Positions 1 through 64,000 of a stretch of 64,000 nucleotides of DNA are shown here, in pieces (position 1 is the stretch's first letter; every line of letters starts with the position of its first letter). A program made the translations under genes and the position numbers. The stretch covers positions 558,001 through 622,000 of the forward strand of contig NZ_CP049366.1 of assembly GCF_014058425.1 (NCBI RefSeq). The letters run 5' to 3'. The notes beneath the pieces are model-generated. The model was not told the origin of the DNA and made no database searches. It was given only the letters and a program-made list of their open reading frames with translations. Source of the DNA: Companilactobacillus pabuli. GTDB taxonomy: Bacteria; Bacillota; Bacilli; Lactobacillales; Lactobacillaceae.

Positions 1-69
<69 letters not shown>

Positions 70-77
70 CTATATCT

Positions 78-165
78 GGAGAAGTACTCAAGTGGCTGAA
101 GAGGCGCCCCTGCTAAGGGTGTAGGTCGCGTAAGCGGCGCGAGGGTTCAAATCCCTCCTTCTCCG
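78..165 (+). tRNA. tRNA-Ser (GCT)
   Basis: Acceptor GGAGAAG pairs with CTTCTCC. The anticodon is GCT, a long class II variable arm is present, and the discriminator is G. Confidence 0.95.
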
Positions 166-172
166 TTAATAT

Positions 173-244
173 GACCCGTTGGTCAAGTGGTTAAGACACC
201 GCCCTTTCACGGCGGTAACATGAGTTCAAATCTCGTACGGGTCA
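173..244 (+). tRNA. tRNA-Glu (TTC)
   Basis: Acceptor GACCCGT pairs with ACGGGTC. The anticodon is TTC and the discriminator is A. Confidence 0.95.
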
Positions 245-295
245 TTGATGCATTAGCATCAAGAATTAATTAAATAGCATTACGTATTAAGCAAT

Positions 296-385
296 GGAGG
301 ATTACCCAAGTCCGGCTTAAGGGAACGGTCTTGAAAACCGTCAGGTCGCGAAAGCGGCGCGTGGGTTCGAATCCCACATCCTCCT
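296..385 (+). tRNA. tRNA-Ser (TGA)
   Basis: Acceptor GGAGGAT pairs with ATCCTCC. The anticodon is TGA with a long variable arm. The base at the discriminator position is T, whereas the other serine tRNA in this cluster has G. Confidence 0.94.
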
Positions 386-414
386 TAGTGGGTAGCATGT
401 GATATTTTTATTAT

Positions 415-488
<74 letters not shown>

Positions 489-511
489 TTTGTTTTGAAA
501 AAATTAAATTT

Positions 512-585
512 GGTTCCTTGGTCTAGTTGGTTAGGACGCCTGCCTGTCACGCAGGAGATCGCGGGTTCGATTCCCGCAGGGACCG
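512..585 (+). tRNA. tRNA-Asp (GTC)
   Basis: Acceptor GGTTCCT pairs with AGGGACC (one G-T pair). The anticodon is GTC and the discriminator is G. Confidence 0.95.
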
Positions 586-590
586 TTAAT

Positions 591-663
591 GGCTCGGTAG
601 CTCAGTTGGTAGAGCAATGGATTGAAGCTCCATGTGTCGGCGGTTCGATTCCGTCCCGCGCCA
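591..663 (+). tRNA. tRNA-Phe (GAA)
   Basis: The anticodon stem ATGGA/TCCAT encloses GAA. Acceptor GGCTCGG faces CCGCGCC with one T-C mismatch at pair 4-69; otherwise the cloverleaf is normal. Confidence 0.94.
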
Positions 664-667
664 TTTT

Positions 668-750
668 GGAGGGGTAGCGAAGTCTGGCTAAACGCGGCGG
701 ACTGTAAATCCGCTCCTTCGGGTTCGGTGGTTCGAATCCACTCCCCTCCA
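668..750 (+). tRNA. tRNA-Tyr (GTA)
   Basis: Acceptor GGAGGGG pairs with CCCCTCC. The anticodon is GTA, the variable arm is long (class II), and the discriminator is A. Confidence 0.95.
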
Positions 751-754
751 TATT

Positions 755-825
755 AGGGATATAGTTTAAAGGTAGAACTACGGTCTCCAAAACCGTCGGT
801 GTGGGTTCAATTCCTACTATCCCTG
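755..825 (+). tRNA. tRNA-Trp (CCA)
   Basis: Acceptor AGGGATA pairs with TATCCCT. The anticodon is CCA and the discriminator is G. Confidence 0.95.
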
Positions 826-842
826 TTTCTACCTTTTATCAT

Positions 843-916
843 GGCGGTATTGGTGAAGTGGTTAACACACCGGTTTGTGGCACCGGCACACGTGGGTTCG
901 ACTCCCACATACCGCC
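843..916 (+). tRNA. tRNA-His (GTG)
   Basis: The anticodon is GTG. The extra G at -1 faces discriminator C, the standard bacterial histidine identity pair. Confidence 0.95.
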
Positions 917-922
917 CTTTAT

Positions 923-994
923 TGGGTTATAGCCAAGCGGTAAGGCAACGGACTTTGACTCCGTCATGCGCTGGTTCGAATCCAGCTAACCCAA
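923..994 (+). tRNA. tRNA-Gln (TTG)
   Basis: Acceptor TGGGTTA pairs with TAACCCA. The anticodon is TTG and the discriminator is A. Confidence 0.95.
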
Positions 995-1014
995 TTGCTG
1001 TAAAAAAAGAATAT

Positions 1015-1085
<71 letters not shown>

Positions 1086-1119
1086 TTGGTTATGCTTAAG
1101 TAATCAGGCATAGAAATAT

Positions 1120-1203
1120 GCCGGTGTGGCGGAATTGGCAGACGCGCAGGATTCAAAATCCTGTTCCCACTAGGGAGTATCGGTTCGACCCCGATCACCG
1201 GTA
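1120..1203 (+). tRNA. tRNA-Leu (CAA)
   Basis: Acceptor GCCGGTG faces CACCGGT with a G-T first pair. The anticodon is CAA, the variable arm is long, and the discriminator is A. It is the last tRNA of the cluster. Confidence 0.95.
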
Positions 1204-1245
1204 TTGGATGGTTTTTAAAACCTTTTTTAAACCAAATATCAGTTA

Positions 1246-1284
1246 GCTCAAATTGTTGTTATATCAATGATTTGAGCTTTTTTT
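1246..1284 (+). terminator. Terminator of the tRNA cluster
   Basis: GCTCAAAT and ATTTGAGC form an 8-bp stem followed by seven T. It lies 42 bases after tRNA-Leu. Confidence 0.85.
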
Positions 1285-1357
1285 GTATCTCCGAATAATG
1301 GAACTTTTGAGTGTTTTTTGAGTTTCTGCACATATTTTGCACATAATTATATCTGAA

Positions 1358-1837
1358 TTAATTAATTTCAAAATGATCCACCATAACGGAGACAGCATTT
1401 TTACCATTGTATTTTAAATTGAAGGAATATTCATCGTGAACTTTAACTTTGCCATTAATGAAACCTTGAATAGTTATCTTGTTACCAATTTTAATGGTTT
1501 TATTAGTTTTAATAGTCGTGACGAAGTACTGATTGCTAGTCTTTAATGGAGTTAGTAGCAAATGATAATTGCTTTGATCATCAAGATAGATGTCCTTCAC
1601 GAAGAAATTTCTTAAAGTTAAGTTCATAAATAGTACATTACTGCTGTATTGTTCCATAGAAGTTATATCTAGCTCTTTAGAGATGTCTGGATACTTGTCT
1701 TTAGACTTTTTCTTATTAGATTGAGAAACGGCTTCTACGTCGCTTTTAAGGTTATTCTTTAAAGGATTAAAATTCTCTACAGTACAATCCGATAAAAAAA
1801 TGAGACTGGTAATTAAAGCAATCCTTTTTCGATTCAT
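1358..1837 (-). CDS. Hypothetical secreted protein, possible lipoprotein
   Basis: 159 aa of unknown function. The N-terminus (MNRKRIALITSLIFLSDC) is a basic start plus hydrophobic core ending in Cys-18, so it looks like a lipoprotein signal. However, Asp just before the cysteine is not normal for a lipobox, so lipidation is doubtful. A Lys/Ser-rich linker follows (about residues 30-50), then a probably beta-rich domain with the pattern expected of an OB-like fold (fold is inference). The start has a perfect AGGAGG ribosome site nine bases upstream. The gene stands alone between the tRNA cluster and a divergent TetR regulator, and I do not recognise its family. Confidence 0.65.
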   Translation of the reverse strand: MNRKRIALITSLIFLSDCTVENFNPLKNNLKSDVEAVSQSNKKKSKDKYPDISKELDITSMEQYSSNVLFMNLTLRNFFVKDIYLDDQSNYHLLLTPLKTSNQYFVTTIKTNKTIKIGNKITIQGFINGKVKVHDEYSFNLKYNGKNAVSVMVDHFEIN

Positions 1838-2052
1838 GACGGCCTCCTAAAACGTATCTACGATTAGTATAATTCTTTGATTATGCTGACATATAGGTAA
1901 AAGGGTAGCTAATTGTTTATGTTTGATAAATATATATTTATTGCTTAATCAATTAATATAATGATTTAAATTCAATTATTGCCCTTATTTGGTATCTAAA
2001 AAAATTGTGGCTTGTTAAGATGATTATGAAAAACGGGAAGGAAAACACGCCA

Positions 2053-2553
2053 ATGTCTTTAACCAAACAACATTTGATTGAAACTATTTATCAAGAATTT
2101 TCTAGTCGTCGTATTGAAAAATTTACTCTAGTGGAATTGTCTCAAAAAGCTACTGTTTGTCGGAGTACAATTTATAATAATTTTGGCAGTTTAGAATATG
2201 TGTATAAAGATCTGATTGAGAAAGTTATTCTTAAAGAGATCACACGTGATTGCCAATCATATGAAGAATTGATCAAAAATCTAGTTACCTATATTTACGA
2301 CAACAAGATGCTTTGTTTGAATTTGTACCGCCAAACTGTTCCTTTTATTAATCAAGAACACGTTCATCGCCAAATAATGGAAGATTTCGGTAAAGTGTTG
2401 ATTCAATACAATCAGGAAAAGGTAATTAGTAAGGTGGCTTTGGATGCATTTATCTTAATGCTAAGGAAGCAATTCGATAATAATTTAAAAACTAATCAAA
2501 TTGAAATGATTGATATTTTAGTAAAATATGGACATTTTTTGTTTAATGTATAA
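2053..2553 (+). CDS. TetR/AcrR-family transcriptional regulator
   Basis: 166 aa DNA-binding repressor type. Residues about 8-50 form the TetR N-terminal helix-turn-helix, with the recognisable run ATVCRSTIYNNFGS. The helical C-terminal part is the presumed ligand/dimer domain; its ligand cannot be read from sequence. I take the ATG at 2053 because an AAGGA site precedes it. The reading frame is open back to 2005, and starts at 2005 or 2026 are possible. No obvious target operon is adjacent: the next gene is an acetyltransferase with its own promoter. The protein ends in a short aromatic-rich tail (KYGHFLFNV). Confidence 0.8.
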   Translation: MSLTKQHLIETIYQEFSSRRIEKFTLVELSQKATVCRSTIYNNFGSLEYVYKDLIEKVILKEITRDCQSYEELIKNLVTYIYDNKMLCLNLYRQTVPFINQEHVHRQIMEDFGKVLIQYNQEKVISKVALDAFILMLRKQFDNNLKTNQIEMIDILVKYGHFLFNV

Positions 2554-2731
2554 AATTGGACATTTTCAGAAAAATGTAGATTCTCAGATGAAAATGAACA
2601 CGTTAAAATATATTTGTAATCAGGAATGATTATAAAAAAAATAAAGAGGAGAATTGTGGGAGTAATTTTATGAATAAAAAAAAACAATGATTCGTTGTGG
2701 GGTCATTGTTTTAGTGCGTCTATTTTCACAT

Positions 2732-2759
2732 TTGAGATTATTATTAAATCATGTATTAT
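2732..2759 (+). promoter_or_regulatory. Promoter of the GNAT gene
   Basis: TTGAGA, 16 bases, TATTAT, placed 20 bases before the start codon of the acetyltransferase. Confidence 0.6.
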
Positions 2760-2778
2760 ATATACTTGAGGTGAAAAA

Positions 2779-3345
2779 ATGTTTAGAAATGCTAAAGAGG
2801 AAGATGCAGATCAGATATTGCCAATTTTGTTCCAAATCTTTGATGAAATGGAATTAGATGTTTTCAAAAAAGTTGGCGACGAAAAGATGGCTCAAGTTAT
2901 TAAAGAAGGCTTTTTCCAACCAGGTTATCGCTATGGATTGGATAATATCTTAGTTAATGAGATCGATGGCAAAGTAGTAGCAATTATGGTCGGTTATCCA
3001 GAAGAAGCAGAAGACACAATTGACGAACCTTTGAAGAAGATTATGCACAAGTATGGTATCAAAGAAGATAACTTATTTGGAGATAAGGAAGCTTGGCCTG
3101 GTGAATGGTATTTGGATTCATTTGCGGTTGCTCCAGAATTCCAAGGTAAAGGTATCGGAACTGCAACTATGGAACATTTTATTGAAGTGATCCGTGAACG
3201 TGGTGAAAAAATCCTAAGTTTAAATGTTGATGTTGATAATGCACCTGCCAGACATGTTTATGACAAAACTGGTTTCAAACAAGTTGGACAATTATATATC
3301 GGTAGTCATTTGTATGACCACATGCAATATGATTTAACTAAATAA
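2779..3345 (+). CDS. GNAT-family N-acetyltransferase
   Basis: 188 aa cytoplasmic acetyltransferase of unknown substrate. The acetyl-CoA pyrophosphate loop is clear at residues 122-127 (QGKGIG) after a beta-4 strand (LDSFAVAPEF). The later motif with HVYDKTGF (about 156-163) is the usual GNAT C-terminal segment. A GAGGTGA ribosome site precedes the ATG. It is a single gene with its own promoter and a bidirectional terminator shared with the convergent gene at 3375. Confidence 0.85.
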   Translation: MFRNAKEEDADQILPILFQIFDEMELDVFKKVGDEKMAQVIKEGFFQPGYRYGLDNILVNEIDGKVVAIMVGYPEEAEDTIDEPLKKIMHKYGIKEDNLFGDKEAWPGEWYLDSFAVAPEFQGKGIGTATMEHFIEVIRERGEKILSLNVDVDNAPARHVYDKTGFKQVGQLYIGSHLYDHMQYDLTK

Positions 3346-3378
3346 AGACCCTTCCTTTAAATAGGAAAGGTCTTTTAT
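3344..3378. terminator. Bidirectional terminator
   Basis: AAAGACC-TTCCT and AGGAA-GGTCTTT form a stem with A and T runs on both sides, between convergent genes. Confidence 0.8.
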
Positions 3379-3914
3379 TTGTTAAAATTATTTAGGTAAG
3401 GCATTTTAGATTTTAAGCCTAAATTATCTAGATCAGTTTTTGGTGCTAAAGTAGGTAGTTTAATGTATTTATCTAAAAAGATGGCTAATAAAGTACTCAT
3501 TGGACCGTCATCCAAATTGCTAAATGATAATTCTAATCCAGGATGTCCCTGGCTTAAAATAGTCGGTTGAACTTGCAAAACTTCTTTACCAGCTTGAGTT
3601 ACGTGATAATTAGACTCGACCAAGTTACCGACGACACTCCAATTAACTTTGCTCAAATAGACAAACTTTAAGTCGATCATTGGCAATGCATTGATAGTAG
3701 CTTTTTCTTCACCGTTGATTTTAATAGAGTAAATTTTTAGAAAGTTATTTTTTAAACTTATTTCACCAATTAACGTATTTAAACGATTATATAATTTGAT
3801 CAAGAAAGGATTGTCTTTGTCGCGTGAGGCTATAAAGACGGTTTCTTTACTTTGATTGGCAATGACTAAAATGTTGCCAACTGCCAAATCTGCTTTACGA
3901 ATATAAAGCTCCAT
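3375..3914 (-). CDS. LURP-one-related/YxjI-like protein
   Basis: 179 aa. The sequence resembles the LURP-one-related (Tubby-like barrel) family common in Firmicutes: a run of alternating short beta strands (MELYIRKADLAVGN, FLIKLYNRLNTLIGEI, FLKIYSIKIN) and no catalytic motif. The role is unknown; the related fold is linked to membrane or lipid contact, but nothing here shows that. There is no signal peptide. It starts two bases after the stop of the HAD phosphatase gene on the same strand, so the two form an operon. The family assignment is moderate. Confidence 0.55.
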   Translation of the reverse strand: MELYIRKADLAVGNILVIANQSKETVFIASRDKDNPFLIKLYNRLNTLIGEISLKNNFLKIYSIKINGEEKATINALPMIDLKFVYLSKVNWSVVGNLVESNYHVTQAGKEVLQVQPTILSQGHPGLELSFSNLDDGPMSTLLAIFLDKYIKLPTLAPKTDLDNLGLKSKMPYLNNFNK

Positions 3915-3916
3915 GG

Positions 3917-4792
3917 TTAATCCTGCTTTTGGTCCTCAATCGTTTTTTCTATGATTTGAGCTACGCCATCGTTGGCATTATTGTCAGTTTCAACTTGGGC
4001 GATTTCCTTAATGGCTGGAATAGCGTTTTTCATAGCTACGCCGACTCCAGCATCTCTGATCATGGAATAATCGTTTAAATTATCTCCAATTGCCATAATT
4101 TCATCGGGTGAGATATTACGTTTTTTGGCATATTGTAGAAGAGCAATTCCTTTTTGGGCATCGACACTATTAACTTCAACGTTATTAGGGGATGAGGAAG
4201 TGACAACTACGTCTTTAATTTTTTTGGTGATTTCTTTTTTCATAGGAGCAAGTACTCTATGTTGATGTTCATTGAAACCAATCAATTTCATGATTTTGAA
4301 GGATTTATCATTGAAGATATGGTCATAACTGTCTACGAAGTTCATTGGCATCATTTTGACGCGTTCTTGAGTATCTCTTAAGGCTTGTTTGAAAGAAGTG
4401 CCAGGGTTTAATTTTACTAGTAAATTAGCCAAGTTATTGACTCTAGCCTCGCGGTCGTTTGAAAAAATTCCCTTATCAGTAACGACTTCAAAATAAACAC
4501 CATATTTATGAAAGTAGTCAACGACTTTATTTTGAGATTCTGCTGAAATCGGATTGCTAGAAATCAATTTTTCATTGCTGTCAAAGACTTCAGCTCCGTT
4601 TAAAGTAATATATCCTGGATGAACTTGATTTCTTAAAAATGGTTTGGCCTCACTCAAACCACGGCCGGTAGCAATTAGAAATTCGATGCCAGTCTTTTGT
4701 GCATCCTTGATTGCTTGGATGTTACGATCTGAAACCTCCATCTTTTCGTTTAGTAAAGTACCATCCATATCGGATGCGATTAATTTAATCAT
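3917..4792 (-). CDS. Cof-type HAD-superfamily sugar phosphatase
   Basis: 291 aa, typical length for Cof/YidA hydrolases, which remove phosphate from sugar phosphates or other small metabolites in the cytoplasm. Motif I DMDGTLL is at residues 8-14 (Asp-8 nucleophile, Asp-10 acid). Motif IV GDNLND is at 236-241 (Mg2+ binding). The C2-type cap lies between. The start codon follows a GGAGGA site. It is the first gene of a two-gene operon with the LURP-one-like gene. The substrate is unknown. A second, distant Cof paralogue lies at 61021-61812. Confidence 0.88.
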   Translation of the reverse strand: MIKLIASDMDGTLLNEKMEVSDRNIQAIKDAQKTGIEFLIATGRGLSEAKPFLRNQVHPGYITLNGAEVFDSNEKLISSNPISAESQNKVVDYFHKYGVYFEVVTDKGIFSNDREARVNNLANLLVKLNPGTSFKQALRDTQERVKMMPMNFVDSYDHIFNDKSFKIMKLIGFNEHQHRVLAPMKKEITKKIKDVVVTSSSPNNVEVNSVDAQKGIALLQYAKKRNISPDEIMAIGDNLNDYSMIRDAGVGVAMKNAIPAIKEIAQVETDNNANDGVAQIIEKTIEDQKQD

Positions 4793-4875
4793 AAAGTTTC
4801 CTCCGAATGCGTTATGCTATAAGTGAATGTTACCATATTTTATGGCATTATATATCAAAACAGGTAGGTGTAAAT

Positions 4876-5574
4876 TTGAAAACCTTAATAAATAATGATT
4901 GGCAAGAAGTTTTGAATGGTGAATTTGACAAACCGTATTATGAAAAGCTTCGCGAATTTCTAGTAGAAGAATATAATACGCAAACTATTTATCCAGAGAT
5001 GCACCACATTTATCAGGCTTTTGAGTGGACTCCCTTTTCAAAGACGAAGGTTGTCATTTTAGGACAAGATCCTTATCATGAACCAAATCAAGCAATTGGT
5101 TGTAGTTTTGCCGTTCAACCGGGTGTAACGATTCCACCATCATTGCGTAATATTTACAAGGAATTACAAGATGATTTGGGTTGTACACCAGTTAATCACG
5201 GTTATTTGAAATCTTGGGCTACTCAAGGAGTTTTATTGCTCAACTCGGTTCTCACAGTGAGAAGAGGTCAAGCTAACTCTCATAAGGGTAAAGGCTGGGA
5301 ACAGTTAACCGATTATGCTATCAAGGCCTTGTCAGAACGTGGCAAAGTTGTCTTTATTTTATGGGGAAATGCTGCTAAGAGTAAAATTCCCTTGATTGAT
5401 CAATCGAAGAATACAATTATTTCTTCAACGCATCCGAGCCCATTTGCTGCTAGATATGGATTTTTTGGCTCCAAACCATTTTCTAAGGCAAATCAAGCGC
5501 TTTTAAACTATAATGAAAAAGAAATCAATTGGCAGTTACCTGAACGTGCTGATGATGAAATGGAGGAAAAGTAA
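4876..5574 (+). CDS. ung: Uracil-DNA glycosylase
   Basis: 232 aa family 1 UDG; it removes uracil from DNA as the first step of base excision repair. The water-activating motif GQDPYH is at residues 63-68 (Asp-65 catalytic). The minor-groove loop HPSPFAAR is at 186-193 (His-186 catalytic). The start is TTG at 4876, chosen for the AGGTAGG site seven bases upstream. An in-frame ATG at 4807 would add 23 residues with no ribosome site. The stop codon shares one base with the pta start, so the two are co-transcribed. Confidence 0.95.
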
Positions 5575-6542
5575 TGGATTTATTTGAAAGTCTCAAAAGT
5601 AAGATTAATGGAAAGGATTTAACAATTGTTTTCCCAGAAGGTGAAGAACCTAGAATTTTAGGTGCTGCCGTTCGTTTAGTTAAAGAAAATGTTCTTAAAC
5701 CTATTTTAATTGGTAGCCAAGAAGAAATCGATAAGGTTGCTGACGAAAAATCATTTGATATTTCTGGTATTGAAATTATTGATCCTAAAAATTATGCTGA
5801 CTTCGACACAATGGTTGAAAAATTTGTTGAACGTCGTAAAGGTAAGAATACTAAAGAACAAGCTGAAAAAATGCTTCTAGATAACAACTATTTTGGAACA
5901 ATGCTAGTTTATATGGACAAAGCTGACGGGATGGTTTCTGGTGCCATTCATTCAACTGGTGACACTGTTCGTCCAGCTCTTCAAATCGTTAAAACAGCTC
6001 CTGGTAATTCAAGAATCAGTGGTTCATTCATCATGCAAAAAGGTGAAGAACGTTATATGTTCGCTGATTGTGCTATTAATATTAATCCTAATGCTCAAGA
6101 ATTAGCTGAAATTGCCGTTCAAACAGCTAAAGATGCTAAGTTATTTGATATCGACCCTAAAGTTGCTATGTTGAGCTTTTCAACTAAGGGTAGTGCAAAG
6201 AGTGATGAGGTTACAAAAGTTGCCGAAGCCACAAAGATTGCCCATGAATTAGCACCTGATTTAGCACTTGATGGTGAATTACAATTTGATGCTGCTTTTG
6301 TACCTAGTGTTGGTGCCCAAAAGGCTCCAGATTCTAAGGTTGCTGGACATGCAAATGTCTTTGTCTTTCCAGATCTTCAATCAGGAAATATTGGTTACAA
6401 GATTGCTCAAAGATTTGGTGGTTTTGAAGCCATTGGACCTATTTTACAAGGTCTTGCTAAGCCAATTTCTGATTTGTCACGTGGTTGCAATGAAGAAGAT
6501 GTCTATAAGTCAGCTATTTTGACAGCAGCTTTGGCATTATAG
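5574..6542 (+). CDS. pta: Phosphate acetyltransferase
   Basis: 322 aa. It converts acetyl-CoA and phosphate to acetyl phosphate and CoA; with acetate kinase (29070-30266) this yields ATP from acetyl-CoA. The whole length fits the short Pta form without an N-terminal regulatory domain. Family motifs include VSGAIHSTGDTVRPALQI, the AMLSFSTKGSAKSDEV segment and LQFDAAFVPSVG. A GGAGG site lies in the end of ung, and the start overlaps the ung stop by one base. It is second in the ung-pta-tsaE-GNAT run. Confidence 0.95.
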   Translation: MDLFESLKSKINGKDLTIVFPEGEEPRILGAAVRLVKENVLKPILIGSQEEIDKVADEKSFDISGIEIIDPKNYADFDTMVEKFVERRKGKNTKEQAEKMLLDNNYFGTMLVYMDKADGMVSGAIHSTGDTVRPALQIVKTAPGNSRISGSFIMQKGEERYMFADCAININPNAQELAEIAVQTAKDAKLFDIDPKVAMLSFSTKGSAKSDEVTKVAEATKIAHELAPDLALDGELQFDAAFVPSVGAQKAPDSKVAGHANVFVFPDLQSGNIGYKIAQRFGGFEAIGPILQGLAKPISDLSRGCNEEDVYKSAILTAALAL

Positions 6543-6557
6543 AATTAAGGAGAAATT

Positions 6558-7016
6558 ATGCTTGAATATCAAGTAACGACCCATTCATACGAAGAAACTG
6601 AAGATTTGGGTGAAAAGTTAGCGAAATTACTAAAACCAAGTGATGTTGTAGTCTTAAATGGTGATTTAGGCGTAGGAAAAACTACATTGACTCGAGGACT
6701 GGCTAGAGGATTAGGCATTAAACGTAATGTAAAAAGTCCTACATTTACTTTAATTCGTGAATATAAAGATGGCAGAATTCCTCTGTATCATATGGACGCC
6801 TATCGCCTAGAAAGTAGTCCTGATGAAGATTTAGGCTTCGATGAGTATTTTAATGGCGATGGTATAACAATGGTTGAATGGCCCCAGTTTATTAAAGACG
6901 AGATTCCTGATGACCATTTAACGATTAATATTGAACGTTTATCTGATACAGATCGCCAAGTTACTTTTAAATTACATGGCGATAAATTTGATCAGCGAGG
7001 TTTTGACCAATTATGA
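6558..7016 (+). CDS. tsaE: tRNA N6-threonylcarbamoyladenosine ATPase TsaE
   Basis: 152 aa P-loop ATPase that works with TsaB and TsaD to transfer threonylcarbamoyl to A37 of ANN-decoding tRNAs. The Walker A loop GDLGVGKT is at residues 35-42. The conserved SPTFTLIREY and later VEWP motifs of the family are present. An AAGGAG site precedes the ATG. It lies 15 bases after pta and overlaps the next GNAT gene by four bases (ATGA). In many Firmicutes tsaE sits beside tsaB and rimI; here only a GNAT follows. Confidence 0.93.
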   Translation: MLEYQVTTHSYEETEDLGEKLAKLLKPSDVVVLNGDLGVGKTTLTRGLARGLGIKRNVKSPTFTLIREYKDGRIPLYHMDAYRLESSPDEDLGFDEYFNGDGITMVEWPQFIKDEIPDDHLTINIERLSDTDRQVTFKLHGDKFDQRGFDQL

Positions 7017-7480
7017 GCCAACAACTAAAATTACGTGAAGCTATTCCTAAAGATGCTCAAAATTTATTGAATTTTTTGAAAAAGGTCAGTCAACAAAGTG
7101 ACTTTATTTCGTTTGATGATATACAATCGACTGCAGTTCGGGATGAAGAGATTTCTTTAGATGCAATTTTCCAATCAGAGTACGATGAGTTGATCATAGC
7201 GGTTTTAGATGACGAGATTATTGGATATTGTCGCCTAGAAAGAATTGATGCTCAAAAGGCCGAATTTGGCGTCGTGGTCGATAAAGAATTTTGGAACAAT
7301 GGAATTGCCTCTTATTTGCTAGAAGAAGCAATCGATTGGGCCAATGCTTCACCGCTAGAAAAATTAGTTTTAGAAGTATACAAAAATAACCCAGCCGCAA
7401 TTCATATTTATCAAAAATATGGATTTACAACTGAGTTAACAAAAGATAAAACGATAGTAATGACAAAGATGGTTAAGTAA
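7013..7480 (+). CDS. GNAT-family N-acetyltransferase
   Basis: 155 aa. The acetyl-CoA site appears as KEFWNNGIASYLLEEAI around residue 90, and the C-terminal GNAT motif as NNPAAIHIYQKYGF. The substrate is unknown; its place after tsaE recalls RimI, but the sequence looks like a general GNAT and not the short RimI type. It is translationally coupled to tsaE (ATGA overlap) and its 3' end overlaps the convergent exonuclease gene by eight bases. Confidence 0.82.
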   Translation: MSQQLKLREAIPKDAQNLLNFLKKVSQQSDFISFDDIQSTAVRDEEISLDAIFQSEYDELIIAVLDDEIIGYCRLERIDAQKAEFGVVVDKEFWNNGIASYLLEEAIDWANASPLEKLVLEVYKNNPAAIHIYQKYGFTTELTKDKTIVMTKMVK

Positions 7481-8006
7481 GCTTAATCATCTTTTTTATT
7501 TGTTCAGTTCCAAATTCTTGTTCTGTTTTGAGCAAGATTTCAGCACAGGCCACACTATCAGCTAAAGCGTTATGGTGATTTTTTAAATCGATATTTAAGG
7601 CTTTCGAAACAGTATTTAGTTTGTGATTAGGAAAGTCGGGGTAAAATTTGCGACTCGTTCTCAAAGTATCTATCGTTAAGTATTTTGGAGCCATAATGCC
7701 ATAATTAGTTAAGGTGTTTTTTAAAACGCTGTTATCAAAACTAGCATTGTGCGCTGCAACGAGGTGACTATTGTCAAAGAGTGGTTCAATGTGAGGCCAA
7801 ACTTGATCAAAAGTTGGTGCATCTTGAACATCTTGAGGTGTTATGTGGTGGATTTGAATGTTACGTGGACTGAAGACTTCTCTTGGATTGATCAGCGTAT
7901 AAAAACTATCCACGATTTTGTTTTCTCGCACGAGTACTAAGGCTAATGAACAAGCACTAGAACGTTTGCCGTTAGCCGTTTCAAAATCCATGGCGACGAA
8001 ATTCAT
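7473..8006 (-). CDS. DEDDh-type 3'-5' exonuclease
   Basis: 177 aa DnaQ/epsilon-like exonuclease. Exo I is DFET (residues 7-10), Exo II is the HNASFDNSVL segment, and Exo III is HNALADSVACAEIL with the DEDDh histidine. There is no polymerase domain, so it is a stand-alone nuclease; the role in DNA repair or RNA processing is not determined. It is separated from the upstream exonuclease III gene by three bases, so the two nucleases form an operon. The 3' end overlaps the facing GNAT gene. Confidence 0.85.
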   Translation of the reverse strand: MNFVAMDFETANGKRSSACSLALVLVRENKIVDSFYTLINPREVFSPRNIQIHHITPQDVQDAPTFDQVWPHIEPLFDNSHLVAAHNASFDNSVLKNTLTNYGIMAPKYLTIDTLRTSRKFYPDFPNHKLNTVSKALNIDLKNHHNALADSVACAEILLKTEQEFGTEQIKKMIKLT

Positions 8007-8009
8007 AGA

Positions 8010-8771
8010 TTATTCTCCTTTAATATTAAGGTCTAATTCAATTGGGCAATGATCTGATCCGTAGATGTCGGTTAAAATATCGGCATTTTGAATCAATTGT
8101 TGACCATTTTTAGAAACGACAAAATAATCGATTCTCCACCCAGCGTTATTTTTACGAGCATTAAAACGATAACTCCACCATGAATATTTAATTTCTTCTG
8201 GGTGAAGTAATCTAAAACTATCGATAAAGCCGCTATCGAGAAGTTGACTAAATTTATCACGTTCTTGGTCAGAAAAACCAGGATTCTTGTGATTAGTCTT
8301 GGGGTTCTTTAAATCGATTTCCTCATGGGCAACGTTTAAGTCGCCACAAAGAATTACGGGTTTATCGGCTGATAATTGTAACATATATTTACGCAATGCA
8401 TCGTCATAACGCATCCGATAATCGACACGCTTTAATTTTGGTTGTGAGTTAGGTGTATAGCTATTGATTAAATAAAAATCAGGGAATTCTAAGGTTATCG
8501 TGCGTCCTTCATCATCAAATTCTTCGATACCTAAACCTTGTTTAAAAGAAATTGGTTCAGTTTTTGAAAAAATTGCCGTTCCAGAATAACCTTTTTTCTT
8601 AGCGTAAAAGAAGTATTGATGATAACCAGGTAGGTCAAGATCTAGTTGTCCCTCTTGCATCTTAGTCTCTTGAATGCTGAAAACATCAGCATTTAATTGT
8701 TGAAAAGTAGGAACGAAATTTTTTTTGACGACAGCACGTAAACCGTTTACATTCCAAGAAATTAGTTTCAT
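8010..8771 (-). CDS. xth: Exodeoxyribonuclease III
   Basis: 253 aa AP endonuclease/3'-5' exonuclease of the EEP fold, acting on abasic sites in base excision repair, the same pathway as Ung nearby. Motifs in order: WNVNGLRA (residues 6-13), the metal-binding Glu in IQETKM, CGDLNVAH, and the C-terminal GSDHCPIEL (His catalytic). I start at the ATG at 8771, which has a GAGGTGA ribosome site. A GTG nine bases upstream lies inside that site and is unlikely. It forms an operon with the DEDDh exonuclease. Confidence 0.93.
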   Translation of the reverse strand: MKLISWNVNGLRAVVKKNFVPTFQQLNADVFSIQETKMQEGQLDLDLPGYHQYFFYAKKKGYSGTAIFSKTEPISFKQGLGIEEFDDEGRTITLEFPDFYLINSYTPNSQPKLKRVDYRMRYDDALRKYMLQLSADKPVILCGDLNVAHEEIDLKNPKTNHKNPGFSDQERDKFSQLLDSGFIDSFRLLHPEEIKYSWWSYRFNARKNNAGWRIDYFVVSKNGQQLIQNADILTDIYGSDHCPIELDLNIKGE

Positions 8772-8884
8772 TAAAATCACCTCGGCATAATTATAGCATT
8801 ATTGGGATGCCTGTTTGGTCGTTTAGTAACTAACTATGTGATAAAATTAGACGTAAGTCTTAGTAACATAAAGGATGATGAATA

Positions 8885-9784
8885 TTGAATTTTCCAGTTG
8901 AAAAATTACCAAATATTGAATTTAAGTTAAATGAACCACTTAGTAAATATACATTTACTAAAACTGGTGGAAATGCTGATACCTTAGCTTTTCCGAAAAC
9001 ACGTGAAGAGTTGATTCAAATCGTTGATACCGCACGTGTCAATCAAGTGCCAATCACAGTTATTGGTAATGCCAGTAATTTAATTATTAAAGATGGTGGC
9101 ATCCGTGGCATTGTGATTATTTTGCCTAACTTTAAAAAGATTGAAGTTTCTGAAACTAAAGTTACTGCTGAAGCTGGTGCAACAATCATTAACACTACGA
9201 TTGCGGCGCAAAAAGCTGGTTTAACGGGCATAGAGTTTGCGGCTGGAATTCCCGGAAGTGTCGGGGGAGCTGTTTTCATGAATGCTGGAGCTTATGGTGG
9301 AGAAATCAAAGATGTTTTTGAATCTGCTGAAGTTTTATTGCCTGATGGACACATTACAACTTTGACTCATGATGAAATGAATTTTAGCTACCGTCACAGC
9401 ACTGTTCAAGACGATGGCGGTATCGTTATAAGCGCTACGTTCTCTTTAAAGCGTGGCAATAAAGAAGTTATTCAAGAAGAAATGGATCGTCTAAATGCTT
9501 TGAGACGTTCTAAGCAACCTTTGGAATACCCATCATGTGGTAGTGTCTTTAAACGTCCTAAAGGTCACTTCACTGGTCCTTTGATCATTAAAGCTGGTTT
9601 GCAAGGTAAAATGGTCGGCGGTGCTCAAGTTTCTATGAAGCATGCCGGTTTTATCGTAAATGTCAAACATGCTACGGCAACTGATTATATGAATTTGATT
9701 CATCTGATTCAAAAGACTGTTAAAGAGAAGTTTGATGTTGAACTTCATACCGAAGTTCGCATTATTGGTGAAGACAAAAAATAA
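8885..9784 (+). CDS. murB: UDP-N-acetylenolpyruvoylglucosamine reductase
   Basis: 299 aa FAD enzyme; it reduces UDP-GlcNAc-enolpyruvate to UDP-MurNAc with NADPH, in peptidoglycan precursor synthesis. The FAD-binding run [12 protein letters not shown] and [20 protein letters not shown] are present. The catalytic serine lies in [10 protein letters not shown] and the C-terminal glutamate in EVRIIGE. The length fits type II MurB. The start is TTG at 8885 behind AAAGGATG; nearby ATG codons are out of frame. The antiporter gene follows after 20 bases, likely in one transcript. Confidence 0.95.
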
Positions 9785-9804
9785 AAGAACGGTAGGTGTT
9801 GTCT

Positions 9805-11931
9805 GTGGAAATACTTGAATCAATTATTTTGATTCTTTCACTCTTAATTATTGCCAATATTGTTAGTCACTACTTTGTGTCGATTCCACCGAGTTTGTTA
9901 CAAATTGCGGCCGGAGTTTTGGCGGCATTATTTATGCACGTCAAAATTTATGTCGATACGGAGTGGTTTTTGTTAGCGTTTATTGCACCGATTTTGTTTA
10001 ATGACGGAAATAATTTTCCTAAACGAGAACTTTGGAAACTCAAAGGTCCAATTTTAGGTAATGCGATTATTTTGGTCATTATTTCAACTCTAGTCGGTGG
10101 AGTATTCGTGAAATTTTTAATCCCAAGTTTACCTTGGGCGACCGCCTTTACATTAGTGGCGGTTTTATCACCAACCGATCCAATCGCGGTTCAATCGATT
10201 GCTAAAAAGGCGCATATTCCTGACAAGCTGATGCATTTAATCAGTGGCGAAAGTTTGATCAATGATGCGTCTGGTTTGATTTGCTTTAAATATGGAGTTG
10301 CTGCCACTGTTACTGGGATGTTCTCATTAAAGAGCGCTACGATCGATTTCTTCCATATTTCAATTGTTGGTGCTTTAGTGGGTGCAATAATGATTTGGAT
10401 TTTTAACGGAATCCGTTTGTATTTGATCAATCAAGGTGTGGATGATTCAATTTTGCATGCCATAATCCAAATTATTATTCCATTTATTATTTACTACGTT
10501 GCTGAAGATATCTTTGACGTTTCTGGAGTTGTAGCGGTCGTAATTGCTGGTATTTTGAATATTTCTTCAAACCACAATATGAGTGCTTTTACACCGGAAA
10601 TCAGACTGATTACTTCCAGAACGTGGGATTTAGTCGTTTACGTTTTGAACGGAATCGTCTTCGTCCTATTAGGAATTGAAATACCTTTTGCCATGGAAGA
10701 ATTAGTTCATAATGACAATATCAATACATTTTGGGCAACAATTTTAGCCTTTGCTATTTGGGTAATGTTAGTTGTTATTAGATTTGCCTGGAGTTACGTT
10801 TATTCGACATTTTCTAATAATCCTGACGGTAAAATCAAGTTGTGGTCTAAAACTAGACTTTACGACTGTTTAATGTCTGGGATTTCTGGGGTTCGTGGAG
10901 CCGTAACTATGGTCGGTGTTTTATCGTTACCAATGACCATCAAGGGTGGAGATCCATTCCCTTCTAGAACGTTGTTGCTATTCGTTGCCAGTGCGGTAAT
11001 TATTTTCAGTTTGCTAGGAGCAACGATTTTAATCCCACTTATGACTAAGAGTAGTGCTCCGGTTGCTTATCGTGGTAATACTTTTAGTTCTGATGATTCA
11101 GATGATTCCGACGATGAGGAAGAAGAAAGTGCACCAGTTGAATTAACTCAAATAGAAGCTAATCGTGTTATTTTGGATAAAACAGTCAAAAAACTTCGGA
11201 ATGAAATGGATGAAGGCGATACGGCCGTATATTCTTCAGTTATCGCTGAATATTTGAATGATATTAGAAATTTGAGTTTTCGTAATAATAACTCTAATGT
11301 TGTTAGTCATCAAATCAGTAAGCGTCGGGTAAAAAGTAAAAAAGATGCTGAATTATGGGACATTTGTTTTAATTGTGAGTTAGATGCTATTGATGAATTG
11401 TATGAAAATCATGAGATATCTGATGATTCATACGATTTAGCAACGAGAAAAATTGCTAAATATAAAAAAGAAATTGTTCACAGACGTTATAATACAACGA
11501 TAGAATTTTTCATCAGCTATTTTAGAAGAACTTTTTTACAAATTAAGCGTTGGATCTATCGTTCAGTTAAATATAACGACGTGCAACAAATGAACCAAGA
11601 CTCTATCAAGATATCAATTGCTGGAGCAAAGAAAGCTTTGGAAAAACTTCAAGAGTTAGATCAATCTGATCAGGAAGACATTGATGATAACTTAATTTAT
11701 ATTTTCCAACGGCATTATGAAGATCGCCTAGAATTATTGCAAGGTAAGTATCGTGGACGTTCACCAGAGTTCAATAGTGAACGAATGGCGTTAGAGGTCA
11801 AAGCTTTGAGTTACCAACGAGCTTTTGTCCAAGATATGTTAGAACAAGGACGTGTCAGCAAAGTAACTGCCAATGAATTACGAAAAAATATTAATTATAG
11901 CGAAGAAGTTATCAACATAGGTGTGGAATAA
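9805..11931 (+). CDS. CPA1-family Na+/H+ (cation/proton) antiporter
   Basis: 708 aa. The first ~410 residues hold about twelve hydrophobic segments with the CPA1 signature SPTDPIAV and the NDASGLICFK motif whose Asp binds the cation. From about residue 430 the chain becomes hydrophilic: an acidic stretch (DDSDDSDDEEEE) then ~260 residues of charged helices, a long cytoplasmic tail like those of NhaP/YjcE-type exchangers. I use the GTG at 9805 because GGTAGGTG sits six bases upstream; an in-frame GTG at 9796 is inside that site. It exports Na+ or K+ for H+; the ion is not predictable. It follows murB. Confidence 0.88.
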   Translation: MEILESIILILSLLIIANIVSHYFVSIPPSLLQIAAGVLAALFMHVKIYVDTEWFLLAFIAPILFNDGNNFPKRELWKLKGPILGNAIILVIISTLVGGVFVKFLIPSLPWATAFTLVAVLSPTDPIAVQSIAKKAHIPDKLMHLISGESLINDASGLICFKYGVAATVTGMFSLKSATIDFFHISIVGALVGAIMIWIFNGIRLYLINQGVDDSILHAIIQIIIPFIIYYVAEDIFDVSGVVAVVIAGILNISSNHNMSAFTPEIRLITSRTWDLVVYVLNGIVFVLLGIEIPFAMEELVHNDNINTFWATILAFAIWVMLVVIRFAWSYVYSTFSNNPDGKIKLWSKTRLYDCLMSGISGVRGAVTMVGVLSLPMTIKGGDPFPSRTLLLFVASAVIIFSLLGATILIPLMTKSSAPVAYRGNTFSSDDSDDSDDEEEESAPVELTQIEANRVILDKTVKKLRNEMDEGDTAVYSSVIAEYLNDIRNLSFRNNNSNVVSHQISKRRVKSKKDAELWDICFNCELDAIDELYENHEISDDSYDLATRKIAKYKKEIVHRRYNTTIEFFISYFRRTFLQIKRWIYRSVKYNDVQQMNQDSIKISIAGAKKALEKLQELDQSDQEDIDDNLIYIFQRHYEDRLELLQGKYRGRSPEFNSERMALEVKALSYQRAFVQDMLEQGRVSKVTANELRKNINYSEEVINIGVE

Positions 11932-11971
11932 AACACAAATATGATGAACTTTTATAATTTTTATTGTTTGT

Positions 11972-11977
11972 TATAAT
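11972..11977 (+). promoter_or_regulatory. -10 box before cdaA
   Basis: A consensus TATAAT lies 29 bases before the cdaA start. The matching -35 (TTTATA region) is weak. Confidence 0.45.
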
Positions 11978-12005
11978 TAGTTCGAACTGCTAAGGAGCTA
12001 GAAAA

Positions 12006-12863
12006 ATGAATTTTATACCAAGCAATATTTTTACATGGCAGAACCTGGCTAACTTGGTTGATATCCTAGTAGTCTGGTATGTTTTATACAAAGTTCTGTC
12101 AATGTTACGAGGAACTAAAGCAGTACAGCTTCTCAAAGGAATCGTAATTATTTTTGTTATTAAATTGGTCAGTTGGGCTTTAAATTTACACACTGTATCA
12201 TTTTTAATGGACCAATTAATCAATTGGGGAATTATTGTCATTGTTATAATTTTCCAACCAGAAATAAGACGTGGTTTGGAACATTTGGGAAGATTGCCGT
12301 TATTCAGTTCGACGAGCAATGAAGAAGGTAAGACGAAGAATCATTTGATTGAAAGTCTTGATCAAGCTATTCAGTACATGAGTAAACGCCGGATAGGTGC
12401 TTTAATAACTTTGGAAATGAATACTGGTTTGGAAGAGTACGTTGAAACCGGAATTGATTTGGATGCTGAAGTTACAGGAGCTTTATTGATCAATATATTC
12501 ATTCCTAACACGCCGTTACATGATGGGGCAGTTATTATTCGAAATAATCGTATTTCGGTAGCTGCTGCTTATTTACCTCTTTCTGAGAGTAATACGATTC
12601 CCAAGGAATTAGGAACGCGTCATAGAGCCGCTGTTGGTATCAGTGAAGTAACTGACGCCATCACAATCGTTGTTTCTGAAGAGACTGGTGGTGTTATGAT
12701 TACGCGAAACGGGCATATGATGTTGGATTTGACTAGAGAAGATTATCTTAAATATCTTCACGCTCAGTTGAAAGATCCAGATGAAAATGCTAACCGTTCA
12801 ATCTTAGATTTCTTTAAAATAGGTCGTCGAAAGAAGGAGGACCAAAATGAAAAAGATAATTAA
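12006..12863 (+). CDS. cdaA: Diadenylate cyclase CdaA
   Basis: 285 aa membrane enzyme that makes cyclic di-AMP from two ATP. Three hydrophobic segments fill the first ~90 residues. The DAC catalytic domain follows with DGA at residues 173-175 and RHRAA at 205-209, the two nucleotide-binding motifs of the family. An AAGGAG site precedes the ATG. It overlaps cdaR by 17 bases, and glmM follows: the conserved cdaA-cdaR-glmM unit that ties c-di-AMP to cell-wall precursor supply. CdaR and GlmM are known to modulate the cyclase in other Firmicutes. Confidence 0.96.
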   Translation: MNFIPSNIFTWQNLANLVDILVVWYVLYKVLSMLRGTKAVQLLKGIVIIFVIKLVSWALNLHTVSFLMDQLINWGIIVIVIIFQPEIRRGLEHLGRLPLFSSTSNEEGKTKNHLIESLDQAIQYMSKRRIGALITLEMNTGLEEYVETGIDLDAEVTGALLINIFIPNTPLHDGAVIIRNNRISVAAAYLPLSESNTIPKELGTRHRAAVGISEVTDAITIVVSEETGGVMITRNGHMMLDLTREDYLKYLHAQLKDPDENANRSILDFFKIGRRKKEDQNEKDN

Positions 12864-13938
12864 CAGTAATTATTTTTATGCATTTATTGCCCTCTGTTGT
12901 GCACTATGGCTGTTTTTCTACGTAAGTTCACCTGGTGTTGGATCGACGAGAGATTCGAATCAATCCAACACTTCGACTGTGACGAAGAAAACAACTATTT
13001 CAGTGCCATTGCAATTACAAGCCGACGTTGATAAGTATTACATAACTGGGTATCCAGAGACCGTTAAAATAACGATTGAAGGGCCTTCAGCTTTGGTCAC
13101 GGCGACTAAAAATACACAAAATTTTAATTTATATTTGAATTTAAAAGATTTATCTGTTGGACAGCATCGTGTGCAAATCAAGGAGTCTGGTTTGAACAGT
13201 GAATTGACTTATAGCATTAAGCCTAAATATGTCACTGTCAATATTCAGCACCGTGAAACTAAAAAATTCGATGTAGATGTCGATTATAATCAAGATTCTT
13301 TAGCTACCGGTTATGAAACTGGTAAGGTGGAAGTCTCTCCAGAAACGGTAACAGTGACTGGTGCGGCAACTGAAATTGAGAAAATTGCTAAGGTAATTGT
13401 TAAGCCAATTTTGCCAAAAGGAATAAAATCGACATTTGATCAAGAAGTTTTAGTGCAAGCACTCGATAAAAATGGTAAAACTGTAAATGTTACATTGGAT
13501 CCACAAACAGTTCACGTCAAAATTCCGATATCGATTCAAAGTAAACAAGTCAGCATAAATTTGAAACAAAAAGGTACTTCAAGTAGTACCACCTCAAATT
13601 TGTCGGTCACCTCTGATGTTAAGACAATTCGAGTCTACGGAACGCAAGATCAAATCGATGCAATTGATAGTTCTGTTGACGTACCAGTTGATGTCAGTGA
13701 TGTGAATGGCAATACTAAGAAGTCGATCAATTTGAGTGATGCTTTAGGAAATAAAGTGGCGTTTACAGATCCAGATACTATTGATGTTTCGATCTCGACG
13801 GGTTCGTCCAGTTCATCAAGCAGCAATAATAGCAGTAATAGTAATAATACAAGCACTAATACTACCAATAGTAGTACTAGCGATAATAATACAAGTTCAT
13901 CGAATGATAATTCGACAGACGATAATAGCGAACAATAA
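12847..13938 (+). CDS. cdaR: CdaA regulatory protein CdaR (YbbR repeats)
   Basis: 363 aa. An N-terminal membrane anchor (about residues 7-26) is followed by extracellular YbbR-type beta repeats (VTVTGAATEIEKI and similar segments repeat). The last ~45 residues are almost only Ser, Asn, Thr and Asp, a low-complexity tail likely in or near the wall. CdaR binds CdaA and adjusts c-di-AMP production in related bacteria. An AAGGAGG site lies within the end of cdaA and the genes overlap, so translation is coupled. The low-complexity tail length probably varies between strains (inference). Confidence 0.93.
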   Translation: MKKIINSNYFYAFIALCCALWLFFYVSSPGVGSTRDSNQSNTSTVTKKTTISVPLQLQADVDKYYITGYPETVKITIEGPSALVTATKNTQNFNLYLNLKDLSVGQHRVQIKESGLNSELTYSIKPKYVTVNIQHRETKKFDVDVDYNQDSLATGYETGKVEVSPETVTVTGAATEIEKIAKVIVKPILPKGIKSTFDQEVLVQALDKNGKTVNVTLDPQTVHVKIPISIQSKQVSINLKQKGTSSSTTSNLSVTSDVKTIRVYGTQDQIDAIDSSVDVPVDVSDVNGNTKKSINLSDALGNKVAFTDPDTIDVSISTGSSSSSSSNNSSNSNNTSTNTTNSSTSDNNTSSSNDNSTDDNSEQ

Positions 13939-13959
13939 TACGCTGGGGGTAAGTTTTTC

Positions 13960-15312
13960 ATGACAAAATATTTTGGAACAGATGGAGTAAGAGGTATTGC
14001 AAATAAAGAATTAAGTCCCGAATTAGCATTTAAGCTAGGAAGATTCGGTGGCTATGTTCTAACACAACATTCAGAAAATGATGATGCACGTCCACGTGTT
14101 TTAGTTGCTAGAGATACACGTATTTCAGGTCAAATGTTGCAATCAAGTTTGATTTCTGGATTACTTTCTGTAGGTATCGAGGTTTTGGATCTTGATGTAA
14201 TCACTACTCCTGCTGTAGCATATTTGATCCGTGCCGTTTCAGCTGATGCTGGAATCATGATTTCTGCATCACATAATCCTGCTGAAGATAACGGAATTAA
14301 GTTCTTTGGTTCAGATGGTTATAAGTTGCCAGATAAGGTTGAAGATGAAATTGAAGAACTATTAGATGCTAAAGAAGATACTTTACCAAGACCATCAGCT
14401 GAAGGTTTAGGTAGCGTTTCTGATTATCCAGAAGGTGCCCAAAAGTATCTTCAATTCTTGAAACAAACTCTATCCGATGATTTGAGTGGTATGAAGATTG
14501 TTTTGGATACTGCTAATGGTTCAACTAGTCGTTTAGCAAGTACATTATTTGCTGATTTAGGCGTAGACTTTGAAATTATGGCATCTCATCCAGACGGAAT
14601 CAATATCAATAAGAATGTTGGTTCAACTCATCCAGAACAATTGGCACAACGTGTTAAGGAATCGGATGCTGTAGCTGGATTAGCTTTTGATGGTGATGGA
14701 GATCGTTGTATTGCGGTAGATGCTGACGGAAATATCGTTGATGGTGACAAGATCATGTTCATTCTTGGTAAATACCTTCACGATGGTGGTCGTCTCAAAA
14801 AGGATACGATCGTAACAACTGTTATGAGTAATATCGGTTTGTATAAAGCTATCGAAGCTAATGGGATGAAGTCAGTTCAAACCGCTGTCGGAGATCGTCA
14901 CGTGGTTGAAGAAATTCGTAAGAACAATTACAACATTGGTGGCGAACAATCAGGTCACGTTGTTTTGTATGAATACATGAATACTGGTGATGGTATGTTG
15001 ACTGGTATCCACTTGTTGCATGTTATGAAAGAAACTGGCAAGAGCTTGGCAGAATTGGGTGCACCCGTTAAAGTATATCCACAAAAATTAGTTAACGTAC
15101 CAGTTGCTGATAAGAATTCATGGGATAAACATCAACCAATTCTTGATGCTATCAAAGCTGTCGAAGATGAAATGGATGGCGATGGTCGAGTATTAGTTCG
15201 TCCTAGTGGTACACAAGCATTGTTGCGTGTTATGTGTGAAGCTTCAACTGAAGAAAAAGTTAACGAATACTGTGATCAAATCGTTGAAGTAGTTAAAAAT
15301 GAATTAAGCTAA
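13960..15312 (+). CDS. glmM: Phosphoglucosamine mutase
   Basis: 450 aa. It interconverts glucosamine-6-P and glucosamine-1-P for UDP-GlcNAc synthesis. The phosphoserine loop SASHNP has catalytic Ser-104. The Mg2+ loop DGDGDR is at 244-249, and the phosphate-binding [12 protein letters not shown] is near the C-terminus. The length is standard. It is the third gene of the cdaA operon, ended by a strong terminator. GlmM also binds CdaA in other Firmicutes. GlmS, which supplies its substrate, is the next gene but has a separate regulated promoter. Confidence 0.97.
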
Positions 15313-15357
15313 AATATTAGTTTTATGACATTAAAGACTATATAATAAAATTAATAA

Positions 15358-15398
15358 ATAGAGATTGAGGGATTAATACCTCAATCTCTATTTTTTTG
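15358..15398 (+). terminator. Terminator of cdaA-cdaR-glmM
   Basis: AGAGATTGAGG and CCTCAATCTCT form an 11-bp stem followed by seven T. Confidence 0.92.
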
Positions 15399-15443
15399 GC
15401 ATACTTTTTTCTTATTGATTTTATAGTGAGTTAATTATATCGG

Positions 15444-15498
15444 CATATACCAACTATACCGATTTAGTGAATATGGTATGTACCAACTATACCATTTA
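15444..15498 (+). promoter_or_regulatory. Upstream GntR-like operators of glmS
   Basis: Two copies of AACTATACC(G/A) lie at 15452-15465 and 15485-15498. The second joins a perfect inverted repeat TGGTA-TG-TACCA at 15474-15485. This is the half-site form of the dre operator bound by GntR/HutC-type NagR regulators. Both copies are upstream of the -35 box. Confidence 0.6.
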
Positions 15499-15518
15499 AG
15501 AAAAATGTTAATATTTTC

Positions 15519-15547
15519 TTGACAATAAAACCTAATATTAGTATTCT
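15519..15547 (+). promoter_or_regulatory. glmS: glmS promoter
   Basis: TTGACA, 17 bases, TATTCT. It predicts a transcript start near 15554 and a leader of about 85 bases. Confidence 0.8.
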
Positions 15548-15583
15548 AGGCATTGTCGCAAGATGATAAAGTTAATTCGAATG

Positions 15584-15620
15584 AACTATACCATTTAATA
15601 ATAATAAACTAGACCAATTT
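15584..15620 (+). promoter_or_regulatory. Downstream GntR-like operators of glmS
   Basis: AACTATACCATTTA (15584-15597) and AACTAGACCAATTT (15607-15620) repeat the upstream operator sequence with a 23-base period, inside the leader just before the glmS ribosome site (AAAGG at 15622). A bound repressor here would block elongation. Confidence 0.6.
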
Positions 15621-15638
15621 AGAAAGGCTTGAAAAACT

Positions 15639-17450
15639 ATGTGTGGAATTGTTGGAGTAATTGGAAATAATAAAACTACTGATATTTTATTGAACGGATT
15701 AGAAAAACTAGAATACCGTGGTTATGATTCAGCCGGCATTTATGTCAATAACCAAGCAGGTAAAGATTATTTGGTTAAAGAAGTTGGTAAAATTAGTAAA
15801 CTTGAAAATGCTGTTACTGATGATGTTGTTGGATCAGTCGGTATTGGTCATACTAGATGGGCAACTCATGGTAAGCCAACAGTTGAAAATGCACATCCTC
15901 ACTTCTCAGAAGATAACCGTTTTTATTTAGTTCACAATGGTGTTTTAACTAACTTTGAAGAATTAAAAGAAAAATACTTACAAGGCGTTGATTTTAAGAG
16001 TCAAACTGATACTGAAGTAGCTGTTCAATTAGTTGATCACTTTGCTAAAGAAGGACTTGATGGTGAAGCTGCTTTCAGAAAAGCTTTAGGTTTGATTCAA
16101 GGTTCTTATGCATTTGCTATGATCGATAAGGAACAACCTGACAGAATCTTTGTTGCCAAGAATAAGAGTCCATTGTTGATTGGTTTAGGCGATGGCTCTA
16201 ATGTGATTTGTTCTGATGCCATGGCCATGTTAGACCAAACTCATGAATTCGTTGAAATTCATGATGGTGAAGTTGTTATTTTGGAAAAGGGTAGCGTTAA
16301 TATTTCTAAGATTGACGGCACACCAGTTCACAGAGATTCATACACAGTTAACTTGGATGCAAGTGATATTTCTAAGGGAACTTACGAACACTACATGCTA
16401 AAAGAAATCGACGAACAACCAAACGTAATGAGAAAAATTTCTCAAAATTACATCAAATCTGATGGAACTTTGAATGTTGAACAAGATTTATTAGATGAAT
16501 TGAAAAAAGCTGATCGTTTATATATCGTTGCTGCCGGAACTAGCTACCATGCAGGTCTAGTTGGTAAAAATATTTTTGAAAAGATTGCTGATATTCCAGT
16601 TGATGTTGAATTAGGTAGTGAGTTCGGTTATCACATGCCAAAACTTTCTAAACATCCATTCTTCATCTTCTTATCACAAAGTGGTGAGACAGCTGATAGT
16701 CGTCAAGTGCTTGTTAAGGTAAATGAGATGAATTTGCCAAGTTTAACTATGACGAATGTTCCTAACTCAACTCTTTCAAGAGAAGCAACCTTCACAATGG
16801 AACTTCTAGCTGGTCCTGAAATTGCCGTAGCTTCAACTAAAGCTTACACAGCTCAAATTGCTGTCGAATCAGTTTTGGCCAAAGCCTTAGGTGATGAAAA
16901 GAACTTGGAAGTAGCTAAAGATTTCAATTTGAAGAAACAACTTGCTCTAGCTGCCAATGGTATTCAACAAATTGTTGATGAAAAAGCAACTATCAAGAAA
17001 TTAACAGCAGATTATTTAACAGATCAAACAGATGCCTTTTATATTGGCCGTGGAATCGATTATGCTTTGTCACTTGAAGCAGCCTTAAAACTAAAGGAAA
17101 TCTCTTACATCCACGCTGAGGGCTTTGCTGCTGGAGAATTAAAGCATGGTACGATTGCATTGATTGAAAAGAATACACCAGTTATTGCTTATATCAACGA
17201 TGGTGTCGGTGCTAGTCATACTCGTGGTAATATTCAAGAAGTTGAAGCTCGTGGTGCTCATGTACTAGTAATTGCTAGTCAAAAATATGCTGAAAAGGGC
17301 GATCAAATAATTATTCCAGAAATAGATGAATTGATTTCACCAATTATCAGTGTCGTACCAGCCCAACTAATTGCCTACTATGCAAGTTTGGCACGTGGAA
17401 ATGATGTTGATAAACCTCGTAATCTTGCAAAAAGCGTGACAGTAGAGTAG
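15639..17450 (+). CDS. glmS: Glucosamine-6-phosphate synthase (isomerizing)
   Basis: 603 aa. It makes glucosamine-6-P from fructose-6-P and glutamine, the committed step to UDP-GlcNAc. The class II glutaminase domain begins MCGIVGVIG with Cys-2 as nucleophile and spans about residues 1-240. Two SIS isomerase domains follow (AAGTSYHAGLVGKN, FLSQSGETADSR, later GRGIDYALSLEAALK). The C-terminus ends KSVTVE as usual. No glmS ribozyme is visible in the leader; instead four operator copies suggest repression by a NagR-like GntR protein. It is monocistronic with its own terminator. Confidence 0.97.
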   Translation: MCGIVGVIGNNKTTDILLNGLEKLEYRGYDSAGIYVNNQAGKDYLVKEVGKISKLENAVTDDVVGSVGIGHTRWATHGKPTVENAHPHFSEDNRFYLVHNGVLTNFEELKEKYLQGVDFKSQTDTEVAVQLVDHFAKEGLDGEAAFRKALGLIQGSYAFAMIDKEQPDRIFVAKNKSPLLIGLGDGSNVICSDAMAMLDQTHEFVEIHDGEVVILEKGSVNISKIDGTPVHRDSYTVNLDASDISKGTYEHYMLKEIDEQPNVMRKISQNYIKSDGTLNVEQDLLDELKKADRLYIVAAGTSYHAGLVGKNIFEKIADIPVDVELGSEFGYHMPKLSKHPFFIFLSQSGETADSRQVLVKVNEMNLPSLTMTNVPNSTLSREATFTMELLAGPEIAVASTKAYTAQIAVESVLAKALGDEKNLEVAKDFNLKKQLALAANGIQQIVDEKATIKKLTADYLTDQTDAFYIGRGIDYALSLEAALKLKEISYIHAEGFAAGELKHGTIALIEKNTPVIAYINDGVGASHTRGNIQEVEARGAHVLVIASQKYAEKGDQIIIPEIDELISPIISVVPAQLIAYYASLARGNDVDKPRNLAKSVTVE

Positions 17451-17476
17451 CCTATTTAGACATAGTGGATATATAA

Positions 17477-17504
17477 TAGTCTCGTAATTGAGGCTATTTT
17501 TTTT
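17477..17504 (+). terminator. glmS terminator
   Basis: TAGTCTC and GAGGCTA form a stem with one G-T pair, followed by eight T. Confidence 0.82.
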
Positions 17505-17532
17505 ACTATAAAATATATAGATTGGTGGTTTT

Positions 17533-19128
17533 ATGAGGAATAAAAAATTAAATCTGTTTTCAACAGTTATGTTTGGTCTGAGTGCTATTATTGGCTCCGG
17601 TTGGATGTTCGGTTCTAGTCAAGCAGCTCAAATAGCTGGTCCAGCGGCAATTTTGGCCTGGATTATTGGAGCAGTTTTAGTAGCAATGATTGCGATGGTT
17701 TATGTTGAGATTGGGACAATGTTTCCCGAAGAAGGTGCGATGAGTCGGTTTACAATGTATACTCACGGATCACTTCTAGGACACATTTTCTCATGGGCTA
17801 ATTGGCTATCGCTCTTAGCAATTTTACCGATTGAAGCTGTAGCATCAACTCAATACATGAGTACTTGGCCTTGGAAATGGGCTCAGTGGACTCATGGCTT
17901 TATGAAAGATGGTCAACTAACGACTCAAGGCCTAATGATGGCAGCCGTGATGATTTTGATATTTACGTTTATCAATTATTGGTCAGTTGCGATTATGGCC
18001 AAATTTAACAATTTCATCTCAGTTTTGAAGTTAGTTGTACCTATTATTACAATGATCGTTTTGGTTTCCGCTCATTTTGATTTTGGTAATTTGGGAAGTT
18101 CTTTTCAAGAGTTTATGCCTAACGGTTCTTCTTCAATTTTCGTAGCAATTGGAAGTGCCGGAATTATATACTCTTACGTAGCATTTCAAACTGTTATCAA
18201 TTTGAGTAATGATATTAGTAAGCCTTCAGTTAATATTAGACGGGGAATTATTATTTCGTTATTAGTCAGTGCCTTGATTTATATTGCCTTACAAATCGTC
18301 TTTATCGGCGCTTTACCACAGTCAGTAATTAATGCTGGCTGGGCTAAAATCAATTTCAATTCTCCATTTGCTGATTTGGCTATTTTGTTAAATATTTATT
18401 GGTTATCGACTTTGGTTTACTTTACAGCCTTTATCTCACCAGTTGGTAGTGGGATTGCCTTTGCTTCTTCAGCAAGTAAATCATTATCATCGATGCCTAA
18501 GAATAAGCATTTGCCAATGTTTTTGAGCAATGCAAATAATAAGTATCATTCACCACGAGTAGCCTTAATGATTAATATGTTAGTTAGTTTTATTTTGATT
18601 TTACTATTTAAGAATTGGTCACTCTTATCAAGAGTGGTTGCCGCTTCAACCTTGATCTCACTTTTGTCAGGTCCAGTTGTAGCAGGTAGCTTACGGAAAA
18701 TGGGTCCTAATTTGAAACGTCCAACGAAGATTAGAGGGATGCATATTTTAGCACCGATTGTCTTTGATTTGATAAGTTTGGCAATTTATTGGGCAATGTT
18801 TCCAACAACCGTGGAAGTTATTGTTATAATTATTGTTGGTTTGCCAATTTACTTTTTCTACGATGCACGTCGTGGATTTAAGGAATTTAAGCAAAAATTA
18901 TATGCTAGTTTGTGGTTGATCGTACATTTATTTGGATTAGCAATGATTTCATGGTTAGGTGGTTCTGATTTCGGAGGGATTAACTTAGTCCCTTATCCAT
19001 TTGATTTTGTTGTGATTTTGATTTTCTCTACATTCATGTACTTTTGGGCAATTCATTCTTTGTATTATTCAGGATATTTTGATGATGCCAAGGAGATCAA
19101 TGCAACAGTTAAAATGGAAGATGAATAA
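17533..19128 (+). CDS. APC-family amino acid permease
   Basis: 531 aa integral membrane protein with about twelve to fourteen hydrophobic segments. The first segment carries the APC signature FGLSAIIGSGWMFGS, where the unwound helix binds the amino acid. The FISPVGSGIAFASSASK stretch is typical of the YdaO/aspartate-glutamate permease branch. The substrate is not certain; acidic amino acids are possible. A GGTGG site precedes the ATG. The stop overlaps the VanZ gene start by one base (TAATG), so the two are a unit. Confidence 0.85.
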   Translation: MRNKKLNLFSTVMFGLSAIIGSGWMFGSSQAAQIAGPAAILAWIIGAVLVAMIAMVYVEIGTMFPEEGAMSRFTMYTHGSLLGHIFSWANWLSLLAILPIEAVASTQYMSTWPWKWAQWTHGFMKDGQLTTQGLMMAAVMILIFTFINYWSVAIMAKFNNFISVLKLVVPIITMIVLVSAHFDFGNLGSSFQEFMPNGSSSIFVAIGSAGIIYSYVAFQTVINLSNDISKPSVNIRRGIIISLLVSALIYIALQIVFIGALPQSVINAGWAKINFNSPFADLAILLNIYWLSTLVYFTAFISPVGSGIAFASSASKSLSSMPKNKHLPMFLSNANNKYHSPRVALMINMLVSFILILLFKNWSLLSRVVAASTLISLLSGPVVAGSLRKMGPNLKRPTKIRGMHILAPIVFDLISLAIYWAMFPTTVEVIVIIIVGLPIYFFYDARRGFKEFKQKLYASLWLIVHLFGLAMISWLGGSDFGGINLVPYPFDFVVILIFSTFMYFWAIHSLYYSGYFDDAKEINATVKMEDE

Positions 19129-19649
19129 TGAAAAGAATCAAGCAATATGAGAAGTGGTTTTATGGAATAGCAATCGTGATTTTATTGGGATTGTTTTACA
19201 GTTCCTCTATGACTTATAAACAACAGACATCGGTACCTTTTTTGGAAAGGTATCTTCAAAATAAGCCTTTTGAACATGGTTTGTCCCAAATTGGCTTCAA
19301 TTATGGTGGCAAATATCAATCAGTTGCTAACGATGGCTATTTTAAATTTGTCGAGTTTTTTATTCGTAAAGGAGCACACTTCAGTATTTATTTAGTGTTA
19401 GGAGTTTTCTTAGCTTTAGCCTTGATTACGTATTTCAGGCGTAATTATTTTTTGATGATATTTATACCTTGGATGACAACGACTGGGTTAGCAGCTTTTG
19501 ATGAATTCCATCAAGGATTGACTGGTGGTCGGACACCATTAGTTGAAGATGTGATTTTGGATAGTGCTGGAGCCTTTACGGGTATTGTTATATTAATAAT
19601 TTGTCTGTATTTGTTTAGCTTTAAAAACAAAAAAAATGATTCAAAATAA
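19128..19649 (+). CDS. VanZ-family membrane protein
   Basis: 173 aa with about four hydrophobic segments. The VanZ-like signature is present: RKGAHFSIYLVLGVFLALAL and then AAFDEFHQGLTGGRTPLVED, the DE-H and R-D residues conserved in the family. The family is named after a teicoplanin-resistance accessory protein, but most members in lactobacilli have no known role. It is coupled to the upstream permease by a one-base overlap and followed by a terminator. Confidence 0.85.
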   Translation: MKRIKQYEKWFYGIAIVILLGLFYSSSMTYKQQTSVPFLERYLQNKPFEHGLSQIGFNYGGKYQSVANDGYFKFVEFFIRKGAHFSIYLVLGVFLALALITYFRRNYFLMIFIPWMTTTGLAAFDEFHQGLTGGRTPLVEDVILDSAGAFTGIVILIICLYLFSFKNKKNDSK

Positions 19650-19666
19650 TAAAATATTAATTACAG

Positions 19667-19693
19667 AAAACGGCCTAAATGGTCGTTTTTTTT
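19667..19693 (+). terminator. Terminator of permease-vanZ unit
   Basis: ACGGCC and GGTCGT form a stem with A and T runs on both sides (eight T downstream). Confidence 0.8.
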
Positions 19694-19840
19694 GTTATAC
19701 GATGAATTATCGAATCTATTAAAAGAAACTTGTCAAAGGCATAAAAATAGAAATTAAAAATAGAAGATGTATTATATTAGTTGAGATGTTTAGACAGGCT
19801 TATGATTTTTATTTCATCCCAGCAAGGACGGTTTATTAAT

Positions 19841-22800
19841 ATGACGAGTAAGAAATTAACAATTGATAAAAAAGAATTATTAATTGCCGCAGGTGCAGCA
19901 ATGACTTTAGGATTGGGGACTAGCGTAGGTCATTCAGTCATTGTTCATGCGGATACGACTGCTAATAATACTAGTTCGGTTGCTGTACCTTCTAAAACAA
20001 CTACCGATTCAACACCATCAACATCAGATAAAGCAGCTACTGATTCTGATACTGCTTTTAATGATGCATCAACTGCGACATCATCAACATCTACGCAGAC
20101 GAAGACTACAACTGATGCTGCAACAGATGATGATACTAAAACGGCCACAAATAATGCTACTGATACTGCGGTGACTACGCCCAAAGCTACTTCTGATACG
20201 GCAACTAATACGGTGACTCAAGCAGCGGGTAATACTAATACTGACGATACTAGTACCGAAAAAACAACTACCCAACCAGTGACCACAAGTTTGGCTAAAT
20301 CGACTACGACAAATGATACCGAGACTCCAGTAGCTGCCACTTCAACTACTACGCCAACTACACCAACTGATACAACTACAACTGATGCTACAACAACCAA
20401 GGATACAACTGATACGAAAGCAACTACATTAACGCCAGTAGATACCAGTGCTAATACAATTTCTTCAGATGGTGACTATACTGATGCTAATAAATTTAAT
20501 TGGAGTACAGATGATGATGGTAATGCCACTTTGACTGGGACTAATTCCAATTTAACGGCTGACGATACAGATATTAATATTCCACCTAAGATCACTGTTA
20601 CGAACAAAGATACTAATGCCAGCACGGACTATAATGTTACAGCAATTGGTAATGCGGCTTTCTTTAGCAACCAAAATATCACTAGTGTTCAAATCAATGA
20701 TGGTGTAACAGATATCGGAGACGATGCCTTTGCTTATACCAAAGTAACAAATCTTGATTTATCCAATAATAAGACTTTGCAAAATATTGGTAAGCAAGCC
20801 TTTTCCAGTGATCAGATCAAACAAGTTCAATTGCCAGATTCAGTTGAAACGATTGGTGATTCAGCCTTTTCTTACAATAATGCTTTGACATCACTCACTT
20901 TGCCTACAAATTTGCAAACGATTGGTTATCAAACTTTTGCCGGTAATACTAATTTATCGAGTGTAGATTTCTCAAAGGCTACTGATTTGCAAAATATTGG
21001 AGAAGAAGCCTTTGCAACTGATGCTAAGTTAACTTCAATCGATTTGAGTAAAAATAATCAATTAACAAATATCAGTAAGGCTGCCTTTATTTATGATAAT
21101 GGTTTAACATCAGTAACCTTGCCAGATAGTTTGGAAACAATTGGTGATCAAGCCTTCTTAGCTAATACTAGTTTGACTTCAATGAAATTTGGTCCCAATT
21201 TGAAATCAATCGGTTACCAAGCTTTCACTTATAATGACAATTTAAGTAGTCTAGATTTTTCAAATGCTAATGCTTTAACGACAATTGGTACTGGTGCTTT
21301 TGAATATTCTAATTTGCAAGGTACGATCACTTTACCAGCTAATTTGCAGTCAGTTGGTGAATATGCTTTTGCCGGTAATAATATTTCCAATCTAGTACTT
21401 AATAATAATTTACAGACAATCAGCGATGGAGCTTTTTCAACCAATAAATTGACAGGTACATTGGCAATTCCTGATTCAGTACAAAGCATTGGTGATTCTG
21501 CCTTCAGCAATAATCAATTAACTGGTATTTCATCCAATGCTTCTGATTTTCAAGTGGGGGCAAATGCCTTTAGCAACAATCGAATTACAACAGTTTTATT
21601 GCCAAATATTTCATTAAATAATGTTAACTTGGATGGTATAGTTGGCCAATTAGCAGCTATCTTTACTGATTCTGCCCACAATAAGATTTCTGATTATTTC
21701 AATATTGATATCGGTGGAGTAACTGAAAATGATTTAACAATTTCTGACTTAAGTAACGGCGTAACTTATAGTAATGGCGTCTTCAATATTCCAACTGGTA
21801 CTAACAGTTTTACTTTCGATTGGGCTTTGCCAAGTGCTGATAAATATAGCGGTACATATGATGTTGTTTTGGACAATCCAGTTATCAAAGCAATTGATTC
21901 TAAGGTTGCAGCAGGAACAAGTTGGCAAGCAAGCGATAACTTTATTAGTGCAGAAAAAGATGATGGCTCAACGATTCCATTTAGTGATATAAGTTATGAA
22001 GTCACTGCACCAGATGGAACAAAAGGTCAAAGTATCGATACAACTAAAGTTGGAACTTATCAAGTTGTTTACTCATATGGTAGTGAATCAAGCACTATCA
22101 CAGTTCAAGTCTACAAACGTTCTGGTACGTATAATATAACTGGTAATCAAGAAGTAACTTACAATGGTCAAAATCAAAATATTGATCTTAATGATTACAC
22201 AGTTAACTTGTCAGATGGCTCAACTTATGCACTTCAAAACGGAGATTTGGTCTTTTCTGAAACAAGTGATGCTAAAAATGCTGGAACTTATCAAGTCATT
22301 TTGTCACAACAAGGAATTGATAATATTAATAACTTGGCTCAAAGTTCTTATATCGATTGGTCAGCAGGTCAAAGTGGTAGCTTAGTAATTGATAAGGCAC
22401 CAATCACGATAACAGTTGATAATGCAACCAAAGTAGCTGGAAGCAAAGATCCTGCATATAATGTCGAGCTTTCTATGCCTAATATCGTTGATGGCGATGA
22501 TCCAGTTTATACAATAGTTAGGGACTCTGGAGAAACCGCTGGAACATATAAAATCAACGCCGTTGTCGATGAAAGTCAGAACCCTAATTATTCAATTACA
22601 GTAGTTCCCGGCACTTTAACAATTACTGCTGATAAACAAAGTTTGGTTGGCAGCAATTATACGATGCACGTTGGAGATTCAACACCAACTGCCAGTGACT
22701 TCCAAGCTTCAGCAACAGACGTTAATGGTAATCCTTTGGATGTTAACGTCGATTTGAGTAAAGCTGATTTGAATACCGTTGGAACTTATAATGTTGTATT

Positions 22801-23470
22801 GAGTACCACTGATGGACAAGAAAAGACGGTCCAATTAACAGTTGAAGCTGATCCAACCAATGGTGGCGGTACTATTGATCCAACAGATCCAACAGATCCA
22901 ACAGATCCAACAGATCCAACAGATCCAACGGATCCAACGAATCCAACGGATCCAACAGATCCAACGAATCCAACAGACCCAACAAATCCAGTAGATCCCC
23001 CAGTCGTATCACCAATTGAACCAACAGTTCCTGATGAAAAAGATCCAAATAATAATGAGACTGGTAGTAATTCCGGCAATAATCAAAATATTAATACGGA
23101 TAATAATGATGCCGGTGGTAGTACTAATAACAATACCAACGACACCTCAAATAATAATGTCAATGACTCAAATAATGTGATAAGTAATAATCAAAAGAAT
23201 ACTTCAGGAACAATTGTTAATAATAGTTCACATCCTAAGGTCATTATGGAAGGGAATGTCTACTATGTTCCAGGAATTAAAGGACAATCTAACGGTGTCT
23301 TGGTAGCTCCAACTAATTTGCATAAAAATGGCTATGTTCCTACTAATCAAAGTGGTATTCAAACATTCCCACAAACAGGTAATGATAATGGTACTTTAAT
23401 GAAAATTCTCGGTGCGATGATTGCTGTTTTGACGCTAGGTGTAATCGATATCAGAAAAGTTCGTCACTAG
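19841..23470 (+). CDS. Large LRR (BspA-like) surface protein, sortase anchored
   Basis: 1209 aa from the ATG at 19841 (an AAGGA site lies 12 bases upstream; an in-frame ATG at 19781 is less likely). Order: an atypical signal region with hydrophobic core LLIAAGAAMTLGLG; a Thr/Ser/Asp-rich stretch (about 40-205); about a dozen BspA-type leucine-rich repeats (about 265-595, consensus L-P-x-S-L-E-T-I-G-D-x-A-F); Ig-like and MBG-type beta domains (about 680-1000); a Pro-Thr-Asp repeat rod (1013-1053); an Asn-rich stretch; and a wall-sorting signal FPQTG (1176-1180), a hydrophobic stretch and RKVRH. A role in adhesion is inference. The anchor motif has Phe where Leu is usual. Confidence 0.88.
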   Translation: MTSKKLTIDKKELLIAAGAAMTLGLGTSVGHSVIVHADTTANNTSSVAVPSKTTTDSTPSTSDKAATDSDTAFNDASTATSSTSTQTKTTTDAATDDDTKTATNNATDTAVTTPKATSDTATNTVTQAAGNTNTDDTSTEKTTTQPVTTSLAKSTTTNDTETPVAATSTTTPTTPTDTTTTDATTTKDTTDTKATTLTPVDTSANTISSDGDYTDANKFNWSTDDDGNATLTGTNSNLTADDTDINIPPKITVTNKDTNASTDYNVTAIGNAAFFSNQNITSVQINDGVTDIGDDAFAYTKVTNLDLSNNKTLQNIGKQAFSSDQIKQVQLPDSVETIGDSAFSYNNALTSLTLPTNLQTIGYQTFAGNTNLSSVDFSKATDLQNIGEEAFATDAKLTSIDLSKNNQLTNISKAAFIYDNGLTSVTLPDSLETIGDQAFLANTSLTSMKFGPNLKSIGYQAFTYNDNLSSLDFSNANALTTIGTGAFEYSNLQGTITLPANLQSVGEYAFAGNNISNLVLNNNLQTISDGAFSTNKLTGTLAIPDSVQSIGDSAFSNNQLTGISSNASDFQVGANAFSNNRITTVLLPNISLNNVNLDGIVGQLAAIFTDSAHNKISDYFNIDIGGVTENDLTISDLSNGVTYSNGVFNIPTGTNSFTFDWALPSADKYSGTYDVVLDNPVIKAIDSKVAAGTSWQASDNFISAEKDDGSTIPFSDISYEVTAPDGTKGQSIDTTKVGTYQVVYSYGSESSTITVQVYKRSGTYNITGNQEVTYNGQNQNIDLNDYTVNLSDGSTYALQNGDLVFSETSDAKNAGTYQVILSQQGIDNINNLAQSSYIDWSAGQSGSLVIDKAPITITVDNATKVAGSKDPAYNVELSMPNIVDGDDPVYTIVRDSGETAGTYKINAVVDESQNPNYSITVVPGTLTITADKQSLVGSNYTMHVGDSTPTASDFQASATDVNGNPLDVNVDLSKADLNTVGTYNVVLSTTDGQEKTVQLTVEADPTNGGGTIDPTDPTDPTDPTDPTDPTDPTNPTDPTDPTNPTDPTNPVDPPVVSPIEPTVPDEKDPNNNETGSNSGNNQNINTDNNDAGGSTNNNTNDTSNNNVNDSNNVISNNQKNTSGTIVNNSSHPKVIMEGNVYYVPGIKGQSNGVLVAPTNLHKNGYVPTNQSGIQTFPQTGNDNGTLMKILGAMIAVLTLGVIDIRKVRH
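22877..23000 (+). repeat. 9-bp tandem coding repeat (Pro-Thr-Asp/Asn)
   Basis: GATCCAACA-type 9-base units repeat about twelve times in frame, encoding (D/N)PT triplets. The units differ by G/A and A/G changes, so the array is partly decayed. Such arrays can change length by slippage without breaking the frame. Confidence 0.85.
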
Positions 23471-23514
23471 ATAAATAAAAACTGCTTTTTTGATGGTTAT
23501 TTGACCTGCAAATA

Positions 23515-23543
23515 TTGAAATAACATAGTTGTTTTGATAAAAT
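23515..23543 (+). promoter_or_regulatory. yebC promoter
   Basis: TTGAAA, 17 bases, TAAAAT, ending 40 bases before the yebC start. Confidence 0.65.
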
Positions 23544-23583
23544 AATATGCGGTTTACAATAATCATGAAAGAAGGAAACAGAA

Positions 23584-24318
23584 ATGTCAGGACATTCAAA
23601 ATGGCATAACATCCAAGGTAGAAAAAGTGCCCAAGATGCAAAGCGTGGTAAAATCTTCCAAAAGTTGTCTCGTGAATTATTTATGGCAGCTAAGGCGGGT
23701 GGCTCCGATCCTAACGATAATGCTGCCCTTCGTTTAATAGTAGATAAAGCTCGTGCAGCCAATATGCCAAAGGACAACATCAAGCGTGCCTTAGACAAGG
23801 CTGATGGCGGCAGTGAAGATCATTATGATGAAGTTACTTACGAAGGCTATGCTCCAGGTGGAGTCGCAGTTTTAGTAGAGGCTTTGACAGATAACAAGAA
23901 CAGAACTGCTTCTGCCGTACGTGTTGCATTTACCCGTAACGGAGGTAGCATGGGTTCAACTGGTTCAGTTTCATACATGTTTGACCGTAAAGGTTACATT
24001 GTTTTGGATCGTACAAAGAACTCACAAGATGAAGATACAGTATTAATGGATATCATGGATCTTGGTGCGGATGATTTGCAAACATCTGATGACGCTTTTG
24101 AAATCTATACAGAAGCAAAAGAATTTGCTGCAGTTCGTGATGGTTTAATTGAAAAGGGATATGATCTTGCCGATGCAGAATTGACAATGATTCCTCAAAA
24201 TACAACACCAGTTCCTGAAGAAAAGAAGGAACAATTCCAACACATGATCGATCAACTTGAAGACGATGATGATGTTTCAGAAGTTTACACTGCTGCTGCA
24301 GATGAAGACGACGAATAA
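23584..24318 (+). CDS. yebC: YebC/PmpR-family regulator (TACO1-like)
   Basis: 244 aa cytoplasmic protein. The N-terminus [22 protein letters not shown] is diagnostic of the YebC family. The middle has the conserved [17 protein letters not shown] and [15 protein letters not shown] segments. Family members act as transcription regulators or as translation factors that help ribosomes at difficult sequences; which applies here cannot be told. An AGAAGGAAA site precedes the ATG. It lies directly upstream of the comG operon but is separated from it by a strong terminator. Confidence 0.93.
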
Positions 24319-24330
24319 TTTTTTAAAATT

Positions 24331-24365
24331 AAGACCGTAAACGATTAAGTTTACGGTCTTTTTTT
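24331..24365 (+). terminator. yebC terminator
   Basis: AAGACCGTAAAC and GTTTACGGTCTT form a 12-bp stem followed by T7. Confidence 0.92.
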
Positions 24366-24396
24366 GCGTAGTTTCTTTTGTAAAGGAGGAATTAAT

Positions 24397-25365
24397 ATGT
24401 CAATTATTACGATGGTCAAAAACTTGTTAACTGAAGCTTGTACGAATAAAATTTCAGATATTTATTTCTTGCCTAGAGAAGATCATTACCATATCGAAGC
24501 CCGTAATGTGCTTCAAACATATACGGTAGCGGATCTGACAACTGAAGAAACTACTATGATTATGAATTATCTTAAATTCAATTCTGGTTTGGATATTTCG
24601 GAAAGGCGACGTGCTCAAAAAGGTTCGTTTAACTTTATGTATCAAAATCGACAAATTTTTATCCGCGTGTCAGCGGTAGGAGATTTCAAAAATCGAGAAT
24701 CAATGGTCATTCGTTTGATTTATCCTCAAGAATTAGTTTCGCCAGTGTCAGAAGAAATTATTGAAAATTTGTTGCCGATTGCTAAGCAAAAGGGAATGAT
24801 GCTTTTTGCTGGTCCTATGGGTTCAGGAAAAACTTCGTTGATGTATTCATTAACACGTCATCTCGGTTATGAGAAGAGAGTCATGTGCATTGAAGATCCA
24901 ATCGAGATTGTAGAAGATAGTTTTTTACAATTGCAGGTCAATGATGAGGCAGGGATGACTTATGAAGAGTTGATTAAAACTACTTTGCGTCACCGACCAG
25001 GTATTTTGATTATTGGAGAAATCAGAGATGCTAAGACTGCTCAGCAAGCCATTCGGGCAGCTATTTGTGGCTATACTGTTATGTCTACGATTCACGGCAA
25101 ATCTAAATATTCGGTGATTCAGCGACTACAGCAATTTGGCGTTAGTGATGAAGAAATCGTTAATGCTATCAATTTGATTTCGTATCAAAGGTTGATTCCG
25201 ACGTATGATGATTTACAGATTTTCTTAGATACCTTGAATACTAAAGAAATTAAAGAATATTTGGAAAACAATCTCAAAGATGATCGATGGGGACAAGGGA
25301 TTCGCAAAATTTATCAAGCAGGGCGAATAGATGAAGATGTTTATCAAGAATTTGTTAACGGATAA
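24397..25365 (+). CDS. comGA: Competence pilus assembly ATPase ComGA
   Basis: 322 aa secretion-type (PilB/GspE) ATPase that drives assembly of the competence pseudopilus. Walker A GPMGSGKT is at 139-146. The Asp box (CIEDPIE), Walker B-like ILIIGEIRD and His box (TIHGKS) follow. The tetracysteine zinc motif of some members is absent. I start at the ATG at 24397 with a perfect AAAGGAGG site; the frame is open back to 24364. It is the first gene of comGA-comGG, and its 3' end overlaps comGB by 35 bases. Confidence 0.93.
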   Translation: MSIITMVKNLLTEACTNKISDIYFLPREDHYHIEARNVLQTYTVADLTTEETTMIMNYLKFNSGLDISERRRAQKGSFNFMYQNRQIFIRVSAVGDFKNRESMVIRLIYPQELVSPVSEEIIENLLPIAKQKGMMLFAGPMGSGKTSLMYSLTRHLGYEKRVMCIEDPIEIVEDSFLQLQVNDEAGMTYEELIKTTLRHRPGILIIGEIRDAKTAQQAIRAAICGYTVMSTIHGKSKYSVIQRLQQFGVSDEEIVNAINLISYQRLIPTYDDLQIFLDTLNTKEIKEYLENNLKDDRWGQGIRKIYQAGRIDEDVYQEFVNG

Positions 25366-26344
25366 GAAAATAAATTCTAAGCAACAGGCAGAGTTTTTAT
25401 TGATAATTAGCAAACTCTTAGGGAACGGATTTTCACTAAGTCAGTCGATTAATTGTTTGCGCTTACTCGAAAACAAGCACGATGTCTTTGAAAAAATTCA
25501 TCAAGATTTACAAAATGGTGCAATGATTTCACAAGCGTTACGTCATTTGCAATTACCAGATGTGATTTTTAATCAAATTGTCATTGCTCAAAATCATGGG
25601 AAAATTGATCAAACATTAATGCAAACAGGAATTTTATTAAAGAGCCAAGCCCAACAAAAGAACAAATTGAAGGAACTGTTAATTTATCCGAGCTTTATTT
25701 TGGCATTCTTATTGACAATGTTGGTAGGAATGAAGATTTACATTGTGCCACAGTTAGCTATTGCTGGTAGTGGGAAGTCAATCGATTTATTTCTGGGAAT
25801 CATCTTGATTAGTTTAGTTTTGTTAGCAAGCGGAGTAATTTTGTTGATTATTGATTTACGTCGAAAAGATGAATACCATCGTTCGCTATTACTTGTGAAA
25901 TTGCCCTTAGTTGGCAAAATTTATTTACATTTTTTCCAATTTTTAATTTTGCAAGGACTGGGGATGCAATTAGCCAGTGGTATGAATTTCTTTATAATTT
26001 GTGAATCTAGCAATCGCTTCCAAAAGGGCTCGATTCAACGCTATTTAGGTAACAAATTTATTCAAGAATTACAGCAAGGAAAAAGTTTAATTCAGATGAT
26101 CAAAGAGGAACCATTATTACCGGATCAATTGCAAGTCATTATTCAAGCTGGCGAAAGTGGACCACAATTGGCCCAGGATTTGTTATTGATTTCGGAACTG
26201 AAATTTGAAGAGACTAAGCAAGAATTAAAAAAACTTTTGAATTTAGTTCAGCCAATATTATTCGGTATTATTGCAATCGTGATCGTCGTAACGTATTTGA
26301 TTGTTTTGATGCCGATATATGGAATGATGAAGGGGATGTCATGA
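25331..26344 (+). CDS. comGB: Competence pilus membrane protein ComGB
   Basis: 337 aa GspF/PilC-type inner membrane platform of the competence pseudopilus. Two T2SF domains each carry hydrophobic helices: ILAFLLTMLVGMKIYIVPQL near 115-135, a second pair near 150-170, and the C-terminal segment ILFGIIAIVIVVTYLIVLMP. The start lies inside comGA, and the stop overlaps the comGC start (ATGA), so expression is coupled along the operon. Confidence 0.9.
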   Translation: MKMFIKNLLTDKKINSKQQAEFLLIISKLLGNGFSLSQSINCLRLLENKHDVFEKIHQDLQNGAMISQALRHLQLPDVIFNQIVIAQNHGKIDQTLMQTGILLKSQAQQKNKLKELLIYPSFILAFLLTMLVGMKIYIVPQLAIAGSGKSIDLFLGIILISLVLLASGVILLIIDLRRKDEYHRSLLLVKLPLVGKIYLHFFQFLILQGLGMQLASGMNFFIICESSNRFQKGSIQRYLGNKFIQELQQGKSLIQMIKEEPLLPDQLQVIIQAGESGPQLAQDLLLISELKFEETKQELKKLLNLVQPILFGIIAIVIVVTYLIVLMPIYGMMKGMS

Positions 26345-26664
26345 TGAAAAAAATTAGAAAAGGTTTTACTTTGATTGAAATGGTTGTTGTTTTATTTATT
26401 ATCTCTTTGTTGATGTTAATTATGGTGCCAAATATTGTGGCTCAAAAAGAAAATGCGGACAAAAAATCTGATGAGGCTTTTAAAACAACCTTAATTACTC
26501 AAGCAGAAACTTATTTGGCTGATCATCCGGATAAGACAACTGTTTCAGTAGCTGACTTGCAAAAAGAAAATTATATAACCGCAGATCAATCTAAAAGGGT
26601 TCAAAAAATAAAAGACCTTAATCCTAGTAATTTAGTTGAAAAAGAAAAGACTGATGCAAGTTAG
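26341..26664 (+). CDS. comGC: Major competence pseudopilin ComGC
   Basis: 107 aa. It has the class III prepilin N-terminus KGFTLIEMVVVLFIISLLML, with cleavage after Gly by the prepilin peptidase (ComC, not in this window) and Glu at +5. This is the main subunit of the DNA-uptake pilus. The rest is a short helical and charged domain without Cys. It overlaps comGB by four bases and comGD downstream. Confidence 0.93.
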   Translation: MMKKIRKGFTLIEMVVVLFIISLLMLIMVPNIVAQKENADKKSDEAFKTTLITQAETYLADHPDKTTVSVADLQKENYITADQSKRVQKIKDLNPSNLVEKEKTDAS

Positions 26665-27088
26665 AAGAGCTTTCACGTTATTGGAAACTGTCGTGAGCTT
26701 AGCCATATTTTGTAGCCTGACAATTTTTTCAATCTATAATCTCAAAGACTATCAGGCTAGAGTTGAAGAACGTCAGTATTTACAGTGGTTTAAGGACTCT
26801 TTTAAGAGCACCTTTAATTATTGCTATTTACACAATACTGGAGGAAGAATGGTCTTTGATAAAAAGAGAATCATTTTTCATACTCCACAAGACGACAAAA
26901 CTAAAACTCAAAGTAAAAAAATACCCAAATCTTTAAAGATAACTTCAGGTACGCGAGCCAATTACACAATCAATAACAGTGGTGAAGCAACAGCCACAAC
27001 AATTACAGTCGAGTCAAATTTGAGCCATAAAAAGATATTTTATAAAATTCAGATGAATTGGGGTGAAATCATTGAGACTACATCGTGA
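26654..27088 (+). CDS. comGD: Minor competence pseudopilin ComGD
   Basis: 144 aa. The prepilin motif is RAFTLLETVVSLAIF near the N-terminus; here Ala replaces the usual Gly before the cleavage site, a known permitted change in minor pseudopilins. The ATG at 26654 lies within the end of comGC and gives a short leader (MQVRRA). A TTG at 26636 is an alternative. It is part of comGA-comGG and overlaps comGE. Confidence 0.85.
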   Translation: MQVRRAFTLLETVVSLAIFCSLTIFSIYNLKDYQARVEERQYLQWFKDSFKSTFNYCYLHNTGGRMVFDKKRIIFHTPQDDKTKTQSKKIPKSLKITSGTRANYTINNSGEATATTITVESNLSHKKIFYKIQMNWGEIIETTS

Positions 27089-27359
27089 AGGTTTCGTCTT
27101 AGCAGAGTCACTTGTGGCACTATCGATTTCAGTTTTGATAATTTTTACCCTGACTTATTGTGTCAAAGAAGAATTTAAACTGATCAATCATTGGGAGGAG
27201 CGCGTTAATGCTCATAAAATTGTTTTGCTAAATTTACAAAGTAAAAATGTCCCCAATCCTTTGGTCATCAAGGATAAAAAATATTTTTTCGAATCTAACA
27301 ATAACGAATATCGGGTAACGGTCAATAAAAATGTTTATCAAATTAAACCAGCCACATAG
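27072..27359 (+). CDS. comGE: Minor competence pseudopilin ComGE
   Basis: 95 aa. The N-terminus MRLHREGFVLAESLVALSIS matches a prepilin signal (Gly-Phe, Glu at +5, then a hydrophobic helix). I use the TTG at 27072 because GGGGTGA lies five bases upstream; a GTG at 27063 is the alternative. It is assigned as ComGE by position between comGD and comGF. It overlaps both neighbours. Confidence 0.78.
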   Translation: MRLHREGFVLAESLVALSISVLIIFTLTYCVKEEFKLINHWEERVNAHKIVLLNLQSKNVPNPLVIKDKKYFFESNNNEYRVTVNKNVYQIKPAT

Positions 27360-27780
27360 AGGATTTACTTTATACGAGACAATCATCGCTTTAATGGTCA
27401 CAATTTTGACTTTAGGAGTTTTACAACAAAGCCTACAAATTTTAAAAATCATTCAACAGACGGATTTTCAAGAACAAGTTAGATGGCATATCACTCAGGA
27501 AAAACTACAAACGGTTTTGCAAAATAGTAAAATTATTAATTTAAAAAATCAGCGAATAGTCTATTCATCAAACGATGAACAAAATAAGCGAGTTATTGAG
27601 AAATACTGGGCAGGAGGTAAGTTAATGTTGCATGCAACGACAGTTTTGAATGGAGGACATGAGCCGATTATGACGGACCTGAGAAAAATTAATATTGAAA
27701 AAAATGGAAATTTAGTTATTATTACAACAGAGAATAAAGCTCAGCAAAAATCGACGATGTGTTTAGTTTATAATGATTAA
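27331..27780 (+). CDS. comGF: Competence pilus protein ComGF
   Basis: 149 aa. The prepilin-like N-terminus RGFTLYETIIALMVTILTLG is followed by a ComGF-type domain (RWHITQEKLQTVLQNSKIINL, then short beta strands around IVYSSNDE). It is named by position and this domain pattern. Its start lies inside comGE and its end overlaps comGG by eight bases. Confidence 0.85.
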   Translation: MFIKLNQPHRGFTLYETIIALMVTILTLGVLQQSLQILKIIQQTDFQEQVRWHITQEKLQTVLQNSKIINLKNQRIVYSSNDEQNKRVIEKYWAGGKLMLHATTVLNGGHEPIMTDLRKINIEKNGNLVIITTENKAQQKSTMCLVYND

Positions 27781-27994
27781 TTGGTTGCAAAAAAATCAAA
27801 AACATAGCGCAACTGTCCTGTTAAATAGTATATTAGTATTAATGGTCGCAATTATGGTTATTGGTTACAGCAGCTCTTATTTAGCTGAAGAAATCAATGA
27901 TTACCAAAAATTGGACGAAATGTACAAGCAACAAATTAACAAGAATTTTAATAAAAGTAATAAAATAGACTATCGTGAATTTAGGAATCCTTGA
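27773..27994 (+). CDS. comGG: ComGG-like small membrane protein
   Basis: 73 aa with one hydrophobic helix (about residues 15-35) and a charged C-terminus. It sits in the comGG position at the end of the operon. The sequence itself is short and weakly conserved in this family, so the name rests mainly on context. No clear terminator follows; only about 50 bases separate it from the methyltransferase gene. Confidence 0.68.
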   Translation: MINWLQKNQKHSATVLLNSILVLMVAIMVIGYSSSYLAEEINDYQKLDEMYKQQINKNFNKSNKIDYREFRNP

Positions 27995-28045
27995 ATAAAA
28001 TCGATTCCAACGTTAAAATTTTATTATGAAGCAAAGAGGTTAACT

Positions 28046-29059
28046 ATGTCAGAAAAAGATATGCAATCATATTTTGATAAGCTAAACAAAGCCAATTCTT
28101 TATTGAAGGAGTCTTTGAAAGTAAGTAATATTGATACACTTGCCGAGAATTTAACTAATATTTCCGATGGTAAAGTTTATGTTGAAAATTCAGTTCCTGA
28201 TCAAGAAACGGTTGCTAAACTAGAAGCAATTTATCAAGAATTAAAGCAACTAAACTTAACTCCATTACAATTAAAGCAAGCTATCACGGTTGCTATTATC
28301 AAAGCTCAAAAAGATGATAAAGCAGAAGTCAATAAATTAATGACTCCAGATGCCATTGGTTTGATTGCGAGCCTTATTGCTTATGAGGTACTAAATGTTC
28401 AAAATAAAAAAACGGTGAACATAGTTGATCCGACGGTCGGAACAGGTAACTTATTGATTGAAGTTATCGAACAATTGAATATGACTGATAAATTTCATAT
28501 CAACGCTGCAGCTTTGGACAATGATGACACGCTCGTTGCCTTGGCCAAGTCATTTAGTGAAGTAATGAATCTTAATTTGGATGCCTATCATCAAGATAGT
28601 GTAGCGGATTGGGATATTACCGATATCGACATGGCAGTAGCAGATTTACCAGTTGGCTACTATCCAATTGATGAAAATGCTAAAAACTTCCAGACTAGCG
28701 CTGAATCGGGCCATTCTTATGCTCACCATCTGTTGATTGAACAAACAATGAATAATTTGAATGATGGTGGACTGGGTATTTTTATTGTTCCATCACAAAT
28801 TTTCCAAACTGATCAAGCTAAGAAATTATCTGAATGGATGGTTTCAAGTGTTTATTTGCAGGCTGTCTTAGACTTACCTGCTAATTTGTTTGCTTCTAAA
28901 GAGGCACAAAAGGCAGTAGTCGTTTTGCAAAAACACGGTGGCAATGCTAAGCAAGTGGAAAATGTTTTGATGGGTACAATTCCAGACACTAATAATCCCA
29001 AGTTGTTTGAAGGATTTAAAGACCAGTTACAAGACTGGGCTAAAAATTTTAAAGGTTAG
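28046..29059 (+). CDS. YtxK-like class I SAM-dependent methyltransferase
   Basis: 337 aa. An N-terminal helical part (about 1-100) precedes a Rossmann methyltransferase domain related to N6-adenine DNA methylases: SAM motif DPTVGTGN at 128-135, and the catalytic-motif position reads ADLPVGYYP where DNA methylases have NPPY. The changed catalytic motif makes DNA adenine methylation uncertain. This gene pairs with ackA in many Firmicutes (ytxK-ackA) and follows the comG operon in lactobacilli. An AAAGAGG site precedes the ATG; ackA begins 11 bases later. Confidence 0.82.
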   Translation: MSEKDMQSYFDKLNKANSLLKESLKVSNIDTLAENLTNISDGKVYVENSVPDQETVAKLEAIYQELKQLNLTPLQLKQAITVAIIKAQKDDKAEVNKLMTPDAIGLIASLIAYEVLNVQNKKTVNIVDPTVGTGNLLIEVIEQLNMTDKFHINAAALDNDDTLVALAKSFSEVMNLNLDAYHQDSVADWDITDIDMAVADLPVGYYPIDENAKNFQTSAESGHSYAHHLLIEQTMNNLNDGGLGIFIVPSQIFQTDQAKKLSEWMVSSVYLQAVLDLPANLFASKEAQKAVVVLQKHGGNAKQVENVLMGTIPDTNNPKLFEGFKDQLQDWAKNFKG

Positions 29060-29069
29060 GTGAGATTAA

Positions 29070-30266
29070 ATGTCTAAAATCATGGCCGTTAATTCTGGTA
29101 GCTCTACACTGAAGTGGAAACTATACACAGTACCTGGTGAAAAGGTTGTTGCAAAAGGAATGGTTGATCGTCTTGGCCTTTCTGATTCAGTTTTTGAAGT
29201 TGAATTTGGTGGTAAAAAGATCAGTGAGATGGGTGATATCCCTGATCACACAACTGCTGTCAATAAAATGCTCGATAAGTTGATCGACTTAAAAATCATT
29301 GATGATTATTCAGAAATCACTGGTGTCGGTCATCGAGTAGTTGCTGGTGGTAGTATCTTTAAAGACTCCGCTGTTGTGACTCCGAGAGTAATTCAACAAA
29401 TCAAAAATTTGTCAGAGTTCGCTCCACTGCACAATCCTGGACAAGCTGCTGGTATTGAAGCATTTGAAAGAATATTGCCAGATGTACCACAAGTAGCTGT
29501 TTTTGATACTTCATTCCATCAAACAATGGATCCAGTTAATTACTTGTATAGCATTCCTTACGAATATTATGAAAAATATGGTGTTCGTAAATTTGGAGCT
29601 CACGGTACTAGCCATAGATATGTCTCACAAGCTGCAGCCGATTATTTGCACGTACCTTTGAATGACTTGAAGATTATCTCTTGTCACTTAGGTAGTGGTT
29701 CATCAATCGATGCGATTGAAGACGGCAAGTCAATCGATACTTCAATGGGCTTCACGCCACTAGCCGGTATCACAATGAGTACACGTTCTGGGGACATTGA
29801 TCCTTCACTTGTTGCTTATTTAATGCAAAAGTTAAAGATTACTGACCCTAGTGAAATGGTTAAAATTTTGAATACCAAGTCTGGTTTATTAGGTATTTCT
29901 GGCGTTTCACCAGATATGCGTGATTTACTAGCTACTAGAGCGGAAAACGATCGTTCTGATTTGGCAATCAAAATTTTCATCAATCGCATCGTCAAATATA
30001 TTGGTTCATACATCGCTATGCTCAAGGGCACTGATGTAATTATCTTTACCGCTGGTGTTGGTGCAGGTAATGCTGAAATCAGAGCAGATATTGCCAATAG
30101 TTTTAATTATATGGGTGTAAAAATTGATAATGAACGTAACGAAAATGGTACTGGAACACGTTTGATCAGTACTGATGATTCAACAGTCAAGGTTCTAGTC
30201 GTTCCTACAGATGAGGAACTAATGATTGTTCGTGACGTCATTCGTCTAACTAAATATAGTGATTAA
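29070..30266 (+). CDS. ackA: Acetate kinase
   Basis: 398 aa ASKHA-fold kinase; it converts acetyl phosphate and ADP to acetate and ATP, completing the Pta-AckA pathway (pta is at 5574-6542). N-terminal VNSGSSTLKWKLY, the GAHGTSHRYV motif and C-terminal TAGVGAGNAEIR are diagnostic. The length is standard. It is likely co-transcribed with the upstream methyltransferase gene and is followed by a terminator. Confidence 0.96.
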   Translation: MSKIMAVNSGSSTLKWKLYTVPGEKVVAKGMVDRLGLSDSVFEVEFGGKKISEMGDIPDHTTAVNKMLDKLIDLKIIDDYSEITGVGHRVVAGGSIFKDSAVVTPRVIQQIKNLSEFAPLHNPGQAAGIEAFERILPDVPQVAVFDTSFHQTMDPVNYLYSIPYEYYEKYGVRKFGAHGTSHRYVSQAAADYLHVPLNDLKIISCHLGSGSSIDAIEDGKSIDTSMGFTPLAGITMSTRSGDIDPSLVAYLMQKLKITDPSEMVKILNTKSGLLGISGVSPDMRDLLATRAENDRSDLAIKIFINRIVKYIGSYIAMLKGTDVIIFTAGVGAGNAEIRADIANSFNYMGVKIDNERNENGTGTRLISTDDSTVKVLVVPTDEELMIVRDVIRLTKYSD

Positions 30267-30271
30267 TATTC

Positions 30272-30314
30272 AAGGAATCGAAACTAATTTAACTAGTTTT
30301 GACTCCTTTTTTTT
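30272..30314 (+). terminator. ackA terminator
   Basis: AAGGA-TC-AAACTA pairs with TAGTTTTGA-TCCTT, with T8 downstream. Confidence 0.88.
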
Positions 30315-30361
30315 ATTCCAAAAACTAGAAGAAAAATGATACAAAAATCAAAATGTAAGCC

Positions 30362-30389
30362 TTTACTTTCCTAAGAAAACTGCTATATT
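30362..30389 (+). promoter_or_regulatory. Possible ohyA promoter
   Basis: TTTACT, 16 bases, TATATT, 46 bases before the ohyA start; a moderate match. Confidence 0.4.
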
Positions 30390-30435
30390 TGAGTTGTATA
30401 GGTGAACAGTAAGATTTGAATGGAGGTTAGTTATT

Positions 30436-32112
30436 ATGACAAGAAAAGCCTACATGATTGGTACTGGTATTGGTAACTTAGCTGCTGGTATCTATTTGAT
30501 TCGTGATGGCGGATTCAATGGTGATCAAATCACTATGATGGGACTTGAAGACCACGGTGCTAATGATGGTGCCGCTGTAAAAGATTATGAAAATGAATAT
30601 GGTAACCAAGCACTTTCTAATAACAAAGGATTCCTAGCAAAAGGTGGAAGAATGCTTAACGAAGAAACTTTCGAAAATCTTTGGGACGTTTTGCGTTCAG
30701 TACCATCACTAGACCATCCTGGACAAACTGTTACCGACGATATTTTGAATTTTGACCATGCCCATCCAACACATGATGTGGGACGTTTGATTGATCACAA
30801 TGGACCACGAGTAAATCCGGGTAAAGATAATTACAAACATATGCAATTTGATAATAAAGATCGTTACTTGTTGTCGAAATTGATGTTGATGCCTGAAAAG
30901 GATGAAGAAAAGTTGAACAACATCAGTATTGCTGAATGGTTTGCAAGTAGTCCTCACTTCTTCACAACTAATTTCTGGTACATGTGGCAAACAACCTTTG
31001 CTTTCAAACGTGCTAGTTCAGCAGTTGAATTACGTCGTTACATGAATCGTATGATTCTAGAATTCAGTCGTATCAATACTTTGGAAGGTGTTACGAGAAG
31101 TCCTTATAATCAATTTGAAAGTATTATTTTGCCAATGCGCAAATACTTGGAAGACCGTGGCGTAACCTTTATCAATAATCGCAAAGTTACTGACCTCGAA
31201 TTCAAAGACACACCTTTGCAAGATGATATCGTTGTAACTGGCTTGAAGTATGAAGAAGTCGACAATGACAACAAAGAAGGTCATATCGATATTGCCGAAA
31301 ATGACTTAGTCTTCGATACTAATGGTTCAATCACTGACAGTTCAGCAATTGGTGATTTCAACACACCATTCAAAGAGAATATGGATTATGCACCTAGTGC
31401 CATGCTTTGGAAGAAAGCTGCCGAGAAATTCTACTCACTAGGTAATCCGGATAAATTCTTTGGTGACCGTTCACAAAGTGAGTGGGTAAGTTTCACAGTC
31501 ACAACAAACAACCACTTCTTAGTTAACGAAATTTCACGTATCACTCAACAAGAACCGGGTAATGCTTTGAACACATGGATTGAGAGTACACCATTGTTGT
31601 CAATCGTTGTTCACCACCAACCACATTTCAAGGCACAAAAACCTAACGAATCAACATTCTGGGGTTACTTCATGTATCCAAGAAGAAATGGTGATTACGT
31701 TCAAAAGCCTGTTATGGAAATGACTGGTAAAGAAATGCTTGAAGAGTTGCTCGGTAATTTGGCTGCAACTGATCCAAGCAAAGACAATATCAAGAACCAT
31801 ACTCAAGAAATCATGGACAGTATTGTCAATGTTATCCCAGTTCACTTGCCATATGCTTCTGCAATGTTCAATCAAAGAGCTGTCGGTGACCGTCCTGATG
31901 TAGTGCCAAAGCACAGTAGAAACTTAGCCTTCATCAGTCAATTCTGTGAACAACCATTTGATATGGTCTTTACAGAACAATATTCATTCCGTGCCGCACA
32001 ACGTGCTGTTTACACTTTGTTGAATATTCCATTGTCAGAAATGACACCAATGCACCATTACGAGAAAGATCCAAAAGTAATGGCCCGTGCTACTAAGACA
32101 ATGTTTAGATAG
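30436..32112 (+). CDS. ohyA: Oleate hydratase (MCRA family)
   Basis: 558 aa FAD-dependent hydratase that adds water to the cis-9 double bond of oleic and linoleic acid, giving 10-hydroxy fatty acids; in lactobacilli this detoxifies free unsaturated fatty acids. The N-terminal dinucleotide fold MIGTGIGNLAAGIYLIRDGG is clear. A long conserved central part includes WYMWQTTFAFKRASSAVE and the C-terminal FNQRAVGDRP and QFCEQPFDMVFTEQYS runs. An ATGGAGG site precedes the ATG. It is single gene; a palindromic element begins within a few bases after its stop. Confidence 0.94.
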   Translation: MTRKAYMIGTGIGNLAAGIYLIRDGGFNGDQITMMGLEDHGANDGAAVKDYENEYGNQALSNNKGFLAKGGRMLNEETFENLWDVLRSVPSLDHPGQTVTDDILNFDHAHPTHDVGRLIDHNGPRVNPGKDNYKHMQFDNKDRYLLSKLMLMPEKDEEKLNNISIAEWFASSPHFFTTNFWYMWQTTFAFKRASSAVELRRYMNRMILEFSRINTLEGVTRSPYNQFESIILPMRKYLEDRGVTFINNRKVTDLEFKDTPLQDDIVVTGLKYEEVDNDNKEGHIDIAENDLVFDTNGSITDSSAIGDFNTPFKENMDYAPSAMLWKKAAEKFYSLGNPDKFFGDRSQSEWVSFTVTTNNHFLVNEISRITQQEPGNALNTWIESTPLLSIVVHHQPHFKAQKPNESTFWGYFMYPRRNGDYVQKPVMEMTGKEMLEELLGNLAATDPSKDNIKNHTQEIMDSIVNVIPVHLPYASAMFNQRAVGDRPDVVPKHSRNLAFISQFCEQPFDMVFTEQYSFRAAQRAVYTLLNIPLSEMTPMHHYEKDPKVMARATKTMFR

Positions 32113-32252
32113 AGAGAGGGTGGAACAAGCCCGGGAATTCTCGAGGATTTGCTTAGTGATGGAAATTGACTGCGGTATTTGGTCTTGCAGGCGATTTTCA
32201 TTACGTAGCAAACCGGAGAGAATTGGCTTGTGTAACCCGTTTAGATAGAGAG
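32103..32252. mobile_element. Palindromic 122-bp element with 14-bp flanking repeats
   Basis: GTTTAGATAGAGAG occurs at 32103-32116 (spanning the ohyA stop) and again at 32239-32252. Between them, 32117-32238 folds on itself: GGGT-ACAAGCC-AATTCTC pairs with GAGAATTGGCTTGT-ACCC, then TTTGCT-GTGATG-AAA pairs with TTTCATTAC-AGCAAA, with an inner CTGC/GCAG hairpin. It looks like a small non-autonomous insertion (MITE-like) or a repeat-derived RNA. No ORF of its own is supported. Confidence 0.55.
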
Positions 32253-32282
32253 TGTGAAGAAGTTCGTTTAAAAACAAAATAT

Positions 32283-32328
32283 TTCACAAAGTAGGTTGAA
32301 AATCACTTCAATCTACTTTTTTTGTGAA
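32283..32328 (+). terminator. Terminator after ohyA and its element
   Basis: AGTAGGTTGAA pairs with TTCAATCTACT followed by T7. The stem is extended by outer TTCACAAA/TTTGTGAA, which also resembles a Rex half-site pair. Confidence 0.85.
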
Positions 32329-32353
32329 TTAAAAAAGGCCCATAATACGGACT

Positions 32354-32373
32354 TTGTGAAGAAATATTCACAA
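32354..32373 (+). promoter_or_regulatory. Rex-like operator upstream of adhE
   Basis: TTGTGAA, 6 bases, TTCACAA: a perfect inverted repeat two bases longer than the canonical Rex site. A weaker copy (TGTGAA..TTCATTGA) is at 32394-32410. AdhE is a standard target of the NADH/NAD+ sensor Rex. Confidence 0.55.
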
Positions 32374-32433
32374 TAAAAACTATGATTTTAGGGATGTGAA
32401 ATTCATTGACTAACAAACAATTGTCTGCTACGT

Positions 32434-32447
32434 GTTGATATATCAAC
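32434..32447 (+). promoter_or_regulatory. Perfect palindrome upstream of adhE
   Basis: GTTGATATATCAAC is a 14-bp perfect palindrome 38 bases before the -35 box; an unknown operator. Confidence 0.4.
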
Positions 32448-32484
32448 GTGGATACGTTTACATTGTCTTTTTGGATTAAAATGC

Positions 32485-32512
32485 TTGAACAAAAAAAACA
32501 CAGTGATATGAT
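32485..32512 (+). promoter_or_regulatory. adhE: adhE promoter
   Basis: TTGAAC, 16 bases, TATGAT, giving a leader of about 45 bases before the GGAGG site of adhE. Confidence 0.65.
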
Positions 32513-32562
32513 AAAACGTGAATTAGTTAACAAATATAGTTTTTATTCTTGGAGGTAATCAG

Positions 32563-35181
32563 ATGTTGAAAGGTTCCAAAGATACAAATACTGCTGCAAA
32601 ACCCGACAAAAAAGAAGAAGTAAAACCTGTTATTGATGAAATGGTCGCTAAAGCTCAAAAAGCTTTGAAAATTATGGACAGTTTCACTCAAGAACAAGTT
32701 GATCACATTGTTCACCAAATGGCTATTGCTGGTTTGAATGCTAGTTTTAAATTAGCTAAATTGGCCTACGAAGAGACTGGTCGTGGTTTGGTTGAAGACA
32801 AAGTAATTAAGAATATGTATTCAACCGAAGAAATCTGGCACTCAATCAAACGTGATAAGACCGTTGGTATTATTGAAGATGATAAAGAACATCGTTTGAT
32901 CAAGGTTGCTGAGCCACTTGGTGTTTTAGCCGGTGTTACTCCAGTTACTAACCCAACTTCTACAGCAATGTTTAAGTCATTGATTGCCTTGAAGACACGT
33001 AATCCAATTATTTTTGGTTTCCATCCTCAAGCTCAAAAATGTTCAGTCGCTGCTGCTAAAGTTATGTTAAAGGCCGCTGTTGATGCGGGTGCTCCTGAAG
33101 ATGTTATCCAATGGATCGAAAAACCAAGTATTGAAGCTACTTCATACTTGATGAACAATGATGGAGTTGCCTCAGTTCTTGCTACTGGTGGTCCTGGAAT
33201 GGTCAAAGCCGCTTACTCAACTGGTAAACCTGCTTTGGGTGTTGGTCCTGGTAATGGTCCTGCTTACATTGAAAAAACTGCTAACATCAAACGTGCTGTT
33301 AACGATATTATGATTTCTAAGACTTTTGATAATGGTATGGTTTGTGCCGCTGAAAATAGTGCCATTATTGATGCTGATATTTACGATGAAGTTAAGTCAT
33401 TGTTTGAAAAGAACAAAGTCTTCTTCATCAAGAAAGCTGACTACAAGAAGTTAGCCGATGCTATGTTTAGACCAGAAGGTGGAGTTAAAGGTCCTATCGC
33501 CGGTCAATCCGCTTTGAATATTGCTAAACTTGCTGGTATCAAGGTTCCTGCTGATACTAAAGTTTTAGGTGTTGAATTAAGTAAGGTTGGTCCAGATGAA
33601 CCACTTTCAGCTGAAAAACTTTCACCAGTTCTATCAGTCTTCAAAGTTGCTGGCCACAAAGAAGGATTTGAAAAAGCTGATGAATTGCTACACTTTGGTG
33701 GTTTAGGTCACACAGTTGGTATCCACACAATGGATGAAGATTTGGCTACTGAATTTGGTATCAAGATGAAAGCTAGTCGTGTACTAGTTAATACTCCTGC
33801 TGCTATCGGTGGTATTGGTAATCTTTATAACGAAATGATTCCATCACTTACACTTGGTACTGGTTCATGGGGTAAGAATTCCATTTCTCACAACGTATCT
33901 TCATTTGATTTGCTTAATATTAAGACAATCGCTAAACGGAGAAATAACATGCAATGGATTAAACAACCAAGAGTTTACTATGAAAAGACTTCAGTTCGTT
34001 ACTTAGAGGACCTTGAAGGAATGAAGAGAGCCTTCATCGTTTGTGATCCTGTCATGGTCCAATTAGGATTTGTTGATACGATTACTGATGAATTGAAACG
34101 TAGCAAGGTTAACGTCGAATACTCAATGTTCTCAGACGTTGACAATATTGTAACCACTGATGTTGTTAAACGTGGTGTTACACAAATGAACCTCTTCAAA
34201 CCAGATACAATCATTGCTTTAGGTGGCGGTACAACAATGGAAACTGCCAAAGACATGTGGTTATTCTATGAACATCCAGATGTTGATTTGTTTGGTGCAA
34301 AACAAGGTTTCATCGATATTAGAAAACGTACTTACAAGTTCCCTAAGCCAGAAAAAGCTCAATTTGTTGCTATTCCTACAACATTCGGCGGCGGAGATCA
34401 AGTTACACCATTTAGTTCAATTATCGATACTAAGACTGGTACTAAGTACCCAATTGCTGATTATGCATTGACACCTGATGTTGCTATCATTGATTCACAA
34501 TTTGTTGAAACAATGCCAAAAGACATCATGGCCGAATCTGGTATGGATGTTTTGACTAACGCGGTTGAATCATACGTTGCTAATATGGCTTCAGATTACA
34601 CAAGACCATATGCACTCCAAGCTATCAAGTTAGTCTTTGATAACTTAGAGAAGGCTGTTGCTGGTGATAAAAATGCTCAAGCTGAAATGCACAATGCATC
34701 AACTCTAGCTGGCTTATCATATGGTAATGCCTTTGCTGGTGTGGCACATTCAATCACTGATGTCTTGACTAACGTTTATGGTATCAGACATGGATTGGCA
34801 TCGATCATTGCCTTGCCACAAGTTATCAACTATAACTTCGAGCAACCAACTAAGATGACAATGTGGCCTGCATATGAAAGCTTCAGAGCTGATTCTGATT
34901 ATGCTGCTATGGCTAGTTACATTGGTTTGACTGGCAAAGACAACCGTGCTTTGAAGGATGCCTTAGTGAAGAAGATTGTTGATCTTGCTCATGCTGTTGG
35001 TATTAAGTTAAGCTTGAAGGACAACTATATCGATAAGAAAGACTTCGATAGTAAGTTGGATGACTTAGCTGAAGCAACCTTTGGCGATCAATTCTCATTC
35101 ACTAACCCTAAGGAACCATTGATTTCAGAATTGAAACAAATTCTTGAAGATGTTTATGTCGGTAAAGGAATCGAAAAATAA
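32563..35181 (+). CDS. adhE: Bifunctional acetaldehyde-CoA/alcohol dehydrogenase
   Basis: 872 aa. It reduces acetyl-CoA to acetaldehyde and then ethanol, regenerating NAD+ (two NADH each turn). The N-terminal aldehyde dehydrogenase domain spans about 1-440 with catalytic Cys-261 (GMVCAAENSAI). A linker precedes the C-terminal Fe-alcohol dehydrogenase (about 455-872) with ALGGGTTMETAKDMW, SGMDVLTNAVESYV and the iron-binding histidines in GVAHSITDVLTNVYGIRHGLA. The length is normal and both halves are intact. The leader has Rex-like sites. It is monocistronic with a strong terminator. Confidence 0.96.
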   Translation: MLKGSKDTNTAAKPDKKEEVKPVIDEMVAKAQKALKIMDSFTQEQVDHIVHQMAIAGLNASFKLAKLAYEETGRGLVEDKVIKNMYSTEEIWHSIKRDKTVGIIEDDKEHRLIKVAEPLGVLAGVTPVTNPTSTAMFKSLIALKTRNPIIFGFHPQAQKCSVAAAKVMLKAAVDAGAPEDVIQWIEKPSIEATSYLMNNDGVASVLATGGPGMVKAAYSTGKPALGVGPGNGPAYIEKTANIKRAVNDIMISKTFDNGMVCAAENSAIIDADIYDEVKSLFEKNKVFFIKKADYKKLADAMFRPEGGVKGPIAGQSALNIAKLAGIKVPADTKVLGVELSKVGPDEPLSAEKLSPVLSVFKVAGHKEGFEKADELLHFGGLGHTVGIHTMDEDLATEFGIKMKASRVLVNTPAAIGGIGNLYNEMIPSLTLGTGSWGKNSISHNVSSFDLLNIKTIAKRRNNMQWIKQPRVYYEKTSVRYLEDLEGMKRAFIVCDPVMVQLGFVDTITDELKRSKVNVEYSMFSDVDNIVTTDVVKRGVTQMNLFKPDTIIALGGGTTMETAKDMWLFYEHPDVDLFGAKQGFIDIRKRTYKFPKPEKAQFVAIPTTFGGGDQVTPFSSIIDTKTGTKYPIADYALTPDVAIIDSQFVETMPKDIMAESGMDVLTNAVESYVANMASDYTRPYALQAIKLVFDNLEKAVAGDKNAQAEMHNASTLAGLSYGNAFAGVAHSITDVLTNVYGIRHGLASIIALPQVINYNFEQPTKMTMWPAYESFRADSDYAAMASYIGLTGKDNRALKDALVKKIVDLAHAVGIKLSLKDNYIDKKDFDSKLDDLAEATFGDQFSFTNPKEPLISELKQILEDVYVGKGIEK

Positions 35182-35195
35182 ACTTTGATTAAATA

Positions 35196-35243
35196 AAAAA
35201 TGATGTAGTTCAGAGTAAAATCTGGATTACATCATTTTTTTTA
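35196..35243 (+). terminator. adhE terminator
   Basis: AAAAATGATGTA-TTCAGA pairs with TCTGGA-TACATCATTTTT. Confidence 0.9.
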
Positions 35244-35454
35244 TGATTTTTTATTCTATTTTGGCTATATTAATTCTCAGATTTTTCAGTCTATAATAAT
35301 ACAACCGATATTTATTTTTTTGTTAATTGTTAATAATACTGTTAAATCAGTATTTATAGGAATAAAAACAAGAAAAATTAATTGAATTTTTTTATATCGG
35401 CAATCGAGTTGTAAATGCTACAATTTCGGTGAATTTAAAGAACGGATGGGGATT

Positions 35455-36726
35455 ATGATTTCTTTAAAGAATAATAAAATCAAACTGGGTATCAATAAAG
35501 AACAGTGGAGTTGGATCATGTATGATTGGGCTAATTCTGCTTATGGAATTATTGTCACGACAGCGGTTTTACCCGTTTACTTCAAATCGGTTGCGACCAG
35601 TTCTGGGATTTCTAATGCTAGTTCAACAGCATATTGGGGATATGCTAATAGTTTTAGCACGTTATTAGTCTCATTGTTGGCACCGTTTTTAGGAGCATTG
35701 GCAGATTATCCTAATTTTAAAAAACGTTTATTGGGCATGTTTTGCTGGTTAGGAATTGTGATGACAGTCGGTCTAGCCTTTGTACCAGCTAGTCAGTGGC
35801 AAATATTGTTGACAATTTATATTTTTTCAGCAATTGGTTATTCAGTCAGTAACTTATTTTATGACAGCTTTTTGACTGATGTAGCTGATGATTTACAGAT
35901 GAATAAAATATCGACATATGGTTATGCATTTGGATATTTAGGCGGTGTTTTAGCCTTTATTCTATTCTTAATATTGCAATTGACGAGTGGCTTTGGGATG
36001 TTAGATGGAGCTGGCATAGCTAAAATGAGCTTTATTATTGCGGCTAGTTGGTGGCTGGTTTTTTACTTGCCACTTCAAAGAAATGTAACGCAAAAATATT
36101 CAGTAACATCTACTAAAACACCTTTGTCAGGAAGTTTTAAACGGGTGTTTGAAACCATCAGACACATCCGTCAGTATAAAAAAGTTGCTTGGTTCTTAGT
36201 AGCTTATTTCTTCTATATTGATGGTGTGGATACCATTTTTACAATGGCGACAGCAATCGGTTTGGATATTGGCATTAAGACGACAGAATTGATGATTGTC
36301 ATGTTAGTCGTGCAATTGATTGCCGTACCATTTTCAATCATGTTTGGCTGGTTGGCAGATAAAACTTCGACTCGTAAGGGTATTTTACTAGGAATTGGAG
36401 TTTACTTGTTAATTTGTTTATATGCTTTACGTTTGAAAACTAACTTTGACTTCTGGGTACTGGCAATTTTAGTGGGGACCAGTCAAGGTGGTTTACAAGC
36501 CTTGAGTAGATCTTACTTTGGACAAATTATCCCGAAAGAATCTGGTAGTGAATTTTATGGATTCTTGAATATTTTGGGTAAATTTTCAGCGGTCATGGGT
36601 CCATTTATTGTAGCAATCGTAACGCAAATGACTGGTAAGTCGACTATCGGTGCTGCTTCTTTGAGTGTTTTGTTTTTAGTAGGGCTAGTAATATTTGCTA
36701 TGCTGCCAAAAATTTCAAAAGAATAA
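35455..36726 (+). CDS. MFS transporter, UMF1/Atg22-like
   Basis: 423 aa with about twelve hydrophobic segments. The N-terminal IMYDWANSAYGIIVTTAVLP is diagnostic of the UMF1 (Atg22-like, vacuole-effluxer) branch of the major facilitator superfamily. Bacterial substrates are unknown; amino acid export is suspected from the yeast homologue. I use the ATG at 35455, preceded by GGATGGGG; an in-frame ATG at 35446 overlaps that site. The 3' end faces a glycerophosphodiesterase gene across a bidirectional terminator. Confidence 0.88.
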   Translation: MISLKNNKIKLGINKEQWSWIMYDWANSAYGIIVTTAVLPVYFKSVATSSGISNASSTAYWGYANSFSTLLVSLLAPFLGALADYPNFKKRLLGMFCWLGIVMTVGLAFVPASQWQILLTIYIFSAIGYSVSNLFYDSFLTDVADDLQMNKISTYGYAFGYLGGVLAFILFLILQLTSGFGMLDGAGIAKMSFIIAASWWLVFYLPLQRNVTQKYSVTSTKTPLSGSFKRVFETIRHIRQYKKVAWFLVAYFFYIDGVDTIFTMATAIGLDIGIKTTELMIVMLVVQLIAVPFSIMFGWLADKTSTRKGILLGIGVYLLICLYALRLKTNFDFWVLAILVGTSQGGLQALSRSYFGQIIPKESGSEFYGFLNILGKFSAVMGPFIVAIVTQMTGKSTIGAASLSVLFLVGLVIFAMLPKISKE

Positions 36727-36727
36727 T

Positions 36728-36763
36728 AAAAAAGGAAATCCAAATTTTGGATTTCCTTTTTTT
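36728..36763. terminator. Bidirectional terminator
   Basis: AAAAAGGAAATCCAAA pairs with TTTGGATTTCCTTTTT, between convergent genes. Confidence 0.92.
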
Positions 36764-36764
36764 G

Positions 36765-37619
36765 TTATTTCCAGCGGTCGATTAACTGAGCTGTTTCTTT
36801 AGTATTGTTAGTAAAGACACTGTCTAACTTGAGTGTATTTAAGGCATCATAGTTGTCATTATAAGTATTTAAAATCCAACCATTAGTTTTAAAACCATTC
36901 TTGTGTGATAGTTTAACTAATTTTGGTGTCCATTGATCTAATTTCATGGAAATGAATTTGATATAACGAGGGGCATTTTCAATTTGTTCTTTGTATTGGC
37001 GTTCAGTGGCAGAGCTTAATAGCCAAAGAGTAGGAACTTTTTTCAAAGAGTGATGTAACTCCTTGATTCCCGGTAAGCTTTCATCTTGGAAGATTACATT
37101 TTTAGTCATTTTATATTTCTTGAGTTCTTTGACGAGAGCTTTTTCGGTATCGGTATTGTCGCCGGCATTCTTCTTAGTTTCAATTATATAATGAACATTT
37201 TTACCATAACGCTTGAAGACGTCTTTTAGTTGATGAATCTTTTCACCATTGTGTAATTTAACTTGGCTAATTTTGCTAGCATTTGAAGTTGAAATCGTAA
37301 CATTTTTGCCAGTTGATTGTTTGAGATTATCGTCGTGTGAGACAAATAATTTACCGTCTTTACTTAACCAAACATCCTGTTCGATATATTGAGTACCATC
37401 TTTGATAGCACGATTGTAACCCTTGAAAGAGTGGTCAGGATAATTATAAGGACTGCCACGATGAGAAAAAATCAAAGGTGTCTCTGGTGAAGCATGGTTG
37501 ATGCTTTGTGTGACTGAAGTTAAATTTTTAGCTTTTGGAGCTGCCGCTGCTTGGACGTTTAATGGCATACCTAAAGCTATTAACAAAGTGAATAAAATAA
37601 TAATTAGTTTCTTTTTCAT
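36765..37619 (-). CDS. Secreted glycerophosphodiester phosphodiesterase
   Basis: 284 aa. A signal peptide (MKKKLIIILFTLLIALGMPL, then NVQA-A) makes it secreted. The GDPD barrel follows with catalytic HRG at residues 53-55, EQDVWLSKDGKLFVSHDDNL (metal and His) and the C-terminal GFKTNGWILNTYN. The usual PENT motif after HRG reads PDHS here, so the metal-binding Glu may be replaced by Asp. Likely substrates are glycerophosphodiesters or teichoic-acid fragments. The start at 37619 has a GGGGGAT site; the frame is open to 37649. Its strand neighbours are unrelated. Confidence 0.85.
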   Translation of the reverse strand: MKKKLIIILFTLLIALGMPLNVQAAAAPKAKNLTSVTQSINHASPETPLIFSHRGSPYNYPDHSFKGYNRAIKDGTQYIEQDVWLSKDGKLFVSHDDNLKQSTGKNVTISTSNASKISQVKLHNGEKIHQLKDVFKRYGKNVHYIIETKKNAGDNTDTEKALVKELKKYKMTKNVIFQDESLPGIKELHHSLKKVPTLWLLSSATERQYKEQIENAPRYIKFISMKLDQWTPKLVKLSHKNGFKTNGWILNTYNDNYDALNTLKLDSVFTNNTKETAQLIDRWK

Positions 37620-37660
37620 AATATCCCCCAAATAATATATTCTTATCATAGTTTAATTGT

Positions 37661-37694
37661 AAAAAAAGTGCCACCGCAATAAATACGATGACAC
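37661..37694 (-). terminator. Terminator of the 83-aa gene
   Basis: On the minus strand GTGTCATCG and CGGTGGCAC pair (two G-T pairs), followed by T7. Confidence 0.75.
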
Positions 37695-37700
37695 AATTAT

Positions 37701-37952
37701 TTAGCAATTATGGAAAGGACGAATTTTCTTAGGTTCGGATAGTCTTAAAGAAGCACGTTTTGTCTTTTCACGTTCAATTTTTAGTTGAGTTTTCAATTGA
37801 CGATTCTTCCAGAAACCACGAATGCAAATAGCTGCAGGAATTGCCATCCAAGCTACAGTTGCAGGAATTATCCATGGATCTTTACGAATGATTTCTAGTT
37901 CTTTTTCGTTGTACTTTTGCATTTCTTGATAAATTTCCTCTGACGTTGGCAT
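37701..37952 (-). CDS. Small hypothetical membrane protein
   Basis: 83 aa of unknown function. The start at 37952 follows AAGGATGAT. One hydrophobic segment (about residues 27-44, IPATVAWMAIPAAICIRGFW) is followed by a basic helix (KNRQLKTQLKIEREKTKRAS). A charged N-terminus with EEIYQEMQKYNEKELEIIRKD precedes it. The single-span topology with a positive cytoplasmic tail is inference. It has its own terminator. Confidence 0.68.
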   Translation of the reverse strand: MPTSEEIYQEMQKYNEKELEIIRKDPWIIPATVAWMAIPAAICIRGFWKNRQLKTQLKIEREKTKRASLRLSEPKKIRPFHNC

Positions 37953-38040
37953 AATTATCATCCTTTTTTATCTAAATCATACTCCGAATAGAAAACGCTG
38001 TCATTATAATCGACTAATTTGTTACAATGTTTATTGGAAT

Positions 38041-38361
38041 TTAACTTCCAGAAGTGATTTTGATACCAATGATACTAATTAGTAATAAGGCTACGAAGAC
38101 CCAAGTTAATGGAGATAGTTTATCGCCAAAGATTATTACTCCAGCAATAATCGAACCAACGGCTCCAATTCCGGTCCAAATAGGATAGGCCAAACTCATC
38201 GGCATTCTCTTAATAGCGATTGACAAGAAGAACATACTCAAAGCCAAGCCGATAATTGTGTAAATGGTAAAGCTGATTTTAGTAAAACCGTGACTCAATT
38301 TCATCGTGGTTGCCCAAACGACCTCAAAAAGTCCGGCGATAATTAAATAGATCCAATGCAT
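38041..38361 (-). CDS. SMR exporter, Gdx/SugE type (guanidinium)
   Basis: 106 aa, four hydrophobic helices, typical SMR size. Glu-13 (GLFEVVWATTMKLSHGFTK) is the essential proton/substrate-coupled carboxylate. The W-A-x-x-M-K-x-S-x-G-F pattern after it matches the Gdx (SugE) group that exports guanidinium, and not the polyaromatic EmrE group. The leader contains an intrinsic terminator preceded by a hairpin, as in riboswitch-controlled genes (38373-38468). It is a single SMR gene, so probably a homodimer. Substrate by family; not shown here. Confidence 0.85.
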   Translation of the reverse strand: MHWIYLIIAGLFEVVWATTMKLSHGFTKISFTIYTIIGLALSMFFLSIAIKRMPMSLAYPIWTGIGAVGSIIAGVIIFGDKLSPLTWVFVALLLISIIGIKITSGS

Positions 38362-38372
38362 AATATTTCTCC

Positions 38373-38468
38373 AAAAAAATAAGTATCCCTAATAATTCCT
38401 TCTTTGGCCTAACGGAATTATTAAGAATACTTGATTAAGTGACACCCGGCGGTGTTTATTAACTTCAA
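38373..38468 (-). promoter_or_regulatory. Candidate guanidine riboswitch with terminator
   Basis: Minus-strand leader of about 100 bases. Hairpin 1: AACACC-GCCG-GGTGT (38441-38455). Hairpin 2 is an intrinsic terminator: AAGTATtcttAATAATTCC (38432-38414) pairs with GGAATTATTAgggATACTT (38399-38381), then T7 (38379-38373), directly followed by the gene's GGAGA site. The 14-base terminator loop contains GGC, which can pair with GCC of the first loop. Architecture and the Gdx gene suggest a guanidine riboswitch, closest to class IV (mepA type); class assignment is from memory. Confidence 0.6.
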
Positions 38469-38474
38469 GGAAAT

Positions 38475-38503
38475 ATTTTAGCAAATAGAAAAAAGGTTGG
38501 CAA
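38475..38503 (-). promoter_or_regulatory. Promoter of the SMR leader
   Basis: On the minus strand: TTGCCA, 17 bases, TAAAAT. It ends just before the divergent GNAT start at 38506. Confidence 0.7.
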
Positions 38504-38505
38504 GT

Positions 38506-38925
38506 ATGATTCGTAAAATGAAAGATGCAGAATTGGAAAAAGTCAGTCAGATTTGGCTTGATAGTAATTTGGAAGCACATGATTTTATTGGTAAGGATTT
38601 CTGGTTTGATAATTATTCAGTGGTTAAAAAACAATTCAAAACAGCTGAAATTTATGTCTATGCTGAACAGGAAGTTAGAGGTTTTGTTGGTTTACAAGAG
38701 AATTATATTGCTGGAATTTTTGTCGATAAAAAATATCGCAATCAAGGTATCGGAAAAAGATTGTTAGATTTTTTAAAGAAAAATCATCAACAATTGTCGT
38801 TAGATGTTTATGACAAAAATATTCTTGCCAAACAATTTTATGAAAGAAATGGTTTTGAGTTTTCTATCCATTCAGTCGAAGAGAAAACTGGTGAAAAAGA
38901 ATCATGGTTAGTTTGGAAAAAATGA
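38506..38925 (+). CDS. GNAT-family N-acetyltransferase
   Basis: 139 aa cytoplasmic acetyltransferase of the RimI/YjgM size class. The acetyl-CoA loop reads KKYRNQGIGKRLLDFL (about 75-90), and KQFYERNGFEF is the C-terminal GNAT motif. The ATG at 38506 follows AAAAGG; an in-frame TTG at 38497 is less likely. It is divergent from the Gdx gene, whose promoter lies immediately before this start. The substrate is unknown. Confidence 0.85.
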   Translation: MIRKMKDAELEKVSQIWLDSNLEAHDFIGKDFWFDNYSVVKKQFKTAEIYVYAEQEVRGFVGLQENYIAGIFVDKKYRNQGIGKRLLDFLKKNHQQLSLDVYDKNILAKQFYERNGFEFSIHSVEEKTGEKESWLVWKK

Positions 38926-38975
38926 TTTATAGTTAATTTATTTTTAATTTAAAGTCAATTATTTTAATATTGAGC

Positions 38976-38981
38976 TATAAT
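38976..38981 (+). promoter_or_regulatory. -10 box of gdhA
   Basis: Consensus TATAAT 39 bases before the gdhA start; the -35 region is not well conserved. Confidence 0.45.
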
Positions 38982-38999
38982 GAACAGTAGTTTAATTAA

Positions 39000-40367
<1,368 letters not shown>

Positions 40368-40373
40368 AATTCC

Positions 40374-40533
40374 GTCCTCCATAGCAAAGAAAATTTGGCT
40401 GGAACGTAGTGGACACGATTTTGAGCTTTTTCAAAAACCAAGTGCGCAAAATCTCAAAACTCGGCCTTATTCTAAGCAACAAGTTGCTAAGAATAATCTC
40501 ACTACTGAGCCAATTTTCTTTGCTATTCCGGAC
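40374..40533. repeat. 160-bp palindromic cloverleaf element after gdhA
   Basis: GTCC-ATAGCAAAGAAAATT-GGCT (40374-40400) pairs with AGCC-AATTTTCTTTGCTAT-GGAC (40508-40533). Inside, GTAGTG (40406) pairs with CACTAC (40500), and two further hairpins form: GATTTTG/CAAAATC (40417-40453) and TTATTCT-AGCAAC/GTTGCT-AGAATAA (40468-40497). It is an RNA-like three-way structure starting seven bases after the gdhA stop. No ORF and no flanking direct repeat was seen. Confidence 0.6.
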
Positions 40534-40563
40534 TAAATAGTGATTTTCAATTTTTCATAGAAT

Positions 40564-40608
40564 CAAAAAAGAACTAGATTACAATCAATGTAGTCTAGTT
40601 CTTTTTTA
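40564..40608. terminator. Bidirectional terminator
   Basis: AAAAAAGAACTAGA-TACA pairs with TGTA-TCTAGTTCTTTTTT, between gdhA and the convergent MFS gene. Confidence 0.9.
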
Positions 40609-41787
40609 CTCTGCGGGTATGATTGGATGTTTTCTAACGATGAAGGTCAAAAGATAAGATGCTGCTAAGATGACAGTAACAACTAAATATGGATAATGTG
40701 TATTCCAGTCCATCAAAGCACCAGACATCAAGGGGCCAATGACGTTACCAACACTAGTTAAGGACATGTTCATACCATTGATCAAACCTTGATTAGAACG
40801 ACTTGATTTTGTTAATAGAGTCGTGATAGCTGGTCTTAACAAATCAAATGAAGAGAAAATAATTAAAGTAGCAACGATAACTTCAACATGAGTGTGCGCT
40901 TGAGTAATCCAGAAAACGCAAACGGCACTCAATAAGAAGGCGATACTGATCAGACGCATTTCACCGATTTTGTTGATGATCCAGTTGAAAGCGGCAACCT
41001 GCAAGATTAAGGAAATGATTCCATTTAAAGTTAAAACTAAAGCAATTGTTCCTAATCCAAAATCAAAGACTTGGTTAACATAAATACTATAAATACTTTC
41101 GAATCCTTGTAATCCAAATGATGAAACCAAAATCATACCGAACAACATGACCATAGGTAAAGTCAAAATTGCTCGAATTGAACCTTTTTCTTGAGCTTTC
41201 TTTTCTGCTTCAAGTTCCTCACGTTCAAGGACTTCTTTGTCTTCCTTAAGAAAGATGTATGTGAAGATAGCACTAGTGATACTCAAAATACCGGCAACCC
41301 AAAATGGTGTTTTATAAGTAATACCAGCTAAAATACCACCAAGTCCGGGACCCAAAATCAGTCCACCACTAAAGGCAGCTGATAGCCAACCAATTACCTT
41401 AGCACGGTCTTTTAAAGTTGTTAAATCGGATCCTAAGGCCATTGAAGTAGGGATAACCATGGCTGCGGACAATCCACCAATGATCCGAGAGATATTAAAA
41501 ATAGGTAATGTTGTAGCAAGTGCGAAGATAAATTCTGAAATCATATAAGTAAATAAACCGAAAACAATAACTGGTTTTCTACCTAATTTATCAGATAATT
41601 TACCTACAATAGGTGATGCTATAAATTGGGCAAAGGCGAATAGAGACGTCATGATACCCATTTGTGAAGTCGTAAAATGGTATTGGTTTTTAATAAAAGG
41701 TGTAACCGGTATGACTAATCCGATTCCCAAACAGATTAGAAAGTTACTGAATACTAAAATGTAGATTGATTTTTTGTTCTTCCCCAT
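40606..41787 (-). CDS. MFS drug:H+ antiporter-like transporter
   Basis: 393 aa, about twelve hydrophobic segments. MFS motif A GKLSDKLGRKPV lies between helices 2 and 3 (near residue 62-73), and motif C-like GLILGPGLGGILAG in helix 5 marks the drug/proton antiporter (DHA1) group, related to TetA/NorA types. The substrate is not predictable. A GGGAGGG site precedes the ATG. Its leader contains a short ORF and a terminator-like hairpin (41826-41892), suggesting induction by attenuation. It faces gdhA across a shared terminator. Confidence 0.85.
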   Translation of the reverse strand: MGKNKKSIYILVFSNFLICLGIGLVIPVTPFIKNQYHFTTSQMGIMTSLFAFAQFIASPIVGKLSDKLGRKPVIVFGLFTYMISEFIFALATTLPIFNISRIIGGLSAAMVIPTSMALGSDLTTLKDRAKVIGWLSAAFSGGLILGPGLGGILAGITYKTPFWVAGILSITSAIFTYIFLKEDKEVLEREELEAEKKAQEKGSIRAILTLPMVMLFGMILVSSFGLQGFESIYSIYVNQVFDFGLGTIALVLTLNGIISLILQVAAFNWIINKIGEMRLISIAFLLSAVCVFWITQAHTHVEVIVATLIIFSSFDLLRPAITTLLTKSSRSNQGLINGMNMSLTSVGNVIGPLMSGALMDWNTHYPYLVVTVILAASYLLTFIVRKHPIIPAE

Positions 41788-41825
41788 AATTTCCCTCCCT
41801 ATAAATAAAATTTTTGAGCATAAGA

Positions 41826-41858
41826 AAACCGATATACTAAGAATGCCTTAGCTATCGG
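41826..41858 (-). promoter_or_regulatory. Terminator-like hairpin in MFS leader
   Basis: On the minus strand: CCGATA-CTAAG-loop-CTTAG-TATCGG followed by TTTTCTT, about 40 bases before the MFS start. It overlaps the end of the leader-peptide ORF. Confidence 0.5.
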
Positions 41859-41892
41859 CTTTGAACAAGAATCTCACTTTACTGAAAATCAT
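41848..41892 (-). CDS. Putative 14-aa leader peptide of the MFS gene
   Basis: ATG to TAA encodes MIFSKVRFLFKADS. The stop codon lies inside the 3' flank of the attenuator hairpin stem, the position where a stalled ribosome would prevent hairpin formation. The ribosome site is weak. Inference only: no homologue is known to me. Confidence 0.35.
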   Translation of the reverse strand: MIFSKVRFLFKADS

Positions 41893-41913
41893 ACTATCAT
41901 TCTATATCATTGT

Positions 41914-41942
41914 CTAATACTTTAAGTTAAATTTATTGTTAA
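41914..41942 (-). promoter_or_regulatory. Promoter of the MFS leader
   Basis: On the minus strand: TTAACA, 17 bases, TATTAG, about 22 bases before the leader-peptide ATG. Confidence 0.5.
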
Positions 41943-41989
41943 AAATATATTACAAAAATGACGTTTGGCATGAAAATAATTTGTATTAG

Positions 41990-42018
41990 TGGACAATTGG
42001 TATAGAAGTGCTTATGAT
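41990..42018 (+). promoter_or_regulatory. Promoter of the 42050 gene
   Basis: TGGACA, 17 bases, TATGAT. Confidence 0.6.
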
Positions 42019-42049
42019 AAATGTATGACTTAATAAGGAGGTCATATTT

Positions 42050-42688
42050 TTGGATTTTCGGAGCGGCTTAAACAGTGATAAGCCTCAGATAATAAATTTA
42101 CTAGTAGATTCATTTAAAGAATACATAACAACTAAGAACATGTTCCAACAAGAATTTCGTTCTAGTGCTAAGTTCGATAAGTTGTTGAGAAAGTATTTTG
42201 AACTTGAAGTTAATGTATTCATGAAAAAAGGTTTGGTTTATGTTGGAGCTGACGGAAAGGGAAAGCCTAGAGCAGTTGCTCTAATTGAATTTAATCAAGG
42301 TAAGCAGATCAGCAATTGGGATTATCTTTCAATGGATGGTTTAAAATTGTTGCCAGAAATTATCAAGAATGGATTCAATGGTTTCAATGCATTCGATATC
42401 TTTAAGTTCGAAGATCTTTTCGATAAAGTAAAGGGTAAGAAAAAATGTGCTGTTGAATATTTGGCTGTCGATAAGAAATTACGTGGTCAAGGTATCGGTA
42501 GTAAGATGCTCAATAATCACATTAGCCCTTACGTGAAAAAAATTGGTTATAGAAACATCATTTTAGAAACGAATACACAAAAGAACGTTAAGTTCTATAA
42601 GAAGAATAATTTCTCCGTTCGCTCAGTTAAGAAAGTTAATTTGAGTCATGGGGATGTTAAAGATTGGGTTTTAGCTAAAACAATCTAA
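42050..42688 (+). CDS. GNAT-family acetyltransferase
   Basis: 212 aa. The C-terminal half carries the acetyl-CoA motif LAVDKKLRGQGIGSKML (around residue 138-154) and NVKFYKKNNFSV, the end of a GNAT fold. The N-terminal half has no separate domain I recognise. The start is TTG at 42050, supported by a strong AAGGAGGT site and a promoter just upstream. It is divergent from the MFS efflux gene. The ISL3 element begins only eight bases after its stop, so its original terminator may have been displaced. Confidence 0.82.
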   Translation: MDFRSGLNSDKPQIINLLVDSFKEYITTKNMFQQEFRSSAKFDKLLRKYFELEVNVFMKKGLVYVGADGKGKPRAVALIEFNQGKQISNWDYLSMDGLKLLPEIIKNGFNGFNAFDIFKFEDLFDKVKGKKKCAVEYLAVDKKLRGQGIGSKMLNNHISPYVKKIGYRNIILETNTQKNVKFYKKNNFSVRSVKKVNLSHGDVKDWVLAKTI

Positions 42689-42738
42689 AATAAAAGGCTC
42701 TTTGTCAAATCGTATTGATGAATGATTTTGAGCTCATT

Positions 42739-42766
42739 GAGCATCCTCATCGAGGATGCTCTTTTT
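42739..42766 (+). terminator. Terminator inside IS left end
   Basis: GAGCATCCTC and GAGGATGCTC form a perfect 10-bp stem followed by T5. It would stop reading from the GNAT gene into the antisense of the transposase. Confidence 0.8.
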
Positions 42767-44020
42767 CTATGCACAAATCAGTCTTATTCTTTTAATAAAG
42801 TGTTCAAGATTTCTAAAGCCATAAGAATTTCTTTTTAGTTTCTTTATCTTTCCAATGGTGCCCTCTAGAGGACCATTGGAATATGGCAATAAGCAACTAT
42901 TTTTCACATAATTTATGTTTTTTCGTAACGTTGTAATGGCTGTATCCATTGCAGTCCCATTTCTTTTATATCCAGAAGTAGTTTCTTGAAGTAGATTTAT
43001 GTCATGATATCTTATTGATCTTTGAATACTCTGATAAGTACCATAAGCTTCCTTGAAAATTGGTATTTCATCAGTAGCTATATCGATGACATTTTGAATA
43101 GTCGTAAATTCATTTATGCCGACAATAAATTTTATATGAGTATCGTCTACATCTTCCTCTGGAAGATGATATAGACGCCAATCAGATTTCATCGCTTTAT
43201 ATATACGAGATTTTTTATCAGGCAATTTTTTTAAAGAATTGATACGTACTTGATCCAAGGCTCTACTACAAAGTTGAACTATATGAAATCTATCTACGAC
43301 AATGCGAGCATTGGGGAATATACGATGAACGACTAATTGATAGTTGGCATTTAAGTCGATTGATACGGTTTTTACGGCTTGTCGTTCCGATAAGCTGTAA
43401 TTATTTATAAAGTGTTCAGTTATTGTTTTAGACAGTCTGTCATGTATCAATTCGACCAACCGATGCGTATCCGCATCGATGGCGATAAATGTAAAAATAT
43501 TTTTTACGGATCTAAACTCATCAAAACAAAGATTTTCTGGCAAATGCGCACATCTATTAGGAATTTTGGTATTACTATATAAAATCCTACTTACAGTATT
43601 GGCTGAAATACCGATGACTTTAGCTATTGATGACAGAGTAAATGATTCTTTAGCCATGGAAAAGATTCTATTCTTAATCTGTTTGGTCATAGTATGATTT
43701 TTTATCAATAGATCACTGTGGGCACCGCAGGTGCTTCCATAGTTCCTACACAGGAATCGTTGCTTTCTTAGTACTAGGTGGTACTCGATACCATTAAAGC
43801 TAGCTAATCTTGCATTAGTGGTTCTTTTACCATTTTTAACTAGTGTATTCATTCCACATTGAGGGCACCTATGTAAAGAATAAGATAGTTCAGCATTCAC
43901 CACTTTGATGTGTTTTATAACACCATGTTTTTTTATTTTGGAATCTTTTACTGAAACATTTTTTATATTATTGTCTTTTATGTCTAGCGCACATAGTATA
44001 GAATTGTCTTGGGACACCAT
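42767..44020 (-). CDS. ISL3-family transposase
   Basis: 417 aa, apparently complete. The N-terminal zinc ribbon (CPQCGMNTLVKNG, then FLCRNYGSTCGAH) and a helix-turn-helix (SLSSIAKVIGISANTVSRIL-like) bind DNA. The DDE catalytic core follows: IAIDADTHRLVELI, VSIDLNANYQLVVHRIFPNA, and the C-terminal Glu in NGPLEGTIGKIKKLKR. It ends with the family's YGFRNLEHFIKRIRL. An AGGAGTG site precedes the ATG. No frameshift is seen, so the element may be active. Confidence 0.93.
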   Translation of the reverse strand: MVSQDNSILCALDIKDNNIKNVSVKDSKIKKHGVIKHIKVVNAELSYSLHRCPQCGMNTLVKNGKRTTNARLASFNGIEYHLVLRKQRFLCRNYGSTCGAHSDLLIKNHTMTKQIKNRIFSMAKESFTLSSIAKVIGISANTVSRILYSNTKIPNRCAHLPENLCFDEFRSVKNIFTFIAIDADTHRLVELIHDRLSKTITEHFINNYSLSERQAVKTVSIDLNANYQLVVHRIFPNARIVVDRFHIVQLCSRALDQVRINSLKKLPDKKSRIYKAMKSDWRLYHLPEEDVDDTHIKFIVGINEFTTIQNVIDIATDEIPIFKEAYGTYQSIQRSIRYHDINLLQETTSGYKRNGTAMDTAITTLRKNINYVKNSCLLPYSNGPLEGTIGKIKKLKRNSYGFRNLEHFIKRIRLICA

Positions 44021-44102
44021 TGTTCACTCCTGTTTGATTTGGTTTGGTCGCTTAAATCTTAACACGAGAACAGTGATGTTCTTTTTTTATTTCAAAGAGT
44101 AT

Positions 44103-44137
44103 AAAAAAAACTGGTATTGATTGTTCATCAATACCAG
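44103..44137 (-). terminator. Terminator of the WxL gene
   Basis: CTGGTATTGAT and ATCAATACCAG form an 11-bp perfect stem, followed on the minus strand by eight T. Confidence 0.85.
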
Positions 44138-44153
44138 AAAGTTTAGAACCAAA

Positions 44154-44190
44154 TAAAAAAGTCGCTCACACACTGTGAACGGCTTTTTTT
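44154..44190. terminator. Second hairpin terminator
   Basis: GTCG-TCAC pairs with GTGA-CGGC, with A6 on one side and T7 on the other. It is nearer to the WxL gene than the preceding hairpin. Confidence 0.7.
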
Positions 44191-44281
44191 ATAAAAACAA
44201 CTAATTCCTACGAACTAAGAATAACAAATTGCCTAAAAAGTGTTCTTATTCTTAAGGAAACTTAATTTATTTTAAGTTTTC

Positions 44282-46759
44282 TTAAATCGATTCATTAAGA
44301 GTCCAGGTCAAAGTGCCATGATATGTTCCTACTTTTGTACTTGAATCTAATTTTATTTGCCAATCGTTAACGCCTACATAGTTAGTTAAATTAACGGTTT
44401 GTTGATTTCCTTCGAAAGGTGTTGTTTGAATTGGAGTGCCAGTTGGTAAAATAGGTTGCCAAGTTCCAACATCGTTGTAAGAATCATTTCTTTGTCTAAT
44501 GAATAATAATCCTGTATCGCTGGTTGGAATAGTGTCGTTGTCATTGTTTTTCATTTGTGAATCACTAGCATCATTATCGTAAGAAACATTGACATTGAAT
44601 TGGTTACTATCAGGGTGTGCAACAATCAATTCTCCGTCTGTCGTGACGTTTTGAAGAATTTTCGCTTTGCCATACATATTAGTAGTACCAAAATCAATAT
44701 TTGTCGGAGTCTTAATGAAACCATTGACCCTTTTGACGTGTAGAATCGCATCAGTTGATAATTGTTTATCGTAAGTTTGATTACCAGAAGTTTTTACGCC
44801 GGTAATATAAGCGTTATTAGTAATCGTTCCAACGGTTGAAGAAGTAACTGTGGCTTCAAAGGTTATTTCTACTTGTTGTCCGGCTTTTAATTCATTAATG
44901 GTACCAGTATTAAGCCCCCAGGTTTGTTGGTAAGTAACACCGTCGCTACCAGTTGTATAAATACTTTTTTTATCTAAAGTTAAACCGGCTGGTAAATCAT
45001 CATCAATAGTTGTGGCAGATAATAGGTGATCTTTACTACCACTAGCAACTTTGTAAATAATATCATAGCCAATTTTGTCTCCAGGTTTAGCAGTAGTTTC
45101 GGATTTATAATCTTCGTTATTAGTGATGTTTTTAATCTTTTTTGTAAATGAGGCATTGTAGTCCGGTGCTGAAACTGGAAAACTAGTTGATGCACTGTAT
45201 TTATCGACTTGAGATGGAGAAACCATATAATCAGAACCAGTAAAGTCAGCTTTATTGGTTAATTTTCCAGAGGAATCTAAGTTTTGTAAAGCATCATCAG
45301 TTATTGTTGCTTCAAAGGTTACAGTTTCCGATTGATTATCGGTTAGTGAAAATGGCATTGGAATAGTCAAAGTTCTGTTTTCAGAATCGTAATCAGTTGC
45401 ATCAGGCTGGGAAATTGTCGTGCCATCAGATGATCTGGTGATTGAGCCTGTATCGATTTGCAATCCCTTTGGAAGTTGATCGACAATTTGTTGAGCGTTC
45501 CATTTAGCTCCATAACCGTTGTTTACTAAATGCAGGGTAAACTTAAGTTTATCACCGACTTTATTTTCACCAGTTGATCTAGTTTCATTTGTATAAGTTT
45601 TAGTTGGAGTAGGGATAGAATAGGGTTTAGCAGTAACTCCCATAGTTGAACCAAAGTGAGCAGTTTGGTTAGGTGTTAATGTTACAGGATCCCAACTTAA
45701 AACGTAGGAGGTGTCAACGTTTTTAGTTAGTTTGTATCCGTGAGCATAATTATATTGTTCAGCACCATTACCGTCAGGATAACCACCCAAACCAGATGCC
45801 CAATTAAGGGATGTTGTCTGGCCATTATAATGTGTAAATCCATCTTTCATTTGATTAGTAATCATTAGACGATAACTGTGTCCTAAATAAGAATCCTCAA
45901 TATATAATCCTTGTTTATTACCCATGTCGTAAATAGGTACATTATCGTTACCACCATCAATAGCACCTAATTTAGTATCTTGACCGAATAAAGTTATAAA
46001 TTCAGCATTACTTGAAGATGTATTTTTGACGTACATTTCTCTTTGAACAATGGCAGAATTAGTGGGGGATGCTCTCAATAGGAGCTCAATTTCCAAGTTA
46101 TAAGTCCCGTTTTTATAACCACTATTACCAGTTCTAGTGAAATTACCCATTATCTTATAAGCTGGATTCCCATTTTCATCAGTTCCTTTATAAAATTTTT
46201 TGTCAGTCATACCTTCATTATTTGTACCACTGGCATTACCACCTAAAACAGAAAAAGCTGATGTTTTAATACCGTTACTTGATTTAGAATCAGGAGGCGA
46301 GATCATAAAGTCAGGTGAAGTAGTTGATACGTAATAAGAAATAGGATTAGATCCAATATTTGAAAGTCCACCTTGGAATGTAGAACTAATATAATTTCCG
46401 TATTGATATTTGCCATTGTATTCTAAACCATCCTGATCTAGAAAAATATTCATTTTAGAATATCTTAAGTTGACTCCACTAGATTCTGAATATTTACTTA
46501 CATCAGAATCAGTGCCATTGGTAACTTTACCATTGGCATTTTGGGCAGTACCAAAGGCATAACCGAGTTTTAAAGACGAACCAATAGGTAATTCTCCAGT
46601 TGAATTGGTGGAATAAGGTCCAGTCCAGTTAGTAATACCGTCATTAAAATCACTTGGACTGATAGTAGCTGCTTTGACAATATTTTGTGGTATTAAGATA
46701 AATAAAATAATCATAAAAATTGCAATCAAAGGGTACTCAATTAATTGTTTTAACCTCAT
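44282..46759 (-). CDS. WxL-domain surface protein with isopeptide/DUF11-like repeats
   Basis: 825 aa secreted protein. A signal peptide runs to about Ala-30/31 (ILIPQNIVKA). A long N-terminal lectin-like or beta-rich part (about 35-370) follows. Next come two to three DUF11-like, isopeptide-type beta domains, recognisable from KVGDKLKFTLHLVNNG and the repeated LPKGLQIDTGSI and LPAGLTLDKKSI. The C-terminus carries a WxL domain (about 690-825, FGTTNMYGKAKILQNV) ending with the WTL motif at 819-821. WxL domains attach non-covalently to peptidoglycan. Usually they come in clusters with DUF916 partners, which are absent here. Two terminators follow. Confidence 0.8.
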   Translation of the reverse strand: MRLKQLIEYPLIAIFMIILFILIPQNIVKAATISPSDFNDGITNWTGPYSTNSTGELPIGSSLKLGYAFGTAQNANGKVTNGTDSDVSKYSESSGVNLRYSKMNIFLDQDGLEYNGKYQYGNYISSTFQGGLSNIGSNPISYYVSTTSPDFMISPPDSKSSNGIKTSAFSVLGGNASGTNNEGMTDKKFYKGTDENGNPAYKIMGNFTRTGNSGYKNGTYNLEIELLLRASPTNSAIVQREMYVKNTSSSNAEFITLFGQDTKLGAIDGGNDNVPIYDMGNKQGLYIEDSYLGHSYRLMITNQMKDGFTHYNGQTTSLNWASGLGGYPDGNGAEQYNYAHGYKLTKNVDTSYVLSWDPVTLTPNQTAHFGSTMGVTAKPYSIPTPTKTYTNETRSTGENKVGDKLKFTLHLVNNGYGAKWNAQQIVDQLPKGLQIDTGSITRSSDGTTISQPDATDYDSENRTLTIPMPFSLTDNQSETVTFEATITDDALQNLDSSGKLTNKADFTGSDYMVSPSQVDKYSASTSFPVSAPDYNASFTKKIKNITNNEDYKSETTAKPGDKIGYDIIYKVASGSKDHLLSATTIDDDLPAGLTLDKKSIYTTGSDGVTYQQTWGLNTGTINELKAGQQVEITFEATVTSSTVGTITNNAYITGVKTSGNQTYDKQLSTDAILHVKRVNGFIKTPTNIDFGTTNMYGKAKILQNVTTDGELIVAHPDSNQFNVNVSYDNDASDSQMKNNDNDTIPTSDTGLLFIRQRNDSYNDVGTWQPILPTGTPIQTTPFEGNQQTVNLTNYVGVNDWQIKLDSSTKVGTYHGTLTWTLNESI

Positions 46760-46902
46760 AGTAATCCCTCTTAAACATATATTTATATTTTAATTTAATT
46801 ATACTAGTATTTTTGAATACGTTAACATAGGAATATAAACTTTTCGGTATTTAAAAATAGATATGTTAAAATTTACTCACTAGACGAGAGGACAATAAAT
46901 CA

Positions 46903-47658
46903 ATGAATTTTACAGGTAATGTTTCAGATACGGGAGTGACGTTTCAGTTAGACGATTTGGGAACGGTCAATTATTACCAAGCAATTCCAGATCAGGTGAA
47001 TGAAGAGTCGATATTTATCGTTATAAAAAATCACGAGGTTATCGGTATAAATCTAGGAAGTTTAATGAATGCCAAAGATTGTGATGGGATTGTGGAATTG
47101 ATTTTGCCAGAAAATATGATTCCAGCTGATTTCTTTTACTTTTTAACTAAAGAGTTAACTAGTTATGGTTATATGATGAATGTTGAATATAAGATGGCAA
47201 TTTCTCAAGAGTCTATGAGTGTTTATCAAAATTATTGGGCAAAAATTTCACCATTAATGGCTATGTTTGGTTTGAAAAAACAAATTAAAAAACGGACTAA
47301 AGCACGTCACCGCTTTGTTAAAGAATTATCTGAAGTACCATTTTCTGTTGATTATAACGGTAGTAAGGCTACAGTGTATTGGAACAGTCGTAATAAATTG
47401 ATTGTCAAAAAGGGTGCTATTTTAGTAGATAAAGCACCGCTGACAAAAGCTGGAGTTGTTGGCTTTGCGGGAAGATTTGGGATGCAATTACGTCAAGAGC
47501 ATAGTGATGTTATTCAAGATAATGTTTTAACTGAAGATATTAATTTACGTAGCGTTAATGAAGTGGGGACGTTTTTGTATTTTGCAGGAACTAACAGTTG
47601 GTTACAGTTGATTTCTCCAGAAGGTAAGACTTTAGATGAATTGACAATTGTTAAATAA
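46903..47658 (+). CDS. Hypothetical protein, 251 aa
   Basis: I do not recognise a family. It has no signal peptide and no convincing membrane helix. The middle has a basic patch (LKKQIKKRTKARHRF, about residues 125-139). After that, VYWNSRNKLIVKKGAILVD and FLYFAGTNSWLQLISPEGK read like two short beta-rich repeats. The start follows a GAGAGGA site. The gene stands alone, divergent from the WxL gene, and ends at a terminator shared with the cysteine-rich mini-gene. Confidence 0.7.
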   Translation: MNFTGNVSDTGVTFQLDDLGTVNYYQAIPDQVNEESIFIVIKNHEVIGINLGSLMNAKDCDGIVELILPENMIPADFFYFLTKELTSYGYMMNVEYKMAISQESMSVYQNYWAKISPLMAMFGLKKQIKKRTKARHRFVKELSEVPFSVDYNGSKATVYWNSRNKLIVKKGAILVDKAPLTKAGVVGFAGRFGMQLRQEHSDVIQDNVLTEDINLRSVNEVGTFLYFAGTNSWLQLISPEGKTLDELTIVK

Positions 47659-47671
47659 AATTTTGGAAATA

Positions 47672-47712
47672 AAAAGGCTCTTCGAGATAAAAATTTCTCG
47701 AAGAGCTTTTTT
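47672..47712. terminator. Bidirectional terminator
   Basis: AAGGCTCTTCGAGA pairs with TCTCGAAGAGCTTTT, with A and T runs on both sides. The last bases overlap the stop of the mini-gene on the minus strand. Confidence 0.92.
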
Positions 47713-47866
47713 AGATTGTATCTTTAGGTTTAGCACCACAGTAACCATCGCAGGCACATTTTTGATCATTTAGCATTTTACAATGGCACATCCCGTCACT
47801 TCTTGAGCAAGGGCAACCATCGTGACAGACCATACCTGCATGACAGTAAGGATTTTTTTCGGACAT
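47711..47866 (-). CDS. Cysteine-rich metallothionein-like small protein
   Basis: 51 aa from an ATG with an AAGGGAGA ribosome site. It holds nine cysteines (8, 14, 18, 20, 27, 29, 37, 39, 43) and three histidines (9, 15, 28), with three Cys-x-Cys pairs: CPC, CHC and CAC. This spacing is that of a metal-binding peptide such as a metallothionein; zinc or copper binding is inference. There is no signal peptide, so it should be cytoplasmic. It starts 17 bases after the stop of the SLAP gene on the same strand, so they are probably co-transcribed. I know no named family that it fits exactly. Confidence 0.72.
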   Translation of the reverse strand: MSEKNPYCHAGMVCHDGCPCSRSDGMCHCKMLNDQKCACDGYCGAKPKDTI

Positions 47867-47883
47867 AATTTCTCCCTTAGTGA

Positions 47884-48720
47884 TTATTTGTTGATGCTAG
47901 TTGCAAATTCAGCAATGTATTCTGAATTGTCTTTCAAATTAAGACCACTGTTGATTGTAACGTCACCTAACCAAACATATTGGTTAGTAGCAATTTCGCC
48001 CCAATATGAACCGTATTTGTTAACGACTAACTTAGAAACTTTCCAAGCAGTGCCGGCAGCAAGTGTTTGACCATAAGCATTGTCAGCATAATTGTAAACC
48101 TTTGTTGCAACATTAGTTGTAGCAATTAGGCCATTGTTTGGCATTGGGATAGTAGGTGTTGTGTTGGTATTGTTATTAGTACTTGTGTTTGTATCAGTTG
48201 AATTGATCTTTACAGCCAAAGCAATTACGTATGCGTTAGTTGCAACTTGATAGTAGTCGTTACCATCAATGTTCTTTGTTTCACCAAGTTGCCATGATGA
48301 ACCAGCAGGAAGAACTTGACCAGTAGCGTTTCCGTCAGGATCAACTACCTTAGCAGCATATGATAAAGTACCGATTTTATTTGTATCAGTAGTTGTATCA
48401 GTATTAGTGTTGCTGTTTGTGTCAGTGTTTGTTGAATCAGAATCTATAACAGTAATATTAGTTGAAAGAGCATATTCATCTGTAGCAACTTGATAATAAG
48501 TGTTGCCGTCAATGTTGATGATCTTACCTAATTGCCAATCAGTATCTTTAGCAAGAGCTCTATTTTGAACAGCGTTACCAGTGGAATCGACTAAAGAAGT
48601 GATGCTGTTTGTACGTCCGACTAATTTAGTAGCAGCTTGAGAATCTTGTTGTGATAATGAAAGCACAGTTGGTGCTAATAAAATTAAAGCTGAAGTGATA
48701 AAAATGTTTCTTTTTTTCAC
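47884..48720 (-). CDS. Secreted SLAP-domain protein
   Basis: 278 aa. A signal peptide (KKRNIFITSALILLAPTVLS, cleaved after SQQDSQAA) precedes three SLAP (S-layer-type SH3) repeats of about 45 residues, each with the pattern V-D-x-x-G-N-A..L-x-A-G-T/S-x-W-x-x-G/S-K..Y-Y/W-x-x-A-T-x-x-Y. The repeats are joined by Asn/Thr/Asp-rich linkers (about 118-133 and 190-210). SLAP domains bind secondary wall polymers, so the protein is likely wall-attached. The start is GTG at 48720, chosen for the AGAGGAA site; the frame is open to 48753. Confidence 0.85.
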   Translation of the reverse strand: MKKRNIFITSALILLAPTVLSLSQQDSQAATKLVGRTNSITSLVDSTGNAVQNRALAKDTDWQLGKIINIDGNTYYQVATDEYALSTNITVIDSDSTNTDTNSNTNTDTTTDTNKIGTLSYAAKVVDPDGNATGQVLPAGSSWQLGETKNIDGNDYYQVATNAYVIALAVKINSTDTNTSTNNNTNTTPTIPMPNNGLIATTNVATKVYNYADNAYGQTLAAGTAWKVSKLVVNKYGSYWGEIATNQYVWLGDVTINSGLNLKDNSEYIAEFATSINK

Positions 48721-48928
48721 GTTTTTTTCCTCTTTTTGTGTTTTTTGGTACACAACTAGATTATATATTACGAAAAAATTGTTACAAGTCTAGAAATAAA
48801 AATAATTGTGGATATAATATTATTTTTGATTGCTTTATAATTATTAGTAAATGTTCTAAAATCAAAGCATTCAAAAGGGGATAAATACTGCTGTTAGTCA
48901 TAACACAGGTGTTTTTGGGGATGAATCA

Positions 48929-50101
48929 ATGAAAAAAATTACTGCGAAAGTATTAGTTTTAGGGACAATTATTTTGTCATGTGGAGCTAGTTTCATGTGG
49001 CCAATAAATACAATTTTTATTCACAACTATTTGCACAAATCGTTAGCTGTAGCGGGAATCGTATTATTTTTTAATTCTTTATGTAATTTTATTGGTAATT
49101 ATATCGGTGGGAAAATGTTTGACCGTTTGGGAGGTCATAAGACGGCTTTAATCAATGCTTCAATTGCTTTGTTGGCTTTGATAGGCTTGATAATTAATCA
49201 TGATTGGCCTGCTTTTCCAATCTTTTTATCGATGTTAGGTTTTGGTATCGGTGGGACTTATACGGTAATTAATTCTTCAGCGGCTTTTATTGAGGGAATC
49301 GATCGATATAAAGTTTTCAATAATATTTACATGGGCAGTAAAACTGGCAGTTTAATTGGAACGGCCATTTGTAGTGTCATTGTAGGTATCCAAATAAGTT
49401 TGGTATTTGTGGCCGATTTTATTTGCGTGTTGAGTTTTTTGGTTATGGCTTATTTCCTATATAATAATCATTCAAAACTTGTCAAAAGAGAACCAAATAA
49501 GAAGATTTCTTTTAAGCGGAAATTAACTCCAGGAATTGGGTGGATAATTTTATTTCTAAGTATGACTTGGATAGTTAATTCTCAATGGGGAAGCAATATT
49601 TCTACTCATTTGACTGAAATTGGTGTACCGGTTGGTAAATATAGTTTCTTATGGACGATTAATTCTTTGATAGTGATTGTTTTCTTGCCAATCATCAATC
49701 ATTTTGCTGAAAAAAAGGATTGGTTTAAGAAAATTCAGGTTGCTTTAGGGGTTGTGTTGTTTATTGTTGCTTTAGGATCTTTAATCGGATCTACACAATA
49801 TTTGTCCTATGCAGCCGGGATGGTATTTTTGACATTAGGTGAAATGCTAGTTTATCCAACTGTGGCGGCTTTAGTAAGTGAAACTACGCCAAAAAGTGAG
49901 TCTGGGTTGTATCAAAGTATCGTCAGTATGTCGGAGAACTTTCCTAAAGCAATTGGACCATTTCTTGGCGGAGTTCTGATTGAGAAGAGTTCTTACAATA
50001 CGATGTTTTTGATGGCTATGATTATGTTAGTTTTGTCGTTGTTTGTGTTGTGGCAAGCTTATAAGAAATTGGTTTGGGATAAAAAAGAGTTAGTTGATTA
50101 A
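48929..50101 (+). CDS. MFS transporter
   Basis: 390 aa with about twelve hydrophobic segments. Motif A GGKMFDRLGGHKT lies after helix 2 (about residue 61-73). The C-terminal half has SESGLYQSIVSMSENFPKAIGP, as in the multidrug MFS of the MdtH/YitG type. The substrate is unknown. The ATG is preceded by TTTTTGGGGATG; a weak hairpin (48889-48909) comes just before it. It is not in an operon; a hairpin after the stop belongs mainly to the convergent tmRNA gene. Confidence 0.82.
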   Translation: MKKITAKVLVLGTIILSCGASFMWPINTIFIHNYLHKSLAVAGIVLFFNSLCNFIGNYIGGKMFDRLGGHKTALINASIALLALIGLIINHDWPAFPIFLSMLGFGIGGTYTVINSSAAFIEGIDRYKVFNNIYMGSKTGSLIGTAICSVIVGIQISLVFVADFICVLSFLVMAYFLYNNHSKLVKREPNKKISFKRKLTPGIGWIILFLSMTWIVNSQWGSNISTHLTEIGVPVGKYSFLWTINSLIVIVFLPIINHFAEKKDWFKKIQVALGVVLFIVALGSLIGSTQYLSYAAGMVFLTLGEMLVYPTVAALVSETTPKSESGLYQSIVSMSENFPKAIGPFLGGVLIEKSSYNTMFLMAMIMLVLSLFVLWQAYKKLVWDKKELVD

Positions 50102-50160
50102 TTGTTGACTGACTACCAATAAAGCGTTATGACTCTATCTTGGTATTAATAAGAAAAACA

Positions 50161-50213
50161 AAAAACCAGCTATATCAATGCATTTAAGCATTTGATATAG
50201 CTGGTTTTTATCA
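50161..50213 (-). terminator. ssrA terminator (may serve both strands)
   Basis: AACCAGCTATATCA pairs with TGATATAGCTGGTT around a 14-base loop, with A and T runs on both sides; it lies directly after the tmRNA 3' end. Confidence 0.88.
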
Positions 50214-50216
50214 TTA

Positions 50217-50578
50217 TGGAGGTGAGGGGAATTGAACCCCTGTCCAAGCATAATGCTATGCAAGCCTCTACACTCATAGTCGTATCATTTGAAGTTTCGC
50301 CATCATGAACGCCATACGACCCGGCTCACCACAATGACTATCCCGATGATCTCTTTTTAACTATTCAGGATGCACAGTTAAACGTAGCCCAATAATTTTG
50401 AGACCCATTTCCAACCCTTGGACGAAGTTAGAATGGATCACGCTTAGACTGTTTTTAGGCAGCTAATGCGTAGTTATTATTATTTTTTGCAGTTATAATA
50501 AACTGTGCGTTTTAAAGGGACGCAAGGCCCTAAGTGCAGCCTGCACGCTACTACACATGTCGAATCCAGAACACCCCC
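50217..50578 (-). ncRNA. ssrA: Transfer-messenger RNA (tmRNA)
   Basis: 362 nt. The mature ends form a tRNA-like acceptor: 5' GGGGGTG pairs with 3' CACCTCC plus A, with a normal T arm (GGTTCAA). CCA is not encoded. The tag reading frame is 50490-50455: GCA resume codon to TAA, encoding AKNNNNYALAA (after the alanine carried by tmRNA itself). The tag ends in ALAA, the ClpXP degradation signal. It rescues stalled ribosomes with SmpB. A promoter lies at 50596-50624. Confidence 0.95.
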
Positions 50579-50595
50579 ATTGGTGTCCATTTACA

Positions 50596-50624
50596 ATCAT
50601 ATCTAATTATTGATTAATTAGCAA
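50596..50624 (-). promoter_or_regulatory. ssrA: ssrA promoter
   Basis: On the minus strand: TTGCTA, 17 bases, TATGAT. The transcript would start about 10 bases before the mature 5' end. Confidence 0.7.
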
Positions 50625-50720
50625 CTATAAAGCTTATTATTGCAATGAAAATAATAATGCTTTAAAGGTGCTACTTTCTGTAAATATTGGTAAAATACGG
50701 GTTGAAAACGGAGGTAAGAA

Positions 50721-51359
50721 ATGAACGAACAAAATGAAGGAAAACCTTTCTATAGAAGAAACTGGTTCTGGATTATGATTCTCTCCATTTTTATCATAGT
50801 GTCAGCGACTACTTATATTGCCAACTTTTCTTTCTATCAAGGAAAAGCTGATTCAACTGTAGTTAGCCAAAAGAAAACTAAAAAAACTGTCAAAAATTTA
50901 TCTTTATCCGAAAAATATAATGACTTGAAAACAGGTAAGACGGGCTATTCAAAAAAAGAAGTTATCCAATTGCTCGGCCAGCCGACATCGATTCAGCAAA
51001 TTGATGATACTAATCAAATAGTTGATTTGACCTGGGACAAAATGGATAATGGCAAATCAATCGTTATTCAAGTGACCTTTGAAAAGGGCAAGGCTTCTGC
51101 TAAGTCGATTCAAGGATTAGACATTGATCGAAAACAGCTTTTGACTAAAAAAGATTACAATAAACTTCAAAATGGAGACAACTATAATCGAGTTTTAGAC
51201 GTGTTGGGAGATCCTGATGATTATTCTGATACTAACGGCATTAAGACGTTAATATACGAATCAGATTTGTCTGAAGCAGATCCTACCTATGATGCGACAA
51301 TCAAAATTGAAATAGCCAATAATAAAGTAATCAGCCTCGAACAACAAAATCTCAAATAA
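50721..51359 (+). CDS. DUF3862/BLIP-like membrane-anchored protein
   Basis: 212 aa. The N-terminal part is cytoplasmic and basic, a membrane helix follows at about 12-36 (WFWIMILSIFIIVSATTYIA), then the chain is extracellular. Two repeats of about 65 residues each start with (K/D)YN-D/K-L-K/Q-x-G and hold LLGQPTSI or VLGDPDDYS. These are the SmpA/BLIP-like alpha-beta repeats of DUF3862 proteins. The function is unknown. A GGAGG site precedes the ATG. It is divergent from ssrA and ends at a bidirectional terminator. Confidence 0.8.
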   Translation: MNEQNEGKPFYRRNWFWIMILSIFIIVSATTYIANFSFYQGKADSTVVSQKKTKKTVKNLSLSEKYNDLKTGKTGYSKKEVIQLLGQPTSIQQIDDTNQIVDLTWDKMDNGKSIVIQVTFEKGKASAKSIQGLDIDRKQLLTKKDYNKLQNGDNYNRVLDVLGDPDDYSDTNGIKTLIYESDLSEADPTYDATIKIEIANNKVISLEQQNLK

Positions 51360-51411
51360 AAAAAGGTGCATATGTCAAAACACTTTCTGCTTTGATATGT
51401 GCGCCTTTTAT
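51358..51411. terminator. Bidirectional terminator
   Basis: AAAAGGTGCATATGTCAAA pairs with TTTGATATGTGCGCCTTTT between convergent genes. Confidence 0.88.
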
Positions 51412-52007
51412 TGTGCAATTTTTTTGTGAAAGAATCCGAATCCCTTAATGGACAAACTGGAAATTCCCACTGACATGACGGCTAGTGAGAAGGAAACTAA
51501 ATCGCTTAAAGCTAAATTTCCTAAACAAACTAGGGCGTCAATAATGAATAAACTGATGTATTTTTCAATACCGAAGTTTTTATGAATAATCATTGGCGGA
51601 ACTGTAGTCCCACCGCTAGACATATTAAGTGCGTAAAGAATTGCTAAACCAATTCCAAAAATGATACTTCCTACTATTATAGAAATAACTCGGTTATTAG
51701 GTATTAAATTAATTACTGGCGTAATGAACAGCATTAATGGAAGTAAAAAACTTCCCAGTGCTAGTTTAATAGTAGTTTGACGATCTAAATGTAAGTAAGC
51801 TAGTACTAACATCACAATATTTATGACAAGAACCGAGATGAATGTTGGGATTTTCCATCCTGCTTGCAACAAGATAGCAATTCCAGTGGCTCCACCGGCT
51901 GCTATACTGTGCGGCTCGAAGAACATATTTAAACTAACTGCGATAAGTTCCAAAGCAACTAACATTATTAGTAGTTTTGCGGACAATCTTTGTTTTTTAT
52001 TCTTCAT
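51408..52007 (-). CDS. YitT-family membrane protein (short)
   Basis: 199 aa with five to six hydrophobic segments. The family pattern is visible: NMFFEPHSIAAGGATGIAILLQ near the N-terminus and ALNMSSGGTTVPPMIIHKNFGI in the middle. Usual YitT proteins are about 280 residues with a C-terminal DUF2179 domain; this one stops after the membrane part and lacks it. The function is unknown. It may be a natural short form; there is no sign of a frameshift at the 3' end. Confidence 0.85.
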   Translation of the reverse strand: MKNKKQRLSAKLLIMLVALELIAVSLNMFFEPHSIAAGGATGIAILLQAGWKIPTFISVLVINIVMLVLAYLHLDRQTTIKLALGSFLLPLMLFITPVINLIPNNRVISIIVGSIIFGIGLAILYALNMSSGGTTVPPMIIHKNFGIEKYISLFIIDALVCLGNLALSDLVSFSLAVMSVGISSLSIKGFGFFHKKIAQ

Positions 52008-52214
52008 ATATATAACTATATCATGAATATATTTTCATGACAATAAAAGTACTCAGTACCTTTAAATATCAATATTTCATTAAGATTACTTAAATTACAT
52101 AAACAGCTGAAAATGTAACTTTGTGGTTGTTGTCATGTAATATAAACCTGTTAGTATAGCACCATAGTAATTGAGAGAGCTCAATAATCTAAAATATAAG
52201 GATGTAATTAATAT

Positions 52215-52925
52215 ATGAAAAAAGTTTTATCTATCGCTTTAGTAAGTGCAATGGCTTTATCAGGAATTCTTGCTTCAACTTCTAACACTGTTCAAGCTGC
52301 CGTAAATAACGGAGACAACACAGTGACAGTTGAAAAGGGTGATACTTATAAGAGTATTGCAGAAGCTAATGGAATTAGTATTTCTGCTCTAGAACAAGCT
52401 AACGGACGTGAAGTTGGCGGATTTGACTTGATCTTCCCAGGTGAAACAATTACTCTACCTGGTGCTACAACTACAACCGATACAACTGCTACAACAAATA
52501 CAGATACAGATACAACAACAGATACATCAGCTCAAGCAACTGATGCTTCACAACAAACACAATCACAAACTGCAACTACACAAGCAGCTACAGATACAAC
52601 TTCACAATCAACAGATACAAATACAAATTCAACACAATCAACAAGTACAACTGGTACTTCACAAGGAACATTCAAGATTTCATTCTATGATCCTTCAGTT
52701 CTAGGTTCTAACATGGGTTATAGTGGTGTTGCCGCTAATCTATCAGTCTTCCCTAAGGGAACACAATTAAAGATTACTTTAGCTGATGGAACAGTACTCT
52801 ATAGAACTGTTAATGATACAGGAACATTTGCCAACAGTAACTCACAACAATTAGATGTCGCTATGCCAAGTTCATCAATTCCTTCATATGGTGTAACCAC
52901 AGCCTCTGTTGAAGTGTTATCATAG
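52215..52925 (+). CDS. Secreted LysM protein with 3D-like domain
   Basis: 236 aa. A signal peptide ends near ASTSNTVQAA (about residue 29). A LysM domain (36-83, VEKGDTYKSIAEANGISISA) binds peptidoglycan. A Thr/Gln/Ser-rich linker (84-152) follows, then a C-terminal domain of ~80 residues (SFYDPSVLG to EVLS) that reads like the double-psi-barrel (3D/RlpA) fold seen in YocH-type wall proteins, with conserved Asp in VNDTGTF and QLDVAMP. Lytic or resuscitation-like activity is inference. It is monocistronic. Confidence 0.82.
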   Translation: MKKVLSIALVSAMALSGILASTSNTVQAAVNNGDNTVTVEKGDTYKSIAEANGISISALEQANGREVGGFDLIFPGETITLPGATTTTDTTATTNTDTDTTTDTSAQATDASQQTQSQTATTQAATDTTSQSTDTNTNSTQSTSTTGTSQGTFKISFYDPSVLGSNMGYSGVAANLSVFPKGTQLKITLADGTVLYRTVNDTGTFANSNSQQLDVAMPSSSIPSYGVTTASVEVLS

Positions 52926-52949
52926 GCATGTACCAGACAATTGCAAAGA

Positions 52950-52980
52950 AAATCTCCTATTAATTTAGGGGATTTTTTTA
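52950..52980 (+). terminator. Terminator of the LysM gene
   Basis: AATC-CCTA pairs with TAGG-GATT around a short loop, followed by T7. Confidence 0.78.
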
Positions 52981-53199
52981 TTAGTAAAAAATTAATTTTT
53001 TAATGTAAAATGGTAAATGAAAATAAATTTTTAAACTTTTTATTTCTAAAAATATATTGTTTTAACGTTATAAAATGCATAACGGCAAGTCTAGTTAACT
53101 GTTGATGTTAATGGCTTTAAATGGATTTTTTGTTATAAATGACGTTTGGCATAAAATTTAAAAATTAGAAAACTAACTGAAAAAACTTATTTTTATTGA
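52981..53199. other. AT-rich spacer, no feature seen
   Basis: About 220 bases between the LysM terminator and the metQ promoter. I see no ORF with a ribosome site, no stable hairpin and no repeat beyond chance. Confidence 0.5.
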
Positions 53200-53228
53200 T
53201 TGACATTTCAAAAATTAGATTGTATTAT
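53200..53228 (+). promoter_or_regulatory. Promoter of the first Met T-box
   Basis: TTGACA, 17 bases, TATTAT: near-perfect sigma-A promoter. Confidence 0.85.
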
Positions 53229-53267
53229 TTAGCCAACGATTAACAAAGAGATATTTATTAAACAATT

Positions 53268-53540
53268 TGATCGGGGGAAGTAATTCAACCTCGTTAGTAC
53301 AGAAAGCCTCTAATTGCTGAGATGAGGACAACGACTTGAATGAAAATGACCCGTGATTGGTGCGCTGAATCTTCGGATAAAGATGCAATGGTTGGTACCC
53401 TTTACAGTACACGCGTATAGAATTTTTGTACGTTGTTAAGGGGATAAGTGTAAATTTATTCCGAATTAGAATGGTACCGCGGAAAGCCGCTTCTAACATT
53501 GAACCCAGTGGGTTTAGTTAGAAGTGGCTTTTTTGTTTCT
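53268..53540 (+). ncRNA. T-box leader 1, methionine specifier
   Basis: Stem I: CGGG (53272) pairs with CCCG (53350) and ATTCAA with TTGAAT, leaving a specifier loop GAAAATGA whose codon is ATG (53346-53348). The apical AGAAAGCC..GCTGAGATG segments are standard. The T-box AATGGTACCGCGG (53470-53482) carries TGGT to pair with uncharged tRNA-Met. Terminator: AAGCC-CTTCTAAC pairs with GTTAGAAG-GGCTT then T6 (ends 53536). It switches on metQ1 when methionine is short. Confidence 0.92.
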
Positions 53541-53587
53541 ATAGATATTTTCAGTTGATTAAGTATTAGTTAAGGTGGGAGAGAAAT

Positions 53588-54412
53588 ATGAGTAAATTTA
53601 AGAAGTTTAGCAAGGTTATCTTATTAGCCTTCACAGCATTGTTTATTTTTGTACTAGCTGGTTGTGGAAAACAAAGCAGCGACAAAACAGTGAAGGTTGG
53701 TATCAATCCTTCTGATGAAGAAATTTGGAAGGTAGTTAAGAAGAATGTTAAGAGTGAAGGAATTGATCTTCAAATCAAGACTTTCAGTGATTACAATCAA
53801 CCAAATACAGCTTTGAACCAAGGAGAAGTTGATATCAACGCTTATCAACATACTGATTTCCTAAATTCATGGAACAAAGCACACAAAACAGATTTAGTTT
53901 CAATTGGTAAAACAGTTATTCAACCAATGGCTCTTTACTCAAAGAAGATCACAAAGCTTAGTCAATTAAAGAACGGCGATAAAATTGCTATTCCAAATGA
54001 TGCTTCAAATGAAGCTCGTGCACTACAACTACTAGAATATAACGGTATTTTAAAACTAGATGATAGCAAGACATTGCCATCAACTAAAGATATTAAAGAA
54101 AACAAATTGAACTTGAAATTTACAACTGTTGATGCAGCCCAAACAGCTCGTGTCATGGATGATGTTACTGCTTCAATCGTTAATGGTAACGTTGCTAATG
54201 ATGCTAAATTGAATCCTAAGAAAGCTGTTGTAACAGAAAAAATCAACAAGAACTCAATTCCTTGGATCAATATCATCGTTGCTCAAAAGAAAGACAAGAA
54301 CAACAAGACTTACAAGAAGGTTGTTAAAGCTTTCCAAACAAAAGATGTTGAAAAAGCTATCAAGAAAGTTTACGGCGGAAACGAAATTCCAGCCTGGAAC
54401 GCAAAATTATAA
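53588..54412 (+). CDS. metQ: Methionine ABC transporter substrate-binding lipoprotein 1
   Basis: 274 aa NlpA/MetQ family. Lipobox LAGC at 23-26 makes Cys-26 the lipid-anchored N-terminus. The ligand-binding core has the family's DYNQPNTALNQGEVDINAYQH (residues about 63-83) and WIN near the C-terminus. It binds D- or L-methionine outside the membrane and delivers it to MetI-MetN. It is first in the locus, directly behind T-box 1, and followed by an M20 peptidase gene, metN and metI. Confidence 0.93.
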   Translation: MSKFKKFSKVILLAFTALFIFVLAGCGKQSSDKTVKVGINPSDEEIWKVVKKNVKSEGIDLQIKTFSDYNQPNTALNQGEVDINAYQHTDFLNSWNKAHKTDLVSIGKTVIQPMALYSKKITKLSQLKNGDKIAIPNDASNEARALQLLEYNGILKLDDSKTLPSTKDIKENKLNLKFTTVDAAQTARVMDDVTASIVNGNVANDAKLNPKKAVVTEKINKNSIPWINIIVAQKKDKNNKTYKKVVKAFQTKDVEKAIKKVYGGNEIPAWNAKL

Positions 54413-54443
54413 TCAGACGTTAAAAATATGAGGAGGTTTTCTA

Positions 54444-55778
54444 ATGTCAAAATTATCAGATCCATTAATTCAGAATTCGATTGAAGATTTAGAGAAATAT
54501 ATCGCACTGCCATCTGTTTCAGCAAAGAATCAATCTATCCCTGAGACAGCCGAATTCCTCAAAAATCTACTACAAGATTTCGGAGCCGATGCTACAGTTT
54601 GGGACGAGTTTGAATCCCCTGTCGTCTTTGCGGAAATTAAACCTAAAAAGCCAAGTGATACTACCATCCTGATTTACAATCACTATGATGTACAACCAGC
54701 AGAACCACTTGAGCTTTGGAATTCAGATCCTTTCAAATTAAAAGTGACGGATGATAAGTTTATCGGACGTGGAGTTTCCGATTGTAAGGCTGACTTAATC
54801 AGTCGTATCACAGCTTTAAAGATTTATCGTCAAGAACACGGCGACCTACCTTGCAACATTAAATTCTTAGTTGAAGGACAAGAAGAAGTTGCTAGTCGTC
54901 ATTTGGAAGATTATTTGAAAAAATATTCCGACAAGTTATCGGCTGATTTGGTAATTTGGGAATCAGGCTACAAAAACGAAAGGGAACAATTTAATTTCAC
55001 TGGTGGAAATAAAGGTGTCCTATGTTTTGAACTTGAAGCCACTTCCGCAAACATTGATCTTCATTCATCATTTGCTGCAGTAGTTGATTCCGCTACTTGG
55101 AGATTAGCTCAAGCTTTGAATGCTTTGAGAACTCCAGATGGAGACATTAAGATTCCTGGTTTCTATGACGATGTTGTAGAACCAACTCAAAAGGAAATTG
55201 ATTTAGTTAATAAAGCAACTAATCCTGATTTGAAGTCAAAATGGGATTTGCAAGTTCCATTGTTGAAGAACAAGTCAGTTAACTACAATTTGACTTTTAA
55301 TCCTACTATTAATATAGAAGGAATCAGCAGTGGTTGGGAAGGACAAGGTGTTAAAACCGTTACTCCTAAAGCTGCAACAGCCAAATTAGAGTTCCGCTTA
55401 GTACCAAATCAAGATCCACATGATTTATTCGATAAATTAACCAAGTATTTGAATGATCAAGGATTTAAAGATATTAAAGTTAAGTATTTATTAGGCGAAA
55501 AGGGTTATCGTTGGGATTTAGATAGTCCAATCGTTAATAAATTGATTGATACAGCCAAAGATTTCTTCGGCGGAGAAGATAAAGTAGAAGCTTTGCCATC
55601 AAGTCCTGGTACTGGTCCAATGAACCTAGTCAACCACTATACAAAAGCTTCAATCGTTTCAACTGGAGTTAGCTATTCAAAAGCTGGCAATCATGCACCA
55701 AACGAAAATATTCGGATTCAAGATTACTTAGATTTCATTGATTTCTTTAATCAATTCTTGGGTAAATTAAGGGAGTAG
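54444..55778 (+). CDS. M20-family dipeptidase/metallohydrolase
   Basis: 444 aa two-zinc hydrolase. The first zinc motif is YNHYDVQP (His-80, Asp-82), then GRGVSDCKAD, the EGQEEVAS pair (catalytic and bridging Glu), and LHSS in the dimer domain. The length suits the CNDP/DapE-like dipeptidase group. Its place between metQ1 and metN suggests it releases methionine from peptides or N-substituted forms; that is inference. It is preceded by AGGAGG and lies in the same transcript as its neighbours. Confidence 0.88.
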   Translation: MSKLSDPLIQNSIEDLEKYIALPSVSAKNQSIPETAEFLKNLLQDFGADATVWDEFESPVVFAEIKPKKPSDTTILIYNHYDVQPAEPLELWNSDPFKLKVTDDKFIGRGVSDCKADLISRITALKIYRQEHGDLPCNIKFLVEGQEEVASRHLEDYLKKYSDKLSADLVIWESGYKNEREQFNFTGGNKGVLCFELEATSANIDLHSSFAAVVDSATWRLAQALNALRTPDGDIKIPGFYDDVVEPTQKEIDLVNKATNPDLKSKWDLQVPLLKNKSVNYNLTFNPTINIEGISSGWEGQGVKTVTPKAATAKLEFRLVPNQDPHDLFDKLTKYLNDQGFKDIKVKYLLGEKGYRWDLDSPIVNKLIDTAKDFFGGEDKVEALPSSPGTGPMNLVNHYTKASIVSTGVSYSKAGNHAPNENIRIQDYLDFIDFFNQFLGKLRE

Positions 55779-55785
55779 TAAATAA

Positions 55786-56844
55786 ATGGCAGAACAAAAT
55801 GGGATAATTCAGCTAAAAGATATTGACGTTACTTTCCACAATGAAGGTAAAACAATTGAAGCCGTTAAAAATGTTTCAATTGATGTTCAAAAAGGTGACG
55901 TCTTTGGTGTTATTGGTTACTCTGGTGCCGGTAAAAGTACGTTGGTTCGTGTAATTAATTTATTGCAACAACCAACTTCCGGTTCAGTGATCGTTAACAA
56001 CCAAGATATGCTCAAACTAAGTCAAAAAGATTTACGTAAAGCACGTCGTAATATTGGAATGATTTTCCAACACTTTAATCTAATGAATTCTCTGACAGTC
56101 TATGGAAATGTTGATTTTCCATTGAGAGATTCAGGATTGAGTAAAGCAGAACGCAAGAAGAAAATTGATCACTTACTAGATATTGTTGGTTTGAGTGACC
56201 GTGCTCATAACTATCCGTCACAATTATCTGGTGGTCAAAAACAACGTGTTGCGATTGCCCGTGCTTTGGCTTCAGATCCAGAGATTTTGATTTCTGATGA
56301 AGCAACCAGTGCCCTAGATCCTAAGACGACTACTGAAATTTTGAACTTGCTGGGTCGTTTGAATAAGGAACTAGGTATCACAATCGTTATCATTACTCAC
56401 GAAATGGATGCTATCAAACAAATTTGTAATCGTGTTGCCGTCATGGAAAACGGTCAATTGATCGAAGAAGGTAGTTTGTTGACAATCTTTGGTCAACCTA
56501 AGGAAAAACTTACTAAGGACTTTGTTAATACCTCAACTCATATCGGTTCAGTTCTTGATGAAATTAGAGAGAGCGGTATTGTCGATAAGTTATCTGGTCG
56601 TTTGATTGAACTTAATTACATCGGTGATTCTACTAATGAACCAATCGTAGTTGAACTTTATAAGCGTTTTGAAGTTGAAGCTAATATTTTGTTCAGTAAT
56701 ATCGAAAGATTGCAAAATACAACTGTTGGTATCATGCTCTTTGCTTTAACTGGTGAAGATCAAAAGGTTGAAGAAGCTATCAAGTATTTGAATAGCTTGA
56801 ACGTAAATGTTAAAGAAATTAGTTTAGAGAAAGAAGGCAAATAA
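55786..56844 (+). CDS. metN: Methionine ABC transporter ATP-binding protein
   Basis: 352 aa. Walker [10 protein letters not shown] is at 44-52, signature LSGGQ at 147-151, Walker [13 protein letters not shown] just after. The C-terminal ~80 residues form the NIL/ACT-like domain (about 270-350) that in E. coli MetN senses methionine and inhibits transport. It energises MetI with MetQ. It lies seven bases after the peptidase gene and three bases before metI. Confidence 0.95.
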
Positions 56845-56847
56845 TTT

Positions 56848-57537
56848 ATGGCAGATTTAGTTAATAAATTTTTACCAAACGTCGTCGCCAATTGGGAAGG
56901 TGACAATGGTTTCGTAGTTGCAATTTGGCAAACATTATATATGACTTTTGTCAGTGCCTTATTTGCTGGAATCATCGGAATTATCTTAGGAATTTTACTA
57001 GTTGTCACAGCAGAAGATGGTATCACACCACATAAAGCTTTCTATACTTGCTTAGACAAACTAGTTAACCTATTCAGATCAATTCCTTTCATTATCTTAC
57101 TAGCTGTTATTGGACCATTTACTAAGCTAGTTGTTGGACAAACAATTGGACCTACTGGAGCTTTAGTTCCGTTAGTCGTAGGTACTGCACCATTCTTTGC
57201 CAGACAAGTGCAATTAGCTTTAGTTGAAGTTGATCCTGGTGTTATCGAAGCCGCTGAAGCAATCGGACTTTCACCAATGAAGATCATCTTCCGAGTTTAT
57301 TTACGTGAAGGACTTCCAGAATTAATCCGTTCTGGTACTCTAACAATTATCAGTTTGATTGGATTAACTGCCATGGCTGGTGCCGTTGGTGGTGGTGGTC
57401 TAGGTAACATGGCCATTTCCGTTGGTTATCAACGATTTGAAAATGATGTTACTATCGTATCTATGTTATTCATCCTAGTCCTTGTTTTTGTAATTCAAGG
57501 AATCGGTGATTTCGCAGTACGTAAATTAGAACATTAA
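56848..57537 (+). CDS. metI: Methionine ABC transporter permease
   Basis: 229 aa BPD-type permease with about five membrane helices. The cytoplasmic coupling loop EAAEAIGLSPMKIIFRV (EAA motif) contacts MetN. It forms a homodimer in related systems. It is the last gene before T-box 2; no terminator other than that T-box follows. Confidence 0.95.
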   Translation: MADLVNKFLPNVVANWEGDNGFVVAIWQTLYMTFVSALFAGIIGIILGILLVVTAEDGITPHKAFYTCLDKLVNLFRSIPFIILLAVIGPFTKLVVGQTIGPTGALVPLVVGTAPFFARQVQLALVEVDPGVIEAAEAIGLSPMKIIFRVYLREGLPELIRSGTLTIISLIGLTAMAGAVGGGGLGNMAISVGYQRFENDVTIVSMLFILVLVFVIQGIGDFAVRKLEH

Positions 57538-57544
57538 TAACAAA

Positions 57545-57808
57545 ATGAACGAAAAAGTAGTCTATTTACCACAATTTGTTCAGAAAGTCTCGGTAGCTGT
57601 GAAGAGATCAAATTAATAGATGAAAAATGACTCGTGATTGGCATTCCCGAATAATCAAGGAATGATGGCTAGTACCCATTAAAATACTGACATGTGCAAT
57701 ACATGTTGTTGAGAAAAGTAAGTGTGAATTTACTTTTGAAATAGAATGGTACCACGCCAAATAGCGTTTCTATCTAAGGGATGACCTTTGATAGGAGCGC
57801 TTTTTTAG
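57545..57808 (+). ncRNA. T-box leader 2, methionine specifier, inside the locus
   Basis: Stem I: ACGA pairs with TCGT and TCTATT with AATAGA; the specifier loop TGAAAAATGAC holds ATG at 57627-57629. The T-box AGAATGGTACCACGCC is at 57743-57757. Terminator: GCG-TTTCTATC pairs with GATAGGAGCGC, then T6 (to 57807). It controls metQ2 and metQ3. It begins eight bases after metI with no obvious promoter of its own. Confidence 0.9.
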
Positions 57809-57827
57809 TTGAGAAGGAGAGATATCT

Positions 57828-58658
57828 ATGAAAAAACTTAAGGGATTATTTTTGTTAGTTGTTGCTACATTTAGTTTATTCTTGTTGGCCGCTTGTGGGA
57901 ATTCACAGGCTAGTGGCAATGGGGAAAAGACAGTTAAAATCGGTGTTACGGATTCCGACCACAGAACTTTAGATGCTGTAGCTAAAAAAGTTAAAAAAGA
58001 AGGTATCAACATTAAAATTGTTGAATTTTCCGATTATAATCAACCAAATACTGCTTTACAACAAGGTGAAATTGATTTAAATGCTTTTCAAACGGTAACT
58101 TTCCAAAATGATTGGAACAAGAAACACCACAGTAATATCGTTTCAATCGGTTCAACCGTTATTGCACCAATGTCACTCTTTTCTAAAAAAGTAACAAGCG
58201 TTGATCAAATTAAAGAAGGATCTAAGATCGCTGTTCCAAACGATGCCACTAATGAAGGTCGTGCTTTACAATTATTGGAAAGTGCCGGCTTAATTAAATT
58301 GGATAACAGCAAGATTCCTAATTTGAAAGATATCACTGAAAATAAATTAGATTTAAAGATTTCAGCTCTTGATGCTGCGCAAACTGCTAAATCATTAGAT
58401 GAAATGACCGCTGCAGTTGTTAATAGTGGTGTTGCCAACGATGCTAAATTGAATCGTAAGAAAGCAATTTATCAAGAAAAAGTAACTGCTAAGTCTAAGC
58501 CTTATGTCAATATTATTTCTGCTAATAAGAAGGACAAGAATAATAAGACTTACAAGAAGATCGTTAAAGCTTATCACTCAAAAGATATTGCTAAAGAAAT
58601 CAAAAAAGACTATAACGGTTATGAACTACCAGCTTGGAATTACAAGATTTTACAATAG
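57828..58658 (+). CDS. MetQ-like substrate-binding lipoprotein 2
   Basis: 276 aa NlpA/MetQ family. Lipobox LAAC is at 20-23. The core reads DYNQPNTALQQGEIDLNAFQ, with Phe in place of the Tyr of MetQ1. It is closer to the third copy than to the first (shared NATNEGRALQLLESAGLI). It presumably uses MetN-MetI with another methionine form or analogue; ligand not proved. A GAAGGAGA site precedes the ATG. Controlled by T-box 2. Confidence 0.9.
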   Translation: MKKLKGLFLLVVATFSLFLLAACGNSQASGNGEKTVKIGVTDSDHRTLDAVAKKVKKEGINIKIVEFSDYNQPNTALQQGEIDLNAFQTVTFQNDWNKKHHSNIVSIGSTVIAPMSLFSKKVTSVDQIKEGSKIAVPNDATNEGRALQLLESAGLIKLDNSKIPNLKDITENKLDLKISALDAAQTAKSLDEMTAAVVNSGVANDAKLNRKKAIYQEKVTAKSKPYVNIISANKKDKNNKTYKKIVKAYHSKDIAKEIKKDYNGYELPAWNYKILQ

Positions 58659-58689
58659 AATAGTTTTTGCTTTAATTGTTTTGCCATAA

Positions 58690-58725
58690 GAAGGCATTTC
58701 TATTAAGCAAGGGGGATGCCTTTTC
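58690..58725 (+). terminator. Weak hairpin between metQ2 and metQ3
   Basis: AAGGCAT and ATGCCTT pair around an 18-base loop followed by TTTTC. It may reduce readthrough into the third copy. Confidence 0.4.
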
Positions 58726-58744
58726 AAATTTGAGGAGGAAAATC

Positions 58745-59572
58745 ATGCTAAAGAACCGAATTAAGGGAATATTGTTAATATTCATTACCACACTTAGTTT
58801 GTTCATTTTAGCTGGTTGTGGGGGCAATCAGTCAAGTAGTAAGACCGTCAAGGTTGGAATTACAGGTGCCAATGATCCGGCACTTGAAAAGGTCAAAGAA
58901 ATCGTCAAAAAAGAGGGAATTAACATTAAAATTGTGCAATTCTCAGATTACAGTCAACCCAATACCGCATTAGCTAATGGTGAGATTGATATGAATGATT
59001 TTCAGACTTATACTTTCCAATCTGATTGGAACAAAAAACACAAGACTAATATTGTTACTTTGGGAACCACCGTTATTGCACCAATGTCACTTTTTTCTAA
59101 GAAAATCACTAAGTTGAGTCAACTTAAAAAGGGTGATAAAGTAGCTATACCTAATGATGTTACTAATGAAGGCCGGGCCTTACAATTATTGGAAAGTGCC
59201 GGTTTAATTGAATTAGATAATAGCAAGATTCCTAACTTAAGAGATATTAAAAAATACAATGTTGGAATTAAAATTTCATCGCTCGATGCTGGACAAACCG
59301 CTAAGTCACTCGATGATGTTACAGCTGCCTGTGTCAACAGTGGTGTTGCTAGTGACGCCAAGTTGAATCCTAAAGATGCAATTTATCGAGAGAAAATAAC
59401 TGCTAAGTCTAAGCCTTATGTAAACATTCTTTCCACAAATGCAAAGGATAAAGATAATCCTACCTTCAAAAAAATTGTGAAGGCCTATCACACCAAGGAA
59501 GTTGCTAATGTTATTAAAAAGCAATTCCATGGCTATGAAAGTCCAGCTTGGACTTATAAAATTTTACAATAA
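58745..59572 (+). CDS. MetQ-like substrate-binding lipoprotein 3
   Basis: 275 aa NlpA/MetQ family. Lipobox LAGC is at 22-25. The core motif reads DYSQPNTALANGEIDMNDFQ. A Cys appears in the AACVNSGVASDAK segment that the other copies lack. The ATG at 58745 has a perfect GAGGAGG site; the frame is open back to 58676. It is the last gene of the met locus and is followed by a strong terminator. Confidence 0.9.
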   Translation: MLKNRIKGILLIFITTLSLFILAGCGGNQSSSKTVKVGITGANDPALEKVKEIVKKEGINIKIVQFSDYSQPNTALANGEIDMNDFQTYTFQSDWNKKHKTNIVTLGTTVIAPMSLFSKKITKLSQLKKGDKVAIPNDVTNEGRALQLLESAGLIELDNSKIPNLRDIKKYNVGIKISSLDAGQTAKSLDDVTAACVNSGVASDAKLNPKDAIYREKITAKSKPYVNILSTNAKDKDNPTFKKIVKAYHTKEVANVIKKQFHGYESPAWTYKILQ

Positions 59573-59573
59573 T

Positions 59574-59608
59574 AAAAAAGGAACTGTTTTTGAAAGCAGT
59601 TCCTTTTT
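59574..59608 (+). terminator. Terminator of the met locus
   Basis: AAAAAGGAACTG pairs with CAGTTCCTTTTT. Confidence 0.9.
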
Positions 59609-59673
59609 GTATGTTTTTATTCCGGTTTTCCTTTAGAATAAAGGTAGTATACAAGAGAGAAATCAGGGATAAT

Positions 59674-60492
59674 ATGAAAAATTTAGGGAGTGTCTTGAAA
59701 GAGTTACGAAAAGAAAAAGGCTTAACTCAAAAAGAATTAGCTGATGGGATTTGTGCGCAATCAATGTTGTCAGCAATCGAAAATGATGTCTACGTACCAA
59801 ATGCAAATTTATTAATTAATTTAGCTAATCGTTTGGGGGTCGATTTAGGAGAAATCAGTTTGGCTAATAATTTTGCCATTAGTGATAAAGCTGAATTTAA
59901 TGAAACTATTGATGAACTCTGCAATCAACATCAGTATCAACAAATACTTGAATTTTTACAAAAGCCTGAGGTGTTGGATAACTTGCAAACTGCTAAGCAA
60001 ATGCAGGTTTATTACTATTATTTAGGTGTAGCTCAATTGCAAACTAATGCGGTTGATGAAGCAGTGAGATCATTTAAGTCATCGTTGACAGAAGTTAATC
60101 ACCTACACTTGGACACAATCTCACGTTTGGCATATTTAGCCATGGGTTATATTTATTCATTAAAGAATAAACGCACAGCAGCAGTGGATAATATTGATTT
60201 GGCTTTTCGTAATTGGGATGATTACAACTATGATGAAAACCAAAATATTTTATATTATTTGGCTGCACTGATTTATTTCAAGCTGAACGATTATCAAAAT
60301 TCAACCGCTTATTTGGTAGATGGAATTACTTTCATTGCCAAACATAATTCCCATTATATGTTAGCTAATTGTTATTTCTTGATGGCTCGACTAGCTCAAG
60401 AAGCTCATGATGATGACGAACGTCTTGAAGCCCATCGTCGTAAGGATTTATTCAGTGAGTTGTACAATGAACAAATCTTTCAAGACTTCTAA
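59674..60492 (+). CDS. XRE-family regulator with TPR-like C-terminus
   Basis: 272 aa. The N-terminal helix-turn-helix (about 6-60: LRKEKGLTQKELADGICAQSMLSAIEND) is of the Rgg/PlcR kind. The rest is a row of helical TPR-like repeats (YYYLGVAQLQTNAVDEAVRSF, LAYLAMGYIYSLKNKRTAAV), the layout of RRNPP regulators that bind short peptides. No peptide gene is seen next to it. The ATG at 59674 follows CAGGGAT; the frame is open to 59590. It is upstream of, but not clearly linked to, the PspC genes. Confidence 0.82.
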   Translation: MKNLGSVLKELRKEKGLTQKELADGICAQSMLSAIENDVYVPNANLLINLANRLGVDLGEISLANNFAISDKAEFNETIDELCNQHQYQQILEFLQKPEVLDNLQTAKQMQVYYYYLGVAQLQTNAVDEAVRSFKSSLTEVNHLHLDTISRLAYLAMGYIYSLKNKRTAAVDNIDLAFRNWDDYNYDENQNILYYLAALIYFKLNDYQNSTAYLVDGITFIAKHNSHYMLANCYFLMARLAQEAHDDDERLEAHRRKDLFSELYNEQIFQDF

Positions 60493-60507
60493 AATATGTG
60501 ACAAATT

Positions 60508-60530
60508 TGTAAGTCAATTGTAAGTATTAT
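60508..60530 (+). promoter_or_regulatory. Direct-repeat response-regulator site before PspC genes
   Basis: TGTAAG, 5 bases, TGTAAG (60508-60524), then TATTAT at 60525-60530. Two half-sites one DNA turn apart next to the -10 are typical of OmpR-type regulators and resemble the WalR box (TGTWAH-N5-TGTWAH) except for the final G. Confidence 0.45.
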
Positions 60531-60591
60531 AAATGTAATTATTTAGAGGAATAGATTAATATATTAGATAAAGATAAAGGGGGAAGTAAAC

Positions 60592-60777
60592 ATGCATATT
60601 CCAATTAAACGTTCTTACAGTAACAAAGTTTTTGCAGGGGTAATTGGTGGATTATCAGAGCACTTTCAATGGAATCCAGCGATTGCTAGAGTTTTGTGGG
60701 TAATTGTTAGTTTAACGCCATTCCCAGGTATTATCGCTTATTTAGTTCTCTGGATGTTGATGGAAAATCCGGATTAA
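60592..60777 (+). CDS. PspC-domain small membrane protein 1
   Basis: 61 aa, essentially one PspC domain: basic RSYSNKVFAGVIGGLSEHFQWNP, then a hydrophobic helix (about 30-55) ending WMLMENPD. PspC proteins sense or buffer membrane stress; in Gram-positives they are often part of LiaFSR-type stress units. A GGGGGAAG site precedes the ATG. A second copy follows after 18 bases. Confidence 0.88.
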   Translation: MHIPIKRSYSNKVFAGVIGGLSEHFQWNPAIARVLWVIVSLTPFPGIIAYLVLWMLMENPD

Positions 60778-60795
60778 TCTGTTGAGGTGAAAGTA

Positions 60796-60984
60796 ATGCA
60801 TATTTCAGTTAGAAGATCTAAAGATAATCAAGTGTTAGGTGGTGTCATAGCCGGCTTCTGTGAAAAATTCGATTGGAATCCAGCTGTTGGTCGAATATTA
60901 TATGTAGCCTTATCATTGACGCCAGTTTTCCCAGGCATCATCGTTTACTTAATTTTGTTGTTAATTATGGAAAAACCCGAATAA
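60796..60984 (+). CDS. PspC-domain small membrane protein 2
   Basis: 62 aa paralogue of the preceding gene (MHISVRRSKDNQVLGGVIAGF against MHIPIKRSYSNKVFAGVIGG). It has the same size and helix, with a Cys at FCEKFDWNP. The ATG at 60796 follows GAGGTGA; an in-frame GTG at 60787 lies inside that site. They are a tandem duplication, co-transcribed, and end at a bidirectional terminator. Confidence 0.87.
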   Translation: MHISVRRSKDNQVLGGVIAGFCEKFDWNPAVGRILYVALSLTPVFPGIIVYLILLLIMEKPE

Positions 60985-61019
60985 AAAAGCTCGTTAGATG
61001 AAAGTCTAACGAGTTTTTT
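60983..61019. terminator. Bidirectional terminator
   Basis: AAAAGCTCGTTAGA pairs with TCTAACGAGTTTTTT. Confidence 0.9.
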
Positions 61020-61020
61020 G

Positions 61021-61812
61021 TTACAACTCAAAATAAGTTTGCAAAGTATTGAGAACACCATTGTGATTGTTGTCGGTTTCCGTAACTAAGTCAGAAACTT
61101 GTAATATTTCTGGTTTGGCATTTTTCATAGCGACGCCGAGGCCAACTTCTTGAATCATTTCTAAATCATTAAGATTGTCTCCAAAAGCCATGATTTCAGT
61201 TAATGGAATGTCTTTTAATTTACTTAAATGATTCAAAGCAATGCCTTTATCAATGTTGCTACGCATGATGTCGATACTACCAAAGCCACTAACAGCAGCA
61301 TAGACCTCTTGTCCGTAATGTTCGTTTAAAAAGTCGATAGCTTGGGTTAAATCATCATGTTTTAATTGGATATTGAATTTGAAGAAGGTGTCATCAACTT
61401 GGAATAAATCAGGAACAATTCTGAGATTTTTCATGTGATAGAGTGGCAAATCTTTCTTACTTTCAGCGTAAGTAGCTTTTTTACCAGAAATTGACAATGA
61501 TTTTAAATCTAATTCACTGTTTAAAGATTTAATCATGTCGTGAACTAGCGCCTTTGGCATGGGATGTTCGAAGATAGTTTTTCCCGCTTCAACTATTTGA
61601 GCACCATTTTCAGCAATGAACAAATCAATATCAGGAGTTTTTTCGAAAATTCTTCTTAAATGATCGTAATTATTGCCACTTGCCACAGTAAATAAAATAT
61701 TTTTTTGATGAAGTTTATTGATATAATCATTCAAACGTTTTATATCATAATTCTTGTCATCATCGAACAAAGTTCCATCAATATCGGTTGCAACTAATTT
61801 TATTTCAGCCAA
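61021..61812 (-). CDS. Cof-type HAD-superfamily phosphatase
   Basis: 263 aa. Motif I DIDGTLF is near the N-terminus (residues about 10-16), and motif IV GDNLNDLEMIQEVGLGVAMKNA is near the end. The C2 cap lies between. It is a paralogue of the 3917-4792 phosphatase with the same motif order. The start is TTG at 61812, behind a perfect ATAGGAGG site; the frame is open to 61872, where no ribosome site is present. The sugar-phosphate or flavin-nucleotide substrate is unknown. Confidence 0.88.
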   Translation of the reverse strand: MAEIKLVATDIDGTLFDDDKNYDIKRLNDYINKLHQKNILFTVASGNNYDHLRRIFEKTPDIDLFIAENGAQIVEAGKTIFEHPMPKALVHDMIKSLNSELDLKSLSISGKKATYAESKKDLPLYHMKNLRIVPDLFQVDDTFFKFNIQLKHDDLTQAIDFLNEHYGQEVYAAVSGFGSIDIMRSNIDKGIALNHLSKLKDIPLTEIMAFGDNLNDLEMIQEVGLGVAMKNAKPEILQVSDLVTETDNNHNGVLNTLQTYFEL

Positions 61813-61898
61813 ATTATTTCCTCCTATTTGTTTCGTCAGTAAAAATGATACACGACCAGAATAAAAAAACAACCGACTTATGTAATCGGTTGTAAGTA

Positions 61899-62627
61899 TT
61901 AGAGTAGTGGTAAGAACCAGTTAGCCCAAATCCAACTTAATGGCATAATAATTACCATTGCCGGAATCATATCAGCTATTGGGAACATCTTTAATTTGAC
62001 CATTCTAAAGCCAGTTGCCAGCATCAAGAAACCACCGCAAGCTTTGAAGTCTAAAATCATATTAGGAGTTGTTAATGGGAAAATAAATCTTGCAAGCAAG
62101 AATAAAATATAGAACAAAATAAATTGTGGTATAGCAATAATAGAAACAACGTATCCTAGGTTGCAAGCAAAGATTGCTGCGGTAAAGAAATCAAGCACTG
62201 ATTTAGAAATTAAGATAGTTGTGTCACCAGTCATACCATTGTCCAAACTTCCGTAAATACCAGTACCACTAGCACAGAAAAGCACAATAACTGTTACTAA
62301 AGTGTTGATAAATTCTTCTTGTGACATATCAGAATTGTTATTTGGGAAAAATTTAGAAATCGGTTTTTGCATTTCCATAGCGCCTTTGTCGATCCATTTA
62401 CCCAAGTGCATCCAAAGACCGATACCGGTACCGATAACTAATGCAAAAATAACTGCGGGCATGTATTTCATTGGTGCGATGGAATAAATTCCCATACCCA
62501 TGGAACAAACACCAAAAATTAGTGTGATATCTTTTTTGAATTGTTCACTAAATTTATCACCCAAAAAGCCACCGAGCAGACCGCCAAATAGTACGGAGGC
62601 CGCATTAATAATAACGCCAGTTGGCAT
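61899..62627 (-). CDS. DUF554 membrane protein
   Basis: 242 aa with six to seven hydrophobic segments. The N-terminal GVIINAASVLFGGLLGGFLGDK and the GICSMGMGIYSI-like segment (here FGVCSMGMGIYSIAPM) identify the DUF554 (YdfK-type) family. The function is unknown; a transport role is often assumed. An AAAGGGG site lies upstream of the ATG. It is divergent from a LysR regulator, which may control it. Confidence 0.88.
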   Translation of the reverse strand: MPTGVIINAASVLFGGLLGGFLGDKFSEQFKKDITLIFGVCSMGMGIYSIAPMKYMPAVIFALVIGTGIGLWMHLGKWIDKGAMEMQKPISKFFPNNNSDMSQEEFINTLVTVIVLFCASGTGIYGSLDNGMTGDTTILISKSVLDFFTAAIFACNLGYVVSIIAIPQFILFYILFLLARFIFPLTTPNMILDFKACGGFLMLATGFRMVKLKMFPIADMIPAMVIIMPLSWIWANWFLPLL

Positions 62628-62741
62628 AATCGTAATACCCCTTTCAAATAAGAACTATGTTCAACTTTAGAATTGGTAGGATGAATAAACAATTCAAAAA
62701 CTATGATATAGTATTCTAAAATGGAATAGGAGGTGTCAGGA

Positions 62742-63632
62742 ATGGATTTGCACAAGCTGCAGATTTTTGTAGATTTATCCAAAACATTAAATTATACTGA
62801 CACAGCTAATAACTTGTTCACTACCCAAGGAAATATTTCTAAGCAGATTTTAGCTCTTGAAAAAGAGTTAGATGTGCCATTGTTTAAACGGGCCCATCGA
62901 AAAATTGAATTGACTCAACAAGGTGAGATCGTTTTGCCCTATGCCAATGAAATCCTTAGTAAATACAGTGAAATGGCGATTAAATTGGCAGATTTTCAGG
63001 ATGCTAAGAATTTAACAATCGAAATGCATACTATTCCGACAATGCCTAGTTACGTCAGCTTTAATTTGATTACGAAATTCTTGCAGCAACATCCCGAAGT
63101 TCATATGCAATTGAAAGAGGAAGAAAGTTATAACTTAGTAACTTCTTTAAAATCGGGTCGCTGTGAAATCATTTTTGCACGGATGTTTGATTTTGATGAT
63201 TCTGATTTGGAATATATTGAGATGGAAGATGATGATTTCGTTGCCGTCTTGCCAAAGAATCATCCCTTTGCTGATAAAGAAGTTTTGGATCTAAAGAAGC
63301 TGAAAAAAGAGCGTTTTTTAATATTGGGACCATCAACGAATCTTTATGAACCAGTTATGAAATTATGTCAGATGGCAGGGTTCAAATCAGATATTAGTTA
63401 CCAAGGTACACGTGTTGATTTGATCATGCAGATGGTTCAAAATAATATGGGTATTTCTTTAATGATGAAAAAAACTGCAGAGAATTTTGATAGCCAAGAC
63501 TTTAAGATGGTGCCGTTAACGACTAATATTGCCAATAAATTATGTTTTGTTAGAGTTAAAGGTCAACATTCGAGTGCTAATAATATGTTTTGGAAATATG
63601 TCAAAATGCACATGAAAGATATTGGGGGATAA
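62742..63632 (+). CDS. LysR-family transcriptional regulator
   Basis: 296 aa. The N-terminal winged helix-turn-helix (about 1-60: LHKLQIFVDLSKTLNYTDTANNL, then QGNISKQILALEKELDVPLF) is followed by a periplasmic-binding-like effector domain (about 85-290). The ATG at 62742 follows AGGAGGTGTC; an in-frame GTG at 62733 lies within that site. It is divergent from the DUF554 gene, the classical layout for a LysR regulator and its target; the effector is unknown. Confidence 0.92.
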   Translation: MDLHKLQIFVDLSKTLNYTDTANNLFTTQGNISKQILALEKELDVPLFKRAHRKIELTQQGEIVLPYANEILSKYSEMAIKLADFQDAKNLTIEMHTIPTMPSYVSFNLITKFLQQHPEVHMQLKEEESYNLVTSLKSGRCEIIFARMFDFDDSDLEYIEMEDDDFVAVLPKNHPFADKEVLDLKKLKKERFLILGPSTNLYEPVMKLCQMAGFKSDISYQGTRVDLIMQMVQNNMGISLMMKKTAENFDSQDFKMVPLTTNIANKLCFVRVKGQHSSANNMFWKYVKMHMKDIGG

Positions 63633-64000
63633 GGATATTCAAGATTTATCAACGAAACAAATAATCGATCTGATGGAGTCAGGTCTTAATATGAAGTTCT
63701 CCGATGAACAAATTGCTATTTTGGAAAATGATTTTACCAAGCCACTACTAGTTAATGCTTGTGCTGGAGCTGGTAAAACAACGATTTTTATCTTGATGGC
63801 TTTGATTGCCATTGCTAAAGGTAATGCCGACCCAGATGAAATTTTAGGAATTACTTTTTCTCATAAATCACGAGTTGATATGGGTGATAGATACAATAAA
63901 TTTGTGAATGAATTGAGTGAAACGGGATTAGAATTATTAGACGGTCGTCCTAATTTCACGACTTTTCATGCTTTGTTTTATCAATTATTACGTCAAAATC
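63622..64000 (+). CDS. UvrD/Rep-like helicase, 5' part only
   Basis: At least 126 codons, cut by the window end. The frame opens after a stop at 63613. The start is uncertain: TTG 63622, ATG 63673 or ATG 63691; the last has AGG eight bases upstream. After KFSDEQIAIL (Q-motif-like) comes Walker A CAGAGKTT, then ILGITFSHKSRVDMGDR (motif Ia-like) and FTTFHALFYQLL (motif Ib/Ic-like), as in superfamily 1 DNA helicases. It overlaps the end of the LysR gene if 63622 is used. Confidence 0.78.
   Translation, partial: MGDKDIQDLSTKQIIDLMESGLNMKFSDEQIAILENDFTKPLLVNACAGAGKTTIFILMALIAIAKGNADPDEILGITFSHKSRVDMGDRYNKFVNELSETGLELLDGRPNFTTFHALFYQLLRQN

Follow-up and report, generated by a model that had tools for sequence, protein, structure and literature searches.

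A probable guanidine-IV (mepA/GGAM-1) riboswitch before a Gdx-type exporter gene of Companilactobacillus

The leader of a Gdx/SugE-type SMR gene on the minus strand of the window, as the whole 64,000-nucleotide stretch analysed, from the food-type lactic acid bacterium Companilactobacillus pabuli, is called here, is very probably a guanidine-IV (mepA/GGAM-1) riboswitch that switches on a guanidinium exporter of Companilactobacillus. Judged from its sequence, it is an unannotated new member of the guanidine-IV class, with a presumed response to guanidine, and no new class. The assignment is based on the anatomy of the leader, its conservation and covariation, and the gene context; guanidine as the ligand and the ON behaviour are taken from published members of the class, by analogy with which the window RNA would behave in the same way. 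An earlier note, made from the letters alone, had proposed a transcription-ON guanidine riboswitch of class IV, and this proposal is now supported by the gene context, the loop nucleotides, covariation, and a covariance model (R3) built without leaders of the window's genus. A likely regulator is thereby assigned to the guanidinium exporter of Companilactobacillus; a full-text literature search found no paper joining guanidine, riboswitch and Companilactobacillus.

All parts of the arrangement read in the earlier note, namely a promoter, a leader of about 100 bases, an intrinsic terminator and the ribosome site of the gdx gene, are present on the minus strand (Table 1). The promoter has an extended -10 TG and matches at 10 of 12 positions. 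A scan by site number gave 6 promoter-like sites in that kilobase versus 5.3 expected from shuffles, i.e., the chance level, so the promoter is supported not by scan counts but by the recurrence of the TTGCCA-type pair (TTGCCA, spacer of 16-18, TAnnnT) in 18 of 30 same-genus leaders (the best 30 of 52). The P2 loop bases G38409, G38408 and C38407 are complementary to GCC of the P1 loop, forming a GCC/GGC kissing interaction in which the variable pair, G38450-C38407, is G-C. The segment 38370-38473 is predicted to fold at -30.2 kcal/mol vs -17.2 (sd 2.7) for 200 dinucleotide shuffles (z -4.75; 0/200 as low). A simple terminator scan with a loop range of 3-8 did not list P2, the loop of which has 14 bases. 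With its long, nearly self-complementary stem, the leader is also matched weakly on the other strand by the covariance models described below (window 38364-38440, plus strand, 30.2 bits; 0.0039 in the own genome).

Table 1. Features of the gdx leader and gene, in window positions.
Feature	Position	Strand	Description or basis
Promoter	38475..38503	-	TTGCCA 38503-38498, 17-base spacer, TAAAAT 38480-38475
Hairpin P1, ACACC-GCCG-GGTGT	38442..38455	-	Sequence, folding, conservation in relatives, covariation
P1 loop G38450 C38449 C38448, 5' half of the kissing pair	within 38442..38455	-	
Linker from P1 to the terminator stem, 9 bases	38433..38441	-	Read from sequence
Terminator hairpin P2	38381..38432	-	38432-38414 pairs with 38399-38381, 19 positions per side
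P2 loop GUUAGGCCAAAGAA, 14 bases	38400..38413	-	GGC 38409-38407 inside
Terminator U-tract, 7 U	38373..38379	-	Read from sequence
Shine-Dalgarno-like GGAG	38369..38372	-	Read from sequence
gdx start codon ATG	38361-38359	-	Read from sequence
Gdx/SugE-type SMR gene, 106 aa, regulated gene	38041..38361	-	Pfam, NCBIfam and structure matches

The product of the SMR gene matches PF00893 with 98.3 bits, and its best NCBIfam model is SugE (99.1 bits, below the cut-off of 126). Its top solved-structure matches are 8vxu and 6wk5, at about 1e-27, the latter of which we take to be Gdx-Clo, while chains of EmrE match at about 1e-8. On these similarities the gene is termed Gdx-type; a search within one SMR review yielded no Gdx signature residues, and no published signature is claimed. 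The nearest named gene among the matches listed, from C. formosensis, is 98% identical. A divergent GNAT acetyltransferase gene (window 38506-38925, plus strand) begins 3 bases away from the gdx -35 box, so that its transcript must originate either across from the riboswitch or farther off. A relative occurs in the fetched flank of 23 of the 30 same-genus loci (best 30 of 52) and of 13 of 80 named loci (best 80 of the matches listed).

An SMR match at E<=0.001 was found in 52 of 60 related genomes, and the best 30 of these 52 loci, all from Companilactobacillus according to named records and including the window's own, constitute the same-genus set. In each of these 30 Gdx leaders (again the best 30 of 52) P1 with a GCC(G or A) loop, GGC within the P2 loop, and a terminator are present, which bears out the expectation that the two loops would be conserved in related lactobacilli; the pattern for both loops occurs only once in the own genome. 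Three covariance models were grown in succession from the window's own relatives (R1, then R2, then R3), the family boundary being that drawn in this analysis. Within the order, R1, trained on the 30 same-genus leaders, matches 62 of 395 genomes; R2, trained on a wider leader set, has matches in 11 of 398 genomes at class level, in 20 of 398 at phylum level, and in 18 of 147 from one family. R3 was trained on 41 leaders, all ACC/GGU and none from the window's genus; against the own genome it finds the window leader with 71.6 bits (E 2.9e-12) as its sole match at E<=0.001, and it matches 22 of 398 phylum genomes, the own genome counted. The models have one sense place in the own genome, and among the best 80 of the named Gdx loci listed, sense matches at E<=0.01 were obtained for 63 with R3 and 64 with R2.

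Genes downstream of the related leaders include those for SMR/Gdx, MATE, PnuC-type and GNAT proteins. Several other associations are worth mentioning. Short-loop leaders with a 12-base P2 loop starting UAGGCC and a GCC/GGC kissing interaction (L044, L047, L049, L052, L054, L055, L057 and L065, at about 1501-1587) come from one genus (g19) and precede an SMR gene of a different type, the product of which in L047 is 34% identical to that of the window; in genome G059 two tandem SMR genes follow such a leader. The class-IV-like ACC/GGU leaders of genus g5 (L063, L068, L097-L101 and L104, the last with AGU) precede a B3/4-domain protein (Pfam on L097) and no transporter. An SfLAP-type membrane protein is encoded downstream of the leader in L050 (1580-2314, plus strand), and in L092/L197, near 1105-1515, the downstream ORF resembles pyruvate phosphate dikinase by eye.

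The structure of R3 encodes only P1 and P2, so that pairing between the loops can be tested separately, though the alignment was fitted to P1 and P2. The covariation alignment comprises 97 distinct leaders from chosen sources, and since many rows are near relatives the counts do not represent events. Standard pairs occupy 95.8% of its cells vs 69.6% in shuffles, sliding the partners leaves no more than 46.5%, and in the stems 642 cells are changed on both sides vs 175 in shuffles. The kissing pairs alone are paired in 99.3% of cases, and the variable one is A-U in 53, G-C in 37 and G-U in 6 of the 96 readable leaders, without mismatch and with one gap. The covariation score of the kissing pairs, 0.319 vs 0.169 (sd 0.016), was reached in none of 500 shuffles; the ability of the P1 loop GCCG and the terminator-loop GGC to kiss, postulated from complementarity in the earlier note, is supported by covariation of this pairing in 97 leaders. 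The number of varied kissing pairs and that of pair types did not exceed shuffles (452 and 500 of 500), because the other two kissing pairs are C-G in 96 of 97 leaders. A wider column-based table of 143 rows (133 distinct), which leaves out L072 and, among named loci, 8 antisense rows, has at pair 29-72 A-U 69, G-C 51, G-U 9, C-G 1, A-C 2 and gap 1; by eye, GCC/GGC is read in the gap row L154 and in the A-C rows L088 and L089, where P1 is shifted, giving a corrected G-C count of 54 and no mismatch. The best Gdx tree (59 rows) needs at least 5 changes of kissing state, but the number required by its starred branches is just 1 (G-C) or 2 (A-U), and many independent switches are not claimed.

Rfam 15 reported no guanidine family for the window leader, either at the gathering score or, within 38330-38530, at E up to 10; guanidine-I, -II and -III in particular had no match in the window (gathering score) or in 38330-38530 (E up to 10). 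Matches in the leader were all sub-threshold and mostly to microRNA-type hairpins, the best reaching 21.4 bits where its family needs 70. The lack of a covariance-model hit, named in the earlier note as a refuting outcome, is literally the case with Rfam 15, but it carries little force: Rfam 15 likewise gave nothing for 6 ACC/GGU-leader loci, it placed none of 7 named loci with class-IV-like leaders in a guanidine family, and with these 13 similar leaders equally missed, its silence was set aside as evidence against class IV. Of 13 Gdx loci lacking a class-IV-like leader, 5 gave a guanidine-I and 4 a guanidine-II match with Rfam, so in sister species the same Gdx gene carries guanidine-I or -II instead at 9 of these 13 loci, a point in favour of the guanidine-IV reading. 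Since these elements are detected before Gdx genes, the tool works, and Rfam 15 is either without class IV or has a model that does not reach these leaders. The absence of matches for the window and for similar leaders was the reason for building the covariance models here; as none of the class-IV-like leaders tested was reported, automatic annotation with Rfam 15 tends to miss them. Elsewhere in the window Rfam identified a T-box leader (57536-57774, plus strand), a tmRNA gene (50214-50578, minus strand) and 13 tRNA matches (1-1203, plus strand).

In the mechanism proposed, the whole P2 stem would form in the absence of guanidine and RNA polymerase would stop at the U-tract, whereas guanidine bound during RNA synthesis would let the P1 loop GCC pair with the P2 loop GGC. 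With a 9-base linker and a stem of 19 positions, the rigid kissing pair would then sterically prevent closure of outer P2, and the polymerase would read through into gdx. With a complete terminator the linker has 9 bases, which shrink to 5 when the stem is extended into the U-tract. By a rough estimate, the fully stretched linker is shorter than the stacked P1-kiss-P2 rod in 84 of 98 leaders; the remaining 14 do not fit this geometry, and for some of them the stem reader stops at bulges. The geometry agrees with, and is no proof of, the steric idea and the folding model as given in excerpts of PMC7736828 and PMC11611296, respectively. A more speculative thought, which we regard as possible and rather unlikely, is that the A-U to G-C exchange beside the ligand site is not neutral: the GCC/GGC leaders would form a natural sub-class whose stronger loop-loop pair shifts the guanidine turn-on level, or the discrimination among substituted guanidines, and lineages would have passed from one state to the other via G-U. 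A-U, G-U and G-C forms of one kissing pair occur naturally, in many cases ahead of the same gene, and could serve as ready-made test RNAs for the effect of loop-loop strength on the threshold of an ON switch, the mechanism of which is still debated.

The leader might be read as a plain intrinsic terminator or attenuator free of ligand control, its loop complementarity being incidental, given that a strong terminator dominates the predicted fold and that complementarity over three bases says little by itself; since, however, there is hardly any variation in the loop bases (A and the first G in 98 of 98 leaders) while the stems change by compensation, and the loop-loop pair covaries, this reading is hardly credible. 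A guanidine-IV architecture serving another ligand, as proposed for the orphan variant Gd4v, or for example a substituted guanidinium, is likewise very improbable. It draws on the two loop positions, the counterparts of U67 and G62, at which the window differs from the validated L. lactis RNA, and on the precedent of Gd4v that close variants of guanidine-IV can lose the guanidine response (Lenkeit et al. 2022, PMC9788692, excerpts). Gd4v shares with the window the two-hairpin terminator-type architecture and the pseudoknot, but in the excerpted text of that paper it never precedes sugE, in its clearest subset the terminator always bears an additional hairpin, and a conserved G is absent, whereas the window has a plain 14-base P2 loop without an extra hairpin and a SugE/Gdx-type SMR gene directly downstream. 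Two further points speak against another ligand: of the 59 leaders in the Gdx tree, 30 have the G-C kissing pair and precede Gdx-like genes, and the kissing loop was preserved in the A29G/U72C double mutant (PMC11611296, excerpts). A Gd4v-like leader was itself encountered in L070 (1501-1593, minus strand), with a hairpin inside the terminator loop, CCC/GGG kissing and a GNAT gene downstream. The preferred reading remains a guanidine-IV riboswitch.

As described in excerpts of Lenkeit et al. 2020 (PMC7736828), GGAM-1 is found mostly upstream of sugE, combines a pseudoknot with a terminator, acts as an ON switch, and binds guanidine with a KD of about 0.2 mM; excerpts of several sources, this paper among them, name sugE/Gdx, MATE, PnuC and GNAT as gene contexts of guanidine-IV, and those of a 2025 review (PMC12186494) and of motif surveys (PMC8632094, PMC11109978) describe the class alike. 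The window shares with it the two hairpins, the loop-loop pseudoknot, a second hairpin that is the intrinsic terminator, the needed G residues of the second loop, and the SugE/Gdx-type gene downstream. In the L. lactis RNA G66C, U67A and G72C abolish the response and G62C weakens it, the mutant still responding, and U67 and G62 are stated to be 97% and 90% conserved (PMC7736828, excerpts); in that of C. botulinum the kissing loop comprises A29-U72 and C30-G71, conservation of G71 and G77 is 97%, and the kissing loop is restored when A29G is combined with U72C (eLife study, PMC11611296, excerpts). The alignment used here is tied to the published numbering by L. taiwanensis (L107) and Lactococcus-like loci, which have G, U, G, U and G at the spacing of 62, 63, 66, 67 and 72. 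By this alignment G38408 is the counterpart of G66 (L. lactis) or G71 (C. botulinum) and G38402 that of G72 or G77, with the spacing of 6 kept, and G38408, C38407 and G38402 have the same spacing as positions 71, 72 and 77 of C. botulinum; G occupies the G66 and G72 places in 97 and 96 of 98 leaders, the window included. At the U67 place the window has C38407 with the compensating G38450, and the 98 leaders have U in 59 and C in 38 (U 17 and C 9 in 26 phylum matches outside the own genome). The P2 loop base U38412, at the ungapped counterpart of G62, departs from the conservation in print, in common with 85 of 98 leaders that have U vs 6 that have G; since the published mutant still responded and most leaders here have U, G62 was not taken as defining. 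The published 97% (U67) and 90% (G62) were not reproduced in the 98 leaders, a mismatch that may stem from sampling, alignment or acceptance into the published set. The window thus differs from the described RNAs in that its kissing pair 29-72 is G-C, not A-U, a natural form of A29G/U72C, and while U67A breaks the kissing pair, the G-C of the window keeps it. Guanidine-I (RF00442) and guanidine-II (RF01068), neither reported in the window, share with it the gene kind and, from print, the ligand, and are different RNAs.
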